From the NCBI GenBank assembly GCA_902826885.1, contig CADEGL010000002.1:24733-88732 (forward strand): a DNA stretch of 64,000 nt, written 5' to 3'. This DNA comes from an uncultured Alphaproteobacteria bacterium (GTDB lineage: Bacteria > Pseudomonadota > Alphaproteobacteria > CADEGL01). Below, one piece after another: positions 1 to 64,000 of this stretch; the stretch's first letter is position 1, and every line of letters begins with the position of its first letter. Position numbers and translations under genes: made by a program. The notes below the pieces were generated by a model. The model did no database searches, was not told the origin of the DNA, and saw only the letters and a program-made list of their open reading frames with translations.

Positions 1-70
1 GTTTGTCGCTTGTTTTGCGGTGATTTAATCAAGTTCGCGCGGGCGCCACAACGGCAGCAGCACAGCAGAA

Positions 71-230
71 ACCCTCTCCGCCCGTCTGCGGGGGGAGAGG
101 GTGGCGCGCTTGCGCGCCGGGTGAGGTGGGTGCGGCGGCTGGGCTGGTTGCGACACCCAACGACACCTCACCCTTCCCGTCGCCATGCGACGGGCCCCTT
201 CCCTCTCCCCACTGCGTGCGGAGAGGGAGA
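71..230. repeat. Compound palindromic intergenic repeat
   Basis: Four hairpins lie in a row. Hairpin 1 pairs ACCCTCTCC (71-79) with GGAGAGGGT (94-102). Hairpin 2 is GGCGCGC-TT-GCGCGCC (103-118). Hairpin 3 is CCCGTCGC-CAT-GCGACGGG (176-194). Hairpin 4 pairs TCCCTCTCC (200-208) with GGAGAGGGA (220-228). A fifth arm, GGGTGAGGTG at 119-128, is complementary to CACCTCACCC at 164-173, so the whole unit can fold back on itself. The CCCTCTCC...GGAGAGGG plus GGGTGAGG pattern is typical of REP-like extragenic repeats in GC-rich proteobacteria. It lies upstream of gpmA. I saw no second copy in the window. Confidence 0.75.
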
Positions 231-320
231 ATCATCATTTCCAAGACACCGCAATATGTCACCGAAGCAGCGCGCCACAACGGCTGGACAGGCCGGGAAC
301 GGCCCGCTAAACGAGGCGCC

Positions 321-1025
321 ATGAAACTCGTCCTTCTCCGCCACGGCCAAAGCGTCTGGAACAAGGAAAATCGGTTCACCGGCTGGGCCGATGTCGACCT
401 GTCCGAACGCGGTGTGGCCGAAGCCCAAGCCGCCGGCCGCGCCATGGCCGCCGACGGGCTCGATTTCGATCTTTGCTATGCCTCGGTCCTGAAGCGCGCC
501 ATCAAGACGCTGTGGCTGTCGCTCGAGACGATGGACCGCATGTGGCTGCCCATCCAGCACGACTGGCGCTTGAACGAGCGCCATTACGGCGGGCTGCAGG
601 GCCTCAACAAGGCCGAGACGGCCAAGAAATACGGCGACGACCAGGTCTTCGTCTGGCGGCGCAGCTACGACACGCCGCCGCCGCCGCTCGAAGCCAACGA
701 TCCGCGTTCCCAGGCCAACGACCCGCGCTACCGCGCCATCGCCGGCAAGGTGCCGCTGTCGGAAAGCCTGAAGGACACCATCACCCGCACCCTGCCCTTC
801 TGGCACGAGACCATCGCGCCCTCGATCAAGAGCGGCAAGCGCGTGCTGATCGCGGCCCACGGCAACAGCCTTCGCGGTCTCGTGAAGTATCTCGACAATC
901 TCTCCGACGAGGAGATCACCAAGGTCGAGATTCCGACCGGACGCCCGCTCGTTTACGAGTTGGACGGCAAGCTCAAGCCCATCCGCCATTACTATCTCGG
1001 CGAAGAGAAGGCGGAATCGCACTAG
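321..1025 (+). CDS. gpmA: 2,3-bisphosphoglycerate-dependent phosphoglycerate mutase
   Basis: Interconverts 3- and 2-phosphoglycerate in cytosolic glycolysis and gluconeogenesis. The 234-residue product begins [14 protein letters not shown], carrying the RHG phosphohistidine motif, and has the dPGM signature [14 protein letters not shown] near residue 75 and the second catalytic histidine in [10 protein letters not shown] near residue 180. The ATG at 321 was chosen because family members start exactly at this beta strand; in-frame sequence upstream is repeat DNA and does not resemble the family. The gene stands alone between a palindromic repeat and a convergent hydrolase gene. Confidence 0.95.
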
Positions 1026-1102
1026 CGCCAGGTCGGGCACCGTTCAAGTCAACGGACGATCCGGTCAAGGCCGCGCTAGCCGCCGTCGCGTGGTGATGGC
1101 CT

Positions 1103-2257
1103 TCACTGCCCGACCATTTCGTCGTCCACCGCGACGATTCGGCATTTGAGCGCGGCATCGTCGCATTTCTTGAGCGCGATTTTTTGCGCCTCCTCGGCCG
1201 TCGCCTGCGCGGCGATGGTCGACCAGGCGCTGAAGCCGAATCCGACACCGATGACGAATGCCTTACCCGGCGGAGCGGCGAAATAGCTGGCCCAGGCGGC
1301 CGTCGCCTTTTCGACCCAATCCGGCGCTTTGTTGAGCCGCGTGAGGTCGTCGGGCATCGGATAGTCCGGCATCACCGGTCCCTCGGGAGGCGTGCTCCAC
1401 GTGGGCAACGACGCTTGCCGCAGGAACATGTCGACCGGCTCGCGCCACAGCGCGATTCCCTGGCGCCAAAAGAAGAGCGAGGCTCCGTCTTGTTCGAAAG
1501 GCTTTGTCACCATCAGCTCGCCCTTGCCGCCGGCTTGGCGGTAGGCATCGAAAAAGAGTTTCACCCGCTGCGGCGGCATCGTGGCGTCGTTCTCCGCGTA
1601 CAACCACAACGCGGGCACCTTGGCGGACCGGCCTGCCGCTTCGACGCTTTGCAACAGGGCCGCATCCGGACAGCTTCCGCCGGAAGCGCCGAAATTCACC
1701 ACCCCGCGCAAACCCGCCACGGTATTTCCGGCAAGCGCCACCACGCTTGCCCCCGCCGCCCCCTGTCCGACAGCCAAAATCTGGGTTTTATCCACGAAGG
1801 GTTGCCCGGCGAAATGGCGAATTACGGCCTCGTATTCGTCGGCGGTCTTTTTCGCCATCGCCGCGATGTTCTCCGCGGAGCAAGCTTTGTTCCACGCGTC
1901 CGCTTCGCCGCCCGATTTTCCGTAGCCGCGGCGCAGGAAAAAGACCGCGGCCCAGCCGCGGCGCGCGAACTCCGCGGCCTGATAGTGAAAGTGAAGCGGC
2001 GACAGCACCGCGCGATCCTTTAGATCGATCGGCCCAACCGTCATCACGGCCAGCGGAAATGGGCCGTCACCTTTCGGACGAAGGACGATCGCCTCCAAGG
2101 ATACTTCCGCGCCGTCGAGTTGGGCGGGCACCAATAGCGACTCGCGTATGAGTTCCTTCGGCGAAATGGGCGGTGCGTCGGCGTCGGCGCGGACTGGGGG
2201 GAAGAGGACGACGAAGACCGTGACGAGCAGAAATATGGATGCTTCCCGGATTCGCAT
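1103..2257 (-). CDS. Exported alpha/beta-hydrolase-fold protein lacking catalytic Ser and His (probable pseudoenzyme)
   Basis: The 384-residue product has an N-terminal signal peptide ending near ADADA, an alpha/beta-hydrolase (dienelactone hydrolase-like) domain at about 35-285, and a C-terminal module at about 330-384 ending KKCDDAALKCRIVAVDDE, reminiscent of DUF4189-type Cys-containing tails. Aligned by eye with the adjacent paralog (2275-3408), the nucleophile elbow reads GQGAAG instead of GVSAGG (Gly166 for Ser), the catalytic His is Ala259, and the HG of the oxyanion segment is VG; the acid Asp224 is kept. Catalysis by the usual triad is therefore unlikely. The ATG at 2257 follows a GGGTGGGG ribosome-binding site; a GTG nine bases earlier is the alternative. 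Last gene of a minus-strand run from 6689. Confidence 0.8.
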   Translation of the reverse strand: MRIREASIFLLVTVFVVLFPPVRADADAPPISPKELIRESLLVPAQLDGAEVSLEAIVLRPKGDGPFPLAVMTVGPIDLKDRAVLSPLHFHYQAAEFARRGWAAVFFLRRGYGKSGGEADAWNKACSAENIAAMAKKTADEYEAVIRHFAGQPFVDKTQILAVGQGAAGASVVALAGNTVAGLRGVVNFGASGGSCPDAALLQSVEAAGRSAKVPALWLYAENDATMPPQRVKLFFDAYRQAGGKGELMVTKPFEQDGASLFFWRQGIALWREPVDMFLRQASLPTWSTPPEGPVMPDYPMPDDLTRLNKAPDWVEKATAAWASYFAAPPGKAFVIGVGFGFSAWSTIAAQATAEEAQKIALKKCDDAALKCRIVAVDDEMVGQ

Positions 2258-2274
2258 TCGCCCCACCCTATTTG

Positions 2275-3408
2275 CTACGGCGTCACCAGCTCGTCATCTT
2301 CGGCGGCGATATGGCAGCGCGCGCCACCGCGCTGGCAACTCTCCAACGCCTGTTGCCGCGCATCGTCCAATGAATTTCGTCCGGCACGCCAACCCCAGGC
2401 GCTCCCCGCCCCGACAGCGAAGGCCTTGGACGGCGCGGCGCCGAGAAAATCCCTCCACGCCTTGCGGCCGGCATCGCTGGCCAGTTCGCGCGGCGAGGCC
2501 AGCTCGGCCTTTGCGTCATCGGCGGGCGGAGCGTCCCAGGTGGGCAGCCCCGTCTTGCGCAGGAAGTCGTCGACCAAGGGACGCCAGATCGCGGTGCCCC
2601 GCCGGCTAAACAAGGTATGCCCATCATCGCCGAACGGACCGACCACGATCAGTTCGGCCTTGCCGCCGGCGGCGGTGAAGGCGTCGTGGAAACGCTGCGC
2701 CAATCCGGGCGAGAAATAGCTGTCGTTCTCGGCATAGACCCACAGAGTCGGCACGCGCGCCGTCTCGCCGAAGGCGCCGAAGGCGCGCACCAGGGCGTTG
2801 TCTTCGCAAACGACGCCCGGCGACGGCGAGCCCCGCCCGCCCGCGAAGCTGATGACGGCACGCAAGCCTTCCGGTGGATCGGCCGCCGTAGCCAAGGCCG
2901 CGAAGCCGCCGGCCGAGACACCGACGATCAGGATGCGCGAGGCATCGACGAAGGGAAAAGCCCGCAGCGATTCGACGGCGGCGCGCAGATCCTTGGCTCC
3001 CTCCCGCCCCGCCGCGACATAGTTGGGTCGGCCGCACGGGCCGGCGCTTTCAGTCACATCGCCCGTCGAGCTGCCATAGCCCCGGCGCAGCACGACGGCC
3101 ACGGCCCAGCCACGCCGCGCCATTTCTTCCGCTTGGGGTCCTAGGGAGCTGACGGCGAAACGACCGCGCTGGGCCACGTCGCGCGGCGCGCCATGGGCGA
3201 TGAGCGCGAGCGGAAACGGCCCGTCGCCCGGCGGCCGGACGATGAGCGATTCGAGCGTGTGCCGCGAGCCGTCGATGGTGACGGAGAGCGTGCCGACCTC
3301 GCGCACCAGCGCATCCTTGGCCACGGGCGGCGCCGCGCGTGCGCCCGGCGCGAAGGTCGCGAACAGCGCGAACGCAAAAGCGGCAATGCGAACGCGGCGT
3401 GTTTTCAT
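2275..3408 (-). CDS. Exported alpha/beta hydrolase (dienelactone hydrolase-like), catalytic triad intact
   Basis: The 377-residue product has a signal peptide (cleavage near ARA-APPVA at 25-28) and an alpha/beta-hydrolase domain at about 30-290 with nucleophile elbow GVSAGG (Ser165), acid Asp229 in YAENDS and His264 in DDGHTLF. The oxyanion HG motif is present in IAHGAP. The C-terminal module at about 325-377 contains two Cys in ESCQRGGARC, as in the neighbouring paralog. It is likely a periplasmic or membrane-associated esterase or peptidase; the substrate is unknown. The ATG at 3408 starts 5 bp after the upstream dehydrogenase stop. In-frame sequence further upstream is the antisense of no gene but a shadow frame of that dehydrogenase. 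Confidence 0.85.
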   Translation of the reverse strand: MKTRRVRIAAFAFALFATFAPGARAAPPVAKDALVREVGTLSVTIDGSRHTLESLIVRPPGDGPFPLALIAHGAPRDVAQRGRFAVSSLGPQAEEMARRGWAVAVVLRRGYGSSTGDVTESAGPCGRPNYVAAGREGAKDLRAAVESLRAFPFVDASRILIVGVSAGGFAALATAADPPEGLRAVISFAGGRGSPSPGVVCEDNALVRAFGAFGETARVPTLWVYAENDSYFSPGLAQRFHDAFTAAGGKAELIVVGPFGDDGHTLFSRRGTAIWRPLVDDFLRKTGLPTWDAPPADDAKAELASPRELASDAGRKAWRDFLGAAPSKAFAVGAGSAWGWRAGRNSLDDARQQALESCQRGGARCHIAAEDDELVTP

Positions 3409-3413
3409 CGGCG

Positions 3414-4661
3414 CTAGAAACGATCGATCCGGTAAGGCGCAAGATCGATCATCGGCGCCTGCCCCATCACGACCTGCGCGATCACACGGCCAGTGGGCGC
3501 CGCGCCCAAGAGGCCCAGATGGCCGTGGCCGAAGGCAAAGAAGGCGTTGGCCAAATTCGGCGCGCGGCCGATGACGGGCAGGCTGTCGGGCAGGCAGGGC
3601 CGGTGCCCCATCCATTCGGAGTGCTTCGCGTTGCGCAAACCCGGCAGGATCGTCTTGCCGATGCCCAGGAAAATCTCGGCGCGCGCGTAGTTGGGCAGGG
3701 CCTCGATCCCCGCCAGTTCCACCGTGCCCGCGATGCGCACGCCCGTCTCCATGGGCGTGATCGCGATCTTCTTGTCGAGGACCATCAGCATGTTGCGCGG
3801 CGTAGCGCCCGGATCGGCGATGGTGACGTGATAACCGCGCTGGCTTTCCAGCGGCACATGATGCCCGAGCAGCTTCGCCAACGTGCGCGACCACATGCCG
3901 GACGCGATCACCACCGCGCGCGGTTTGATGTTTCCACGGTCGGTGCGCACGGCTTCGATCTTGCCGTCCGCCAGATCGAAGCCATTCACCTCGGCGCGTA
4001 GAACTTGCCCGCCCTCGCGCCCGATGCGTTCCGCCAGCGCCTGAGACAGCCGGTAGGGATTGCGGCAATGACCGTTGCCGTGGGCCCGCAACGCCACCTC
4101 GAAGATCGGCGCCAGGTCCGGCTCCAGGTCGCGGATCTCGTCCTTGTTCAGCACATCGTAGGATTCGCCGGAGGCCGCGCGCAGCTCGTTGACCAGCCGG
4201 TCGCCCTCGTAGGATTCGCGCTTCATGTAGAGGTAGAGCTGACCGGGCACGCGGATCAGGTCTTCCGCACCGGCCCAACGCACGAGCGGCATCAGCGAAT
4301 CGACGCAATGCCGGTTGAGCGCCTGGAGCGCGCTTGCGTTATGGCGCACCCGCGCGAGGCGCGTCTCGGCCATAAACCGCAACAGCCACGGCATGGCGCG
4401 CGGCAGATAGCTTTTACGGATATGCAGCGGGCCATGGGGGTCGCGCAGCCATTTGGGCACGTCCCACATCATGCCCGGCATGCCGATCGGCATGGTGGCC
4501 AGGTTTTGGATGCCGCCCGCGTTGCCGAACGACGTCATCTCGCCCGGCCCGCGGCGATCGACCAGAATCACGGGCACGCCCGCGCGCACCAGATAGGCCG
4601 CGCAACAGATGCCGACGATGCCGGCTCCCACCACGACGACAGGCGATTCCTGGCTGATCAT
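3414..4661 (-). CDS. FAD-dependent D-amino acid dehydrogenase-like oxidoreductase (DadA family)
   Basis: Predicted to oxidise an amino or imino acid, passing electrons from FAD to the respiratory chain. The 415-residue product starts MISQESPVVVVGAGIVG, a classical Rossmann FAD-binding GxGxxG, and continues through a DAO-type fold with the C-terminal segment GHGHLGLLGAAPTGR that closes the FAD site in DadA proteins. Length matches DadA (about 410-430). The start at 4661 lies 2 bp after the stop of the GNAT gene, indicating translational coupling. The substrate need not be D-alanine; glycine- or N-substituted amino acid oxidases share this fold. Confidence 0.85.
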   Translation of the reverse strand: MISQESPVVVVGAGIVGICCAAYLVRAGVPVILVDRRGPGEMTSFGNAGGIQNLATMPIGMPGMMWDVPKWLRDPHGPLHIRKSYLPRAMPWLLRFMAETRLARVRHNASALQALNRHCVDSLMPLVRWAGAEDLIRVPGQLYLYMKRESYEGDRLVNELRAASGESYDVLNKDEIRDLEPDLAPIFEVALRAHGNGHCRNPYRLSQALAERIGREGGQVLRAEVNGFDLADGKIEAVRTDRGNIKPRAVVIASGMWSRTLAKLLGHHVPLESQRGYHVTIADPGATPRNMLMVLDKKIAITPMETGVRIAGTVELAGIEALPNYARAEIFLGIGKTILPGLRNAKHSEWMGHRPCLPDSLPVIGRAPNLANAFFAFGHGHLGLLGAAPTGRVIAQVVMGQAPMIDLAPYRIDRF

Positions 4662-4663
4662 GT

Positions 4664-5125
4664 TCACGACAGTTTCTTGTTGAGGCAAACCATGGGTGTC
4701 AGCGTCCAGCCGCGGCTTTTGTAAAAATCCAAGGCCGGCCCGTTGCGCTGGTCCGCCAGAAGCTGGACACGCGCGGCGCCCTGTCCGCGTGCCCATTTCT
4801 CCGCCTCGTCGAGAAGCGCGCGGCCGATGCCCCGTCCGCGCCAGTCGCGATCCACGACAACGTCCTCGATCAAACCGGACGGCGAGCCCTCGGCCGTCGA
4901 GATGGTGAGCTGCACCGAACACATGCCGACCACTTCGCCCTTGGCATCCGCGACCAGAACGCGCGCGTTGGGCGCGGCCAGGAGCGCGCGCAAGCCCTTC
5001 TCCTGCCGCGCGGGGTCTGCGGTAAACGCGGTCTCGATGGCGAACAGCTCCCCGATCAACGCCACGAGGCGCGGAATGTCGCGCGGCCCGGCGCCGCGAA
5101 ACCGCACCGTCTTGGAATCATGCAT
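4664..5125 (-). CDS. GNAT family N-acetyltransferase
   Basis: The 153-residue product has the single-domain GNAT layout. The acetyl-CoA binding loop is DWRGRGIGRALLDEAE (motif A, R/Q-x-x-G-x-G/A) near residue 92, and FYKSRGW near 137 is the usual C-terminal motif B. It would transfer an acetyl group from acetyl-CoA to an amine; the acceptor is unknown. The ATG at 5125 (MHDSKTVRF) was chosen because upstream codons are low-complexity and unlike GNAT. It sits between the ArgH-like lyase (61 bp upstream) and the DadA-like gene (2 bp downstream), so it is probably cotranscribed with both. Confidence 0.85.
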   Translation of the reverse strand: MHDSKTVRFRGAGPRDIPRLVALIGELFAIETAFTADPARQEKGLRALLAAPNARVLVADAKGEVVGMCSVQLTISTAEGSPSGLIEDVVVDRDWRGRGIGRALLDEAEKWARGQGAARVQLLADQRNGPALDFYKSRGWTLTPMVCLNKKLS

Positions 5126-5186
5126 GGCGGCCCCCGAAGTCAGGCCGTCACTATGATCGGCCCGCCGGACGCCGCCAAGCCGCGGG

Positions 5187-6689
5187 TTACCCTTTTGCCA
5201 GTTCCGCCGCGCGGCGTTCGAGGCCGCCGATGGCCTCGGCCACGCGCGATACGGCGCCCTTGTGCCATTCCGCGTGACCGGCCACGGCTTTCTCCACCTC
5301 GTCCGCGTGGGCACGCACATGGGCGGGGTTCACGCTGCCTTCCGTCACCCGCGTCTCGACGAAGCGCTTGGCGTCCAGGATGTCGCGCAGTTCGGCGTCG
5401 GTCAGCGAAACCCCGCTCGCACCCGTGGCCTTCGCGGCCGCGGCCAGCGATGCGCCAGTGGCCGTCGCGGGCGTGCGGCCCGCGTCGATCGAATCCTTCA
5501 CGAAGCGGCCGACCACATGGTGCGCCGCCCGGAACGACAGATCGAAGCGGCGGACCAGCTCGTCGGCCAGGTGACTCGTCGTACTCCAGAACGCGCCCGC
5601 GTTCTGCGCCATACGCTCCTTGCGCACGCTCAAGGTCGAGACCGTCTCTTCCATCAGGCGCAGCGAACCCAAGGTCGAATCGCCGATCTGGATGAGGACG
5701 TAGTCGGCGAACTCGAAATCGAGGTCGGTCGACGAGACGCCGCGCTGACAACCCATCATGGAGGCCAGCCAACCGGCGGCCTGGCCCGCCACTCCCTTCA
5801 CCCGCTCGCACGCATGGGGGTTCTTCTTCTGCGGCATGATGCTGCTAGTACCGGCCAGCCCGTCGGCGATCTCGACGTAGCCGAACTCCCACGACGACCA
5901 TAAATAGAAGTCGGTCGCCAAGCGTCCCAGATTGCTCATCAACAGCGCCAGCACCGCCACGCCTTCTTCCAGGACGTCGCGCGCGAACAGGCCGCCGTCC
6001 GAGGAGTTGGTCACGATCCCGTCATGGCCCAAGAGAGCCGCCGTGCGCCTGCGGTCGAGCGGCCAGGAGGTGCCGGCATTGGCCGCGCCGCCGAGCACAC
6101 CCAGGTTGGTGCGCGCATAGGCGCCGCGCAGCCGTTGCAAATCGCGCTCGAAGATCGCGGCCTGGCGCATCAAATAATGGCCGAAGGTCCAGGGCTGGGC
6201 GTGCTGCAGATGGGTGTAGCCCGGCATGACCGTATCGGCATGTTTGCGCGCGAGGGAGAGCAGCGCGCGTTCGAGCGCCAGCAGATCGCCCACCGCTTCC
6301 AGCAAAAGGTCGCGCAAAAACAGCCGGTCGGCCGAGGCGTCCTGGTCGTTGCGGCTGCGTCCGGTCTGGATGCGGCCGCCGATATCGGCGCCGACACTGC
6401 TTTCGAGCGCGTGTTCGATCTGGACCAGATAGGAACCCGAGCGCGGATCGAAGCGGAACGCGGCCGCGCCGCCGCGGTGAATGTCGAGCAACGCACCCAA
6501 GAGCTTCGCACCACGGTCGCGGCGCAAGACGCCGGTCTCGACCAGCATGACGACATGGGCCAGGTCGACCAGCGAGAAGCAGCGGAAGCGCCGCGGCATG
6601 GCCGAAAGGTTCGACGCTTCGTCATACTTGATGATGGCGTCGCTGCGGCGGCCCAAGCGCGCCTCTTCCAGGAACACGTCTTGCTTCAC
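5187..6689 (-). CDS. Argininosuccinate lyase-like protein (fumarase/aspartase superfamily), divergent
   Basis: The 500-residue product carries the superfamily landmarks GRIQTGRSRNDQD, the catalytic His segment GYTHLQHAQP, and the flexible loop TSSIMPQKKNPH with the catalytic Ser. Canonical ArgH features are missing: the N-terminal GGRF is replaced by LGRRSD, the D-x-H-x-A-I-E helix is QIEHALE, and the protein is about 35 residues longer than usual. It eliminates fumarate from an N-succinyl-type substrate in all characterised relatives. True ArgH, or a relative acting on another aminocarboxylate such as an EDDS-lyase-like enzyme, are both possible. The start is GTG at 6689 with GGAGGG 5 bp upstream. 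No other arginine gene adjoins it; argB is 19 kb away. Confidence 0.75.
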   Translation of the reverse strand: MKQDVFLEEARLGRRSDAIIKYDEASNLSAMPRRFRCFSLVDLAHVVMLVETGVLRRDRGAKLLGALLDIHRGGAAAFRFDPRSGSYLVQIEHALESSVGADIGGRIQTGRSRNDQDASADRLFLRDLLLEAVGDLLALERALLSLARKHADTVMPGYTHLQHAQPWTFGHYLMRQAAIFERDLQRLRGAYARTNLGVLGGAANAGTSWPLDRRRTAALLGHDGIVTNSSDGGLFARDVLEEGVAVLALLMSNLGRLATDFYLWSSWEFGYVEIADGLAGTSSIMPQKKNPHACERVKGVAGQAAGWLASMMGCQRGVSSTDLDFEFADYVLIQIGDSTLGSLRLMEETVSTLSVRKERMAQNAGAFWSTTSHLADELVRRFDLSFRAAHHVVGRFVKDSIDAGRTPATATGASLAAAAKATGASGVSLTDAELRDILDAKRFVETRVTEGSVNPAHVRAHADEVEKAVAGHAEWHKGAVSRVAEAIGGLERRAAELAKG

Positions 6690-6808
6690 GATGCCCTCCC
6701 TTGGCCAAGGCCGAACGGCCTAATCCGAGAGGCCAGCATAGCTGCCCCGTGCGGCATTGGGGATTCGGCGCACTTCCCCGCATGCACGCCCCATGCGACC
6801 CTGCGCGC

Positions 6809-7219
6809 ATGGCCGATTTGACCGATCTCGCGACCGCACGGCCGACGGGACAACCCAATTGCCACCTGATCCTGCCGCGCGGTTGGGGCGCGGGCCCCGC
6901 GCACCGGGGCAGCCCGGTTTTCCCGGTCGAGGCGCCGGTGCTGGCGCGCGCCGTGGCGGCCTGCCTGGCCAAGATGCCGCGCATCGAGATCGTGGCGCGC
7001 GCACCGGACGGATTGCAGTTCGAAGCCGTGGAGCATAGCCGCCTGTTCCGCTTCCTCGACGACATCAGCGTGCGCGCCGTGCCCCAAGGAGAAGGCCGTT
7101 CCGCACTGGCCCTCTTCAGCCGTTCGCGGGTCGGTTACTGGGACCTTGGCGTCAATCGCGAACGGGCCACGCGCCTGCTGGCTGCCTTGGAATCGGAGAT
7201 GCCCGCCGCGCGCGCCTGA
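6809..7219 (+). CDS. DUF1499 family protein
   Basis: A 136-residue protein of unknown function. The C-terminal half has the DUF1499 pattern FEAVEHSRLFRFLDDISVRA followed by SRSRVGYWDLGVNRERATRL. No signal peptide or membrane segment is seen from the ATG at 6809; an in-frame ATG at 6701 would add 36 residues but overlaps the divergent lyase promoter region. It lies just upstream of the rpoE-chrR-tspO operon, and the candidate sigma-E promoter overlaps its stop codon. Whether it belongs to the same stress response cannot be judged from sequence. Confidence 0.75.
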   Translation: MADLTDLATARPTGQPNCHLILPRGWGAGPAHRGSPVFPVEAPVLARAVAACLAKMPRIEIVARAPDGLQFEAVEHSRLFRFLDDISVRAVPQGEGRSALALFSRSRVGYWDLGVNRERATRLLAALESEMPAARA

Positions 7220-7246
7220 TCCACCGCCCGCCCTGCTGCGTATCCT
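7217..7246 (+). promoter_or_regulatory. Candidate sigma-E (RpoE) autoregulatory promoter
   Basis: TGATCC at 7217-7222, an exact copy of the -35 element known for Rhodobacter sphaeroides RpoE promoters, is followed by 18 bp and TATCCT at 7241-7246 as a -10 candidate. It faces the rpoE-chrR-tspO operon 159 bp before the rpoE start chosen here. The spacing is as expected; the -10 match is weaker. Autoregulation is usual for this sigma/anti-sigma pair. Confidence 0.5.
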
Positions 7247-7404
7247 GTCGAGACCAGGAGCGCGGCGAAGCCAGCATGCCATTGAATTATCAGCGGGAAG
7301 CTCTTCCCAGACCTGGACCTGAAGGACGCGCGCCCCTCGTCGCCTACCCGCGGGAGGGCTATGCTTCCCGCGTCACGCCCGGTGCGCGCGCGCAGGTTTC
7401 GCCC

Positions 7405-7956
7405 ATGAACGAAGACGTGCTCTGCGGCCTGGTCGAGGCCGTCGCGCGGCGGCGCGACAAGGCCGCGTTCGCACGCCTGTTCCAGCATTTCGCGCCGCGT
7501 CTGACGGCTTTCATGCAGCGGCGCGGCGCCGATCCGGCCGCGGCGCAGGATCTGGCCCAGGATGCGATGCTGACCGTCTGGCGCAAGGCGCCGCAGTTCG
7601 ACCGTGGGCGCGCCACGGCTTCGGCCTGGATCTTCGCCATCGCGCGCAACCGCCGCATCGACGTGCTGCGGCGCGAGCGTCGCCCCGATCCCGAGATTCT
7701 GATCTTCATGCAGGAGACGAACGCGCCGAGCGCCGAGGCGGAGATGGAACGGAGCGCGTTCCAGAGCCGCCTCCACGCGACCTTGGCGCAGGTGCCCGCC
7801 AACCAGCTCGACATCCTGAAGAAGGCCTATTTCGAAGACCTCTCCCATTCGGACATCGCCCAGCAACTCGGCCTGCCGCTCGGAACCGTGAAGTCGCGGA
7901 TTCGGCTGGCCTTGATCCGCCTGCGCGGCCTTCTCGACAGCGAAGACACGCCATGA
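7405..7956 (+). CDS. rpoE: ECF sigma factor of the RpoE/ChrR type
   Basis: Directs transcription of a photooxidative or peroxide stress regulon when released from ChrR. The 183-residue product has sigma region 2 (ADPAAAQDLAQDAMLTVW, then ASAWIFAIARNRRIDVLRRE) and region 4 (DILKKAYFEDLSHSDIAQQL, GTVKSRIRLALIRL). The ATG at 7405 (MNEDVLCGLV) gives the family's usual length; the in-frame ATG at 7276 adds 43 low-complexity residues. Its TGA overlaps the chrR ATG (7953-7956), coupling sigma and anti-sigma synthesis. Confidence 0.9.
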   Translation: MNEDVLCGLVEAVARRRDKAAFARLFQHFAPRLTAFMQRRGADPAAAQDLAQDAMLTVWRKAPQFDRGRATASAWIFAIARNRRIDVLRRERRPDPEILIFMQETNAPSAEAEMERSAFQSRLHATLAQVPANQLDILKKAYFEDLSHSDIAQQLGLPLGTVKSRIRLALIRLRGLLDSEDTP

Positions 7957-8600
7957 CCCATCATCATGTTCCATCTTCTCTTCTCTTCGACTACGCGACC
8001 GGCGCCCTATCCGAAGGACCGGCGCTCGCCGTCTCCACCCATCTGTCCTATTGCGGCGATTGCCTGGCGGCGCTGGGGCGCTTGGAAGAGATTGGAGGTG
8101 TCGTGCTGCAATCACTGGCGCCGGCCGCGGTCGATTCCGAGTTGTTGTCGCGCACCCTCGCGCGCCTCGACGAGCAAGGCGCGAACGAGCGCAAACCGGA
8201 GCCGGAAGATGCGGCGAACGGAACATTGCCGCCTGTTCTGCGTGCCCATCTCGGGATCGGATTGAAGGACGCACGTTGGCGCTTTGCCGCGCCGCATGTG
8301 CGCGAAGCACGCCTGACGCTCGGCGGCCCGTCGCACCGCGCGAGCCTTCTGCGCGTGCCCGCCGGAAGGAACGTGCCGCGCCACACCCATCGGGGCGTCG
8401 AGTACACGGTCGTCCTGTCCGGGGGGTTCATCGACCGGGGCCAGGCCTATCGCAAGGGTGATTTCTGCGCGGCCGATCCGTCCGTCGAACACCGGCCGGT
8501 GGCCATGGACGATGCCGAATGCCTGTGTCTGATCGTGCTCGACGCGCCGGTCCTGCCCATGGGGCGCATCGGCCGGCTGATCGCGCCCTTCCTGCGATGA
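7953..8600 (+). CDS. chrR: ChrR-type zinc anti-sigma factor with cupin domain
   Basis: Holds RpoE inactive in the cytoplasm and releases it on singlet oxygen or organic peroxide stress. The 215-residue protein has an N-terminal zinc anti-sigma domain with His5, His30, Cys34 and Cys37 (THLSYCGDC) and a C-terminal cupin at about 115-200. The cupin metal ligands are His144, His146, Glu150 and His180, with the same spacing as His141/143, Glu147 and His177 of R. sphaeroides ChrR. All functional ligands are therefore present. Overlaps rpoE upstream and tspO downstream by ATGA. Confidence 0.92.
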   Translation: MTHHHVPSSLLFDYATGALSEGPALAVSTHLSYCGDCLAALGRLEEIGGVVLQSLAPAAVDSELLSRTLARLDEQGANERKPEPEDAANGTLPPVLRAHLGIGLKDARWRFAAPHVREARLTLGGPSHRASLLRVPAGRNVPRHTHRGVEYTVVLSGGFIDRGQAYRKGDFCAADPSVEHRPVAMDDAECLCLIVLDAPVLPMGRIGRLIAPFLR

Positions 8601-9082
8601 GCATGCGCCGCCGCCTCAGCGCGCGTGTCATCGCGTTCCTCATTTCGCTGGCTGCAAGCCTTGGCGTTTCCGCCATCGGCGGGCGCATCACCGCGACCTC
8701 GGTCGGCGATTGGTATCAGGCGCTGGCAAAGCCGCCGCTCAATCCGCCCGATTGGATCTTCGCGCCGGTGTGGATCACGCTTTACGTCCTGATGGCGGTC
8801 GCGGCCTGGCGCGTTTGGGATCACGGCGGCGCGGGTGCGGCGCGCGCGCTTCGCATCTACGCGCTCCAACTTGCCCTCAATCTCGGCTGGACCTGCCTGT
8901 TCTTCGGGCTGCGGCAGCCGGCACTGGCGCTGATCGAGATCGCGATTCTGCTTGCCGCGATCCTGTGGGCCACCGCCGCGTTCCGCGCCCACGACCGCAT
9001 TGCGGCGTGGCTGCTGGCGCCCTACGGTCTGTGGGTCGGCTTCGCCACCTACCTCAACTTCGGCATCGTCTCGCTGAATTGA
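8597..9082 (+). CDS. tspO: TspO/MBR family tryptophan-rich sensory protein
   Basis: A 161-residue five-helix membrane protein of the translocator protein/CrtK family, which binds porphyrins and affects tetrapyrrole and oxygen-responsive expression in phototrophs. Family features include WYQALAKPPLNPPDWIFAPV (residues about 37-56), ALQLALNLGWTCLFFGLRQP (about 95-114) and LWVGFATYLN near the C terminus. The ATG at 8597 overlaps the chrR stop, so it is probably cotranscribed with rpoE-chrR; that pairing suggests a porphyrin and singlet-oxygen link. It ends 3 bp from the convergent antiporter gene. Confidence 0.9.
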   Translation: MSMRRRLSARVIAFLISLAASLGVSAIGGRITATSVGDWYQALAKPPLNPPDWIFAPVWITLYVLMAVAAWRVWDHGGAGAARALRIYALQLALNLGWTCLFFGLRQPALALIEIAILLAAILWATAAFRAHDRIAAWLLAPYGLWVGFATYLNFGIVSLN

Positions 9083-9085
9083 GCG

Positions 9086-10477
9086 CTAGAAGAAAATGAC
9101 GGTCGTGAGAATGAAAACGGGAACCAGCACCACGGCCGCCCACAGCATGTAGGCGAAGAAACTGGGCATCTTGACGCCACCCGCACGCGCGATGGCATAG
9201 ACCATGAAGTTGGGTGCGTTGCCGATATAGCTGTTGGCACCCATGAAGACCGCCCCCGCCGAGATGGCCGCGAGAGTGAGGGCGCCCTTGGTCATCAAGG
9301 TTTGCGCGTCGCCGCCGGCCAGCTCGAAGAAGACGAGATAGGTCGGCGCGTTGTCGAGGAACGACGACAGGCCGCCCGTCAGCCAGAAATAGGCCGCGTT
9401 GTTGGGCGATCCGTCGGGATTGGAGACCAGTGCCACGAGCGGCGCGAAAGCACCCGCGCTTCCGGCCTTCAGCATGGCCAGCACGGGGATGATGGTGATG
9501 AAGATGCCGGCGAACAGCTTGGCCACCTCCGCCATCGGCCCCCAGGTAAAGCCGTTGCCCGCGCGCCGGGCCTTGGGCGTGAGCACGAGAGACGCGATGG
9601 CGACAGCCGCCATGACCGCGTCGCGCAGCAGGTACTGAACCGCCACGTCCGTGCCCAGAATATGAACGTCGCCGAGTTGGATCTTGGCACTCATCAAGAT
9701 CGCGCCGATGACAACGGCCAGGAGGAGGAAATTGACTCCCCCGCGCACGCGCAACGGATTGTCCGGCGTGGGATCGCGCCGCTTGTGGCCGTCGCGCCTA
9801 TAGATGATGCAATCCATGACGAAGAAGACGGCCAGCACCACGCCGCCGACGAACAGCGTCTCCGGCAACAGGTGCGTCGTGGTCCAGAAGAAATCGACGC
9901 CGCGCAGAAAGCCCAGGAACAAGGGCGGATCGCCGAGCGGCGTCAGCGAACCGCCGATGTTCGAGACCAGGAAGATGAAGAACACCACCACGTGAACATT
10001 GCGCTTGCGGTCGTCGTTCGCGCGCAAAAGCGGCCGGATCATCACCATCGACGCGCCCGTGGTGCCGATCACGCTGGCCAGCGCGGCGCCGATGGCCAGG
10101 ATCGCCGTGTTGGTGCCGGGCGAGCCGTGCAGGTTGCCCGATATCACGATGCCGCCCGCCACGGTGAAGAGCGCGGTGAGCAAAAGAATGAAGGGGATGT
10201 ATTCGAGCAGCGCTGTGTGGACCAGCGCTTCCACCGCCATCATCGGCCCGCCCGAAAGCGCCAGCGGCACGATGATCGCGACGGCCCACAGGGCCGCGAC
10301 CTTGCCGTGATGCTTTTCCCAGAAGTGGTGCGCGACCAGGGGAAACAGCGCGATCGACAAAAGGATGCCCGCGAAGGGCAGCGCCCAGGCCAGACCCAGC
10401 GAGGCGCCATCGAGCGCGGCGGCCTGGGCAAGCGACGGCGTGCCGGCAATGGCGAACGCCACGACAAAAGCGCGCAT
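9086..10477 (-). CDS. NhaD-type sodium:proton antiporter (ArsB/NhaD superfamily)
   Basis: A polytopic inner-membrane protein of 463 residues with about 11-12 hydrophobic segments. Conserved polar motifs inside membrane segments include LVSNIGGSLTPLGDPPLF (about residue 160) and FLDNAPTYL (about 350), both typical of NhaD-like antiporters, with GANSYIGNAPNFM near the C terminus. It would exchange Na+ (or Li+) for protons. The start at ATG 10477 gives a signal-like first helix; a GTG at 10513 would add 12 residues but has no ribosome-binding site. Convergent with tspO with 3 bp between the stops. Confidence 0.85.
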   Translation of the reverse strand: MRAFVVAFAIAGTPSLAQAAALDGASLGLAWALPFAGILLSIALFPLVAHHFWEKHHGKVAALWAVAIIVPLALSGGPMMAVEALVHTALLEYIPFILLLTALFTVAGGIVISGNLHGSPGTNTAILAIGAALASVIGTTGASMVMIRPLLRANDDRKRNVHVVVFFIFLVSNIGGSLTPLGDPPLFLGFLRGVDFFWTTTHLLPETLFVGGVVLAVFFVMDCIIYRRDGHKRRDPTPDNPLRVRGGVNFLLLAVVIGAILMSAKIQLGDVHILGTDVAVQYLLRDAVMAAVAIASLVLTPKARRAGNGFTWGPMAEVAKLFAGIFITIIPVLAMLKAGSAGAFAPLVALVSNPDGSPNNAAYFWLTGGLSSFLDNAPTYLVFFELAGGDAQTLMTKGALTLAAISAGAVFMGANSYIGNAPNFMVYAIARAGGVKMPSFFAYMLWAAVVLVPVFILTTVIFF

Positions 10478-10541
10478 GATCCCGGATCGCGACAGTCCGA
10501 TGGTTCGCCTCACAACGACAAGATTACATGAGTGGAGTAAT

Positions 10542-10618
10542 TGGCGCGCCCGGAAGGATTCGAACCTCCAACCTCCAGATCCGTAGTCTGGCGCTCTATC
10601 CAGTTGAGCTACGGGCGC
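10542..10618 (-). tRNA. tRNA-Arg (anticodon ACG)
   Basis: On the minus strand a 77-nt cloverleaf runs from 10618 to 10542. The acceptor stem pairs GCGCCCG with CGGGCGC, the discriminator is G and CCA is encoded (10544-10542). The D arm is TAGCTCAACTGGATAGAGC. The anticodon stem CCAGA/TCTGG encloses the loop CTACGGA, giving anticodon ACG, read as ICG for CGU/CGC/CGA arginine. The T arm contains GGTTCGAATCC. Confidence 0.97.
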
Positions 10619-10869
10619 GCTGAGGGAAAACGGCGGCGGGTAATCACGTCGAACGACGCGAAGGCGCCTTGCCGCGCGGCGCGCACAGTAATCAAATCAC
10701 CCCCCCAAGGCAAGGCCGCGACGCCCGCAAAGACGGGAGATTTCCCGTTCTTTCCAAGCCCTTCCCCCAGTTGCAAAGCCCCGTTGTTGCTGTCATTTTC
10801 TCCTCTGGCGCCTCGGGAGGCGGGGCGCCGGCCCATTTCTATTCGACGCAGGGCATCCAAGGGGCAAGC

Positions 10870-12036
10870 ATGCCGCTTCGCAAGACATTCGCCGCGATTG
10901 CGGTTGCGACGCTGCTGATCGGCGGCTGCTCCTATTCCGACGACACACTGTGGCCGTCTCTCACGGGCGGCGATCCCGCCGGCAATCCGACGCCGCCGCC
11001 GGCCACGGCCGGCAACACGGGGACCGTGTCGGGCGCCTCGGCCGCGGGCACCGGCGTCATCACCACCTCGGCCGCCCCCCCGCTCGGCACCACGGTCTAT
11101 CAGGCCGTGCCGATCTCGACGGCGGAACCGACCGGCACCTTCGTCGGACAGAAGGTTATCGAGCTGCGCAACCAGCTGGTCGTGTTGCAGCAGACGATCG
11201 CCACGCATAACGCCCAGGTCCAGCAGCTGCGCCAGGAAACCGGCACGGCATCCGACCGCTACCATTCGCTGGTCGCCGCGATCACCGCGCGCCTGCAGGT
11301 CGGCACCACGCCGGGCAACCCGATCCTGACCAACCAGTTGAACCAGGCGCAAACCGAGCTGGACCGCATGAGCGTTCAGGTCGGCCGCATGAACGCCGAG
11401 TCCAACGCGGTGGCCAGCGATTCGTCCATGGCCGCCTACATTCTCGAATCCTCCCGCGCGGCCTACGGCCTGTCGGGCGCGGTCGACGAGGATCATCGCC
11501 AGCTGGCCGTGCTGGAGGACGAGGTCAACAAGACCGTCGTTTCCATCGACCGGTTGTTGAACGAACTGGCCAGCGACGTCGCCCGCCAGACCACCTATAT
11601 CTCGCGCGAGCGCGCGAACATGACCACGCTGTCCGTCGCCGTGAAGAACGGCGAGATGTACGGCCAGAGCTTGAGCAACCGCGCCTTCACCACCGTGCCC
11701 GTGACGGCCATGCAGCAGCAGGGCGTGGGCGGCGCGCGCCGTCCCCTGGTCGTGATCCGCTTCGACAATCCGAACGTGGAATACGAGCAGGCGCTCTATA
11801 CCGCGTTGAAGGGCGCGCTCGACCGCAAGCCGGACGCGGTGTTCGACCTGGTCGCCATCGCGCCGACCAAGGGCGCCACCGGGCAGAGCGCGGTGAAGTC
11901 GACCACGACAAAACGCCACGCGGACCAGGTTCTGCGCTCCATGTCGAACATGGGCCTGCCCGGCAACCGCGTGACCACGTCGCAGACCTCGAGCGACACG
12001 CTCGACGCGACCGAAATCCAGATCTACGTCCGCTGA
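10870..12036 (+). CDS. Coiled-coil lipoprotein, function unknown
   Basis: The 388-residue product begins with a lipoprotein signal, [20 protein letters not shown], with the lipobox Cys at residue 20. A Gly/Pro/Thr-rich linker follows to about residue 75, then a helical, coiled-coil-prone region (about 90-260; [20 protein letters not shown]) rich in Gln and Ala. A C-terminal alpha/beta region (about 290-388; [20 protein letters not shown]) vaguely recalls OmpA-like folds, but I cannot confirm the peptidoglycan-binding residues. It is probably anchored in the outer membrane. Monocistronic, with its own terminator at 12060-12090. Confidence 0.8.
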
Positions 12037-12059
12037 GGCCAGGCGGAGGGACGGCATTG

Positions 12060-12090
12060 AAAGCCCCGGGACAAGCCCCGGGGCTTTTCG
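12060..12090 (+). terminator. Rho-independent terminator after the lipoprotein gene
   Basis: AAAGCCCCGGG at 12060-12070 pairs with CCCGGGGCTTT at 12077-12087 (11 bp, loop ACAAGC), followed by a short T tract, 23 bp after the lipoprotein stop. Confidence 0.9.
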
Positions 12091-12172
12091 TTTCGGCAAC
12101 GCAGCCATGCGCCGCCGCTTCTTCCGCGTCCGCGCGGCCATTTGCTATCTAGGGCCATCGAAAGGACATTCC

Positions 12173-12664
12173 GTGGCCGGCGACGAACGCTTCTCCAAGA
12201 ACTACCCCGTCTCCTGGGATCAGTTTCACCGGGATTCGAAGGCATTGGCCTGGCGCCTGTTGGAGCGCGGCCCATGGAAAGGCATCGTCGCCATCACGCG
12301 CGGCGGCCTGGTGCCCGCCGCCATCGTCGCGCGCGAGTTGGACGTGCGCCTGATCGAGACGGTGAGCATCGCCAGCTACGATCACCAGACGCAAAGCACG
12401 GTGCGGATTCTGTCGACGCCCGACGACGCGGGCGACGGCGCGGGCTGGCTGATCGTCGACGACCTGGTCGACACGGGTGCTACGGCGAAAGCCGTGCGCG
12501 CGCTTCTGCCCAAAGCGCACATGGCCGCCGTCTATGCCAAACCCGCCGGCAAGCCCCTGGTCGACACCTTTATCACCGAGGTGAGCCAGGACACCTGGAT
12601 TCACTTCCCCTGGGACACCGAGCCGCAATTCGTGCGGCCGATCGCCGACCACCGCAAGCCGTGA
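12173..12664 (+). CDS. gpt: Xanthine-guanine phosphoribosyltransferase
   Basis: Salvages xanthine, guanine or hypoxanthine with PRPP. The 163-residue product has the type I phosphoribosyltransferase PRPP loop [15 protein letters not shown] near residue 90, the N-terminal [10 protein letters not shown] segment, and the C-terminal [10 protein letters not shown] typical of Gpt. The start is GTG at 12173, preceded by AAAGGA, which matches the family N terminus; the in-frame ATG at 12107 would add 22 unrelated residues. Its TGA overlaps the GTG start of the next gene. Confidence 0.93.
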
Positions 12665-13566
12665 CGCCGCCATCCACGGGCCCTTCGCTGCCCCGCCAGG
12701 GGCTGCTGCTTCTGGTCGCGCTGACGTTCTTCTGGGGCGTCAACTGGCCGGCCATGAAAATCTCCTTGGCCGAGATGACGCCCTGGACCTACCGCAGCCT
12801 GACGGGCGTGACCGGTGCCGTGGGCCTGGTTCTGCTCACCCTGGCCATGGGCCAGCGGCTTTGGGTCCCGCGGCGCGAATGGCCCAAGCTCACCGCCATG
12901 GCGCTGGTGAATTTCACCGGCTTTCAGGTCTGCGTCGCCTTCGCCATCGGCATGATGACCTCGGGCTCGGCCGCCGTGCTGACTTTCACCATGCCGCTAT
13001 GGGCGACACTGGTGGGCTGGATGGTGACGAAGGAGCGGCCGAGCACCAGCCGGTTCGCCGGCCTCGGCCTCGGCATGGTGGGCATCGCCGTTCTGGTCTC
13101 GGGTAACTTCGACGCGCTCGGCCATTCGCCCGCCGGTCCGGCGCTCATCATCCTCGGCGCCATGATGTGGGGCGCCGGCACGGTCATGCTGAAACAGGTG
13201 CGCTGGTCGATCCCGGTGCTGACGCTCACCACCTGGATGGTGATCGTAGGCACGGTGCCCATCGTGATCCTGACCGGACTGATCGAGGGCTATCACATCC
13301 CTGACGCCAGTGCGAAGGCGTGGCTGGCCCTGACCTTCACCGTGATCGGGCCGTTCATCTTCTGCTACTACGCGTGGATCAAGATCGTGAACATCTTCCC
13401 GCCCGGCATCGCGGCCATCAGCACGCTGTTGATCCCGGTCGTGGGTGTGATGAGCGGCGCGCTCGTCTTGGGCGAAGAGCCGGGCTGGCGCGGTTACGTC
13501 GCCCTGTTCCTGATCACGGGCGCCCTGGTGCTGGTGCTCTTGGTGCCCGCGCGAAAGCGCGTTTAG
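12661..13566 (+). CDS. EamA/DMT family transporter
   Basis: A 301-residue membrane protein with ten predicted helices formed by two EamA repeats. The first repeat starts [19 protein letters not shown] and the second near [19 protein letters not shown]. It is likely an exporter of a small metabolite or amino acid; the substrate cannot be told. The start GTG at 12661 overlaps the gpt stop (GTGA), indicating coupling with gpt, so a purine-related substrate is possible. Its stop interlocks with the panC stop in a 4-bp convergent overlap. Confidence 0.85.
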
Positions 13567-14423
13567 ACGCCCACAGGCATATTGTCGATCAGCCGCGTTT
13601 TGCCGAGCCACGCGGCGGCCAAGACGCGCGCCGGCCCCTCGATGCGGTCGAGCGGCTTGAGCGACTCGGCATCGGTCACGTCCACATAGTCGACCGAGGT
13701 GAAACCAGCATTCAAAAGCACGGCGCGGCCGCGCGCCACTTCGTCGCGCGGCGCGGCTTCGTTCCGCGCGAGGCGCGCGGCGATCTCGCGCAGGAGGCGC
13801 GGCAGCGCGGGCACGATGCGCCGTTCCTCCGCCGACAGATACGCATTGCGCGAGGAGAGCGCGACGCCATCGGCATCGCGCACGGTCGGTACGCCGACGA
13901 TTTCGACCGGAAGATCGAGATCGCGCGCCATGCGCTTGATGACCTGAAGTTGCTGGTAATCCTTCTCGCCGAACAGCGCGATATCGGCCTGGGCCTGGCT
14001 CAGCAGCTTGGAAACCACGGTCGCCACGCCGTCGAAATGGCCGGGGCGAAACGGCGCGCAGAGCCCATCGGTCAATCCCGCGACATGGATCGTCGTGGCG
14101 AAACCTTTCGGATACATCTCGGCCACGCCCGGCGCGAACAGAAGATCGGCGCCGACCTGCGCCAGCTTCGCCGCATCGGCGCCTTCGCCGCGCGGATAGG
14201 CCGTGAAATCCTCGGACGGGCCGAACTGGGTCGGATTGACGAAGATCGTCGCGATCACGCGCTGCGCGCGTGCCTGTCCCGCGCGTACCAGCGACAGATG
14301 GCCTTCATGCAAGGCACCCATGGTGGGCACCAGCGCCACGCGCTGGCCCGCCCGATGCCAGTCCGCCACGTGGCGGCGCATCTCGGCCACGGTGCGGACG
14401 ATGGTGAGCGGAGACTCGGCCAT
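13563..14423 (-). CDS. panC: Pantothenate synthetase (pantoate--beta-alanine ligase)
   Basis: ATP-dependent condensation of pantoate with beta-alanine in the last step of pantothenate synthesis. The 286-residue product shows the nucleotidyl-transferase HIGH-like motif in VPTMGALHEGHLSLV, the loop FVNPTQFGPSEDF, FGEKDYQQLQVI, and the KMSKS-like ALSSRNAYLS. The start is ATG at 14423 (MAESPLTIVRT). It lies 28 bp after panB on the same strand and forms a panBC operon. Confidence 0.95.
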   Translation of the reverse strand: MAESPLTIVRTVAEMRRHVADWHRAGQRVALVPTMGALHEGHLSLVRAGQARAQRVIATIFVNPTQFGPSEDFTAYPRGEGADAAKLAQVGADLLFAPGVAEMYPKGFATTIHVAGLTDGLCAPFRPGHFDGVATVVSKLLSQAQADIALFGEKDYQQLQVIKRMARDLDLPVEIVGVPTVRDADGVALSSRNAYLSAEERRIVPALPRLLREIAARLARNEAAPRDEVARGRAVLLNAGFTSVDYVDVTDAESLKPLDRIEGPARVLAAAWLGKTRLIDNMPVGV

Positions 14424-14451
14424 GGATCGGTCGCCGAAGACGAAGCGGCGT

Positions 14452-15276
14452 TCAGGCCCGCTTGATACTGCCGTAGCAGTGCTCGGGACCGGGGAAGCGG
14501 CGCGCGCGCACATCGTCGGCATAGGTCGCGATGGCCTGCGCCGCTTCGCTGCCCAGCTCCGCGTAACGCTTCACGAACTTGGGCACGTTCGGGAACAGTC
14601 CGAGCATGTCGTCGGTGACCAGGATCTGGCCGTCGCAGGCGGGCGAACCGCCGATGCCGATGGTGGGCACAGGCACGCGCGCGGTGACGGCGCGCGCCAG
14701 CATCTCGATGGTGCCTTCGACCACCATGCCGAAGGCGCCGGCTTCGGCGATGGCGACGGCGTCGCTCATGATGCGGTCGGCCTCGCCGGCCACCCGGCCG
14801 CGCGCGCCGAACCCGCCGTAATTGTGAACCGACTGCGGCATCAGCCCGACATGGCCGAGCACGGGGATGCCGCGCTGGACGAGATAGCGCACGGTTTCCG
14901 CCATCTCGGCGCCGCCTTCGAGCTTCACCGCGGCGGCGCCCGTCTCCTTCATCACGCGCGCCGACGTACGGAACGCCTGGGCGGGGGATTCCTGATAGGT
15001 GCCGAAGGGCAGATCGACCACGACGCAGGCGCGCTGTGCACCGCGCACGACGGCCTGGCCGTGCAAGATCATCATGTCGAGCGTCACGGGCAGCGTGCTG
15101 TCCATGCCATAGAGGACCATCCCGAGGGAATCGCCCACGAGCATCAGATCCACATGGGCATCCAGCAGCTTGGCCATGGGCGTGGTGTACGCGGTCAGAC
15201 AGACGATGGGGGTGGCCCCCTTCATCTGCCGGATCATGGGCACCGTCACGGGCTTGTAGTCCGCGCTCTTGCTCAT
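14452..15276 (-). CDS. panB: Ketopantoate hydroxymethyltransferase
   Basis: Transfers a hydroxymethyl group from methylene-THF to 2-oxoisovalerate, the first committed step to pantothenate. The 274-residue product contains [30 protein letters not shown] (metal and substrate site), [17 protein letters not shown] and [14 protein letters not shown]. The ATG at 15276 ([10 protein letters not shown]) fits the family; upstream in-frame codons extend into the promoter region. First gene of panBC. Confidence 0.95.
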
Positions 15277-15463
15277 TCGGCCCACCCTTTGACCGGGACT
15301 GTGCACTGCGCACAGCCCGTTTTGCACTGCACAATAATGCGCCCCCCGGCCGGTCCGGCGCAAGATGGATGCTGACCTGTCCAAAATATTGATCCAGCAC
15401 CTTTTTTAACCCCCGATGCCGGGCGCGGTTGCATGGCTTAGGGCGGGAAACCAGACTGGCGCC

Positions 15464-17212
15464 ATGAAAACCCGCCTTTGCGCCGCTTCGGCCGCCTTCA
15501 CCCTCCTCCTCGCGACGGCCGCGCCTTCCCTGGCACAGACCCCGTTCTCGGCCGAACCCGAGATTTCCACGGGCGTCGCGGCCCCGCGGCCGCCCGCAAA
15601 AGCCAGCCGTCAGATGGTGGCCGCCGCCAATCCCATCGCCGCGCAAGCGGGTCTCGAAATCCTGCGCGCGGGCGGCAACGCGCTCGATGCCGCCATCGCG
15701 ATTCAGATGATGCTCAATCTGGTCGAGCCCCAATCCTCGGGCGTCGGCGGCGGCGGCTTCCTTCTTTATTACGCCGCGCGCGACCGCTCCCTTTCCGCCT
15801 ATGACGGACGCGAGACGGCGCCGGCCTCGGCCACGCCCAGCATGTTCCTAGCGCCGGACGGCACGCCCTACGACTTCATCGATGTGGCGCAGAGCGGATT
15901 GTCGGTCGGCGTTCCGGGCGCGCTCCGCATGCTGGAGGCCGCGCACAAGGAAAACGGCAAGCTGCCTTGGGCCAAGCTATTCGCGCCGGCGATCAAGCGC
16001 GCCGAAGAAGGCTTCGCCATCTCGAACCGTCTTTTCCGCCTGCTCGAATCCGAGCAAGGGCGCATGTCGCTCATGCCCGCCGCGGGCGCGTATTTCTATG
16101 ACGCGCAAGGATTGCCCAAGCCGGCCGGCACCATTCTGCGCAACCCTGCCTTGGCCGACACGTTCCGCCAGATCGCGGCTGATGGCGCCGATGTGCTGTA
16201 CCGCGGCCCGGTGGCCGCCGAAATCGTGAACGCCGTGCGCACAGCACCGCGCCACCCCAGCGGTATGACGGAAAAAGACCTGGCCGATTACCGCGCGATC
16301 AAGCGCGAACCGGTCTGCGGCAACTATCGCGTCTGGCGCGTCTGCGGCATGCCGCCGCCGTCGACCGGCGGCCTGGCGATCGCGCAGACGCTCGGCATCC
16401 TGGAGAACTTCGACATCGGGCAGCTCAAACCCGATTCCCTCGAAGCCGTGCATCTGACGTCCGACGCCTACAAGCTGGCTTTCGCCGACCGCACGGCGCT
16501 GGTGGCCGATCCCGCCTTTGTCGACGTACCCATGGCACGCATGCTGGACCGCGCCTACCTCAACCAGCGTGCCACGTTGATCTCGCGCGACCGTGCCATT
16601 CCAGGCCGCGCGCGGCCGGGCATCGAGCCCAAGCGCGCCTCCGTGGACGATCCCGTGCGCGGCGGCACCTCGCATATCGTGGCTGTGGATGCCGAAGGGA
16701 ACGTGGCCTCCTTCACCACCACCATCGAGCGGCAATTCGGCTCCGGCCTGTTCGTGCGCGGCTTCCTGCTCAACAACCAGCTGACCGATTTCTCCTCGCA
16801 TCCCGCGTTCGAGGGAAGGCCCACGGTGAACCGCGTCGAGCCGGGAAAGCGGCCGCGCAGCACGATGTCGCCGACCATCGTGTTCGACCAGGCGGGCAAG
16901 CCCGTGATGGCGGTGGGTGCCGCGGGCGGGCCCTACATCATCTCCTATGTGACCAAGACCATCCTGCGCACGCTGGAGTGGAAGCAGGACGTGCAGGCCG
17001 CCATCGCCGCGCCCAACTTCGCCGATCGCAACGGGCCGACGGAGCTGGAAGCCAATACGCTGATCGTCGGCCTGGAAGAACCCTTGAAACGCATGGGCCA
17101 CCAGGTCGAAGTGCATCCTTTGCCCGGCGGCATCCAGGGTATCGTGATCGGGCCCAACGGGCTTCAGGGTGGCGCCGATCCGCGCCGCGAGGGAATCGCC
17201 ATCGGCGATTGA
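15464..17212 (+). CDS. ggt: Gamma-glutamyltransferase (glutathione hydrolase), periplasmic
   Basis: Cleaves the gamma-glutamyl bond of glutathione and transfers it to water or amino acids. The 582-residue precursor has a signal peptide ending PSLAQ-TPF near residue 25. GGNALDAAIAIQMMLNLVEP lies near residue 75. The autoprocessing site is at the Thr of GGTSHIVAVDAEGNVASFTT (about 405), which becomes the N-terminal nucleophile of the small subunit, and PRSTMSPTIVF follows near 465. The ATG at 15464 was chosen over 15416 because it starts the signal peptide directly. Confidence 0.93.
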   Translation: MKTRLCAASAAFTLLLATAAPSLAQTPFSAEPEISTGVAAPRPPAKASRQMVAAANPIAAQAGLEILRAGGNALDAAIAIQMMLNLVEPQSSGVGGGGFLLYYAARDRSLSAYDGRETAPASATPSMFLAPDGTPYDFIDVAQSGLSVGVPGALRMLEAAHKENGKLPWAKLFAPAIKRAEEGFAISNRLFRLLESEQGRMSLMPAAGAYFYDAQGLPKPAGTILRNPALADTFRQIAADGADVLYRGPVAAEIVNAVRTAPRHPSGMTEKDLADYRAIKREPVCGNYRVWRVCGMPPPSTGGLAIAQTLGILENFDIGQLKPDSLEAVHLTSDAYKLAFADRTALVADPAFVDVPMARMLDRAYLNQRATLISRDRAIPGRARPGIEPKRASVDDPVRGGTSHIVAVDAEGNVASFTTTIERQFGSGLFVRGFLLNNQLTDFSSHPAFEGRPTVNRVEPGKRPRSTMSPTIVFDQAGKPVMAVGAAGGPYIISYVTKTILRTLEWKQDVQAAIAAPNFADRNGPTELEANTLIVGLEEPLKRMGHQVEVHPLPGGIQGIVIGPNGLQGGADPRREGIAIGD

Positions 17213-17251
17213 TGCGTTGCGGCGCGGGCATCCACGACTAGACTGCGCGCC

Positions 17252-18445
17252 ATGGCCGAAACGTCACGCCCGACCCTTCGCCTTCTCGCCGGCCGCCACC
17301 GCCGCGCGCTGGGTGGCTATCCCTGGATCTATTCCAACGAAATCGCCATGGACGCGGCGGCGAAAGCCTTGCCGGCCGGCACCATCGTCGCGATCCAGGC
17401 CGCCGATGGGCGCATGGTCGGCGCTGGCACGTTCAATCCGCACACGCTGATCGCGGTGCGGGTGCTGACGCCCGATCCCGCGGCGGAGATCGGCACGGCC
17501 TTTCTGACGGATCGCCTGCGCGCGGCGCTGCATTGGCGCGAGCGGCTGTTCGCCATTCCTTTCTACCGGCTGGTCCATGCGGAAGCCGATGGCCTGGGCG
17601 GGTTGATCCTCGACCGCTTCGGCGACACGGTCGTCGTGCAGATCACCACGGCCGGCATGGAACGCCTGCGCGCGCCGTTGCTGGAAGCCATCGACGCGGT
17701 GCTGGCGCCGCGCTGCGTCGTGCTGAAATGCGATCCAGCCGCGCGCGACACCGAGCGGCTCGAATCCTACGTCACGGTCGCCAAGGGCGCGCTCGACGGG
17801 CCCATCGAGGGGCGCGAAGGCGCGATCCGCTTCCTGGCCGACCTGTCGGGCGGACAGAAGACGGGCTGGTTCTACGACCATCGCGAGAACCGCGCCGCGG
17901 TCGCAACGCTCGCATCCGGCATGCGCGTTCTGGATGCCTATTGCTATGCGGGCGGCTTTACCCTGCATGCCGCCGTGGCCGGTGCGCGCGAGGTCGTGGC
18001 GCTCGACCGTTCGGCGGATGCGCTGTCCGTGGCCGAACGCGCCGCCGCGCTCAACGGCGTCGCCGGCCGCTGCACGTTCCGGCGCGCGGACGTGTTCGAC
18101 GAGATGGAGCGGATGGTGGGCGCGGGCGAGCGCTTCGATGTCACCATCGTCGATCCGCCTGCCTTCGCGAAGTCGCGCAAGGACGTGCCCACGGCGTTGA
18201 AAGGCTATCGCAAGCTCGCGCGCCTCGGCGCGGCGCTGACGGCGCCCGGCGGCTTCCTGTTCATCGCCTCCTGCTCGCATAACGTGGACGAGGCGCATTT
18301 CGGCGAGGAGATCCGCCGCGGCGTCGAAAAGGCCGGGCGGCAGGCGCGCATCCTGCGCCGCTCGGGCGCCGCACCCGACCATCCGGTGCACCCGTCCTTG
18401 CCGGAGAGCGCCTATCTCAAGGCCGAGTTGCTGGCGCTCGACTAG
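17252..18445 (+). CDS. rlmI: Class I rRNA large-subunit methyltransferase, RlmI-like (PUA plus Rossmann domain)
   Basis: Predicted to methylate a cytosine of 23S rRNA using S-adenosylmethionine (m5C1962 in E. coli). The 397-residue product has an N-terminal PUA domain (GRHRRALGGYPWIYSNEI), a central RlmI/RlmK linker (VHAEADGLGGLILDRFGD) and a C-terminal SAM-binding domain with VLDAYCYAGGFTLHAA near residue 230 and the catalytic DPPAFAKS near 305. Length fits RlmI (about 396). It shares a CTAG stop with the convergent histidine kinase. Confidence 0.88.
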   Translation: MAETSRPTLRLLAGRHRRALGGYPWIYSNEIAMDAAAKALPAGTIVAIQAADGRMVGAGTFNPHTLIAVRVLTPDPAAEIGTAFLTDRLRAALHWRERLFAIPFYRLVHAEADGLGGLILDRFGDTVVVQITTAGMERLRAPLLEAIDAVLAPRCVVLKCDPAARDTERLESYVTVAKGALDGPIEGREGAIRFLADLSGGQKTGWFYDHRENRAAVATLASGMRVLDAYCYAGGFTLHAAVAGAREVVALDRSADALSVAERAAALNGVAGRCTFRRADVFDEMERMVGAGERFDVTIVDPPAFAKSRKDVPTALKGYRKLARLGAALTAPGGFLFIASCSHNVDEAHFGEEIRRGVEKAGRQARILRRSGAAPDHPVHPSLPESAYLKAELLALD

Positions 18446-19830
18446 CCTAGCGGCAAGCGCAGGCGAAACGTCGTTCCCTTCGGACCCGAGGCGGCCAAGA
18501 GGATATCGCCGTCATGGGCGCGCAAGGTCTCGCGCACGATGGCCAGGCCGAGACCCGAACCGCCGGGGCGCGACGAACGCGCGAAGGGTGTGAACAGCGT
18601 GTCCTTCACGTCGTCGGGGATGCCCGCGCCGTCGTCCGCCACGGTCACGACCAGCATATCGGCGGTGGTGGCCGCGTCGATGCGCACCCGCTTGGCACCG
18701 GCCTCGGCCGCATTGCCGATCAAGTTGGCGAAGACGCGGAACAACTGGTTGCGGTCGCCCGACACGGCGACATCGTCGCCCGCCACGATCTCGACCGCGA
18801 CGCCGCGCGGCTCGGCCAGGGTCGATGCGGCCTCGGCCACGAGCGGACGCACGAGAACCCGCGTGCGGCGCGCGGACTGATCGGACTGGGCGTAGTCGAC
18901 CGTCCGGCCGCAGAGCGCGATGGCGCGGTCGATGGCCGCCATCAATCCCGGCGCCATCTTGCGCACGGCGGGGTCGTCGACCGAAGCCAGCCGGTCGGAA
19001 ATGAGCTGGGCGGTCTGTAGGATGTTGCGCAGATCGTGGTTGATGCGCGTAACGGCGGCGCCGAGCGTCGCCAGCCGCGCGCGCTCGCGTAAAGACGCGC
19101 GCAAGCCCGTCTCCATCTCGGCCAAGGCACGCTGGGCCACGCCGACTTCATCGGTGCGGCTGCTGGGTTCGATAGGAGCGGCGGCCTCGGGATCACTGCC
19201 GAACGCCGTCATGTTTTCGGTCAGCCGCCGCATCGGCCGCACGATCATCATTTGCAGAGCAAGATAGACTGCGGCGGCCGTCGCGAACGCGATGCCGAGC
19301 GAGAGGATTAGGATGCGCTCGGAATAGTCGACCATGCCTACGCGCATGACGGCTTCGTCCAAGGTGACCTCGACCAGCGTCTGCGGATCGCGCGGCGAGG
19401 GTGCGATGACCCGGATGATGTAGCGGCCGGAGCGGGAGAGCGCGGCGAAGGAATCGGCGATCAGACCGAAGAAGGTTTCCTGCCGCAGGTCGAAGGTCTG
19501 GTTGACCATGGGCGGCATGTCGACCGCCAGCATCAGGTGCCCAGCCTGCCCCGGCTTGTAGAGAGTAACGCCGAAGGACCCGACATGCTTCAGAATCTCG
19601 GCTTCGAGCGCGGGCGCCAGTTTATGATCGGGCGTGGCCTCCAACGCGAGTGTGGCCAGATGCGCGGCCGCGATGCGCTCTTGCAAATAGACCAGGCGAT
19701 AACGCGCGACCGACGGCGCATAAATGAACAGTTCGGCCAGCATGACGACGAAGATCGTCAGCCATAGAAGGCGCGAGGACAGGCCGCGCCAGAACGGCGG
19801 CAGCCGCAAGATGCGCGTGGTCATGGGCAT
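18442..19830 (-). CDS. Sensor histidine kinase, orphan
   Basis: A 462-residue inner-membrane kinase. Helices lie at about 17-35 and about 175-195, flanking a periplasmic sensor of about 140 residues, followed by a HAMP linker (about 195-250). The H box is INHDLRNILQ (His about 270), the N box GNAAEAG, G1 DDGAGIPD, the F box LFTPFARSS and G2 GGSGLGLAIV. All catalytic boxes are present. No response regulator is adjacent. The start MPMTTRI at 19830 could also be the ATG at 19824. Convergent and interlocked with rlmI. Confidence 0.88.
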   Translation of the reverse strand: MPMTTRILRLPPFWRGLSSRLLWLTIFVVMLAELFIYAPSVARYRLVYLQERIAAAHLATLALEATPDHKLAPALEAEILKHVGSFGVTLYKPGQAGHLMLAVDMPPMVNQTFDLRQETFFGLIADSFAALSRSGRYIIRVIAPSPRDPQTLVEVTLDEAVMRVGMVDYSERILILSLGIAFATAAAVYLALQMMIVRPMRRLTENMTAFGSDPEAAAPIEPSSRTDEVGVAQRALAEMETGLRASLRERARLATLGAAVTRINHDLRNILQTAQLISDRLASVDDPAVRKMAPGLMAAIDRAIALCGRTVDYAQSDQSARRTRVLVRPLVAEAASTLAEPRGVAVEIVAGDDVAVSGDRNQLFRVFANLIGNAAEAGAKRVRIDAATTADMLVVTVADDGAGIPDDVKDTLFTPFARSSRPGGSGLGLAIVRETLRAHDGDILLAASGPKGTTFRLRLPLG

Positions 19831-19852
19831 AGTATAGCGGAGAGCAGTGGGT

Positions 19853-21277
19853 TCAGCCGAAGCGCGCGAGGAAGCGGACGATCTTCTTGGTCCGCTCGCT
19901 GAACAGAGCGGCCGTGTAGAACGAGCCCGCGGCCCGCTTGCTGGCCTCGCCGAAGGTCGGATAGGGCGCGATCATGTTGGCGATGGCGCCGATCTTGAGC
20001 TTCTGGCCGATGGCCAGGGTCCAAAGCTGGATCATTTCGCCCGCCCGCGCGCCCACGATGGTCGCACCCAGGATATGCCCGCGCTTGGTGACGACGGCCT
20101 TCACGAAGCCTTCGGTCGCGCGCTCGGCCTGGGCGCGATCGTTTTCGGCGAAGGACCAGCGCAGGATGCGGATCGCCCCGTGCTTCTCCTTGGCCTCCGT
20201 CTCGGACATCCCGACATGGGCCAGCTCGGGCGAGGTGTAGGTGACCCAGGGCATGGCCCGCGTGTCGATTTTAGCAGGCAGGCGGAACAGCGCGTTGCGA
20301 ATGACGACGCCCGCCTGATAGCCCGCGTTGTGGGTGAACTGATAGCCGCCGGCCGCATCGCCGATGGCGTAAACGCGGCGGTTGGCCGTGCGCAGGCCCG
20401 CATCGACGGTCACACCTTGCGCCGTGTGGGCGATGCCCGCGGCTTCCAGATTCAAGTCGCGGAGATTCGCACGCCGCCCGACCGCGACCAGCAGATGGCT
20501 GCCTTCGATCACTTGTTCCGCGCCGTCGCGTGTCAGCGCCACCGCGACGCCCGCCCCGCGCCTCTCGACGCGCACGACCTTGGCGCCCTCGCGCAGATCG
20601 ATCCCGTCTGCTTTCAGACGCATGCGCAGGATGTCGACCAACTCGGGATCGTCCTTGGGCAGGATCGCGGCGGCCTCAAGAACCGTGACGGCCGCGCCAA
20701 GCCGCCGGTGCGCCTGCGCCAGTTCGCAGCCGATGGGACCGCCGCCGATCACCAGAAGATGCGCGGGCCGCTCGGTCAGATCGAAGATCGTTTCGTTGGT
20801 CAGATACGGCGTCCGGTCGAGACCGGGGATCGGCGGTACGAAGGCCGACGAGCCGGTCGCGATGACGAAGCGCCGCGCGCGAATATGCCGCCCGCCCGCC
20901 TCCACCGTATCCGGCGCCGTGAAACGCGCGGAGGCGCGGATCACGTTGACACCGAGGCCGGTGAACCGCTCTTCGGAATCGTTCGGTGCGATGGCGCCGA
21001 TCACGCCGTGGACATGCCGGTGAACCGCGGCGAAATCGGTTTCGGGCGCGCTTGTCACGATGCCGAAGCGTCGCGCGTTGCGCGCGGCATCCGCCGCATG
21101 CGCCGCGGCCAGAAGCGCCTTCGACGGCACGCAGCCGAAATTGAGGCAGTCGCCGCCCATCTCTCCGCGCTCGATCAGCACGGTGCTGGCGCCCAACTGC
21201 GACGCACCCGCCGCGACCGTCAGGCCGCCCGAGCCCGCGCCGATGACGCAGATATCGACCGACAAGATCTCGCTCAT
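19853..21277 (-). CDS. FAD-dependent pyridine nucleotide-disulfide oxidoreductase (MerA/Lpd-like)
   Basis: The 474-residue product begins with the FAD motif GAGSGG and has the redox-active disulfide in GGDCLNFGCVPSK near residue 45, an NAD(P) motif GGGPIGCELAQ near 180 and a C-terminal dimerisation domain. The canonical lipoamide dehydrogenase HPT is replaced by APYPTFGE, with Tyr in place of the catalytic His, and no C-terminal vicinal Cys pair is present. It is thus neither a standard lipoamide dehydrogenase nor a mercuric reductase. ATGA overlap with the upstream TVP38/TMEM64 gene suggests a membrane-linked disulfide or quinone role. Confidence 0.85.
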   Translation of the reverse strand: MSEILSVDICVIGAGSGGLTVAAGASQLGASTVLIERGEMGGDCLNFGCVPSKALLAAAHAADAARNARRFGIVTSAPETDFAAVHRHVHGVIGAIAPNDSEERFTGLGVNVIRASARFTAPDTVEAGGRHIRARRFVIATGSSAFVPPIPGLDRTPYLTNETIFDLTERPAHLLVIGGGPIGCELAQAHRRLGAAVTVLEAAAILPKDDPELVDILRMRLKADGIDLREGAKVVRVERRGAGVAVALTRDGAEQVIEGSHLLVAVGRRANLRDLNLEAAGIAHTAQGVTVDAGLRTANRRVYAIGDAAGGYQFTHNAGYQAGVVIRNALFRLPAKIDTRAMPWVTYTSPELAHVGMSETEAKEKHGAIRILRWSFAENDRAQAERATEGFVKAVVTKRGHILGATIVGARAGEMIQLWTLAIGQKLKIGAIANMIAPYPTFGEASKRAAGSFYTAALFSERTKKIVRFLARFG

Positions 21278-22008
21278 GGCTTTCCCCTTCGCGCCACGAC
21301 CTTCTTATAGATCACCGGCACGGCGGCCAGCGCCGCCAAACCGAGCAGCGGGATGAGGATCGATGGCTGGAGGATCAAGGACAGATCGGGTGAGCCACCC
21401 GCGGCCAGCACCGCGCCCAGCCCGTTGCCGATGCTCACGAACACAAAGGTCCCCGGCACGATGCCGATGAGGGTCGCCAGCGCGTAGGTGCCGAGCGGCA
21501 CGCCCAGGAACGCCGGCACCAGATTGACCAGCCAGAACGGGAACAGCGGCACGAGCCGCAGGATCAAAAGATAGCTGAAGGCATTCTCGCGAAACCCGGC
21601 CTCCATCCGCTTTACGAACGGCCCGATCCGCGCCGCGAAAACCTCGCGGAAGGCACCCCGCGCGGCCAGGAAGATGGCGATCGAGCCCAAGGTCGCGCCC
21701 ACGACCGTATAGGCCGTGCCGAGATAGAGGCCGAACAGGAAGCCGCCGATCACCGTAAGGAGCGCCCCGCCCGGGAGGGAGAAGGCCACCGCCACGGTGT
21801 AGAGGACGATATAGACCGCCGCCGCCAAGACCGGATCGCGGCCTGTCCAGGCTTCGAGCTGGGCATGGTGGGCGCGGAGCGCGTCCAGCCCGGCATAGCG
21901 ATGGAGCCCGAAGGCATAGAACAAAGCGAGACCGGCCGCGATGACCACGACCGGAATTAACCTGCGGATCGACCAAGGGCGCTTAGAAGAGGCGTCGGAC
22001 GTGTTCAT
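21274..22008 (-). CDS. TVP38/TMEM64 family membrane protein
   Basis: A 244-residue inner-membrane protein with a VTT/SNARE-assoc (DedA-like) domain. The conserved core includes FSLPGGALLTVIGGFLFG (about 95-112) and FPFWLVNLVPAFLGVPLGTY (about 165-184). Helices lie near residues 15-35, 60-80, 90-125, 165-215 and 220-235. It is translated just before the flavin oxidoreductase with a 4-bp overlap, an arrangement common in proteobacteria though its function is not established. The start is ATG at 22008. Confidence 0.88.
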   Translation of the reverse strand: MNTSDASSKRPWSIRRLIPVVVIAAGLALFYAFGLHRYAGLDALRAHHAQLEAWTGRDPVLAAAVYIVLYTVAVAFSLPGGALLTVIGGFLFGLYLGTAYTVVGATLGSIAIFLAARGAFREVFAARIGPFVKRMEAGFRENAFSYLLILRLVPLFPFWLVNLVPAFLGVPLGTYALATLIGIVPGTFVFVSIGNGLGAVLAAGGSPDLSLILQPSILIPLLGLAALAAVPVIYKKVVARRGKP

Positions 22009-22128
22009 GGGCGCAAAATCAGGGCGAAAATCGGGTTTTTCCGGGCGCGAAACAGGCCGGCATTCTACACAGGCGGGTTACGGCCACCATTCAACAAGCC
22101 GTGAAGGCGCGCCCGGAGGGGTGGTTGG

Positions 22129-22157
22129 TTGACTTGAAAGGGGGCCTCCCGTATACA
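22129..22157 (+). promoter_or_regulatory. Strong sigma-70 promoter of the rpmH operon
   Basis: TTGACT at 22129-22134 (-35) and TATACA at 22152-22157 (-10) are separated by exactly 17 bp, about 40 bp before the rpmH start. Both hexamers match the consensus at 5 of 6 positions or better, as expected for a ribosomal protein operon. Confidence 0.85.
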
Positions 22158-22195
22158 GCGGCGCGGTTAAAAACCCCGGAATTTCGGAGATTTCA

Positions 22196-22330
22196 GTGAA
22201 GCGCCCTTATCAACCGAGCGTGCTTGTTCGCAAGCGCCGGCACGGCTTCCGTTCCCGTATGGCCACGGTGGGGGGCCGCCGGGTTTTGTCCACGCGCCGC
22301 GCCAAGGGTCGCAAGCGCCTGTCCGCGTAG
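22196..22330 (+). CDS. rpmH: 50S ribosomal protein L34
   Basis: The 44-residue basic protein reads, after a GTG start, [17 protein letters not shown], then [20 protein letters not shown], then RKRLSA. This is the complete L34 sequence at its standard length. The GTG at 22196 has CGGAGA upstream at 22185-22190. It precedes rnpA by 4 bp, the near-universal rpmH-rnpA arrangement. Confidence 0.97.
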
Positions 22331-22334
22331 GACG

Positions 22335-22700
22335 ATGCAGGTCGCCGTCGGGCGCCTCAAGAACCGTCCAGAGTTTCTTCGCGTCGCCGCCGCGCGGCGG
22401 AAGTGGGTCGCGCCGGGCCTCATCCTGCAAGCGCGCGCATCGGAGCACGCCGATGACTCCCCCGCCTGCCGCGTCGGCTTCACCGCCACCCGCAAGATCG
22501 GCAATGCCGTGGTGCGCAACCGCGCGCGCCGCCGCCTGCGCGCCGCGGTGCAGAATGTGATGCCGGCCCATGCCAAGCCGGGCTACGACTTCGTCCTCAT
22601 CGCGCGCGGCGAGACCGCGCGCCGTCCCTATCCCGCCCTGCTAGGCGATCTGTCCGAGGCGCTCAAGCGCCTGGGCGCCTGGCGCGACGCCGCGTCGTAA
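22335..22700 (+). CDS. rnpA: Ribonuclease P protein component
   Basis: The protein subunit that helps the RNase P RNA bind and process pre-tRNA 5' leaders. The 121-residue product has the RNR signature KIGNAVVRNRARRRLRAAV near residue 55 and the family start GRLKNRPEFLRVAA. The ATG at 22335 is 4 bp after the rpmH stop. The RNase P RNA gene itself is not in the window. Confidence 0.95.
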   Translation: MQVAVGRLKNRPEFLRVAAARRKWVAPGLILQARASEHADDSPACRVGFTATRKIGNAVVRNRARRRLRAAVQNVMPAHAKPGYDFVLIARGETARRPYPALLGDLSEALKRLGAWRDAAS

Positions 22701-22712
22701 CGTCCGCGTGCG

Positions 22713-22985
22713 ATGATGCGTGTTCGCGACCTGCCGGGCCTGCCGCTTCGTGTGTTGATCCGCACCTATCAGTGGGGCATCGCGCCTGTGATGGCGCCGC
22801 GCTGCCGCTTTCTGCCGAGCTGTTCGAACTATGCGCTGGAGGCCATCGAGCGGCACGGCGCGATCCGGGGCACGTGGCTGACCGTCCGCCGCATGGCCCG
22901 CTGTCATCCCTGGGGCGGTCATGGCTACGATCCCGTGCCCGATGAGTGCTGCGGGCATCACGCGAAACCCGAGTCGGTGCGTTAA
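22713..22985 (+). CDS. yidD: Membrane protein insertion efficiency factor YidD
   Basis: A small (90 residues) membrane-associated protein that assists YidC-dependent insertion. The family core is [20 protein letters not shown] followed by [14 protein letters not shown] and [14 protein letters not shown]. Two adjacent ATGs (22713 and 22716) are possible. The stop TAA overlaps the yidC ATG by one base, so translation is coupled. Confidence 0.95.
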
Positions 22986-24781
22986 TGGACCAGAAGAATC
23001 TGCTTATCGCCGTGCTGATCTCGCTCGCGGTCCTGGTGGGCTTTCAATACCTCTATGAAAAGCCGCGGCAAGAGCGCGCCGCCCAGCAGGCCGCGCAACA
23101 ACAAGCGGCCCAGCAATCCGCGACACCCACCGCCCCCGCCACGCCCGCGGCGCCGGGAGCGCCCAGCGTTCCGGGCGTGTCGGCGCCACAAGGCACCATG
23201 CAGGCGCCCGCTCTGCTCGACCCCGCTTCGCTGCGCGCCGCGCGGCAGGAGGTGCTGAAATCCAGCCCCCGCATCCGCATCAAGACGCCGCGTCTACACG
23301 GCTCGATCGCGCTGAAGGGCGCGCGCTTCGACGACCTGACCCTGGCCGACTACCACGAGACAGTCGATCCCACGAGCCCCGAGATCGCGCTTCTCGCGCC
23401 CGTCGGCGCGCCGAAGGCGTACTTCACCGAATTCGGCTGGACCGCGCCGGCCTCGGCCAACGTCCCCGTGCCCGACGCGGACACGGTGTGGACGGCCGAT
23501 GGCGCGACGCTGACGCCCGAGACGCCCGTGACGCTGACCTGGGACAACGGCCAGGGCTTGCGCTTCTCGCGCACGATCTCGGTCGACGAAAACTTCATGT
23601 TCTCGATCGCACAGAAGATCGAGAACACGGGTACGGCACCCGTCACGCTTTATCCTTATGCCCTGACCTCGCGCTGGGAAACGCCGCAGACGGCGGGCTT
23701 CTACATCCTGCATGAAGGTCCGCTGACCGTCCTGAACGACACGCTGAAGGAGTACAGCTACAAGGACCTTCAGGAAGACAAGCAGATCAAGGGCGAAAGC
23801 TCGGCCGGCGGCTGGGTCGGCATCACCGACAAGTACTGGATGGTCGCCCTCGTTCCCGACAAGGCCCAGAAGAAGCTGGAGGCGCGCCTGTCCTATCGCC
23901 AGGAAGGCGGCGCGGACAAATACCAAGCCGACTATGTCGGCCTTGATGCCCAGACGGTGGCACCGGGCGCATCGGTCGAGACCAAGAGCCTGATGTTCGC
24001 CGGCGCCAAGCAAGTGCGCCTGCTCGATCACTACGCCGAGGAATACGGCATCGAAAAGTTCGACCGCGCCATTGTCTTTCGCTGGCTCTACTTCCTGGCC
24101 AAGCCGCTGTTCTACGGCCTGTCCTACATCTACGACCTGACTGGCAATTTCGGCATCGCCATCCTGGTGCTGGTCGTGTTCGTGAAGATCCTGTTCTTCC
24201 CGCTGGCCAACAAATCGTACCGCTCGATGAGCCGTATGAAGGTCCTGCAGCCGGAAATGGCGAAGATCAAGGAACGCGTCGGCGACGACCGCCAGAAGAT
24301 GCACCAGGAAGTGATGGCGATGTACAAGCGGGAGAAGATCAATCCCGCCTCGGGCTGCCTGCCCATCCTGGTACAGATTCCGGTCTTCTTCTGCCTCTAC
24401 GAGGTGTTGTACGTCACCATCGAAATGCGGCACGCGCCGTTCTTCGGCTGGATCAAGGATCTGTCAGCGCCCGATCCGACCACGATCTTCAACCTGTTCG
24501 GCCTGATTCCCTTCACGCCGCCGCATTTCCTCATGATCGGCGCGTGGCCGCTGATCATGGGCGTCACCATGTTCCTACAGCAGAAGCTGAACCCGCAGCC
24601 GACCGATCCCATCCAGGCCAAGATCTTCATGTTCCTGCCGATCATCTTCACGGTGATGCTGGCCTCGTTCCCGGCGGGTCTCGTGATCTATTGGGCCTGG
24701 AACAACATCCTGTCGATCGCGCAGCAATGGATCATCATGCGCCAGGTCGAGCGGGAAAAAGCGCGCGGGAAAAAAACCTGA
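22985..24781 (+). CDS. yidC: Membrane protein insertase YidC
   Basis: Inserts and folds inner-membrane proteins with or without SecYEG. The 598-residue product has an N-terminal helix (NLLIAVLISLAVLVGFQYLY), a Gln/Ala/Pro-rich linker (about 28-80), a periplasmic beta-supersandwich domain (about 80-350) and the conserved C-terminal Oxa1 core with helices from about 360 to 580, including GIAILVLVVFVKILFFPLAN and ASGCLPILVQIPVFFCLYEV. The start is ATG at 22985. The order rpmH-rnpA-yidD-yidC is canonical. Confidence 0.97.
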   Translation: MDQKNLLIAVLISLAVLVGFQYLYEKPRQERAAQQAAQQQAAQQSATPTAPATPAAPGAPSVPGVSAPQGTMQAPALLDPASLRAARQEVLKSSPRIRIKTPRLHGSIALKGARFDDLTLADYHETVDPTSPEIALLAPVGAPKAYFTEFGWTAPASANVPVPDADTVWTADGATLTPETPVTLTWDNGQGLRFSRTISVDENFMFSIAQKIENTGTAPVTLYPYALTSRWETPQTAGFYILHEGPLTVLNDTLKEYSYKDLQEDKQIKGESSAGGWVGITDKYWMVALVPDKAQKKLEARLSYRQEGGADKYQADYVGLDAQTVAPGASVETKSLMFAGAKQVRLLDHYAEEYGIEKFDRAIVFRWLYFLAKPLFYGLSYIYDLTGNFGIAILVLVVFVKILFFPLANKSYRSMSRMKVLQPEMAKIKERVGDDRQKMHQEVMAMYKREKINPASGCLPILVQIPVFFCLYEVLYVTIEMRHAPFFGWIKDLSAPDPTTIFNLFGLIPFTPPHFLMIGAWPLIMGVTMFLQQKLNPQPTDPIQAKIFMFLPIIFTVMLASFPAGLVIYWAWNNILSIAQQWIIMRQVEREKARGKKT

Positions 24782-24795
24782 GCGACGCGGAGGCG

Positions 24796-25419
24796 ATGGA
24801 GCGCGGACGGCTGCTGTTCGCGCAAGCTTGCGAGTTCGTCGCCGGGGCTGCGAACGAAGCATCCCTGCCGCAGCCGGCCTTGCCCGAGATTGCCTTCGCC
24901 GGCCGCTCCAATGTGGGCAAGTCGAGCCTGATCAACGCGCTGGTCGGCCACAAACGGCTGGCGCGCGTATCGTTGACGCCGGGACGCACCCAGCAGCTCA
25001 ACTTCTTCAGTCTGGGCGGCGCCTTGATGCTGGTCGACCTGCCCGGTTATGGCCACGCGGCCGCCGCCAAGCGGCAGATCCGGTCCTGGACCAGCTTGAT
25101 CCACGCCTACCTACGCGGCCGGCCGAACCTGCGGCGCGTGGTGGTGCTGGTCGATTCGCGCCACGGGCTCAAGCCCAACGACCACGCGCTGATGGCCGAA
25201 CTGGATGACGTGGCCGTGTCGTATCAGATCGTCCTGACCAAGGCCGACAAGGCCGGCGATGCCCCGGTGAAGGCGGCTTTCGCATCCGTTTCCGGCGCTA
25301 TCGCCAAGCGCCCCGCCGCGCATCCCGAGATCGCGGTCACCAGCGCCGAGACAGGCGCGGGTATCCCGGAGTTGCGCGCGTCCATCGCCGCGCTGGCGAG
25401 CGAAACGGGCTTCCGCTAA
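24796..25419 (+). CDS. engB: Ribosome biogenesis GTP-binding protein EngB/YihA
   Basis: An essential GTPase for 50S subunit assembly. The 207-residue product has G1 [14 protein letters not shown] near residue 38, the switch I Thr in [12 protein letters not shown]3 DLPGYGHA, G4 TKAD and G5 TSAETGAG. The ATG at 24796 starts 14 bp after yidC; the GGAGG just upstream is only 2 bp from it, so an upstream CTG at 24778 inside the yidC tail cannot be excluded. Cotranscribed with yidC and argB. Confidence 0.95.
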
Positions 25420-25430
25420 AGTCCCGCGCC

Positions 25431-26345
25431 ATGACGGAAAGCAAGAACATCGGCGAGACCAAGCACTGGCTGCGCACCGCGCGCACGATCAGCGAGGCCT
25501 TGCCGTTCCTGCGCGCCTATGCCGGCAAGACCTTCGTCATCAAATACGGCGGACACGCCATGGGCGACACCGCGCTGGGCGAAAGCTTCGCGCGCGACGT
25601 GGTGCTTCTGAAGCAGGTCGGCATCAACCCCGTGGTCGTCCATGGCGGCGGGCCCCAGATCGGCCAGATGCTGGAGCGCCTGAAGATCAAGAGCGAATTC
25701 ATCGACGGGCTGCGCGTGACCGATACCGCGACCGTCGAGGTGGTCGAGATGGTCCTATCGGGCACGATCAACAAGCAGATCGTGGCCTCGATCAACGCGG
25801 CCGGAGGACGCTCGGTCGGCCTGTCGGGCAAGGACAGCAACCTGATCGTGGCCGAGAAGCTGCGGCGCACGAAGAAGGACCCGGACTCCAACATCGAGAA
25901 GGTGCTGGATCTGGGCTTCGTCGGCGAGCCCAAGGAGATCAATCCGGGCGTGCTGGAGATGTTCGCGAAGTCGGACATCATCCCAGTGGTCGCACCCGTG
26001 GGCATCGGGCGCGACGGCCAGACCTACAATGTCAATGCCGACACGGCGGCGGGCGCCATCGCGGGCGCCTTGGGCGCTACGCGGTTCTATCTGCTGACCG
26101 ACGTGATGGGCGTCTTGGACAAGGACGGCAAGCTGATCCCCGAACTGACGCTTCACGACGTGCAGCGGCTGATCGGCGATCACACGATCAAGGGCGGCAT
26201 GATTCCCAAGGTCGAGACCTGCGTGGACGCGGTGAAGCGCGGCGTGGACGCGGGCGTGATCCTGGACGGGCGTATCCCGCACGTGCTTTTGCTCGAAATC
26301 TTCACCGACCACGGCATCGGTACGCTGATCCGCAAGGCGGAATAG
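25431..26345 (+). CDS. argB: Acetylglutamate kinase
   Basis: Phosphorylates N-acetylglutamate, the second step of arginine synthesis and usually the feedback-controlled one. The 304-residue product has the amino acid kinase features KYGGHAMGD near residue 39, [13 protein letters not shown] near 70, [14 protein letters not shown] near 130, and the conserved [14 protein letters not shown] near 200 and GGMIPKV near 255. It starts 11 bp after engB. The longer N-terminal helix ([19 protein letters not shown]) is typical of hexameric, arginine-sensitive forms. Confidence 0.96.
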
Positions 26346-26391
26346 CCCGCCGCCCCTTGCGGCCACACCGCCGCGACCCCAGACTCCTCGC

Positions 26392-27087
26392 ATGCAGACA
26401 CCGCCTCGCAGCGGCTGGGCCACCGGGCGCTTCGACGCCTGGTTGTTCGACCTGGACAACACGCTCTATCACCATTCCTGCGACCTGTTCGCCCAGATGG
26501 ACGAGCGGATGCAGGCGTTCATCTGCGAGACGTTGGCCATCGACCAGACAGAGGCGCGCGCCCTCCAGAAGGGCTATTACGAGAGCCACGGCACCACCCT
26601 GCGGGGGCTGATGGACCATCACGGTGTCGATCCGCACCGCTTCACCGAGTTCGTCCACGCGATCGACGTGACGCCGGTGCCCGCCTCGCCCGCGCTCGAT
26701 ACCGCGCTGTCCCGCCTGCCCGGCCGCAAGATCGTCTTCACCAACGGCTCGGCGCGCCACGCCGAGAACGTGATGGCGCGCCTGGGCGTGGCCCATCATT
26801 TCGAGGCCGTCTTCGATATCGCCGCGGCCAATTTCGTGCCCAAGCCCGCGGTGGAATCCTATCGCCGGGTGGTCCAGCGTTTCGGCTTGGCGCCGCGCCG
26901 CACGCTGATGCTGGACGATGCCGCGCGCAATCTCGTCCCGGCGGCCGCGCTCGGCATGACCACCGTCTGGGTCCGCACGGAGCTGCCGCATGGGCGCGAG
27001 GGCTCGGACGGCGACCATGTGCACCACGTGGCCGACGATCTGGCCGTCTGGCTCGACCATGCCATGGGCGTTTCCGGCAATCCTTAG
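26392..27087 (+). CDS. HAD-superfamily pyrimidine 5'-nucleotidase
   Basis: A 231-residue HAD hydrolase of the Sdt1/YjjG-like group, probably dephosphorylating pyrimidine nucleoside monophosphates. Motif I is [10 protein letters not shown] (nucleophile Asp about 18), motif [12 protein letters not shown] near 113, the motif III Lys in VPKPAVESY near 150, and motif [11 protein letters not shown] near 175. The ATG at 26392 precedes the conserved [14 protein letters not shown]. It lies in the same direction between argB and dapD. Confidence 0.88.
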
Positions 27088-27163
27088 CCGAGGCGGCGTT
27101 GACAGGAGCGGCGGCGCTGTCCCATCTTCGCCGCGCCCCATCCCTCCTGCCATCGAGAAAGCC

Positions 27164-28020
<857 letters not shown>

Positions 28021-28021
<1 letters not shown>

Positions 28022-29181
28022 TGCCGATCGATTCCGTCGAACTGTCGCAGGCGCTGATCCGCTGCCCCAGCGTGACGCCCGTGGACGCGGGCGTCCTGGG
28101 CGTGTTGGAAGGCGCATTGAAGCCGCTCGGCTTCGCCTGCCATCGCAAGACCTTCTCGGAAGAAGGCACCCCGGACGTCGACAATCTCTATGCCCGCATC
28201 GGCACCAAGGGGCCGCATTTCTGCTTCGCCGGCCACACCGACGTGGTGCCGGTGGGCGACCGCGACGCCTGGACCCATGATCCGTTCGGCGCCGAAATCG
28301 TCGACGGCCGCCTCTATGGGCGTGGCGCCGTCGACATGAAATCGGCGGTCGCGGCCTTCGCGGCGGCGGCGGAGCGGTTCCTGGCCGAGCGCGGCAAGGA
28401 TTTCGGCGGCTCGATCAGCATGCTGATCACCAACGACGAAGAGGCCGTCTCCATCAACGGCACCCGCAAGGTGCTGGAATGGATCAAGTCGCGCGGCGAG
28501 ACCATCGACGCCTGCGTGGTGGGCGAACCCACCAACGCCAAGTCGTTCGGCGACATGGCCAAGATCGGCCGGCGCGGCAACATGAATGCGTACCTGACCG
28601 TCTACGGCACGCAAGGCCACACGGCCTATCCGCATCTGGCCGACAGCCCCGTGCCGCGTTTGGCGCAGATGCTGGTCGCCATCACCTCCGAGCCGATCGA
28701 CCAGGGCACCAAGTATTTCCAACCGACGATCCTGCAGGTCACCAGCGTCGATATCGGCAACCCGGCCATGAACGTGATCCCCGCCCAGGCCAAGGTGCGG
28801 ATGAATTCGCGCTTCAACGACCTGCAAACGCCGGAGACCTTGGAGAAGTGGCTGCGCGAGCGCTTCGACCGCGTGATCGCGAGCCACGGCGGCCGTTACG
28901 ACCTCACCATCGATTCCGGCGGCGACGTCTTCCTGACGCCCGAGGGTCCGTTGTCGGAACTGATCGTCGGCGTGATCGGCCAGATCGCCGGGCGGCGCCC
29001 GGATCTGACGACCACGGGCGGCACCTCCGATGCGCGCTTCATCAAGGATTATTGCCCGGTGGTGGAGTTCGGTCTGGTCGGCCAGACGATGCACAAGGTC
29101 GACGAGAACACGCCCGTCGAAGACATCCGCAAGCTGACCGACATCTACAAGGGCATTCTGGATGGTTACTTCCCCAACTGA
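28021..29181 (+). CDS. dapE: Succinyl-diaminopimelate desuccinylase
   Basis: A zinc metallohydrolase giving LL-diaminopimelate for lysine and peptidoglycan. The 386-residue product shows M20 peptidase landmarks: FAGHTDVVPVGD (first His ligand), YGRGAVDMKSAVAAF (bridging Asp), TNDEEAVSINGT (catalytic Glu) and GGTSDARFIKDYCPVVEFG. The ATG at 28021 is shared with the last base of the dapD stop, so translation is coupled. DapD and DapE together indicate the succinylase branch of the pathway. Confidence 0.97.
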
Positions 29182-29192
29182 GTGAAGTTGGT

Positions 29193-29765
29193 ATGAGCCG
29201 GGCGCGCGAAACGGCCTACGCCCTGTTTGGCGCCTACCGCCTGGCGCATCTCGACCCGTCGGGCCTGCAGCATTTCAACGCGACCGTTCAGGGCTTCTGG
29301 CGTTCGTTCCTGGCTGCCCTGATCGTGGCGCCGGGGTATGCCATCCTGATCGGGCTGGAGTTGGGCGGCGCGCCCGACGCGGCTTCGCTCGACTGGGGCC
29401 ATATCGCGCTGGTGCAGGCCATCGCCTATGTCATCAGCTGGACGGCCTTTCCCGTCGCGATGCATTACCTGACCAGCTTGATCGGCCGGCATGAGGAATA
29501 TGTCGGCTATATCGTGGCCTATAACTGGGCCGCGGTGATCCAAATGGGCGTGATGCTGCCGGCCGCGGCGGTCCAGGCCATGATCCCCGGCAGCGCGGGC
29601 GGGCTGATCATGCTGCCCGTCGTGATCGCGACGGCGTTCTATCAATGGTTCATCGCGCGCACGGCGCTGCGCGTCGGCGGCGGCACCGCGGCGGGCATCG
29701 TTGGCTTCGACTTCGCCCTTTCCCTGCTCGTCGCGGGCATCGCCGCGACGATCCGCGGCGTTTAA
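29193..29765 (+). CDS. Multi-pass membrane protein of unknown function
   Basis: A 190-residue protein with about five predicted helices (near residues 35-57, 68-88, 100-125, 130-150 and 165-187). I recognise no catalytic motif. The short N-terminal segment [20 protein letters not shown] is amphipathic. It starts 11 bp after dapE in the same direction, so it is probably the last gene of the argB-dap transcription unit. The overall layout vaguely recalls Yip1-type domains, but the match is not strong. Stop interlocked with truA through TTAA. Confidence 0.75.
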
Positions 29766-30499
29766 TACTCGACCCGCATCAAATAAAGACCATCGGGCGG
29801 ACAGGTCGGGCCACCGGCCGCGCGATCGCGCGCTTCGAGCGCCCGGCGCACATCCTCGGCCGACCATTTCCCCTGCCCGACCAGGTTCAGCGTGCCCACC
29901 ATGTTGCGCACCTGATGGTGCAGGAACGAGCGCGCCTCGGCATGAACGTTCACCATCTCGCCGTCGCGCACTACGTCCAATCGGTCGAGCGTCTTGACCG
30001 GCGACTTGGCCTGGCACAGCGAGGCGCGGAAGGTGGTGAAGTCGTGCTTGCCCACCAGCACCTGCGCGGCCTCGTGCATGGCGGCCACATCCAGCTCATG
30101 GGGCACGTGCCAGGCCCGGCCTCTGTCGAGCGCCGGCGGCGCGCGCCGATTCACGATGCGGTAGAGATAGGCACGGTGCCTGGCGCTCGTGCGGGCGTTG
30201 AAACCGGGCGCGGCTTCTTCGACCGACACAAGCACGATGGGCGCGGGCTTGAGATGGAAGTTGATCGCCGCGCGCACCCGCTCGGTCTCGGCTTCTTTCT
30301 CCAGGTCGAAATGGGCGGCCTGGCCCAGCGCGTGCACGCCCGCATCCGTGCGGCCCGCGCCGTGGACCACGACCTTTTCCGCACAGAACTTCAGGATGGC
30401 TTCCTCGATCGACTGCTGGATCGAGGGGCCCGTGGCCTGGCGCTGCCAGCCGACAAAGCCGGAGCCGTCATATTCGATGGTGGCTTTGTAACGCGGCAT
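29762..30499 (-). CDS. truA: tRNA pseudouridine(38-40) synthase
   Basis: Converts uridines 38-40 of the tRNA anticodon arm to pseudouridine. The 245-residue product has the active-site motif [12 protein letters not shown] with catalytic Asp near residue 53, the N-terminal [19 protein letters not shown], and [14 protein letters not shown] near 195. The ATG at 30499 starts 4 bp after fmt. It is the third gene of def-fmt-truA. Confidence 0.96.
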
Positions 30500-30503
30500 G
30501 GGT

Positions 30504-31451
30504 TCAGCCCTCGGCGCCCAGCTTCGTGCCCGCGGGCAACGCGAAGCCGCGCAAAAGCGCGGCCGCGTCCATGGGCGCGCGGCCCGGCCGCTGAAGGCGC
30601 AGCAGACGCACAGCGCCCTCGCCACAGGCCACGGTGAGCGCATCGTCGAGGATCGCGCCGGGCGCAACATCGCGGGCCCGCGGCACGGCCGCGGCGGCCA
30701 GCACCTTGATCTGCTCCTTGCCATGCTCGAACCAAGCGCCGGGCCAGGGCGCGAAGGCGCGCACCTGGCGCGCGAGTTGGGCGGCAGGCTCGCTCCAATC
30801 CAGCCGCCCTTCCGCCCGCGTCAGCTTGGAGGCGTAGGTGATGCCATCCGCCGGCTGGGGCCGCGCGGACAGCGTACCCGCGGCAAGGCCGTCGAGCGCG
30901 GGCGCGATCAGCTTCGCCCCTGAAGCCGCCAGCTTGTCATGAAGGGTTTCCGCCGTGTCGTCCGGCGCGATCGCCACGCGCTCTTCCAACAGCATGGCGC
31001 CGGTGTCGAGCCCCTCGTCCATCCGCATGATGGTGACGCCAGTCTCGGCATCACCCGCCAGGATCGCACGCTGGATCGGCGCGGCACCACGCCAGCGCGG
31101 AAGCAGCGAAGCATGGACGTTGACGCAGCCAAGACGAGGCGCATCCAGGATCGGCTTGGGCAGGATCAGGCCGTAGGCGACCACGACCGCCGCATCCAAA
31201 CCAAGCGCGGCGAAGGCGGCTTGTTCGGCCGGGTCTTTCAGGGACTTGGGCGTCGCGACCGCGATGCCGAGCGCATCGGCGCGTTCATGCACGTCGCTGC
31301 GCCGCTCCTTCTGGCCGCGGCCGGCCGGGCGCGGCGGCTGGCTGTAGACGCGGACCACATCGTGTCCGGCACCGGCCAGAGCGTTAAGCGTCGAGACAGC
31401 GAAGCGCGGCGTGCCGAGAAACGCCAGGCGAAGCCGCGCCGGGCGCGGCAT
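30504..31451 (-). CDS. fmt: Methionyl-tRNA formyltransferase
   Basis: Formylates initiator Met-tRNA using 10-formyl-THF. The 315-residue product contains the N-terminal Rossmann start [17 protein letters not shown], the folate and catalytic motif [17 protein letters not shown] near residue 110, and [11 protein letters not shown] near 145; a C-terminal OB-like tRNA-binding domain follows from about 205. It is coupled with def upstream (2 bp gap) and truA downstream. Confidence 0.96.
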
Positions 31452-31453
31452 GC

Positions 31454-31978
31454 TCAGGCCTCGACCGCGGCCGAGAGCCGTCGCGCCTTGGTCAGCTTAC
31501 GCAGGATGATGCCGCGCTTGAGCGCCGAGATATGGTCGATGAACAGCACGCCGTTCAGATGGTCGATCTCGTGCTGGATGCAGGTGGCGGCCAGGCCGTC
31601 GAACTCCTGCTCGCGGATCTCGCCCTGATAGTCCAAGTAGCGGATGCGCGCGCGGGCCGGACGCTCGACGTCGGCATAATGGTCGGGCACCGACAAACAG
31701 CCCTCTTCGTAAGTGGCCATCTCGTCCGAAACCGAAAGCACTTCGGGGTTGGCCATGCGGATGGGCGTCCGCTCCTCGCCCTCGCGCGCCACGTCCACCA
31801 CGAGGACACGCTTCGCGACGCCCACTTGGGGCGCGGCCAAGCCGATGCCGGGGGCCAGGTACATGGTCTCCAGCATGTCGTCCATCAGCTTGCGCACGGA
31901 ATCGTCGACGCGCGCGACCGGCTCGCAGGCCAGCTTCAGGCGCGGATCGGGCGCGGTGATGATGGGCAGCACGGCCAT
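31454..31978 (-). CDS. def: Peptide deformylase
   Basis: A metalloenzyme that removes the N-formyl group from nascent proteins. The 174-residue product has all three motifs: [10 protein letters not shown] near residue 44, EGCLSVPD near 92 (metal Cys) and QHEIDHLNG near 135 (two His ligands and catalytic Glu). First gene of def-fmt-truA. Confidence 0.97.
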
Positions 31979-32100
31979 CGCGTGTCTCGTTTCAAGTGTC
32001 AGGAACGGGCCGTTTTCCGGCTGGGCTTTAGGTAGGACGAGCCCGCCGCGCCGTCAAGCGGAGCGACGGTCGGCCCGCCCGCGTGCTAGCATCCGCCGCG

Positions 32101-33207
32101 ATGGATATGACGACAATTCTTCTGATCGTGGCCGCGGGGGCCGTGGCCGGCCTCGCGGTCGCGGTGGCGATGGGGCGCGGGCGCGGCGGACGTGGCGAGG
32201 AAATCGCCGAACTGTCGGCGCGCCTGAAGCAACTGGCCGAGACCTACACGCTGGCCCAGGGCCAGATCGGCGAGCGGTTGCAGGCGCAGGAGCGCGCTTT
32301 GTCCGAATCGCTCGACAAGCGCCTCGGCATGGTGGCCGACCGCCTGACCGAGGGGCTCAGCAAGTCCTCGAAGGAAACCCAGGTCACGATGGGCGAATTG
32401 GGCAAGCGCCTGGCCGTGATCGACGCGGCGCAGAAGAACATCGCCGAGCTGTCGAATCAGATGGTCGGGCTGCAGGACATTCTCTCGAACAAGCAGGCGC
32501 GCGGTGCCTTCGGCGAGGTGCAGCTGCGCAACCTGGTCGAGGACGCGCTGCCGCCCTCGGCCTACGAGTTCCAGGCCCAGATGCGCGACGGCAAGCGCGT
32601 GGACTGCCTGATCCGCTTGCCCAACCCGCCTGGTCCGATTTCGATCGACGCGAAGTTTCCGCTCGAATCCTACAACCTTCTGCGTGCGGCAACAGATGAT
32701 GCGGGCCGCACGATGGCCGCGCGCTCCTTCACGGCCGACATGCAGGTGCATTTGAAGGCCATTCACGAGAAATACATCGTGCCCGGCGAGACGGCCGACT
32801 GCGCGCTCCTGTTCCTGCCCAGCGAAGCGATTTACTACGAGATTCAGTCGAACTTCCCGAACATCGTCGAAGAATCGCGCCGCCGGCGCGTCTTCATCGT
32901 CTCGCCCGACACGCTGTGGTTCATGCTGAACACCGTGCGCGCCGTCCTGCGCGACGTACGCATGCGCGAGCAGGCCCATGTCATTCAGAAGGAAGTCGGA
33001 ACACTTCTGGAGGACGTGAAGCGCTTGGACCAGCGCGTGGCCAAGCTGCAAACCCATTTCGCGCAGACCGGCGACGACGTGCGCGACATCCGCATCTCGA
33101 CCGACAAGATCATCAAGCGCGGCGACAAGATCGAGAGCGTGGAGCTGGAGGACGATGCCGCCGCCTCGCCCCTGCCCCAAGCCGCGCCGAACAAAGCCCT
33201 GCTTTAG
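32101..33207 (+). CDS. rmuC: DNA recombination protein RmuC
   Basis: The RmuC family limits DNA inversion at short inverted repeats and carries a restriction-endonuclease-like core. The 368-residue product has an N-terminal membrane helix (TTILLIVAAGAVAGLAVAVA), a long coiled coil (about 35-135) and the RmuC domain with KQARGAFGEVQLRNLVEDAL and ISIDAKFPLESY. The ATG at 32101 is preferred to one 18 bp earlier; another candidate is at 32107. Its TAG interlocks with the convergent SDR gene stop. Confidence 0.9.
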   Translation: MDMTTILLIVAAGAVAGLAVAVAMGRGRGGRGEEIAELSARLKQLAETYTLAQGQIGERLQAQERALSESLDKRLGMVADRLTEGLSKSSKETQVTMGELGKRLAVIDAAQKNIAELSNQMVGLQDILSNKQARGAFGEVQLRNLVEDALPPSAYEFQAQMRDGKRVDCLIRLPNPPGPISIDAKFPLESYNLLRAATDDAGRTMAARSFTADMQVHLKAIHEKYIVPGETADCALLFLPSEAIYYEIQSNFPNIVEESRRRRVFIVSPDTLWFMLNTVRAVLRDVRMREQAHVIQKEVGTLLEDVKRLDQRVAKLQTHFAQTGDDVRDIRISTDKIIKRGDKIESVELEDDAAASPLPQAAPNKALL

Positions 33208-33920
33208 TACTTCGCTTCGGCCGTGTAGTTGACCGGCACGTAGGCGACCGACGCCGAATTGGGCAGCGCGATCACACGCGCCACGATCTCGGCCAGGTCT
33301 TCCGGTTGGGTCAGCGTCTCGGGTGCGCCCGGCCGGTTGGCGGCGATGAAATCGGTGTTGGTCGAGCCGGGGCAGATGGCGGTGGCGCGCACGCCGTCCT
33401 TCCAGGCGAACTGCCGCGCGATCTGGGTCAACGCCATCGTCGCGTGCTTGGCCATCGAATAGCCGGGCGAGCCGCCGCCGAAGCGCAAGCCCGCCAGCGA
33501 GACCACCGTGACGATGCGCCCGGCACCCGAACGCTTCAGATGCGGCAGCGCGGCCACGATCAGGCGATAGGGCGCCTTCACGTTCACGTCCCACATCGCG
33601 TCGAGCGCATCCTCGTCCGGCTGGTCGAACGGGAAACGCTCGACGATGCCCGCGTTGGCCACGATGGCATCCACGCGGCCGAAGCGCGCGACGGTCGCAT
33701 CGACCCATTTCCCGGCGACGGCGCGGTCGCGCGCGTCGTAGGTGTGGATCAGGACGTTCTCGCGCCCTTTGGCCCAATCCGCGAGCTGGCCCGGATCGCG
33801 CAGTCCCAAACTCAACGCATAGCCTTCGGCGTGAAGCCGCTCGGCGACCGCTCGGCCGATGCCACGGCCCGCCCCCGAAATCAGGACCACGCGGCCCTTG
33901 GGGTCGATGCGCGCGGCCAT
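33204..33920 (-). CDS. Short-chain dehydrogenase/reductase
   Basis: A 238-residue NAD(P)-dependent oxidoreductase. The Rossmann motif is SGAGRGIGRAV near residue 15, NNAG is replaced by ANAGIVE near 90, and the catalytic segment is YSMAKHA with Ser about 137 and Tyr about 150. The substrate is unknown. ATGA overlap with recR makes it the fourth gene of the dnaX-ybaB-recR unit, an uncommon passenger in that operon. Confidence 0.87.
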   Translation of the reverse strand: MAARIDPKGRVVLISGAGRGIGRAVAERLHAEGYALSLGLRDPGQLADWAKGRENVLIHTYDARDRAVAGKWVDATVARFGRVDAIVANAGIVERFPFDQPDEDALDAMWDVNVKAPYRLIVAALPHLKRSGAGRIVTVVSLAGLRFGGGSPGYSMAKHATMALTQIARQFAWKDGVRATAICPGSTNTDFIAANRPGAPETLTQPEDLAEIVARVIALPNSASVAYVPVNYTAEAKY

Positions 33921-34513
33921 CAGAACGGCCGCCGCGCCTTGAGCGCCGCCGTCAGCGTGCCGTCATCGAGATAATCGAGCTCGCCGCCCACCGGCACGCC
34001 GTGGGCCAGGCGCGAAATCGTGACGCCCGCGCCTTGCAGACGGTCGGTGACGTAATGGGCCGTGGTTTGACCATCGACCGTCGCACCCATGGCCAGGATC
34101 ACCTCGCGGATGCCGCCCTCGCCGATGCGCCTGACCAGACCCGCAACGTTGAGATCGTCGGGTCCGATGCCGTCGAGCGCGGACAGGACGCCGCCCAGCA
34201 CGTGATAGCGGCCGCGGAAAGAAGCGGTGCGTTCGATCGCCCACAGATCGGCCACGTTCTCGACCACGCAGATGGTCTCCGCGTCGCGGCGTGGGTCGAC
34301 GCAGACGAGGCAGGGATCGCGCGTGTCCAGATTGCCGCAGACCGAGCAGGCACGCACCTTCTCAGCCGCCGCGGCGATGGCGCGCGCCAAGGGCTCCAGC
34401 AAATTTTCGCGCCGCTTGAGCAGATGCAGCGCCGCCCGCCGCGCCGAGCGCGGGCCGAGGCCGGGCAGCTTGGCCAGCAACTGGACGAGCTGCTCGATTT
34501 CCGAGCCGGACAT
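33920..34513 (-). CDS. recR: Recombination protein RecR
   Basis: Acts with RecF and RecO in loading RecA at gaps. The 197-residue product has the N-terminal HhH-like [17 protein letters not shown], a four-Cys zinc finger ([16 protein letters not shown], near residues 57-72) and a Toprim domain starting ETICVVEN near 80. It lies 9 bp after ybaB; its stop overlaps the SDR ATG. Confidence 0.97.
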
Positions 34514-34522
34514 GCGGGGTTT

Positions 34523-34846
34523 CTAGAAAGGAAGCTTGAAGCCGGGCGGAAGCGACAGGCCGCCGGTGAGCTTGCCCATCTCCTCGGCCATCTGCGCCTC
34601 GCTCTTCGCGCGCGCGTCGTTGCAGGCGGCGACGATCAGATCCTCGAGAACCTCGATCTCGGCGGGCTCGGCCAGCTTGGGGTCCAGCTTCACGCGCTTG
34701 ACCTCGCCCTTGCCCGTCATGGTGACGGCGACCATGCCGCCGCCCGACGTGCCTGTGACCTCAAGCTCGGCCATCTTGGCCTGCATCTCCGCCATGCGGG
34801 TTTGGAGCTGCTGCGCCTGCTTCATCATCTGGCCGAGATTCTTCAT
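34523..34846 (-). CDS. ybaB: YbaB/EbfC nucleoid-associated protein
   Basis: A small DNA-binding protein of 107 residues with the helical arm [20 protein letters not shown] and the core [20 protein letters not shown] typical of the family, with a C terminus rich in Gly and Pro. The ATG at 34846 lies 4 bp from the dnaX stop. The dnaX-ybaB-recR order is the standard bacterial arrangement. Confidence 0.96.
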
Positions 34847-34850
34847 GACT

Positions 34851-36677
34851 CTACTCTTCTCGCTCTTCGTCGTTCGGTTCGGTGGTGCCGTCGTCGTCCG
34901 GTTCGCTGCCGCCTTCGGCCGCCGCCGCGGCGGCCAGATCGTGCACGGCGACGATCTCGGCGTTCGGGAAAGCATCCAGCACCGCGCGCACCACGGGATG
35001 CGCGGCCGCATCGGCCTTCTGCGCGGCCACATCGGCCGCCGCCTGCTCGCGCAGCGTGGGTTGCCCTTCGGCGCGGCTGACGCTGACCCCCCAATGGCGG
35101 CCGGTCCATTCGCTGACCAGCTTCTGGATCTGGTTAGCCAGCGTGGCCGGCGCGCCGGGCGCGGGCCGGAACTCCAGCATGCCGGGCTCGAAACGCACCA
35201 AGTGCACGCTGTCACGCAAATGCGAATAGAGCGTGACCTCCTTCTTCGCGCCGAACAGTTCGACCAGTTCGGCGAAGGTCTGCGGGTTGGGCAAGACCGG
35301 CTCGGCCGGAGCCTGCGCCACGGGCTCGTTCCGCCGCTCGGGCTGCTCGGTCGCGCGCATTTGGGCCGTCGGGCGCGGACCGGCGGAGCGATCGGATGTA
35401 GCGGGCGCCGTGCGTCCCACCGCGCGCGCCTCGCCGCCGCCCGAGGGCGGCACGGGTGCGGCGGGTGCCGGCGCGCGCGCGGATTGCAGACGCTCCACGA
35501 TCTCGGCCGGGGTCGGCAGCTCGGCGGTATAGGCCAGGCGGATCAGCGCCATTTCGACCGCTTCGGCGGGCGAGGGCGCCGATTGCGCCTCGCCCAGCCC
35601 CTTCAGCAGCATCTGCCAGGCGCGGCTCAGCGCGGCCATGGACAGTTTCTGGGCGGCTTCCTTGCCACGCACGCGCTCGGCCTCTGGCACCACGGGATCG
35701 TCGGCCGTCACCGGCACGATCTTTACCCGCGTGATCCAATGCACGAGTTCCAACAGATCCTGCAACACGACCAAGGGATCGGCGCCGCTGCGCCCCGCCT
35801 CGGCGAACAGATCCAGCGTCTCGGCCGCCTTGCCCGCCATCAGCGCCTCGAACAGGTCGAAGATCTGTGTGCGGTCGGCCAGGCCGATCATGTCGCGGAT
35901 CTGATCCGCGCCGATGCCGTCCGAGCCATAGGTCGCGATAGCGCGATCCAGCAGGCTGAGCCCGTCGCGCACCGAACCGTCGGCCGCGCGCGCGACCAAT
36001 GCCAGCGCATCGGGCGCCAACTTCGCACCCTCCTTCTCCGCGATCGCGCCGAGATGCGGCCCCAGAATTTCGGCCTCGACACGGCGCAGGTCGAAGCGCT
36101 GGCAACGCGACAGGACGGTGACGGGAATCTTGCGGATCTCGGTCGTCGCGAAGATGAACTTCACGTGCGGCGGCGGCTCTTCCAGCGTCTTGAGCAACGC
36201 GTTGAAGGCCTGCTTCGACAGCATGTGCACTTCGTCGACGATATAGACCTTGAAGCGCGCCGACATGGGCGCATAGCGCACGCCGTCGGTCAGGTCGCGG
36301 ATATCGTCGACGCCCGTACGGCTGGCCGCGTCCATCTCGATCACGTCGACATGGCGGTCGTCGGCGATGGCGCGGCAATGCTCGCACACGCCGCACGGCT
36401 CGGCGGTCGGCCCGCCCTTGCCGTCGGGCCCCACGCAATTCAGCACCCGCGCGATGATGCGGGCGGTCGTGGTCTTGCCCACGCCGCGCACGCCGGTCAG
36501 CACATAGGCATGCGCGATACGGTCGGTGCGGATGGCGTTGGTGAGGGTGCGGACCAGCGCGTCCTGGCCGATCAGTTCGGCGAAGCTTGCGGGCCGGTAT
36601 TTGCGGGCGAGGACGCGATAGGCGGCGCCGGAGGACGCGGTCTCGAGGTTGGGTGCGGACGGTTTAGGATCGGTCAT
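34851..36677 (-). CDS. dnaX: DNA polymerase III subunit gamma/tau
   Basis: The clamp-loader ATPase, 608 residues. The N-terminal AAA+ domain has [19 protein letters not shown], Walker [14 protein letters not shown] near residue 60, a four-Cys zinc module (near 87-108, CGVCEHC) and Walker B DEVHMLSK near 150. The sensor 1 segment is [20 protein letters not shown]. Domain III follows to about 370, then a Pro/Ala/Arg linker and a tau-type C terminus (about 465-608) ending in an acidic stretch. The SRP RNA gene lies just upstream on the same strand. Confidence 0.97.
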
Positions 36678-36719
36678 GCCGCCCGTTCGGTTCGCTCGTC
36701 TTGTTGCGGCAGGAGATGA

Positions 36720-36820
36720 AGCAGGAGGTTGGACAACGACCCGGATCGAAACTCGTTACGGTTGCTTCCTTCCGGACCTGGCCGGGTTGGCGAGGGATCC
36801 GTCCGCCGCCAACCTCCCAC
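36720..36820 (-). ncRNA. ffs: Signal recognition particle RNA (4.5S type)
   Basis: Minus-strand transcript of about 100 nt. The conserved apical domain reads GGCCAGGTCCGGAAGGAAGC, containing the GGAA tetraloop and the symmetric and asymmetric loops bound by Ffh. The ends pair: GGAGGTTGG at the 5' side (about 36808-36816) with CCAACCTCC at the 3' side (36724-36732). A -10 element TATAGT (36830-36825) precedes the 5' end. It lies between dnaX and nudC, a frequent alphaproteobacterial position. The ends are approximate. Confidence 0.92.
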
Positions 36821-36824
36821 CGGA

Positions 36825-36830
36825 ACTATA
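36825..36830 (-). promoter_or_regulatory. -10 element of the SRP RNA promoter
   Basis: TATAGT on the minus strand, 6-7 bp upstream of the predicted SRP RNA 5' end. TTGCCC about 19 bp further upstream is a possible -35. Confidence 0.5.
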
Positions 36831-36939
36831 TCAGGATTCCGGCGCGGCCGGGCAAGGGGGCCGGGCCGGATTGGGGCGCATCCCCGCGTCCATCGCCGCC
36901 ACATTGCGCGGGGGTTGGACCCTGTGTCACCTTTTCGCC

Positions 36940-37851
36940 ATGCACATCAATTTTTATGCGGGCAGCGGCCTGGACCGCGCTTCCCACGTCCGCCGCGACG
37001 AGGCGTGGCTCCTGGCACAGCTCAACGCCACGAACACCCGTGTCGTGCCGGTCTGGCGCTCCCAAAACCTGATGGTGATGGGCGACGCGCCCGCCGCCGT
37101 CTATCTGAACGGACGCACCGCCGCGGATTTCGCCGCCGAGGGCGCCTTGGTGGTCTTTCTTGGCGTGCTGGACGCGGTGGCGCATTTCGCCGTCGACCTG
37201 TCGCACCACGAGAAACCGTTGGAAATCGGACCCCTGCGCGGCCAGGGCGAGTTCGTCGATCTGCGCACGACGGGCGCGTTGCTCGACCGGTCGAACGGCT
37301 CGCTTTTGGCCTATGCGCGCGGCCTCATGTACTGGCATGCGCGCCACCGCTTCTGCGGCGCCTGCGGCCATCCCACGCGGGTCGCCGAAGCGGGCCACAC
37401 CCGCGTCTGCACCCATCAGGCCTGCGGTATCCAGCACTTCCCGCGCACGGACCCCGCCGTGATCATGCTGGTGACGCATGGCGACAAATGCCTATTGGGC
37501 CGGCAATCGAGCTTCCTGCCGGGCATGTATTCGACCTTGGCCGGCTTCGTCGAGCCGGGCGAAAGCCTGGAAGAGGCCGTGGCACGCGAGGTGTTCGAGG
37601 AAACCGCCGTGCGCGTGACCGACGTGCGCTATCACTCCTCGCAACCCTGGCCTTTCCCGGGCTCGATCATGCTGGGCTTCCACGCCCGGGCGTTCGGCAC
37701 CGCGATCGAGGTCAACCGCAGCGAGCTGGAAGACGCGCGCTGGTACAGCCGCGCCGAGCTGCGCGCCAGCCCCGAGAACGAGACGTTCCGGATGCCGCGC
37801 AAGGTTTCGATCGCGCGCCAGCTGGTCGACCACTGGCTGAACGAAGGCTGA
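36940..37851 (+). CDS. nudC: NAD(+) diphosphatase / NAD-capped RNA decapping hydrolase
   Basis: A Nudix hydrolase that cleaves NADH and removes NAD caps from RNA. The 303-residue product has an N-terminal domain (about 1-125), a zinc ribbon with CGACGHPT and CTHQACGIQHFPR (near residues 138-165), the Nudix box GFVEPGESLEEAVAREVFEE near 205 and the NudC-specific SQPWPFPGSIMLGF near 232. The ATG at 36940 (MHINFYAGSGLDR) was chosen because upstream codons run through the SRP RNA locus. Confidence 0.93.
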   Translation: MHINFYAGSGLDRASHVRRDEAWLLAQLNATNTRVVPVWRSQNLMVMGDAPAAVYLNGRTAADFAAEGALVVFLGVLDAVAHFAVDLSHHEKPLEIGPLRGQGEFVDLRTTGALLDRSNGSLLAYARGLMYWHARHRFCGACGHPTRVAEAGHTRVCTHQACGIQHFPRTDPAVIMLVTHGDKCLLGRQSSFLPGMYSTLAGFVEPGESLEEAVAREVFEETAVRVTDVRYHSSQPWPFPGSIMLGFHARAFGTAIEVNRSELEDARWYSRAELRASPENETFRMPRKVSIARQLVDHWLNEG

Positions 37852-37858
37852 GACGGCG

Positions 37859-38737
37859 TCAGTCGTCCTGCGCCGCCGCCGCCTCTTCGCGACGGAACGG
37901 ATGGGCCGGATAGACGCCCAGGATCTTCAGCTCGCGGCTGAAGAACGACAGCTCCTCCAGCGCCAAGCGCAGATGGCGCTCCTCCGGATGGCCCTCGACG
38001 TCGGCATAGAACTGCGTCGCCGAGAAGCGGCCGCCCAGCATGTAGCTTTCCAGCTTGGTCATGTTGACGCCGGTGGTGGCGAAGCCGCCCATGGCCTTGT
38101 AGAGCGCGGCCGGCACGTTGCGCACGCGGAAGACGAACGTGGTCATCACCGGGCCGCTGCCGGGCTTGGGCGTCACGGCCTCGCGCGACATGACCATGAA
38201 GCGGGTCGTGTTGTGCTCGGCATCCTCGATATCGGAACGCAGCGTCACGAGGCCATAGCGCTTGGCGGCCAGCGAGGACGCGATGGCGGCCTGGCTGGTG
38301 TCGCCGCCCTTGGCCACGTCGGCCGCGGCACCCGCCGTATCGGCATGGACGATGGCTTTCAGCCCCAACTCGCGGATCAGCTTGCGGCACTGCGACAGCG
38401 CGTGCACGTGGCTGTGCACCGTCTTGATGCTGTCGAGCGTGGCGCCCTTCGGCGCCAAGAGCTGATGCGAGATGCGCTGGAAATGCTCGCCGATGATGTG
38501 CAGGCCCGAATCCGGCATCAGATGGTGGATGTCGGCGACGCGTCCCGCGACCGAGTTGTCGATCGGGATCATCGCGAGCTCGGCGCGCTTTTCGGCGACG
38601 GCGGCGAAGGCGTCCTCGAACGTCTCGCAGGGCACCGTCTTCCAATCGGGATAGACGACGCTGCACGCCAAGTCGGAATAGGCGCCGTGCACGCCCTGGA
38701 AGGCGATGGTCTTGGCCGATCGTTCGGATTTCGCCAT
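37859..38737 (-). CDS. pheA: Prephenate dehydratase
   Basis: Converts prephenate to phenylpyruvate in phenylalanine synthesis. The 292-residue product has the catalytic domain (about 10-190) with AFQGVHGAYSD, IPIDNSVAGRV and the TRF catalytic motif in HNTTRFMVM, followed by an ACT regulatory domain (about 205-285). The phenylalanine-binding ESRP motif of other PheA proteins reads ESYM here, a variant I recall from alphaproteobacterial homologs. It lies 21 bp after kdsB. Confidence 0.95.
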   Translation of the reverse strand: MAKSERSAKTIAFQGVHGAYSDLACSVVYPDWKTVPCETFEDAFAAVAEKRAELAMIPIDNSVAGRVADIHHLMPDSGLHIIGEHFQRISHQLLAPKGATLDSIKTVHSHVHALSQCRKLIRELGLKAIVHADTAGAAADVAKGGDTSQAAIASSLAAKRYGLVTLRSDIEDAEHNTTRFMVMSREAVTPKPGSGPVMTTFVFRVRNVPAALYKAMGGFATTGVNMTKLESYMLGGRFSATQFYADVEGHPEERHLRLALEELSFFSRELKILGVYPAHPFRREEAAAAQDD

Positions 38738-38758
38738 GGCGATGCCGTTTCCGCGGGG

Positions 38759-39517
38759 TCAGTTTGACGGAGAGGAGCGCCCCGGAGCGAGCATCGTTCG
38801 CGCCCGCGCGAGGTCGGCCGGAGTATCGACACCGAGCGGAACAGTGTCAACGAACGCCACCGCGATGCGCATGCCGTTTTCCAGCGCGCGCAACTGTTCC
38901 AGCCTCTCGCGCTGTTCCAACGGGCTTGGCGGCAAGGATACGAAACGCCGCAGCGCCGCGCGGCGGAAGCCGTAGAGGCCGATATGGTGATAGAGCGGCC
39001 CCTCGCCCCAGGGTACGGGCTGGCGGCTGAAATAGAGGGCGCGGCCGCCCTTGGCGCCCGGCGCGGCCGAGACCACGGCCTTGACCACGCTCGGGGCCGC
39101 GCGCTCCTCGGGGTCGCGGATTTCGACCGCCAGGGTGGCGATGTCCACGGAAGGCTCGGCCATGGCGCCCAGCACCTCGCGAACGAGCGTGGGATCGAGC
39201 GTGGGCAGATCGCCCTGGACGTTGAGCACCACGTCGTGGGCGCCCTTGGGGTCGAGCCGCTCCACGGCCTCGTGCACCCGGTCCGAGCCCGAAGGATGGT
39301 CGGGGCGGGTCAAGACGGCCTTGCCCCCCGCCCGCTCGACGGCCTCGGCGATCGCGGGCTCGGCGCAAGCCACCACGACGGGTCCGACTTCGGCCTCCAT
39401 GGCCCGGCGCCAGACATGGACGATCATGGGCGCCCCGCCGATATCGGCCAGCGGCTTGTCGGGCAAGCGCGTGGACGCCATGCGGGCCGGGATGACGACG
39501 ATGGGATTTGCGGACAC
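38759..39517 (-). CDS. kdsB: 3-deoxy-manno-octulosonate cytidylyltransferase
   Basis: Activates KDO as CMP-KDO for lipopolysaccharide inner-core synthesis. The 252-residue product begins [20 protein letters not shown], followed by [18 protein letters not shown] near residue 70, [11 protein letters not shown] near 98 and the C-terminal [10 protein letters not shown]. The likely start is GTG at 39517, with another GTG 9 bp upstream; an ATG at 39604 would add 29 residues unlike the family. Divergent from the cytochrome gene. Confidence 0.95.
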
Positions 39518-39678
39518 GGGCGGGCTCACCGGAAAAACGGTTCGAAGCGGGCACCTTAATACGCCCCCGGTGTATCGGGAACCGATTGCCGGAAGACCTG
39601 CCATGTGGACAAAAACAGGGTGGGGCGGGTAATGTCGCCCCCGATTTCGCCCGCACTCTCGCCCGCCTTGGGGAACCC

Positions 39679-40215
39679 ATGAACTCCTTCGAATTCAATA
39701 AGATCGCCGGCGCGTTCCTGATGTCGCTCCTGATCATCACGGTGATCGGCCATATCGGAAACTTCATCATCCCCAAGCCGGTCGTCCAGCACGAGGACGC
39801 GGGCCACGAGGTCAATGCCGCCCCGGCCGCCGCCGCCGTCCCCGAGGCGCCGCCGAAGCCCATCGCGGAGCTTCTGAAGACGGCCAGCGCCGAGGAAGGC
39901 GCCAAGGTCTTCAAAACCAAGTGCACAAGCTGCCACAACTCGGAGAAGGGTGGCGCCAACAAGGTCGGCCCCAACCTGTGGAACATCGTGGGCGACACGA
40001 AGGGCGATCCGCATTTGAACTTCAACTTCTCCGACGCCATGAAGGCCAAGGGCGGCACCTGGACGTATGACGATCTGAGCGCGTTCCTCTTGAACCCCAA
40101 GGGCTTCATCCCGGGCACCCGCATGACCTTCGTCGGCCTGAAGAAGGACGAAGAGCGCGCGAACGTCATCGCCTTCCTGCGCGCCCAGTCGGATTCGCCG
40201 AAGCCGCTGCCGTAA
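39679..40215 (+). CDS. cycM: Membrane-anchored class I cytochrome c (CycM-like)
   Basis: An electron carrier between the bc1 complex and terminal oxidase. The 178-residue product has an N-terminal membrane anchor ([19 protein letters not shown]), an Ala/Pro linker (about 45-65) and a cytochrome c domain with heme motif CTSCH near residue 80 and the axial Met in PGTRMTF near 152. [11 protein letters not shown] is typical of the c2/c552 group. The position divergent from kdsB-pheA is conserved in alphaproteobacteria. Confidence 0.93.
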
Positions 40216-40260
40216 TCCCGGGCGTCCGCGCCGCCGGTTCGCGGCCAAGGAAACGGACGC

Positions 40261-41046
40261 ATGAAAGATGCCGCCTGCCCCGATCGACTGATCGCGCTCA
40301 CGCACCGCATGGCGGATGCGGCGGGCGCGATCGCGCGCCGCTATTTCCGCACCCCCTTCGACGTCATCTCCAAGGACGACGAAAGCCCGGTGACCATCGC
40401 CGACCGCGAGGTCGAGGCCGCCATCCGCACGCTGATCGCGGCCGAATGCCCGGAGCACGGCATCATCGGCGAAGAGCACGGCACCGAACGGGCGGACGCG
40501 GAGCATGTCTGGGTCATCGATCCCATCGACGGTACGCGCGCCTTCATCACCGGCATGCCTCTGTTCGGCACGCTGATCGCCCTGCTCCGGAACGGGAAGC
40601 CCATCCTGGGTGTGATCGACCAGCCGATCTCGAACGAACGCTGGATCGGCGCGGCCGGGCATCCGACGATGTTCAACGGCAAGCCCGCGAAATGCCGGCC
40701 ATGCCCCGAACTGGCCGCGGCGTCCCTGATGTCGACCTCGCCGGACATGTACGATCCGCCCGCCAATGGCGCGCCCTTTGGCCGCCTGCGCCAGGCCGTG
40801 CGCTTCACCCGCTTCGGCGGCGATTGCTATGCCTTCGGCCTGTTGGCCAGCGGCTTCATCGATGTGATGACCGAGGCCATGCTCAAACCCTACGACTATT
40901 GCGCTCTGGTGCCCGTGGTCGAGGGCGCGGGGGGCAAGATCACCGATTGGGAAGGCCGTCCGCTGGATTTGCGTTCCGACGGGCGTGTCCTGGCGGCGGG
41001 CGATCCGCGCGCCCACGAACAGGCGCTTAAAATCCTGCGCGGCTGA
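40261..41046 (+). CDS. hisN: Inositol monophosphatase-family phosphatase, probably histidinol-phosphatase (HisN-like)
   Basis: A Mg-dependent phosphomonoesterase of 261 residues. The metal-site motifs are GEEHG near residue 76, DPIDGTRAFITGMPLFGTL near 90 and YDYCALVPVVEGAGGKITDW near 210. The substitution pattern around IDGTRAFITG matches the HisN type of histidinol-phosphate phosphatase rather than SuhB; inositol or other phosphates remain possible. It starts 45 bp after the cytochrome gene, and yejA follows 61 bp downstream. Confidence 0.8.
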   Translation: MKDAACPDRLIALTHRMADAAGAIARRYFRTPFDVISKDDESPVTIADREVEAAIRTLIAAECPEHGIIGEEHGTERADAEHVWVIDPIDGTRAFITGMPLFGTLIALLRNGKPILGVIDQPISNERWIGAAGHPTMFNGKPAKCRPCPELAAASLMSTSPDMYDPPANGAPFGRLRQAVRFTRFGGDCYAFGLLASGFIDVMTEAMLKPYDYCALVPVVEGAGGKITDWEGRPLDLRSDGRVLAAGDPRAHEQALKILRG

Positions 41047-41107
41047 CAATACAAACGGGCTGTGAGCCTTGCGGCCTCTGGCGGGAGTTTCTAGGCTTTC
41101 GTCCGTC

Positions 41108-42955
41108 ATGCGCCTCGCCCGCGTCGCCGCCGCCGTACTCCTTACAGTCGCAGCGTCGAGCGCCAGCGCCGCCGATGGCGGCATCACCAAAAGCCATGGC
41201 ATCGCGATCCACGGCGGGCCGGGCTATCCCGCCAACTTCACCCACTTCTCCTATGTCGATCCCAACGCGCCCAAGGGCGGCAGCGTGCGCCTGTCGGCCT
41301 TCGGCACCTTCGACAATCTGAATCCCTACATCCTCAAGGGCACGGCGGCGCCTCCCGGCGGCGTGTTCGAATCGCTGATGACCTCGTCCGCGGACGAGGC
41401 CAACACCGAATACGGGCTGATCGCCGAATCCATCGAGACGCCGGCCGATCGTTCCTGGGCCATCTTCAACCTGCGGCCCGAGGCGCGCTGGCACGACGGC
41501 AAGCCGATCACGGCGGACGATGTCGTGTTCTCGTTCGATATCATCAAGGCGAAAGGGCACCCTCAGTATCGCGCCTACTACAAGAACGTGACCAAGGCCG
41601 AGAAACTGGGGCCCTTGCGCGTGAAATTTAGCTTCTCGGGCGGCGAGAACCAGGAACTGCCGGTGATCATCGGCCAGCTTCCCGTTCTGCCCAAGCATTA
41701 CTGGGAAGGGCGCGACTTCACGCGCGCGACCTTGGAGCCGCCGCTCGGCAGCGGTCCCTATAAGGTCGAGCAGGTCGACCCCGGACGCTCGATCACCTTC
41801 CGCCGTGTCGAAAACTATTGGGGCGCCAAGCTGCCGGTGCGCGTGGGGACGGCGAACTTCGACGTCATCCGTTACGAGTACTACCGCGACCGCACCGTGC
41901 AGCGCGAAGCCTTCAAGGCCGGCGAGTTCGACCTGTTTCTGGAGAACACGGCCAAGGACTGGGCGCTTTCTTACGACTTCCCCGCCCTGCGCGCGGGCTT
42001 GGTGAAGAAAGAAGAGATCCGGCACGAGCTGCCCACCGGCATGCAGGGCTTCGCCTTCAACACGCGCCGCGCCATGTTCCAAGATGTTCGTGTGCGCCAG
42101 GCGCTGGGCGAGGTGTTCGATTTCGAGTGGATGAACAAGGCGCTGTTCTTCGGCCAGTACACGCGCACCAACAGCTATTTCTCGAATTCCGAACTGGCGT
42201 CGAGCGGCCTGCCGAGCGCGGCGGAACTGAAAATCCTAGAGCCCTATCGCGGCCGCATCCCCGAGCAGGTCTTCACCCAGGAATACAAGGTGCCGGCGAC
42301 CGACGGCAGCGGGAACATCCGCGACAACATGCGCCGCGCCTTCGCGCTGTTGAAGGAGGCGGGCTGGGTCGTCCGCGACGGCAGGCTGGTCAACGAGAAG
42401 ACCGGCCAGCCTTTCGAGTTCGAGCTTCTGCTCGATTCCCCCGCCTTCGAGCGCGTGGGCCTGGCCTACGCGCGCAATCTGAAGCGGCTGGGCGTGACCA
42501 TGCGCATCCGCACGGTGGATACCGCGCAGTACCAGCGGCGCATCGATAATTTCGACTTCGACATGACGGTCGAGGTCTTCGCCCAGTCTCTCTCGCCCGG
42601 CAACGAGCAGCGCGACTTTTGGGGCTCGCTGGCCGCCGGCGAACCGGGCAGCCGGAATATCATCGGCATCAAGGACCCGGTGGTGGACGAACTGATCAAT
42701 ATTCTGATCGCGGCGCCCGACCGGCAAAGCCTGATCGACCGCACCCGCGCGTTGGACCGCGTCCTTCTATGGAACTTCTACGTCATTCCCAATTGGCACA
42801 GCCGGACCTTCCGCGTGGTCTACTGGGATATGTTCGGCCACCCGTCCGTGGCGCCTAAGTACGATTTCGGGTTCAACGCGTGGTGGATCGACGCCGTCAA
42901 GGCGGCCTCCCTGCCGGACCGCCGCCGCGCCATGCAATCCCAAGAGAAGAAGTAG
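41108..42955 (+). CDS. yejA: Peptide-type ABC transporter solute-binding protein (YejA-like)
   Basis: A periplasmic SBP family 5 protein of 615 residues. The signal peptide is cleaved near SSASA-ADGG (residue about 23). The mature protein has the YejA-like start [13 protein letters not shown], the SBP_bac_5 signature [20 protein letters not shown] near 120 and [20 protein letters not shown]. It delivers an oligopeptide or peptide-like compound to YejBE. The ATG at 41108 begins the signal peptide; the ATG at 41069 is 13 codons earlier. The permease gene follows after 5 bp. Confidence 0.92.
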
Positions 42956-42960
42956 GCGCG

Positions 42961-44079
42961 ATGCTGGCTTATGTGATCCGGCGCCTTCTGTTCGTAATCC
43001 CCACCTTGTTGGGGATCATGACCATCAATTTCATCATCGTGCAGGCCGCGCCCGGCGGGCCGGTGGAACAGTTGATCGCCCAAATTCAGGGCCGCGGGTC
43101 GGAAGCCACCGCGCGCGTGGCGGGCTCGGCCAAGGGCGACACCGCGGCCCCGTCTTCGGCATCCGCCACCAGCCAATCCTCGGCCGGCGAGACCAGCCGC
43201 TATCGCGGCGCGCGGGGCCTCGACCCCGAATTCATCAAGGAGATCGAGCGGCTCTACGGCTTCGACAAGCCGCCCGCGGAGCGCTTCGTGAAGATGCTTC
43301 GCAACTATGCCATGTTCGATTTCGGCAACAGTTTCTTCCGCGACCGGCCGGTCATCGACCTGGTGATCGAGAAGCTGCCGGTTTCGATCTCGCTCGGTAT
43401 CTGGACCACTCTCCTCGTCTATCTGATCTCGATTCCGCTGGGCATCGCCAAGGCCGTGCGCGACGGCTCGCGCTTCGACATGTGGACCAGCGCCGTGATC
43501 GTGGTCGGCTATGCCGTACCCAGCTTCCTGTTCGCGATCCTTCTGGTCGTGCTGTTCGCGGGCGGCAGCTTCTTCTCCTGGTTCCCGTTACGGGGACTCG
43601 TCTCCGACGGCTGGCGCACGATGCCCTGGCCCACCCTCGTGCTCGACTATCTTTGGCACATGGTCCTGCCCGTCTCGGCCCTCGTGATCGGCGGCTTCGC
43701 CGGCCTGACGATGCTGACGAAGAACTCGTTCCTGGAGGAGATCAACAAGAACTACGTGATCACGGCCCGCGCCAAGGGGCTGGACGAGCGGCGCGTCCTG
43801 TTCGGCCACGTCTTCCGCAACGCCATGATCATCGTGATCGCGGGTTTCCCCTCGGCCTTCATCGGCATCCTGTTCACGGGCGCGCTTCTGATCGAGATCA
43901 TCTTCTCGCTCGACGGGCTCGGCCTGCTCGGCTACGAGGCCGCGCTCGGGCGCGACTATCCCGTGATGTTCGGCACGCTGTATTTCTTCACGCTTCTCGG
44001 CTTGATCATGGGCATCGTGCGGGACGTGACCTATGTCCTGGTCGATCCGCGCATCGATTTCGAGAGCCGGGGGGCGTAG
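42961..44079 (+). CDS. yejB: ABC transporter permease YejB
   Basis: A 372-residue inner-membrane permease of the oligopeptide (OppB) type. The first helix is [20 protein letters not shown], with an extended periplasmic Ala/Ser-rich insertion (about 38-85) typical of YejB, then five helices. The EAA loop is [20 protein letters not shown] near residue 265, which contacts the ATPase. The ATG at 42961 is 5 bp after yejA, and the stop abuts yejE. Confidence 0.94.
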
Positions 44080-45125
44080 ATGGCCGCATCGCGTTTCCTG
44101 GGCTTCACAATCACGCCGCTGACACGCCGGCGCATCGACAATTTCCGCGCGAACCGCCGGGGCTTCTGGTCGCTGTGGCTGTTCCTGGCGCTGTTCGTCA
44201 CCAGCCTGTTCGCCGAGTTCATCGCCAACGACAAGCCGTTCCTCGTCTATTACGACGGCGGCCTCTATATGCCGATCTTCGAGGCCTATCCCGAAACCAC
44301 GTTCGGCGGAGAATTTCCGACCGAGGCGGACTATCAGGACGCCGCGGTGCGCCAGCTGATCCACGACAAGGGCTGGATGCTAAGCCCCCTGATCCCCTTC
44401 AGCTACGACACGATCATCTTGGATCTGGGGCGGCCCGCGCCGACGCCGCCGTCTTCGCGCAACTGGCTCGGCACGGACGACCAGGCGCGCGACGTGCTGG
44501 CGCGCCTGATCTACGGCTTCCGCATTTCGGTCCTGTTCGGGCTGACCCTGACCTTCTTCAGTTCCATCGTCGGCGTCGCCGCGGGCGCGGTTCAAGGCTA
44601 TTTCGGCGGCTGGACCGACCTTCTTTTCCAGCGCTTCATGGAGGTCTGGGAAGGAATGCCGACGCTGTTCCTTCTGATCATCCTGGCCAGCGTCGTCGAG
44701 CCCAATTTCTGGTGGCTCCTGCTGCTCATGCTCCTGTTCAGCTGGATGAGCCTGGTGGGCGTGGTGCGCGCCGAATTCCTGCGCGCGCGCAATTTCGACT
44801 ATGTCCGCGCGGCACGGGCGCTCGGCGTGCGCGACCGCGTGATCATGTTCAAGCACATGCTGCCCAACGCCATGGTGGCCACGCTGACCTTCCTGCCCTT
44901 CATCACCAGCGGGTCGATCACCACGCTGACCTCGCTGGATTTCCTCGGCTTCGGCATGCCGATAGGCTCGGCGTCGCTCGGCGAGCTTCTGTCGCAGGGC
45001 AAGGCCAATCTCCAAGCGCCGTGGTTGGGATTGACCGGCTTCTTCGTATTGGCTCTCGTTCTGTCGCTGCTGGTCTTTGTCGGCGAGGCCGCGCGCGACG
45101 CTTTCGATCCGAGGAAGACGCTGCG

Positions 45126-45129
<4 letters not shown>
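44080..45129 (+). CDS. yejE: ABC transporter permease YejE
   Basis: A 349-residue second permease (OppC type). The N-terminal RRIDNFRANRRGFWSLWLFL leads the first helix, followed by a periplasmic region (about 50-120), the conserved WLGTDDQARDVLARLIYGFR near 128 and the EAA loop DYVRAARALGVRDRVIMFKH near 240. The start directly follows the yejB stop; the stop overlaps the yejF ATG (ATGA at 45126). Confidence 0.94.
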
Positions 45130-46757
<1,628 letters not shown>

Positions 46758-46758
46758 C

Positions 46759-47685
46759 ATGGTTTTGATGATGAAGAGCGGCGCGGCCCGTATTCCCTGG
46801 TGGCTGGAAGAGTTCAAACGCCAAGCGCCCGATCTGAAGGTTCGCGTCTGGCCGGACGTGGGCGACAAGAAAGACGTCGAATTCGCGTTCGTCTGGGCGC
46901 CCGACCCCGGCGACATGGCGACCTACCCGAACCTGAAGGCCATCTTCTCGATGGGCGCGGGTGTCGACCATCTGTTCAAGGACCCGGATCTTCCCAATCT
47001 GCCGATCACGCGCGTGGTCGACATCAACATGACGCGGCGCATGACCGAGTTCATCGTGCTTCAGGTGCTGCGCCATCATCGGCAGCAGCCCGCCTACGAC
47101 GCGCTTCAGCGCGAGAGCAAGTGGCAGGAGCTGAAGCAGCCGGCCGCCGACCAGCGCACGGTCGGCATGCTGGGCATGGGAGCCCTGGGCTCGGATGCGG
47201 CCAAGAAGCTGTCCGGCCTGGGCTTTAACGTCGTCGGTTGGAGCCGCACGAAGAAGAAGGTGCCCAAGGTAAAAAGCTATGCCGGAGCGAAGCAGTTCAA
47301 CAAATTCCTGAGCCTGAGCGAGATTCTGGTCTGCCTGTTGCCGTTGACCAAGGAGACCGAAAATCTCCTGGATAAGGATGCATTCGCCATGCTGCCCAAG
47401 GGCGCGTCCTTCGTGAACGCGGGCCGCGGCGAGCAGGTGGTGGATGCCGACCTGATCGCGGCGCTGGATTCCGGTCATATGTCTCACGCCACGCTGGACG
47501 TCTTCCGCAAGGAGCCGCTGCCGGCGGACCATCCTTACTGGTCGAACCCGAAGGTGACGGTGATGCCGCATGTGGCCAGCTATACCGACCCACGCACGGT
47601 GGTAAGCCAGGTGCTGGAGAATATGCGCCGCGCCCGCGCGGGCGAGCCGCTGCTCAACACCGTCGACATCAAGTTGGGGTACTGA
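46759..47685 (+). CDS. GhrA-type D-2-hydroxyacid dehydrogenase, copy 1
   Basis: Reduces glyoxylate, hydroxypyruvate or another 2-oxoacid with NAD(P)H. The 308-residue product has the nucleotide motif GMLGMGALGSDAA near residue 135 and the catalytic triad Arg in NAGRGEQ, Glu in RKEPLPADHPYW and His in MPHVASY. It starts 1 bp after yejF, so it is in the transporter operon. It differs from the next two copies in DVFRKEP (they have DVFFPEP). Confidence 0.87.
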   Translation: MVLMMKSGAARIPWWLEEFKRQAPDLKVRVWPDVGDKKDVEFAFVWAPDPGDMATYPNLKAIFSMGAGVDHLFKDPDLPNLPITRVVDINMTRRMTEFIVLQVLRHHRQQPAYDALQRESKWQELKQPAADQRTVGMLGMGALGSDAAKKLSGLGFNVVGWSRTKKKVPKVKSYAGAKQFNKFLSLSEILVCLLPLTKETENLLDKDAFAMLPKGASFVNAGRGEQVVDADLIAALDSGHMSHATLDVFRKEPLPADHPYWSNPKVTVMPHVASYTDPRTVVSQVLENMRRARAGEPLLNTVDIKLGY

Positions 47686-47686
47686 G

Positions 47687-48622
47687 ATGGGCGCGCTTCT
47701 GTTCCACAGCCCGTTCGACGATCCCGAAGCCTGGCGCGCGCTCTTCGCCAAGGAGATGCCGGACCTGCCCGTGCGGGTCTGGCCCGATGCGGGCGGCGAT
47801 CCGGCCGAGATCGAGTTCGGCTTCATCCAAAGCCTGCAGCCGGGTGAGTTGAAGAAGTTCCCCAACCTGAAAGCCGTCTTCTCCGGCGGCGCGGGCGTGG
47901 ATCACTTGTTGAAGGACCCGGAATATCCGCGCCATGTGCCGATCGTGAAGATCGTGCAGAAGCAGATGACGCTCGGCATGACGCAGTATGTCGTGCTGCA
48001 GGTCCTGCGCCTGCACCGGCAGCAACCGGCCTATCAGGCCCAGCAGCGCGAGCATGTCTGGAAGGAATTGCCGCAGCCCGGCGCCTGGGACCGCACGGTC
48101 GGCATCATGGGGCTGGGTTCATTGGGGAGCGCGGCCGCCAAGGCGCTGGCCGATCTTGGCTTCAAGGTGCGCGGCTGGAGCCGCACCAAGAAACGCATCA
48201 AGGATATCGCGTGCTTCCACGGCGCGGACGGGCTGGAGCCGTTTCTGAAGGAAACCGAGATCCTGGTCTGCATGCTGCCGCTGACCGCCGAGACCACGGG
48301 CCTGATCGACGCGCGGCTTCTTTCCATGCTGCCCAAGGGGGCTTGCTTCATCAACGTCGCACGCGGCAAGCAGCATGTGGACGCCGATCTTCTGGCCGCG
48401 CTCGATTCGGGCCAGCTGTCCCACGTCACGCTCGATGTATTCTTCCCCGAGCCGCTGGCGGCCGATCACCCGTATTGGCGGCATCCAAAGGTGACCGTGA
48501 CGCCGCACAAAGCGGGTAATTCCAGCCGTGAAGCCGTCATCCGCGACACGCTGGAGAACATCCGGGGTTTCCGATCCGGCAAGAAGCTGCGTCACACGGT
48601 GAATATGAGCGCCGGTTACTAG
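47687..48622 (+). CDS. GhrA-type D-2-hydroxyacid dehydrogenase, copy 2
   Basis: A 311-residue paralog of its two neighbours. The NAD(P) motif is GIMGLGSLGSAAAKA, the catalytic Arg is in NVARGKQ, the Glu in FFPEPLAADHPYW and the His in TPHKAGN. The N terminus ALLFHSPFDDPEAWRALFAK matches copy 3 more closely than copy 1. It starts 1 bp after copy 1, indicating translational coupling. The substrate is not predictable; all catalytic residues are retained. Confidence 0.87.
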   Translation: MGALLFHSPFDDPEAWRALFAKEMPDLPVRVWPDAGGDPAEIEFGFIQSLQPGELKKFPNLKAVFSGGAGVDHLLKDPEYPRHVPIVKIVQKQMTLGMTQYVVLQVLRLHRQQPAYQAQQREHVWKELPQPGAWDRTVGIMGLGSLGSAAAKALADLGFKVRGWSRTKKRIKDIACFHGADGLEPFLKETEILVCMLPLTAETTGLIDARLLSMLPKGACFINVARGKQHVDADLLAALDSGQLSHVTLDVFFPEPLAADHPYWRHPKVTVTPHKAGNSSREAVIRDTLENIRGFRSGKKLRHTVNMSAGY

Positions 48623-48680
48623 TGACCCCGGCCATCCGCATTTGCTAGAACCCGCGACGGCTTGATAGGGGGAGACGTCC

Positions 48681-49610
48681 ATGGCGCTCGTATTCAAAAG
48701 CGTGTTCGACGATCCGGTGGCTTGGACCAAGCGGCTGCAGGAGCAGGTACCGGGCCTCGAGGTGCGGGTGTGGCCGGACGTCGGCCGTGTCGAGGACGTG
48801 GAATACGTCCTGGCCTGGAAACCCGAACCCGGCGATCTGAAACGCTATCCCAACCTTAAGGTCATCCTGTCGCTGGCGGCGGGCGTCGATCACATCTTCG
48901 CCGACCCGCATCTGCCCAAGGGCGTGCCGGTCTGCCGCATCGTCGACCCCGACCTGACCGCGCAGATGAGCGAGTACGCCATCTACGGCGTGCTGCATTA
49001 CCACCGCCGCATGCCAGGCTATGTCGAGGCGCAGAAGCAGCGCAAATGGACCAAGCTCGGCCGCGGCGACACGGCCAACACCAGCGTCGGCGTCATGGGC
49101 ATCGGCCAGATCGGCGCCGACACGGCGAAGAAACTGGCGGCTTTGGGCTTCCAGGTTCATGGCTGGAGCCGCACGTCGAAGACGGTGCCCGGCATCACCT
49201 GCCACCACGGCGAAGCGGGTCTCAAGCCGTTCATGGCCGCGTGCCAGTATCTCGTCTGCGTTCTGCCGCTGACCGACGCGACCAAGGGCATCCTGAACAA
49301 GAAGACCTTGGCGATGCTGCCCAAGGGCGCCTATGTCATCAACATGGCGCGCGGGCTGCACGTGGTCGACGCCGATATGATCGCGGCGCTCGATTCTGGA
49401 CACTTGGCCGGCGCGATGCTGGATGTGTTCTTCCCCGAGCCCCTGCCCGCCGATCATCCCTACTGGACACACCCCAAGGTGATCGTGACGCCGCACATCG
49501 CGGGCGATCCGAACCCGGACACCGCCGCGCAGCAGGTGGGCGAAAACATCAAGCGCACCCGCGCGGGCAAGCCGCTCATCAATGAAGTGAATCCCGACGC
49601 GGCCTACTGA
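48681..49610 (+). CDS. GhrA-type D-2-hydroxyacid dehydrogenase, copy 3
   Basis: A 309-residue paralog. The NAD(P) motif is GVMGIGQIGADTAKK, the Arg is in NMARGLH, the Glu in FFPEPLPADHPYW and the His in TPHIAGD. A strong ribosome-binding site, AGGGGGAGA (48667-48675), precedes the ATG at 48681, and a 58-bp gap separates it from copy 2. It may therefore also be expressed separately. Convergent with the aminopeptidase gene 3 bp downstream. Confidence 0.87.
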   Translation: MALVFKSVFDDPVAWTKRLQEQVPGLEVRVWPDVGRVEDVEYVLAWKPEPGDLKRYPNLKVILSLAAGVDHIFADPHLPKGVPVCRIVDPDLTAQMSEYAIYGVLHYHRRMPGYVEAQKQRKWTKLGRGDTANTSVGVMGIGQIGADTAKKLAALGFQVHGWSRTSKTVPGITCHHGEAGLKPFMAACQYLVCVLPLTDATKGILNKKTLAMLPKGAYVINMARGLHVVDADMIAALDSGHLAGAMLDVFFPEPLPADHPYWTHPKVIVTPHIAGDPNPDTAAQQVGENIKRTRAGKPLINEVNPDAAY

Positions 49611-49613
49611 ACG

Positions 49614-50993
49614 TCAGCGCGCGTAGCGCTCGGCGATCAGGCTGAACAGCGCGCGCATGCCTTGCGCTTCACCGCCACGGGGGCGGCCCGGACGCGGTCC
49701 GGGGTTCCAGCCCATCATGTCGAGGTGGACCCACGCGCGTTTGTCGGAGACGAACCGCTCCAGATAGAGCGCGGCCGTGATGGCGCCCGCGAACGGCCCG
49801 TCGGAGATGTTGTTGAGATCGGCCACCTTGCTGTCGAGGGTGGCGCGGTAGCCGGGCCACAGCGGCAGGCGCCAGAGCGGATCGCTCTCGCGCTTCGAAG
49901 CCGCCATCAACGCATCGGCCACCTTGTCGTCGTTGGTGAACAGGGCCGGCATGTCGGGCCCCAGCGCCACGCGCGCGGCGCCGGTCAAGGTCGCGCAATC
50001 GACGATCAGATCGGGCTGCTCGCGGTCGGCCTCGGCCAACGCATCGCACAAAATCAACCGGCCTTCGGCATCCGTGTTGCCGATTTCGACCGTCAGCCCC
50101 TTGCGCGTGCGGATGACATCGAGCGGCCGCATGGCGTTGCCTGAGACGCTGTTCTCGACCGCGGGCACCAGGACGCGCAAGCGGACACGCAGCTTGGCGC
50201 CCATGATCATGGCGGCCAGCCCCAAGATCTGCGCCGCGCCGCCCATGTCCTTCTTCATCAGGAGCATGTTGCCGGAGCCCTTGAGATCGAGCCCGCCCGT
50301 GTCGAAGCACACACCCTTGCCGACCAGCGTGACCTTGGGATCGCCCGCCCGGCCCCAGCGGATGTCGATCAGACGCGGCGCACGGGTGCTCGCGCGGCCC
50401 ACGGCGTGAATGGTGGGATAGTTCCTCTTCAGCAACGCGTCGCCGACGATCGCGCCGAACTGCGCGCGGTGCCGCTTCGCGAGCTTACGCGCCTCGGCCG
50501 CCAGCTCGGCCGGCCCCATGTCGTTAGCCGGTGTGTTGATCAGATCGCGGACGAGGAACGTAGCCTCGGCCGTGCGTTCGACATGACCGCGATCGGCGCC
50601 CTTCGGCCAGACGAGCGCGCGCGGCCGGTCCTTGCGCGCTTTGTAACGGGTGAACGCGTACGCTCCGAACGCCCAGCCGAGCGCCGCACGCGTCGCGGCC
50701 TCTCGCGGCAACGTCGTGTCGAACGCGTAACTGCCGGCCGGCAGTTTTTCGCGCACGCTCGCGTACGCCCATGGCGTCTCGCCCGTGCCGATGCCGACCA
50801 ACACGCGCGCGAGGTGTCCATTCGTCCCGGGCACGGTCAACACGGTTTCCGGAGACGCATCGAAGCCGGATTCTTTTACCCACCGGCGCAACGGCGCGCT
50901 CTGGCCCGCGAGAAATTTTGCCAGCATCGAGGCACGCAGCACGGTGATCGGAACGGTGCCGCGTTCGGGCCGGGGCAGGAAAAGTCCGCGCAT
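49614..50993 (-). CDS. M17 leucyl aminopeptidase-family protein
   Basis: A 459-residue two-metal aminopeptidase. The C-terminal catalytic domain shows the metal-ligand motifs GKGVCFDTGGLDLKG (Lys and Asp), MKKDMGGAAQ and the family signature NTDAEGRL near residue 310. The N-terminal macro-like domain (about 1-150) is divergent from PepA. It cleaves N-terminal residues from peptides in the cytoplasm. The ATG at 50993 is preferred; in-frame sequence further upstream crosses the promoter and GST regions in shadow frames. It could process peptides imported by the Yej system next door. Confidence 0.9.
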   Translation of the reverse strand: MRGLFLPRPERGTVPITVLRASMLAKFLAGQSAPLRRWVKESGFDASPETVLTVPGTNGHLARVLVGIGTGETPWAYASVREKLPAGSYAFDTTLPREAATRAALGWAFGAYAFTRYKARKDRPRALVWPKGADRGHVERTAEATFLVRDLINTPANDMGPAELAAEARKLAKRHRAQFGAIVGDALLKRNYPTIHAVGRASTRAPRLIDIRWGRAGDPKVTLVGKGVCFDTGGLDLKGSGNMLLMKKDMGGAAQILGLAAMIMGAKLRVRLRVLVPAVENSVSGNAMRPLDVIRTRKGLTVEIGNTDAEGRLILCDALAEADREQPDLIVDCATLTGAARVALGPDMPALFTNDDKVADALMAASKRESDPLWRLPLWPGYRATLDSKVADLNNISDGPFAGAITAALYLERFVSDKRAWVHLDMMGWNPGPRPGRPRGGEAQGMRALFSLIAERYAR

Positions 50994-51146
50994 GGATAAC
51001 CTCGTTCCGTCACAAAATCGCAAAAGCGCCGGCAGCATGGACCGCTTCCAGCACGCTGAAAAGCCCCAACGGGACCGCGATCGGCGCTTGCCAGAAGCCG
51101 CTTCATCCCCTCCAATGGCGCCGCTCACGTTCCCCGGGAGGAGCAC

Positions 51147-51800
51147 ATGGCCGACTGGACCATCGTGGTCGCCAACAAGAATTATTCGTCTTGGTCCCTG
51201 CGCGGCTGGCTGGCCCTCAAGCAGACCGGCGCCGCGTTCGAGGAGATCGTCATCCCTCTCGACGAGCCGACCACGCGCGAGCAGATCCTGCGTCATTCTC
51301 CGTCGGGTAAATTGCCCTTGCTGAAGCACGGCGAGACCACCGTGTGGGAATCGCTGGCCATCGGCGAGTATCTGGCCGAACAGTTTCCCCAGGCCGGCCT
51401 GTGGCCCCAGGATGCCGGCGCGCGCGCCTACGCGCGTTCCATCTCGACCGAGATGGCGACCAATTTCATGGCCACGCGCCAGAACATGCCCATGAACATG
51501 CGCGCCTCCCATGCCGGCAAAGGCATGGGTGCCGGCGTGCAGGACGAGATCAACCGCATCAGCGCGATCTGGCGCCATTGCCGCGAGCGTTTCGGCAAGG
51601 ATGGGCCGTTCCTGTTCGGCGCCTTCTCGATGGCCGATGCCATGTACGCGCCGGTCGCCTCGCGCTTCACGACCTATCACGTCAAGCTGGACGAAGTGTC
51701 CGAGGCCTACCGCCAGGCCATTCTGGCCCACCCGCCTTATCAGGAATGGTTCGCGGCGGCGAAGAAAGAGCCTTGGATCATTCCGAAGTACGAGCTGTGA
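51147..51800 (+). CDS. Glutathione S-transferase family protein
   Basis: A 217-residue protein with an N-terminal thioredoxin fold (about 1-80; WTIVVANKNYSSWSLRGWLA, a likely Ser of the active site in NYSSWS) and a helical C-terminal domain (about 90-215). The glutathione-binding PS motif is HSPSGKLPLLKHG, followed by WESLAIGEYLAEQ. The layout matches small bacterial YfcF/GstA-like proteins. The ATG at 51147 follows GGGAGGAG. Role in detoxification or maleylacetoacetate-like isomerisation is not decidable here. Confidence 0.9.
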   Translation: MADWTIVVANKNYSSWSLRGWLALKQTGAAFEEIVIPLDEPTTREQILRHSPSGKLPLLKHGETTVWESLAIGEYLAEQFPQAGLWPQDAGARAYARSISTEMATNFMATRQNMPMNMRASHAGKGMGAGVQDEINRISAIWRHCRERFGKDGPFLFGAFSMADAMYAPVASRFTTYHVKLDEVSEAYRQAILAHPPYQEWFAAAKKEPWIIPKYEL

Positions 51801-51807
51801 CAGGCTC

Positions 51808-52872
51808 CTACTTGAGCATCCGCATTTCGCGGTAGTAACGCACGGCACCCGGGTGCAGCGGGACGCCCAACCCATCCAGGGCCGCTTCCGGCTTGATCTG
51901 TTTCCCCTCGGGCGTGCGCGAATCGAGAAGCCGGCGCGTCGTGGTGTGCCATAGCGCGCGGGTGATCCCGTACACCAATTCCTCCGACGCCTTTTCCGAG
52001 ACGATCCATTGCGCCGGCACGGCGAGCGTGGGCGTCTCGCCGATTCCTTTGTATGCGCCAGCCGCAATCCGCGTAACCGACAGATAGGGCAACCGCCCGA
52101 TCAGCGTCTGGGCCTGCTGACCCGCGATCGGCAGGACATCGATGTCGCCCGACGCCGCCAATTCCGTCACGACGTCCGAGCGGCCGGCCGCACTCACGAA
52201 GAACGCGTCGATCTGGCCTTTCTTCAAAAGCTCGGCGGCTTGCTTGGGCTTGTCGTAGCGCAGCTTGGTTTTCGCGGATGCCGCGCCAAAGGCCTGCAGG
52301 ATCTCGCGCGCCGTGTCCGCCTCGGCGGAGCGCTCGGGGCCCAGCGAAACGCGCTTACCCGCCAATCCCTTGACGTCATGGATCTTGGCCTTGCGGGCGA
52401 CCACCAGGTGGATCGTTTCCGGATAGAGGCTGGCGATCGCCGTCAGATTGCGGAATTTGCCGCGCCCCTGAAACGCGCCTTCACCACGATAGGCCCAATA
52501 GGCCAAGTCGGCGGACATGAGGCCGGATTCCACCTTGTCGCTGTTCACCATCTCCACGTTCGCCACGGGACCGTCGGTGGATACGGCCACGGCGATCAGG
52601 CCGGGCACACCGCAGCTTCCGCCCGCCGAACAGGCGCGCGAGCCCGGTGGCTTGCTGATGGCGCTGGCCAGAAGCCCGCCGAGCGCGAAAAAGGGACTGT
52701 CCGACGACCCGGTCGCGATGCGGAAGAAGGACGCGTCCTCGGCACCCGCGCGCGCGGCAAGGGCCACACCCATGGCAAACGCCACGGCCAGGGCGGCAAC
52801 ACGGCGCAAGCCGTGCGGACGGAACGGCGGAAACCACCGCGTCGCGTCCGATCCTGCCACCTTACCCTTCAC
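51808..52872 (-). CDS. TAXI family TRAP transporter solute-binding protein, no permease nearby
   Basis: A 354-residue exported protein. The signal segment is AALAVAFAMGVALAARAGAE (near residues 25-45). The TAXI pattern begins FFRIATGSSDSPFFALGGLL, with VANVEMVNSDKVESGLMSAD and later ETIHLVVARK. It would bind a small organic acid for a TRAP-TAXI fused permease, which is not encoded in the window. The start is uncertain: GTG at 52872 is the best candidate; the longest frame reaches 53019. Convergent with the GST gene, 7 bp between stops. Confidence 0.82.
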   Translation of the reverse strand: MKGKVAGSDATRWFPPFRPHGLRRVAALAVAFAMGVALAARAGAEDASFFRIATGSSDSPFFALGGLLASAISKPPGSRACSAGGSCGVPGLIAVAVSTDGPVANVEMVNSDKVESGLMSADLAYWAYRGEGAFQGRGKFRNLTAIASLYPETIHLVVARKAKIHDVKGLAGKRVSLGPERSAEADTAREILQAFGAASAKTKLRYDKPKQAAELLKKGQIDAFFVSAAGRSDVVTELAASGDIDVLPIAGQQAQTLIGRLPYLSVTRIAAGAYKGIGETPTLAVPAQWIVSEKASEELVYGITRALWHTTTRRLLDSRTPEGKQIKPEAALDGLGVPLHPGAVRYYREMRMLK

Positions 52873-53294
52873 TTGAAGCCGCCTCGTCCCAGGGGGCGCG
52901 CATCTTACGTGAGAGAGCGCGCGGATGAAACCGGTCAACCTGCCGTGAAATGGCCGCAATTCCCTGGGCTTAGTGACGATGGCGGTGGCTCCGGGCGGGG
53001 CCGGAGGAACGTGGGACAAATCGAGGATTTTCTTCTCTCCCCTGGACGAAACATGGCCAAATGCCTATATCGAACCCGGTCAAAGGGCCGGGAGCGGTGG
53101 AAAACCGCCATCTATGGAACACCCGCCCCAGGGGCAAGTTCACAAGATTGGACGGTTCGGTTGCGCTTGCGCGGAGGCCTGAGGTGTCCGGCCCCCGAAA
53201 GACGACGCCTCCGGATCGAAATCGACGCACACCACACCGCCGCCGGCACGGATAGTCCGGCGCGGATCAGGCGCGAGGCGAGCGGCACGTTCCG
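52873..53294. other. 422-bp divergent intergenic region
   Basis: It separates the TAXI-binding protein gene (minus) from the GH17-GT2 gene (plus) and must hold promoters for both. I see no convincing gene, tRNA or repeat. It contains no clean -10/-35 pair. The upstream GTG/ATG choices of the TAXI gene could consume 147 bp of it. Confidence 0.5.
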
Positions 53295-55973
53295 ATGAAG
53301 GTCTATTTCAAGGTTTCCTCGCTCCTCATCCTGCTCGCGCTGTCGCTGGCGAATGTCGGCCTGTGGGCCTTCGTCAACCGGCCCATGCAGGAAAAGCCCT
53401 GGAGCGGCGTTTTCCGCGGCCTTTCCTACTCTCCTTTCCATGGCGACCAAGACCCGCAAGCCGGCGCCGTCGCGTCTTACGCCGAGATCGACGAAGACCT
53501 GCGCTTTCTCCAAGACAAGACCGCCGCCATCCGCACCTATAGCGCGCTGGATGGCATCGAGCAGGTTCCGCGTATCGCCGCCAAGTACGGCCTGCGCGTC
53601 GTGGCCGGCGCCTGGATCGACAATTTTCTCGACAAGAACGAACGCGAAATTCAGAGCCTGATCTGGATTGCCAACCACAATTCCAACGTCGACAAGATTC
53701 TGGTCGGCAACGAGACGTTGCTGCGCGCCGACGTGACGCCCGAGCAGATGCTCGAATATATCCGCCGCGTGAAAGAAAAGGTGAAGCAGCCGGTCAGCAC
53801 CGCCGAACCGTGGCATGTCTGGCTCAAGAATCCGGATCTGGTCAAGGAAGTGGACTATATCGCCGTCCACATCCTTCCTTATTGGGAAGGTCAGCCGCTC
53901 GACCGCTCGATGGATTTCATCCTCGAGAAATACGACCTGCTGGTGCAGGCCTATCCCGATAAGCACATCGTCATCACCGAAGTCGGCTGGCCCAGCGACG
54001 GGCGCATGAAAAAAGGCTCGGTGCCGTCCTTGAAGAACCAGGCGTTGTTCCTGCGCCAGTTCCTCAACATGGCGAACTCGCACAAGCTCGACTATTCGCT
54101 GATGGAAGCCTTCGATCAGCCGTGGAAACGGCATATGGAAGGCAGCGTCGGCAGTTATTGGGGCATTTACGACAACAACCGCAATTTGAAGATCGCCATG
54201 GCCGGTCCCATCGTGGCCGTGCCCCACTGGCCCTATCTGGCCGCCGCTTCGACCATCCTGGCGCTGATTCCCATGGCCTGGTTCCTCGGCAGCGCGGGGC
54301 GCATGCGCGCCGGCGGCCGCATCTTCTACGCCACCATCATCCAGGCCGTGGCCACCACCGGCGTGTGGGCGTTCCACATCGCGACCGATCAGTATTTGAC
54401 CCAAAACGAGATCGTCACCTGGTGCGCATTGGGCTTCGGCCTGGCGCTTCTGATGGCCATTCTTCTGGCCGAGGCGTTCGAGCTCGCGGAATCCTTTTGG
54501 CTCCGCCTCGCGCGCCGGCCCGAGCCGGTGGCGGCGGACCCGAGCACCCGCATGCCGCGCGTCTCGGTCCATATTCCGATCTACAACGAGCCGCCGGAGC
54601 TGGTGATCGAATCGCTCGAGGCTCTCGCCCGTCTCGACTATCCCAACTACGAAGTCGTGGTCATCGACAACAACACCAAAGACCCCGAGGTTTGGGCGCC
54701 CGTCGAGGCCTGGTGCAAGGAGCGCCCCGACATCTTCCGCTTCTTCCACCTGGACCATTGCCCCGGCTTCAAGGCCGGCGCCTTGAACTTCACGCTGAAG
54801 CACATGGACCAGACGGCCGAGGTCGTCGCCGTGATCGACAGCGACTACACCGTGAAGCCCGACTGGCTGAAAAGCTTCGCGCCCTATTTCAACAAGCCCG
54901 AGGTCGGCTTCGTGCAGGCGCCCCAGGACTACCGGGATTGGCGCCAAGGCCTGTTCAAGGAGATGTGCTACTGGGAATACGCCGGCTTTTTCCATATCGG
55001 CATGGTCGTGCGCAACGAGCGCAACGCCATCATCCAGCACGGCACCATGACCATGGTGCGCAAAACCGCGCTGGAAGAAGTCGGCGGCTGGGCCGAGTGG
55101 TGCATCACCGAGGACGCCGAGCTGGGCATCAAGCTGATGGCCCACGGCTACGATTCGCTTTACCTCAACCAGAGCTTTGGTCAGGGCGTCACGCCCGACA
55201 CCTATGCCGGCTATAAGAGCCAGCGTTTCCGCTGGGCCTACGGCGCCATCCAGATCATGAAGCGCCACTGGCGCGAGTTCGTTCCCTGGGCGGGCGGCAG
55301 CCTGACGGCCGCGCAGCAGTACCATTTCGTCGCGGGCTGGCTGCCCTGGATCGGCGACGCGCTCAACACCGTCTTCACCTTCTTCGCGCTGTTCTGGACG
55401 GTCGGCCTGATCGTGTGGCCGAAGGCGTTCGATTTCCCGCTGACGATCTTCATCTCCGCCGCGCTCGGCCTGTTCGCCTTCAAGACCGTCAAGTCGTTCG
55501 CGCTGTATAGCCTGCGCATCCGCTGTTCGTTGGGACAGAATATCGGCGCGGCGATCGCAGCCCTCTCGCTCACCCATACGGTCGGCAAGGCCGTGTGGAG
55601 CGGCATCTTCACCTCGGGCAAGCCCTTCCTGCGCACCCCCAAGCTGGAAGACCAGCCCGCGGTGATGAAGGGGCTTCTGATGGCGTGGGAAGAATCGCTG
55701 CTCACGCTTCTGCTATGGGTCGCCGCCGTCGGCATCGTGGTGGCCAACGGCTCGGATTCGCCCGAGTCTTGGTTGTGGGCCGCCATGCTGGTGGTTCAGT
55801 CGATTCCCTATGCCGCGTCATTCATCACGGCGATGGTCAGCATCGCGCCGCAGCTCTTCAAGCGGCGCGTGGCGGCCGCCACCGGGGAACAGCCGCGCCT
55901 GCCCCCGGCCACGCCGTCGTCGTCCGCGGGCGCCCTGCCGCTCAACCGCGTGACGCGGGACCGCGACTCCTAA
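53295..55973 (+). CDS. Bifunctional GH17-GT2 membrane beta-glucan synthase (NdvB/NdvC-like)
   Basis: The 892-residue product has a membrane anchor (about 7-27), a GH17 domain (about 35-300) with acid/base Glu140 in VGNETLLR and nucleophile Glu229 in VITEVGWPS, two helices (about 310-395), and a GT2 domain (about 420-650) with DNN near 459, DSD at 515-517, TEDAE at 606-610 and QRFRW at 643-647; further helices follow to about 865. The GT2 part would polymerise a beta-glucan from UDP-glucose and the GH17 part branch or cyclise it, as in Pseudomonas NdvB and Bradyrhizobium NdvC relatives. The ATG at 53295 is the natural start. Confidence 0.88.
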   Translation: MKVYFKVSSLLILLALSLANVGLWAFVNRPMQEKPWSGVFRGLSYSPFHGDQDPQAGAVASYAEIDEDLRFLQDKTAAIRTYSALDGIEQVPRIAAKYGLRVVAGAWIDNFLDKNEREIQSLIWIANHNSNVDKILVGNETLLRADVTPEQMLEYIRRVKEKVKQPVSTAEPWHVWLKNPDLVKEVDYIAVHILPYWEGQPLDRSMDFILEKYDLLVQAYPDKHIVITEVGWPSDGRMKKGSVPSLKNQALFLRQFLNMANSHKLDYSLMEAFDQPWKRHMEGSVGSYWGIYDNNRNLKIAMAGPIVAVPHWPYLAAASTILALIPMAWFLGSAGRMRAGGRIFYATIIQAVATTGVWAFHIATDQYLTQNEIVTWCALGFGLALLMAILLAEAFELAESFWLRLARRPEPVAADPSTRMPRVSVHIPIYNEPPELVIESLEALARLDYPNYEVVVIDNNTKDPEVWAPVEAWCKERPDIFRFFHLDHCPGFKAGALNFTLKHMDQTAEVVAVIDSDYTVKPDWLKSFAPYFNKPEVGFVQAPQDYRDWRQGLFKEMCYWEYAGFFHIGMVVRNERNAIIQHGTMTMVRKTALEEVGGWAEWCITEDAELGIKLMAHGYDSLYLNQSFGQGVTPDTYAGYKSQRFRWAYGAIQIMKRHWREFVPWAGGSLTAAQQYHFVAGWLPWIGDALNTVFTFFALFWTVGLIVWPKAFDFPLTIFISAALGLFAFKTVKSFALYSLRIRCSLGQNIGAAIAALSLTHTVGKAVWSGIFTSGKPFLRTPKLEDQPAVMKGLLMAWEESLLTLLLWVAAVGIVVANGSDSPESWLWAAMLVVQSIPYAASFITAMVSIAPQLFKRRVAAATGEQPRLPPATPSSSAGALPLNRVTRDRDS

Positions 55974-55982
55974 GGCCGCCGC

Positions 55983-56813
55983 ATGGGCGACGTCAGCGTC
56001 GTCATCCCCGCGTTTCACGCGCAAGGCACCATTGCCCGCGCGGTGGCCAGCGCTCTTTCGCAAGACCCCGCGGAGATCGTCGTGGTTTCCGACGACGGCG
56101 CCGACTATGCGCCGGCCTTGGTTGACGCAGGCCTGCGCGACGGCCGCTTGCGCCACGTCACCACCGGCCGCACCGGCGCCGGCCCCGCCGCCGCGCGCAA
56201 TCTGGGCCAGGACGCGGCCTCGGGCGCAATCGTGGCCTGGCTCGACGCCGACGACCTGTTCCACCCCGGCCGCCTGGCCGCGCTCACGCCGCTGGTACGC
56301 GAACGCGGTGCGGCGGCCGACAATGTGCGCGTCGTCGACGATGCGACCGGCCGTGAATTGCAGTGCCTGTTCCCGCCGGGCGACGGCGTCATGGAGATGG
56401 GCGCCGCGGGCTTCCTCGCGACCTCCGTGCCGATGATGTTCGCCGTGCGCCGCTCGCTGGGCTTGCGCTGGGATGAGGACCTGCTGCTGGGCGACGACGT
56501 GGCCTACAACCTGCGCCTGATCGACCGGCTGGGGCCCCTCCCCGTCACCTTGCGGCCGTTTCACGACTATCGCGTCCGGTTGGGCTCGATCTGCCACGCC
56601 GACGATTCCGCGGCGAAGGCCGAGGAAGGCTACGGCATCATGCTGCGCCGCCTGGCCGCCGACGGGTTCGGGTTCGCACAGCCGGAGATTCGCGAAGCCT
56701 TCGCGGCCGCGCTCCGGCGCAAGATCGCGCTCAACCGCGAATTCGATGCGGCCCGTCGCGCGGGCCAGGCGGCCACGTTCCAGGATTTCATTGCCGCGCG
56801 GCGCGGGGCGTAG
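55983..56813 (+). CDS. Family 2 glycosyltransferase
   Basis: A soluble or peripheral GT2 enzyme of 276 residues with a GT-A fold. It starts VSVVIPAFHAQGTIARAVAS, with the nucleotide-sugar binding DDGADY near residue 38 and the DxD motif in WLDADDLFHPG near 83; no membrane helices are seen. It starts 9 bp after the GH17-GT2 gene and is probably cotranscribed, so it may decorate the same glucan. Its last 26 bp overlap the convergent rlmJ gene. Confidence 0.85.
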   Translation: MGDVSVVIPAFHAQGTIARAVASALSQDPAEIVVVSDDGADYAPALVDAGLRDGRLRHVTTGRTGAGPAAARNLGQDAASGAIVAWLDADDLFHPGRLAALTPLVRERGAAADNVRVVDDATGRELQCLFPPGDGVMEMGAAGFLATSVPMMFAVRRSLGLRWDEDLLLGDDVAYNLRLIDRLGPLPVTLRPFHDYRVRLGSICHADDSAAKAEEGYGIMLRRLAADGFGFAQPEIREAFAAALRRKIALNREFDAARRAGQAATFQDFIAARRGA

Positions 56814-57654
56814 CGCCCTCTTCCGGCACCAGCCATTCGATCCGGCGCGACGCGCCGGCGGACCGGCCCAGCACCTTGACTAGAAAATCGAGGATCGCCG
56901 CGGCTTCCGCCTCGAATGTCCAAGGCGGATTGACCAGGATGATCCCGCAGCCGATCAGGCGGTTGGGCGTATCGGCCTCGAGCCGCAGTTCCGCCGCCAT
57001 GGTGCGCGGGATCGCCAGAGACGCGGCCTCCGCACGGAAAGCAGCCACGGCGTCGCGATTCTTGATCGGGTACCAAAGCATGTAGATGCCGGTGGCCCAG
57101 CGCCGATGGGCTTCCTTCAATCCGCGCGCGAGTTGCGCGAACTCGTCGGCTTCCTCGAACGGCGGATCGACCAGAACGAGTCCGCGGCGTTCCGGCGGCG
57201 GCAACAGCGACTTGAGGGCGTTGTATCCATCCATGGTGTGAATCCGGACGGCGGGATCGCCCGCGAACTCGTCGCTCAGGAGCCGCGCGTCCTCCGGATG
57301 CATCTCGACCGCGGCGAGCCGGTCCTGGCCGCGCAGGAAATTACGGATCAGGCGCGGCGAGCCGGGATACCAGCGCAACCCCTCGCCCTCGTTGAAGCCC
57401 CGCACGGCGGCGAGATACGGCGCCAATGCGTCCGGCGCATCGGAGCGCGCGAGAAGCCTCGCGATCCCGTCGCGCCATTCGCCCGTGCGCAGAGAGCGTT
57501 CGTCCGACAGATCGTAAAGGCCGAGCCCGGCATGGCTGTCGAGCACGAAGAACGGCTTGTCCTTCGTTTTCAGGTGCCGGAGCAGGACCGACAGCAGCGC
57601 GTGCTTGAAGACATCCGCGAAATTGCCGGCATGGAAGGCGTGACGGTAGTTCAT
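56788..57654 (-). CDS. rlmJ: 23S rRNA (adenine(2030)-N6)-methyltransferase
   Basis: A SAM-dependent N6-methyltransferase of 288 residues. The N terminus MNYRHAFHAGNFADVFKH and the catalytic DPPFEEADEFA near residue 160 are diagnostic; the SAM-binding LDSHAGLGLYDL is near 37. The ATG at 57654 matches the family start. The 3' end overlaps the convergent glycosyltransferase by 26 bp. Confidence 0.95.
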   Translation of the reverse strand: MNYRHAFHAGNFADVFKHALLSVLLRHLKTKDKPFFVLDSHAGLGLYDLSDERSLRTGEWRDGIARLLARSDAPDALAPYLAAVRGFNEGEGLRWYPGSPRLIRNFLRGQDRLAAVEMHPEDARLLSDEFAGDPAVRIHTMDGYNALKSLLPPPERRGLVLVDPPFEEADEFAQLARGLKEAHRRWATGIYMLWYPIKNRDAVAAFRAEAASLAIPRTMAAELRLEADTPNRLIGCGIILVNPPWTFEAEAAAILDFLVKVLGRSAGASRRIEWLVPEEGATPRAARQ

Positions 57655-57693
57655 GGAACCCTGAACGTTGCGGCCGACGAGTATAGGCAAAAA

Positions 57694-57720
57694 GAAAGGG
57701 GCCCCGGAGGGCCCCTTTCC
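57694..57720 (-). terminator. Rho-independent terminator after aqpZ
   Basis: GAAAGGGGCCC (57694-57704) pairs with GGGCCCCTTTC (57709-57719) around a CGGA loop; on the minus strand it is followed by TTTTT. It lies 22 bp beyond the aqpZ stop. Confidence 0.9.
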
Positions 57721-57741
57721 GGCTTTCGAGATGCGCGGCGG

Positions 57742-58440
57742 CTATTTCCCGTCGCCAAACAGGAAGCGGTAGACCCCGCCGCCGACAAGGCCGCCGACCA
57801 GCGGCACCACCCAGAACAACCAAAGCTGCTGCAGCGCCCAACCGCCCACGAACAGGGCGGGCCCCGTGCTGCGCGCGGGGTTCACCGAAGTGTTGGTGAC
57901 CGGAATGCTGACCAGGTGGATGAGGGTGAGCGCCAAGCCGATAGCCAGGCCGGCGAAGCCCGCCGGTGCCCGCTTGTCGGTCGCGCCCAGGATGATAATC
58001 AGGAAACCGAAGGTCATGACCAGTTCGGATACGATCGCCGAGGACATGACGTATTTACCCGGCGAGTGCTCGCCATAGCCGTTGGCGGCAAAGCCGTTCT
58101 GAACGTCGAAACCGGGCGCGCCGCTGGCGATGACATAGATCACGGCCGCCGCGGCGATGGCACCGATGACCTGAGCGATGAAATACGGGATGACGTCCTT
58201 GGCGTCGAACCGCCCGCCTGCCCACAGGCCGATCGTGACCGCCGGGTTGAAATGGCCGCCCGAGACAGGCCCCAACGCATAGACCATGGTGAGAACGGTC
58301 AGGCCGAAAGCAAGCGCGACACCGGTCAACCCGATGCCGACTTCCGGAAACCCGGCCGCGATGACGGCGCTGCCGCAACCGCCTAGGACAAGCCAGAATG
58401 TGCCGATCAACTCGGCTGCGAAACGCTTGGACATACCCAT
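57742..58440 (-). CDS. aqpZ: Aquaporin Z
   Basis: A tetrameric water channel of 232 residues and six helices. Two NPA boxes are present: [14 protein letters not shown] near residue 60 and [12 protein letters not shown] near 185. The N terminus [20 protein letters not shown] is typical of AqpZ, as is [10 protein letters not shown] in the periplasmic loop. The start at ATG 58440 (MGMSKRF) follows AAGGGGG; the ATG 6 bp downstream is also possible. Confidence 0.94.
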
Positions 58441-58540
58441 CTTGAACCCCCTTATTCGTGGATGACGTCGTACGCGTTCCCCCGCGCAGCCCAGATCATG
58501 CAGCGGCCCCGGACGGTTTCCTAGCAATTCCAGGCCGCGT

Positions 58541-58568
58541 TTGCGGCCCGTACGGGCCTTCGTATAAT
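58541..58568 (+). promoter_or_regulatory. Sigma-70-like promoter for the TRAP dctP gene
   Basis: A perfect -10 hexamer TATAAT at 58563-58568 is preceded by TTGCGG at 58541-58546 (16-bp spacing), about 100 bp before the dctP ATG. Confidence 0.7.
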
Positions 58569-58668
58569 GCCGTCCGAACCGGTCGAACCCGGGAAAACCA
58601 CGACCCCGCGGCATTTTCGTTCGCGCCGCGCCGCCATGAATTCAGCCAGGCTGAGGGAGCCCTTCTCC

Positions 58669-59763
58669 ATGAAACGACGGAAATTCCTGAAGACGGCCGG
58701 TTTCGGCTTGGCCGCCAGCACCATTGCCGCGCCCGCGATCGCGCAGTCGCCTTCGAACCCCGAGATCAAATGGCGCCTGGCCGCAAGCTGGCCCAAGAGC
58801 CTGGAGGCCTTGTGGGGCGGCGTCGACATGCTCGCCAAACGCGTGGCCGCGGCGACCGACGGCAAGTTCCAGATCACGCCCTCCGCCGCGGGCGAGATCG
58901 TGCCGGCGCTCCAGGTCCTGGACGCGGTGCAGAACGGCACGATCGAATTGGGCCATACGGCCAGCTACTACTATGTCGGCAAGGACCCGACCTTCGCCTT
59001 CGACACCGTCCTGCCCTTCGGCCTGAACGCGCGCCAGCAGAACGCCTGGATGTACCACGGCGGCGGTATCGAGCTGATGCGCGAGTTCTTCGCCAGCTAC
59101 GGCGTCCGCCAAATCCCCGCGGGCAACACCGGCGCCCAGATGGCCGGCTGGTTCCGCAAGGAGATCAAGTCGGTCAAGGACCTGAACGGCCTCAAGTTCC
59201 GCATGGGCGGCATCGCCGGCCAGATCATGACGAAGCTGGGCGTGGTGCCGCAGCAGATCGCGGCGCCCGATATCTATCCTTCTCTCGAAAAGGGCACGAT
59301 CGACGCGGCGGAATGGGTCGGCCCTTATGACGACGAGCGTCTCGGCCTGCAGAAGGTCGCCAAGTACTACTACTATCCCGGCTGGGCCGAGGGCAGCGCG
59401 CAGCTTTCGCTCTTCGTGAACCAGAAACAGTGGGACTCCCTGCCCGCCAACTACAAGGCGGTGCTGGAGGCCGTTTGCGGCGACGTCAATGTGTGGATGC
59501 TGGCCAAGTACGACGCGCAGAATCCGGCGGCGTTGAAGCGCCTGGTCGCCAACGGCGCCCAACTCCGCGCCTTCAACAAGGACATCCTGAACGCGCTCTA
59601 CAAGGCATCCAACGAGTTGTACGACGAGATCGGGGCGAAGAACGACAAGTTCAAGAAGATCTACGACCAGTGGAATGCGTTCCGCACCGAGGAGTTCCTC
59701 TGGTTCCGCGTGGCGGAGAACTCATACGATAACTTCGTCTTCACGGCCGGCGCGAAGAAATAG
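58669..59763 (+). CDS. dctP: TRAP transporter substrate-binding protein (DctP family), Tat-type signal
   Basis: A periplasmic binding protein of 364 residues. The signal MKRRKFLKTAGFGLAASTIA has the twin-Arg pattern RRKFLK, so it is probably exported folded. The DctP fold includes RLAASWPKSLEAL, the conserved helix NGLKFRMGGIAGQIMTKLG with the substrate-carboxylate Arg, and TIDAAEWVGPYDDERLG. A mannitol/alpha-keto acid-type subfamily is suggested by the IDAAEWVGP segment. The ATG at 58669 follows GAGGGAG. The permease genes lie convergently downstream. Confidence 0.92.
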   Translation: MKRRKFLKTAGFGLAASTIAAPAIAQSPSNPEIKWRLAASWPKSLEALWGGVDMLAKRVAAATDGKFQITPSAAGEIVPALQVLDAVQNGTIELGHTASYYYVGKDPTFAFDTVLPFGLNARQQNAWMYHGGGIELMREFFASYGVRQIPAGNTGAQMAGWFRKEIKSVKDLNGLKFRMGGIAGQIMTKLGVVPQQIAAPDIYPSLEKGTIDAAEWVGPYDDERLGLQKVAKYYYYPGWAEGSAQLSLFVNQKQWDSLPANYKAVLEAVCGDVNVWMLAKYDAQNPAALKRLVANGAQLRAFNKDILNALYKASNELYDEIGAKNDKFKKIYDQWNAFRTEEFLWFRVAENSYDNFVFTAGAKK

Positions 59764-59785
59764 ACCGGCGAAATCGCCGGCACGG

Positions 59786-59813
59786 AAAAGCCCCGCGCGA
59801 GCGGGGCTTTTCT
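59786..59813. terminator. Bidirectional terminator between dctP and dctM
   Basis: AAAAGCCCCGC (59786-59796) and GCGGGGCTTTT (59801-59811) form an 11-bp stem with a GCGA (GNRA) tetraloop. A/T tracts on both sides suit both converging genes. Confidence 0.88.
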
Positions 59814-59824
59814 ATTTCAGCGAA

Positions 59825-61360
59825 TCACTGACCGCCCTTGAGGGATCTCTCGATATCCTTCGCCGGATCACTTTCCTCCGGCTGGGCATCCACGGGGGCA
59901 TCCTGACCGCCGGTTCCGAACTGCGGCGGCGGTGGCGCCTCGGTGTCGGGCAGGTTGATCTCGATCTTGGCCGGGTCGATGGCCGCGGGATTCGCCTGGC
60001 CATGCAGCACCAGGTTCGGAAAGGCGATCACGATCCCGATCATCACGACTTGAATGCAGACAAACGGAATCGCGCCCCAATAGATCTGCCCGGTCGTGAC
60101 CCCGGGCGTGCGGCGTCCGGTCAAGCGGTCCAGGAATTCCGATTTGGGCGCGACGCTGCGAAGGTAGAAAAGCGCGAAGCCAAAGGGCGGGTGCATGAAC
60201 GATGTCTGCATGTTCACGCTCAAAAGAACGCCGAACCAAACCAGGTCGATGCCCAACTTCTGCGCGACGGGCGCGAGAAGGGGCACGATGATGAAGGCCA
60301 ATTCGAAGAAATCGAGAAAAAACGCGAGGATGAAGACCAGCAGGTTGACGGCGATCAGGAAGCCGATCTGGCCCCCCGGCAAGCCGGTCAGCAGATGCTC
60401 CACCCACACGTCGCCATAGATGCCGCGAAACACGAGGCCGAATACCGTGGCGCCGATCAGGATGAACATCACGAACGTGGACAGCTTGGCGGTTTTATCG
60501 AGAGCTTGGCGGAGCAGCGGAAAGCTCAGTTTTCCGCGCGCCAAGGCCAAGGCCACCGCGCCGAGCGCGCCCATGGCGCCGCCCTCCGTCGGCGTGGCGA
60601 TGCCGAGGAAGATGGTGCCGAGCACCAGGAAAATGAGCGCGAGCGGCGGTAAAAGCGAAACCACCACGCGATGCAGCAGCGCCCAGCCCCGCAGGGTCCG
60701 GGCTTCCGGAGGCAGGGCCGGAGCGGCGGCGGGCCGGACAATCGTCACCGCGAACACGTATGCGGCATACAGGCCGGTGAGAATGAGCCCGGGCAAAATC
60801 GCGCCCTGATACATATCGCCGACCGAGCGGCCCAACTGATCGGCCATCACGATGAGGACGAGGCTGGGCGGTATGATCTGCGCCAGAGTACCCGAAGCGG
60901 CGATCACGCCCGATGCCAGCCGCCGGTCGTAGCCGTAGCGCAACATGATCGGCAAGGAGATCAAGCCCATGGAGATGACGGACGCGGCAATGACGCCGGT
61001 GGTGGCCGCCAGCAGGGCCCCTACGAAAATGACGGCATAGGCCAGGCCGCCGCGCACGGCTCCGAACAACTGGCCGATGGTGTCGAGCAGATCCTCCGCC
61101 ATGCCGCTGCGTTCGAGGATCAACCCCATGAACGTGAAGAACGGGATCGCCAGCAGGGTTTCATTGCGCATGATCCCGAAAATGCGCTCGGGCAATGCCT
61201 GCAGCAGCGCGGGCGTCAGCAGCCCGGCCTCGATCCCCAGGAAGGCGAAGAGAAGTCCGTTGGCCGCCAGCGCGAACGCCACCGGATAGCCGAGCAGCAG
61301 AAAGATAACGAGCGCCACGAACATCAGCGGCGCCATCTCGGCGATGAGGAATTCCGTCAC
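59825..61360 (-). CDS. dctM: TRAP transporter large permease (DctM)
   Basis: A 511-residue membrane protein with about 12-13 helices that carries the substrate with Na+ coupling. Features include FFTFMGLILERSGMAEDLLD, GALLAATTGVIAASVISMG and SGTLAQIIPPSLVLIVMADQ typical of DctM. A hydrophilic C-terminal tail of about 50 residues, rich in Pro, Asp and Glu, is longer than usual. GTG at 61360 overlaps the dctQ stop (GTGA); no ATG fits near the conserved start. Confidence 0.93.
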   Translation of the reverse strand: MTEFLIAEMAPLMFVALVIFLLLGYPVAFALAANGLLFAFLGIEAGLLTPALLQALPERIFGIMRNETLLAIPFFTFMGLILERSGMAEDLLDTIGQLFGAVRGGLAYAVIFVGALLAATTGVIAASVISMGLISLPIMLRYGYDRRLASGVIAASGTLAQIIPPSLVLIVMADQLGRSVGDMYQGAILPGLILTGLYAAYVFAVTIVRPAAAPALPPEARTLRGWALLHRVVVSLLPPLALIFLVLGTIFLGIATPTEGGAMGALGAVALALARGKLSFPLLRQALDKTAKLSTFVMFILIGATVFGLVFRGIYGDVWVEHLLTGLPGGQIGFLIAVNLLVFILAFFLDFFELAFIIVPLLAPVAQKLGIDLVWFGVLLSVNMQTSFMHPPFGFALFYLRSVAPKSEFLDRLTGRRTPGVTTGQIYWGAIPFVCIQVVMIGIVIAFPNLVLHGQANPAAIDPAKIEINLPDTEAPPPPQFGTGGQDAPVDAQPEESDPAKDIERSLKGGQ

Positions 61361-61926
61361 GCGGGGCCCGCCAGCGGCGGCACGGCGCCATGATCCGATC
61401 CCGGCTTTTCGTTGGGATCGGGACCGCGGCCCGACAGGAACATCACCCGCTTGATGCACTCGGACAGGCCTTGAAGGGCGAGGAGCGCGAAGCCGACGGG
61501 GATCAAGAGCTTCACCGGCCAGCGGATCAAGCCGCCCGCATCGGAAGACATTTCGCCGCGGATATAGGACTCGACGAACATCGGCCAGGAAAGCCAAAGG
61601 ATGAGAGCGGCAAGCGGCAGGAGAAACAACGCTCCACCGCAGAGGTCCACCCACGCCTGGCCCCGGGGTGAAAGCCGGCCCGTCAACAGATCGATGCGAA
61701 CATGCTCATTGCGTAGAAGCGTATAGCCGGCGGAAAGCAGAAAGACCGCCGCGTACAGATACCATTGGAGTTCGAGCCAGGCATTCGAGCTGGTATTCAG
61801 CGCGTAGCGGACAATGGCGTTGCCCGAACTGACCAACACGGCGACCAGAACCAGCCAATAAACCAGCCGTCCGATGCGTTCGTTGAGCGCGTCGATCAGG
61901 CGGCTCATGCCCGATAGGAAAGCCAC
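61357..61926 (-). CDS. dctQ: TRAP transporter small permease (DctQ)
   Basis: A 189-residue four-helix membrane subunit that stabilises DctM. The DctQ motif is ELQWYLYAAVFLLSAGYTLL near residue 53, followed by NEHVRIDLL. It is translationally coupled to dctM and transcribed toward the convergent binding-protein gene. The C-terminal tail is Pro/Gly rich. Confidence 0.92.
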   Translation of the reverse strand: MAFLSGMSRLIDALNERIGRLVYWLVLVAVLVSSGNAIVRYALNTSSNAWLELQWYLYAAVFLLSAGYTLLRNEHVRIDLLTGRLSPRGQAWVDLCGGALFLLPLAALILWLSWPMFVESYIRGEMSSDAGGLIRWPVKLLIPVGFALLALQGLSECIKRVMFLSGRGPDPNEKPGSDHGAVPPLAGPA

Positions 61927-62036
61927 GTTGAACGCCTCTCCCGTATCGGCCGGTCTTCGGGATCGCTCCCCGCCAGCCTTCGTCCAACGATAGCCTATCC
62001 GGGCGTAACCGCGCGATATCCGCCCAAAGCAAAAAT

Positions 62037-62066
62037 AAGGGGGCGCCCTTGGAGGCGCCCCCTTTT
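62037..62066 (-). terminator. Rho-independent terminator after the LLM oxidoreductase gene
   Basis: AAGGGGGCGCC (62037-62047) pairs with GGCGCCCCCTT (62054-62064), loop CTTGGA. In the minus direction it is followed by ATTTTT (62036-62031); a T run also follows in the plus direction. It lies 23 bp beyond the stop of the oxidoreductase. Confidence 0.88.
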
Positions 62067-62086
62067 TGTCCGGCCAGGACTCGGTT

Positions 62087-63205
62087 CTATTCGGCGGCCG
62101 CGGCCTTCGGGTGCATGGCCAGCGGCTTCTGACGGATCACGGGGAACTTGGTGCCCCGGCGCTTGAACTCCTTCTCGACGGCCGGGATGACCTTGGAGCC
62201 GAGCGCCTCCAGCGTCTTCATGGTGCGCGCGTGGGGCACGCCGCCCAACTGGACGTTGAACGCCACGTGGCTGTGCCGCATGACATCGTAGTCTTCCAAG
62301 ATGCGCTGGGCGCAGGTTTCGGCGTCGCCGATGATGTAGTTCTTCTCCATCTGTTCGATGGGGGGCTCGTTTTGCGCGGGCTGCTCCTCGACATAGATGC
62401 CGTTGATCTTGGCGTAGTTGAGGCGCAGGGACAGAGACAGGCGCGAGGAATAGCGCGCGCGCTCGGCCGCCTCGCGCGCCTCGGCCTTGCTGTCCGTCAC
62501 ATGGACGAAGCGCATCAGGCTGAGCGGCAGCTCGGCCGGGTCGCGGCCGATCGAGCGGTAGACGTCGTCATAGGCCTGGCGTGCCTTGGCCAAGGTCGAG
62601 ACGTGGTTCCAGCTCGGCGTCAGGAACGGCACATAGCCGCTTTCGGCCACGCGCTTCTGCACTTTGGGGTGGCCCATCAGGCCGGCGACCCAGATTTCCG
62701 GCAAGGGCTTCTGGATCGGACGCACCGCGACCTGGGTCGGCGGCAGCTGATAATGCTTGCCGTTGTACGAGAAGACGTCCTGGCTCAGTCCCAGCTCGAT
62801 CATGTCGAGGATTTCCATCGTGCGGTCGATGGCCTCGTCGATGCGCACGCGGAAGCGCTGGAACTCGTAGTCCTGGTAACCCGAACCCACGCCCACGACC
62901 AGGCGGCCGTTGGTGATCACGTCGGCCTGGCCAATCTCCTGCACGATGCGCGCGGGCTCATAGAGCGGCAGCACGAGGATCGAGGTGCCCAGGCGGATCT
63001 TCGACGTCATGCCGGCCATGTAGGTGCAGGCCAAGAGCGGCGACGGGCAAAGGCTGTAGTTGTTGAAATGGTGCTCGGCGAACCAGGCCGTTTCGAAGCC
63101 GATCTGCTCGGCCAGCTTCACGTTCTCGGCCACGGAGTCGTAGGTGCCGCGGTCGCTCCAGCTTTCGTCGCGCTTCTGCAGCAGGCTGAACAGGTCGAAT
63201 TTCAT
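62087..63205 (-). CDS. LLM-class (luciferase-like) flavin-dependent monooxygenase
   Basis: A 372-residue TIM-barrel flavoprotein. The N terminus MKFDLFSLLQKRDESWSDRG leads into the barrel, with the conserved ETAWFAEHHFNNYSLCPSPL near residue 43 and GTSILVLPLYEPARIVQEIG with VGVGSGYQDYEF near 105. It would oxygenate or reduce a small substrate with reduced FMN; the substrate is unknown. It lies downstream of a GntR regulator in the same direction, with an AT-rich spacer holding a palindrome. AGGAG precedes the ATG. Confidence 0.88.
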   Translation of the reverse strand: MKFDLFSLLQKRDESWSDRGTYDSVAENVKLAEQIGFETAWFAEHHFNNYSLCPSPLLACTYMAGMTSKIRLGTSILVLPLYEPARIVQEIGQADVITNGRLVVGVGSGYQDYEFQRFRVRIDEAIDRTMEILDMIELGLSQDVFSYNGKHYQLPPTQVAVRPIQKPLPEIWVAGLMGHPKVQKRVAESGYVPFLTPSWNHVSTLAKARQAYDDVYRSIGRDPAELPLSLMRFVHVTDSKAEAREAAERARYSSRLSLSLRLNYAKINGIYVEEQPAQNEPPIEQMEKNYIIGDAETCAQRILEDYDVMRHSHVAFNVQLGGVPHARTMKTLEALGSKVIPAVEKEFKRRGTKFPVIRQKPLAMHPKAAAAE

Positions 63206-63291
63206 GGTCTCGCTCCTGGGATATCTGTGGCCCTGGGCCGTTCGAACTCAAGAAATAGCAATAAAAACAATGGCCTAATCTATATCGTTAT

Positions 63292-63303
63292 GTGTTATAA
63301 CAC
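63292..63303. promoter_or_regulatory. 12-bp perfect palindrome, candidate GntR operator
   Basis: GTGTTATAACAC is its own reverse complement. It sits in an AT-rich island (63240-63306) between the GntR regulator stop and the LLM oxidoreductase start, about 87 bp upstream of the latter. The GT-N4-AC core resembles FadR-subfamily GntR operators. Confidence 0.5.
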
Positions 63304-63318
63304 TTTACCGGCAGCCCC

Positions 63319-64000
63319 TCAAGCCAGCTTCAGGGCCTCCGGCTGCTTGGCCCGCAGTTCGGTCTCCAAATGCTCGGCCGAATAGCGGATGTCGAACTCG
63401 ATCGCCGCGCGCAGGCCTTCGGCATCGCGCGCCTTCAGCGCCCGCGCGGCGCGCTCGTGATTCTCGATTCCCTTCCGCGCCAGGCCGAACGCCGGATAGA
63501 TCAAATTGACGTAGGCGCCCGTGCGCAGCCACAGGCCCTCGATCATCTTGATCAGGGTCGGCATCCGGCTGCCGCGATAGATGCCGAAATGGAACTCATG
63601 GTTGCGCAAGATCGCGCCCTTGAAGTCCTCGGCCTCGGTCGCGCGGATCATGGCCTCGTTGGCGGCGGCGATCCGCGCGATCTCGCGGTCCTCCAGGAGG
63701 CGCGCGGCGCGCTCCGCGGCCAGGCCTTCGAGGGCAATCCGGATGCGGGTGATCTCGGCCAGCCGGTCGATGCTGAGCGGCGGCACCATGAGCGTGCGGT
63801 TGGCGCCGAATTCCAACGCGCCCTCGGCGGCCAGGATGCTAAGCGCCTCGCGCGCGGGCGTGAGGCTGACGCCCAGCGACTTAGCCACGGCGCGGATGGT
63901 GATCTTGTCACCCGGCGCGAAGACGCCGCCGATCAACGCCTCGCGCAGTTTCTCGGCCACCTGCGCGGTCAGGGTCTCGCTGCGCTCGATCAGATCCAAA
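63319..64000 (-). CDS. GntR family transcriptional regulator with FCD domain (5' end outside the window)
   Basis: At least 226 residues. The N-terminal winged helix is QVAEKLREALIGGVFAPGDK with the recognition segment VSLTPAREALSILAAEGAL; the C-terminal FCD ligand domain (about 80-220) has metal-binding His candidates in RNHEFHFGIY and YSAEHLETEL. The only in-frame start in the window is TTG at 63999, so the true start probably lies beyond base 64000. It is likely the local regulator of the LLM oxidoreductase gene, responding to its substrate. Confidence 0.85.
   Translation of the reverse strand, partial: LDLIERSETLTAQVAEKLREALIGGVFAPGDKITIRAVAKSLGVSLTPAREALSILAAEGALEFGANRTLMVPPLSIDRLAEITRIRIALEGLAAERAARLLEDREIARIAAANEAMIRATEAEDFKGAILRNHEFHFGIYRGSRMPTLIKMIEGLWLRTGAYVNLIYPAFGLARKGIENHERAARALKARDAEGLRAAIEFDIRYSAEHLETELRAKQPEALKLA

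Follow-up and report, generated by a model that had tools for sequence, protein, structure and literature searches.

A tandem paralog of an exported alpha/beta-hydrolase without its catalytic Ser and His: a candidate pseudoenzyme in an uncultured alphaproteobacterium

Introduction

Two adjacent genes of an uncultured alphaproteobacterium raise the question of what becomes of an exported hydrolase whose active site has been lost: does it decay, or does it serve in a role other than catalysis? Both lie in the window, by which we mean the whole stretch of 64,000 nucleotides that was analysed (contig CADEGL010000002.1, positions 24,733 to 88,732); all coordinates below are window positions. P0001 (2275..3408, minus strand, 377 aa) is an exported alpha/beta-hydrolase with an intact catalytic set. 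P0002 (1103..2257, minus strand, 384 aa) is an exported paralog without the Ser, the His and the oxyanion His, and is the pseudoenzyme candidate of this study. We put it slightly above an even chance that P0002 is a retained exported pseudoenzyme that acts by binding, a diverged paralog of P0001.

The gene pair

On the minus strand P0001 comes first and P0002 follows after a gap of 17 nt. A Shine-Dalgarno-like GGGTGGGG (2261..2268, minus strand), recognised by eye, lies between the genes just upstream of the P0002 ATG, and an alternative GTG start is possible at 2266. The two proteins match over their full length in BLASTP (239 bits, E 2e-80, 38% identity) and are 40% identical in a MAFFT alignment; a search of the genome with P0002 gave two matches only, P0001 and P0002 itself. 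The first-pass annotation had described a tandem pair of exported hydrolases, and both genes are indeed full-length paralogs lying where it placed them on the minus strand.

By eye, both N-termini resemble signal peptides. The two proteins also share the four Cys that are conserved in the family. In profile searches P0002 matches PF02129 with 30 bits (cut-off 23). The C-terminal module of the family weakly resembles DUF4189 (PF13827), with 20 of 42 members matching at E 0.01; P0001 reaches 17.8 bits, below the curated cut-off of 25, and the profile search gave no DUF4189 match in P0002. PF10503 (PHB depolymerase-like esterase) was dropped as the family, being without a match in the genome.

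Loss of active-site residues

The alignment assigns four catalytic positions to P0001, all on the minus strand: the nucleophile elbow GVSAGG with Ser165 (2905..2922), the catalytic His264 (2617..2619), His72 of the HG oxyanion motif (3193..3195) and the triad acid Asp229 (2722..2724). In P0002 the elbow GxSxGG is replaced by GQGAAG (residues 164-169, 1751..1768, minus strand), with G166 in the place of S165. The catalytic His of DDGHTLF has become Ala259 in QDGASLF (1481..1483, minus strand), and Val74 stands for the oxyanion-loop His (2036..2038, minus strand), so that HG reads VG. The acid of the former triad is kept, D229 of AENDS corresponding to Asp224 of AENDA (1586..1588, minus strand). 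Further changes, absent from the first-pass annotation, are G167A, E120A and the conversion of the loop FAGGRG to FGASGG. At the three lost sites the codons of P0002 are 2, 3 and 2 bases apart from those of P0001.

How unusual this is can be judged from a family sample of 140 distinct homologs and P0001 (141 sequences), or 142 rows with P0002. The homologs were drawn from samples of the Alphaproteobacteria and of the whole phylum and from GTDB species genomes, where the search motif was the Asp region and hence unbiased towards Ser or His. Ser, His and Asp are each present in 141/141 and the oxyanion His in 140/141. The triad Asp, P0002 included, is found in 142/142, and P0002 is the only one of the 142 without Ser and His, departing from the family at three of the four catalytic sites. 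Since all other members keep Ser and His in these columns, the losses in P0002 are real and unique within the sample. The by-eye reading of GQGAAG for GVSAGG, Ala for His and VG for HG is therefore backed by the family alignment; the check that had been proposed for it, the Ser and His columns in relatives, came out in its favour through homologs carrying both residues, no ortholog having been found. A family-motif scan of the species genomes gave 483 relatives, and the best 80 loci of the 483 all have the triad. Where we call homologs catalytic, their activity is presumed from these motifs. The sole other homolog with an altered oxyanion His (L161 1495-2817) has Asn there and an intact Ser, Asp and His.

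We rule out that P0002 was misaligned or has its triad elsewhere, because the 142-row alignment places the four sites unambiguously. Sequencing error was likewise rejected, as there are several separate codon changes of several bases each. Together these explanations have a negligible probability.

Lacking both nucleophile and base, P0002 could not carry out standard serine hydrolysis, and its residues make it very improbable that it is a serine hydrolase. With the oxyanion-loop His also gone and the pocket loop rebuilt, no serine-hydrolase chemistry would be expected of it. It could be argued that P0002 catalyses through other residues, either with a nucleophile at a new place or by using the retained Asp224 for a reaction other than hydrolysis, and two serines, Ser171 and Ser192, are indeed close in sequence to the elbow and to the rebuilt loop. 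However, no His is found near the old site in the P0002 sequence, none of the homologs has its triad at other positions, and the oxyanion loop has changed as well, which makes catalysis of this kind very unlikely.

Predicted structure and the pattern of change

AlphaFold predicts a full alpha/beta-hydrolase fold for P0002 (pLDDT 89, pTM 0.86), with the caveat that the supplied homolog alignment pulls the model towards the family fold; P0001 is given the same type of fold (pLDDT 92, pTM 0.87). Among solved structures the P0002 model comes closest to dienelactone hydrolase and feruloyl-type esterases, its best PDB match being the dienelactone hydrolase 3f67 (E 5e-12), and the P0001 model comes closest to esterases and acylaminoacyl peptidases. 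A sequence search of the PDB with P0002 gave no match.

We examined conservation in a 42-row alignment, taking as near-invariant those columns in which 95% or more of the other sequences agree. Of the near-invariant columns in the active site, 7/12 are changed in P0002 (H72V, S165G, G167A, G190A, G191S, R192G and H264A); elsewhere 3/39 are changed and 36/39 kept. The difference has a Fisher p of 0.0006, which is indicative only, because the active-site set was picked from motif positions after a first look at the alignment. Outside the active site, the match of P0002 to the family falls with conservation quintile (0.85, 0.50, 0.39, 0.33, 0.12) much as it does in an equally divergent but catalytic member, L118 (0.85, 0.50, 0.37, 0.30, 0.15). 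Within the active site the match of P0002 is 0.37; the catalytic members used for comparison reach 0.58-0.89.

The gene itself looks like a coding gene. Its codon-position GC contrast is typical of one (GC2 0.49, GC3 0.77), and its frame of 384 codons, with an SD-like site, is open, containing no frameshift or premature stop by which it could be classed as a pseudogene. When neutral change was simulated down to 45% identity, the frame stayed open in fewer than 1% of cases, even with indels left out. The pattern of change in P0002 thus differs from random decay. The first-pass annotation was right that the gene is free of stop codons and frameshifts and that the Asp (Asp224), the fold (as modelled) and the Cys (all four) are kept. 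Its suggestion of selection for a non-catalytic role stands in part: the catalytic machinery is lost while fold, Cys and frame are kept, but selection itself is supported only indirectly.

Relatives and history of P0002

A motif scan of about 85,000 species genomes turned up no ortholog of P0002, and neither did a search of about 1,450 targeted genomes; the searches covered class, order and phylum samples. P0002-specific peptides found no relative in genome contigs, no relatives were found in viral contigs, and a plasmid search with P0002 gave only distant CocE/NonD-like hydrolases at about 30% and no ortholog. P0002 is so far known from the genome of one uncultured bacterium.

In G001, the one further genome of this genus, the gene order is that of the window, gpmA - hydrolase - dadA - GNAT - argH-like, and P0002 is absent. 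Between gpmA and the P0001 ortholog G001 carries an intact gene, FecR-like by eye (L023 7689-8315), that weakly matches surface-adhesin and retention-module models. In the window a remnant of the 3' end of this gene is left next to gpmA (1026..1096, plus strand). P0001 and its G001 ortholog have a dN/dS of 0.15. At L023 about 8320-10740 we observed a 2-nt deletion in the P0001 ortholog and a 1-nt deletion in dadA; these frameshifts may reflect either decay of the locus or assembly error.

The age of P0002 is constrained by the synonymous distance of the two genomes, a dS of 0.37-0.68 depending on the gene. Unconstrained drift since the genus split, assuming 0.20-0.28 substitutions per site on the P0002 lineage, would leave P0001 and P0002 with an expected identity of 56-65%, whereas 39% is observed. 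As dS is too small for drift to that level, P0002 is either an older paralog lost in G001 or a gene acquired from another source. The trees leave its origin undecided: in one P0002 groups weakly with L003 (94/87), the other does not resolve its placement, and a clade of P0001 and P0002 is not rejected (p-AU 0.13), so that a lineage-specific duplication giving the pair is neither shown nor rejected by them. The end branch of P0002 is long, at 1.27-1.31 changes per site.

The main rival to a retained pseudoenzyme is recent decay: after a long life as a catalytic paralog, P0002 would have lost its active site only lately, have no function and be on its way out of the genome. Its presence in one genome and absence from the same-genus relative, together with the long end branch, would fit such a history, as would the G001 frameshifts if they mean that the locus is dispensable rather than misassembled, and the structural constraint on P0002 may be a legacy of an earlier, catalytic stage. 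Against it stand the number of changes in the active site (seven columns, with two to three bases altered at each of the three key codons) and a gene that is intact in its reading frame, its ribosome-binding site, its four Cys and its codon-position bias. The low identity to P0001 also implies that the frame has stayed open for longer than the genus split, or that the gene was acquired. We regard recent loss as doubtful, though it deserves to be taken seriously.

A non-catalytic partner of P0001?

If P0002 is a retained pseudoenzyme, it would still yield a folded, disulfide-bearing protein. It would presumably be made from the same transcript as P0001 and exported to the same compartment, where it may act by binding, most likely on or with P0001. 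Adjacency, the 17-nt spacing and the presumed shared export are the grounds for proposing such a partnership. On account of the tandem position and probable joint expression, the form of this explanation that we favour, tentatively and at less than even chances, is that P0002 serves P0001 as a non-catalytic partner or as its regulator. A more specific version, in which the dead P0002 is a subunit, obligate or regulatory, of the live P0001 and the two form a heteromeric exported hydrolase with one working site, is a doubtful possibility. That P0002 is instead a binder of ligands of the same kind seems unlikely, if conceivable.

Tandem pairs of the family recur in one other alphaproteobacterial genus (G091, G294 and G371), with two distinct copies in constant order, all of them catalytic. 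In the conserved pairs of one genus (g90/f88; L006, L032, L033 and L041) the upstream copy reads GE/DSVGG and the downstream copy GQSAGG, both catalytic, and in one of the g90/f88 pairs the genes overlap. Tandem pairing is therefore stable in this family; alone it is not proof that P0002 is a partner. Several observations speak against a retained pseudoenzyme descended from a paralog of P0001: sisterhood with P0001 is not clear in the trees, given the weak grouping with L003, the recurring pairs have both copies catalytic, and the only other genome of the genus has no P0002.

P0002 might instead be a stand-alone binding protein, for a ligand or for surface adhesion, with a function unrelated to P0001. 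Non-catalytic alpha/beta-hydrolases such as neuroligin do act as adhesion proteins (PMC5943944), and across eight loci we recognised no fixed neighbour gene of the family (by eye, the neighbours being without profile annotation). Nevertheless, the tandem position and close spacing after P0001 suggest joint expression, and a weak promoter and terminator scan of the locus, which performed no better than chance, recognised no promoter of P0002's own. We consider a stand-alone binder improbable.

Comparison with known systems

The closest known proteins are the exported CocE/NonD- or dienelactone-hydrolase-like serine hydrolases of Alphaproteobacteria (PF02129 / PF12146 / PF01738), which include homologs from Azospirillum and Bradyrhizobium. 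P0002 shares with them the signal peptide, the alpha/beta-hydrolase domain, the two-Cys C-terminal module, the length and the conserved positions. It differs in having lost both Ser and His, kept by all 141 other members, along with the oxyanion His and the pocket loop; it is the only inactive member seen in the family as sampled.

DPP6 and DPP10 are inactive paralogs of S9 peptidases that have lost the catalytic Ser and partner other proteins. They differ from P0002 in being membrane proteins with a beta-propeller, and their partners are potassium channels. Neuroligins, glutactin, gliotactin, neurotactin and the C-terminal domain of thyroglobulin are non-catalytic alpha/beta-hydrolase proteins (PMC5943944). 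Like P0002 they are secreted or extracellular and combine an alpha/beta-hydrolase fold with the lack of a working triad; they function by protein binding (PMC5943944). Unlike P0002, they belong to an animal cholinesterase-like family on another branch of the superfamily and their function is known. Non-catalytic alpha/beta-hydrolases are well known in animals, and P0002 is alike only in a general sense; in the literature searched for bacterial alpha/beta-hydrolase pseudoenzymes we found nothing directly comparable.

The hydrolase family is widespread, and our analysis identified no characterised member. If P0002 has been retained as a partner, the P0002-P0001 pair would be a small bacterial system for studying the conversion of a tandem paralog into a non-catalytic subunit; coming from one genome, its wider meaning is limited until orthologs appear. 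There is also a warning for annotation pipelines: with a score over the PF02129 cut-off, P0002 would be labelled a hydrolase despite having no nucleophile.

Genomic neighbourhood

Immediately upstream of P0001 lies a gene like FAD-dependent D-amino acid dehydrogenase (3414..4661, minus strand; NF001933, below cut-off). Profile searches identified a GNAT acetyltransferase (4664..5125, minus strand) and an argininosuccinate-lyase-like gene, a second argH (5187..6689, minus strand). The latter scores 323 bits, a stronger argH (612 bits) being on another contig, and its product is possibly a catabolic lyase of the argininosuccinate-lyase superfamily. At about 65-240 of the window, upstream of gpmA, we noticed by eye GC-rich stretches resembling inverted repeats (ccctctccgcccg...gggggagaggg and similar), which look like dispersed palindromic repeats.
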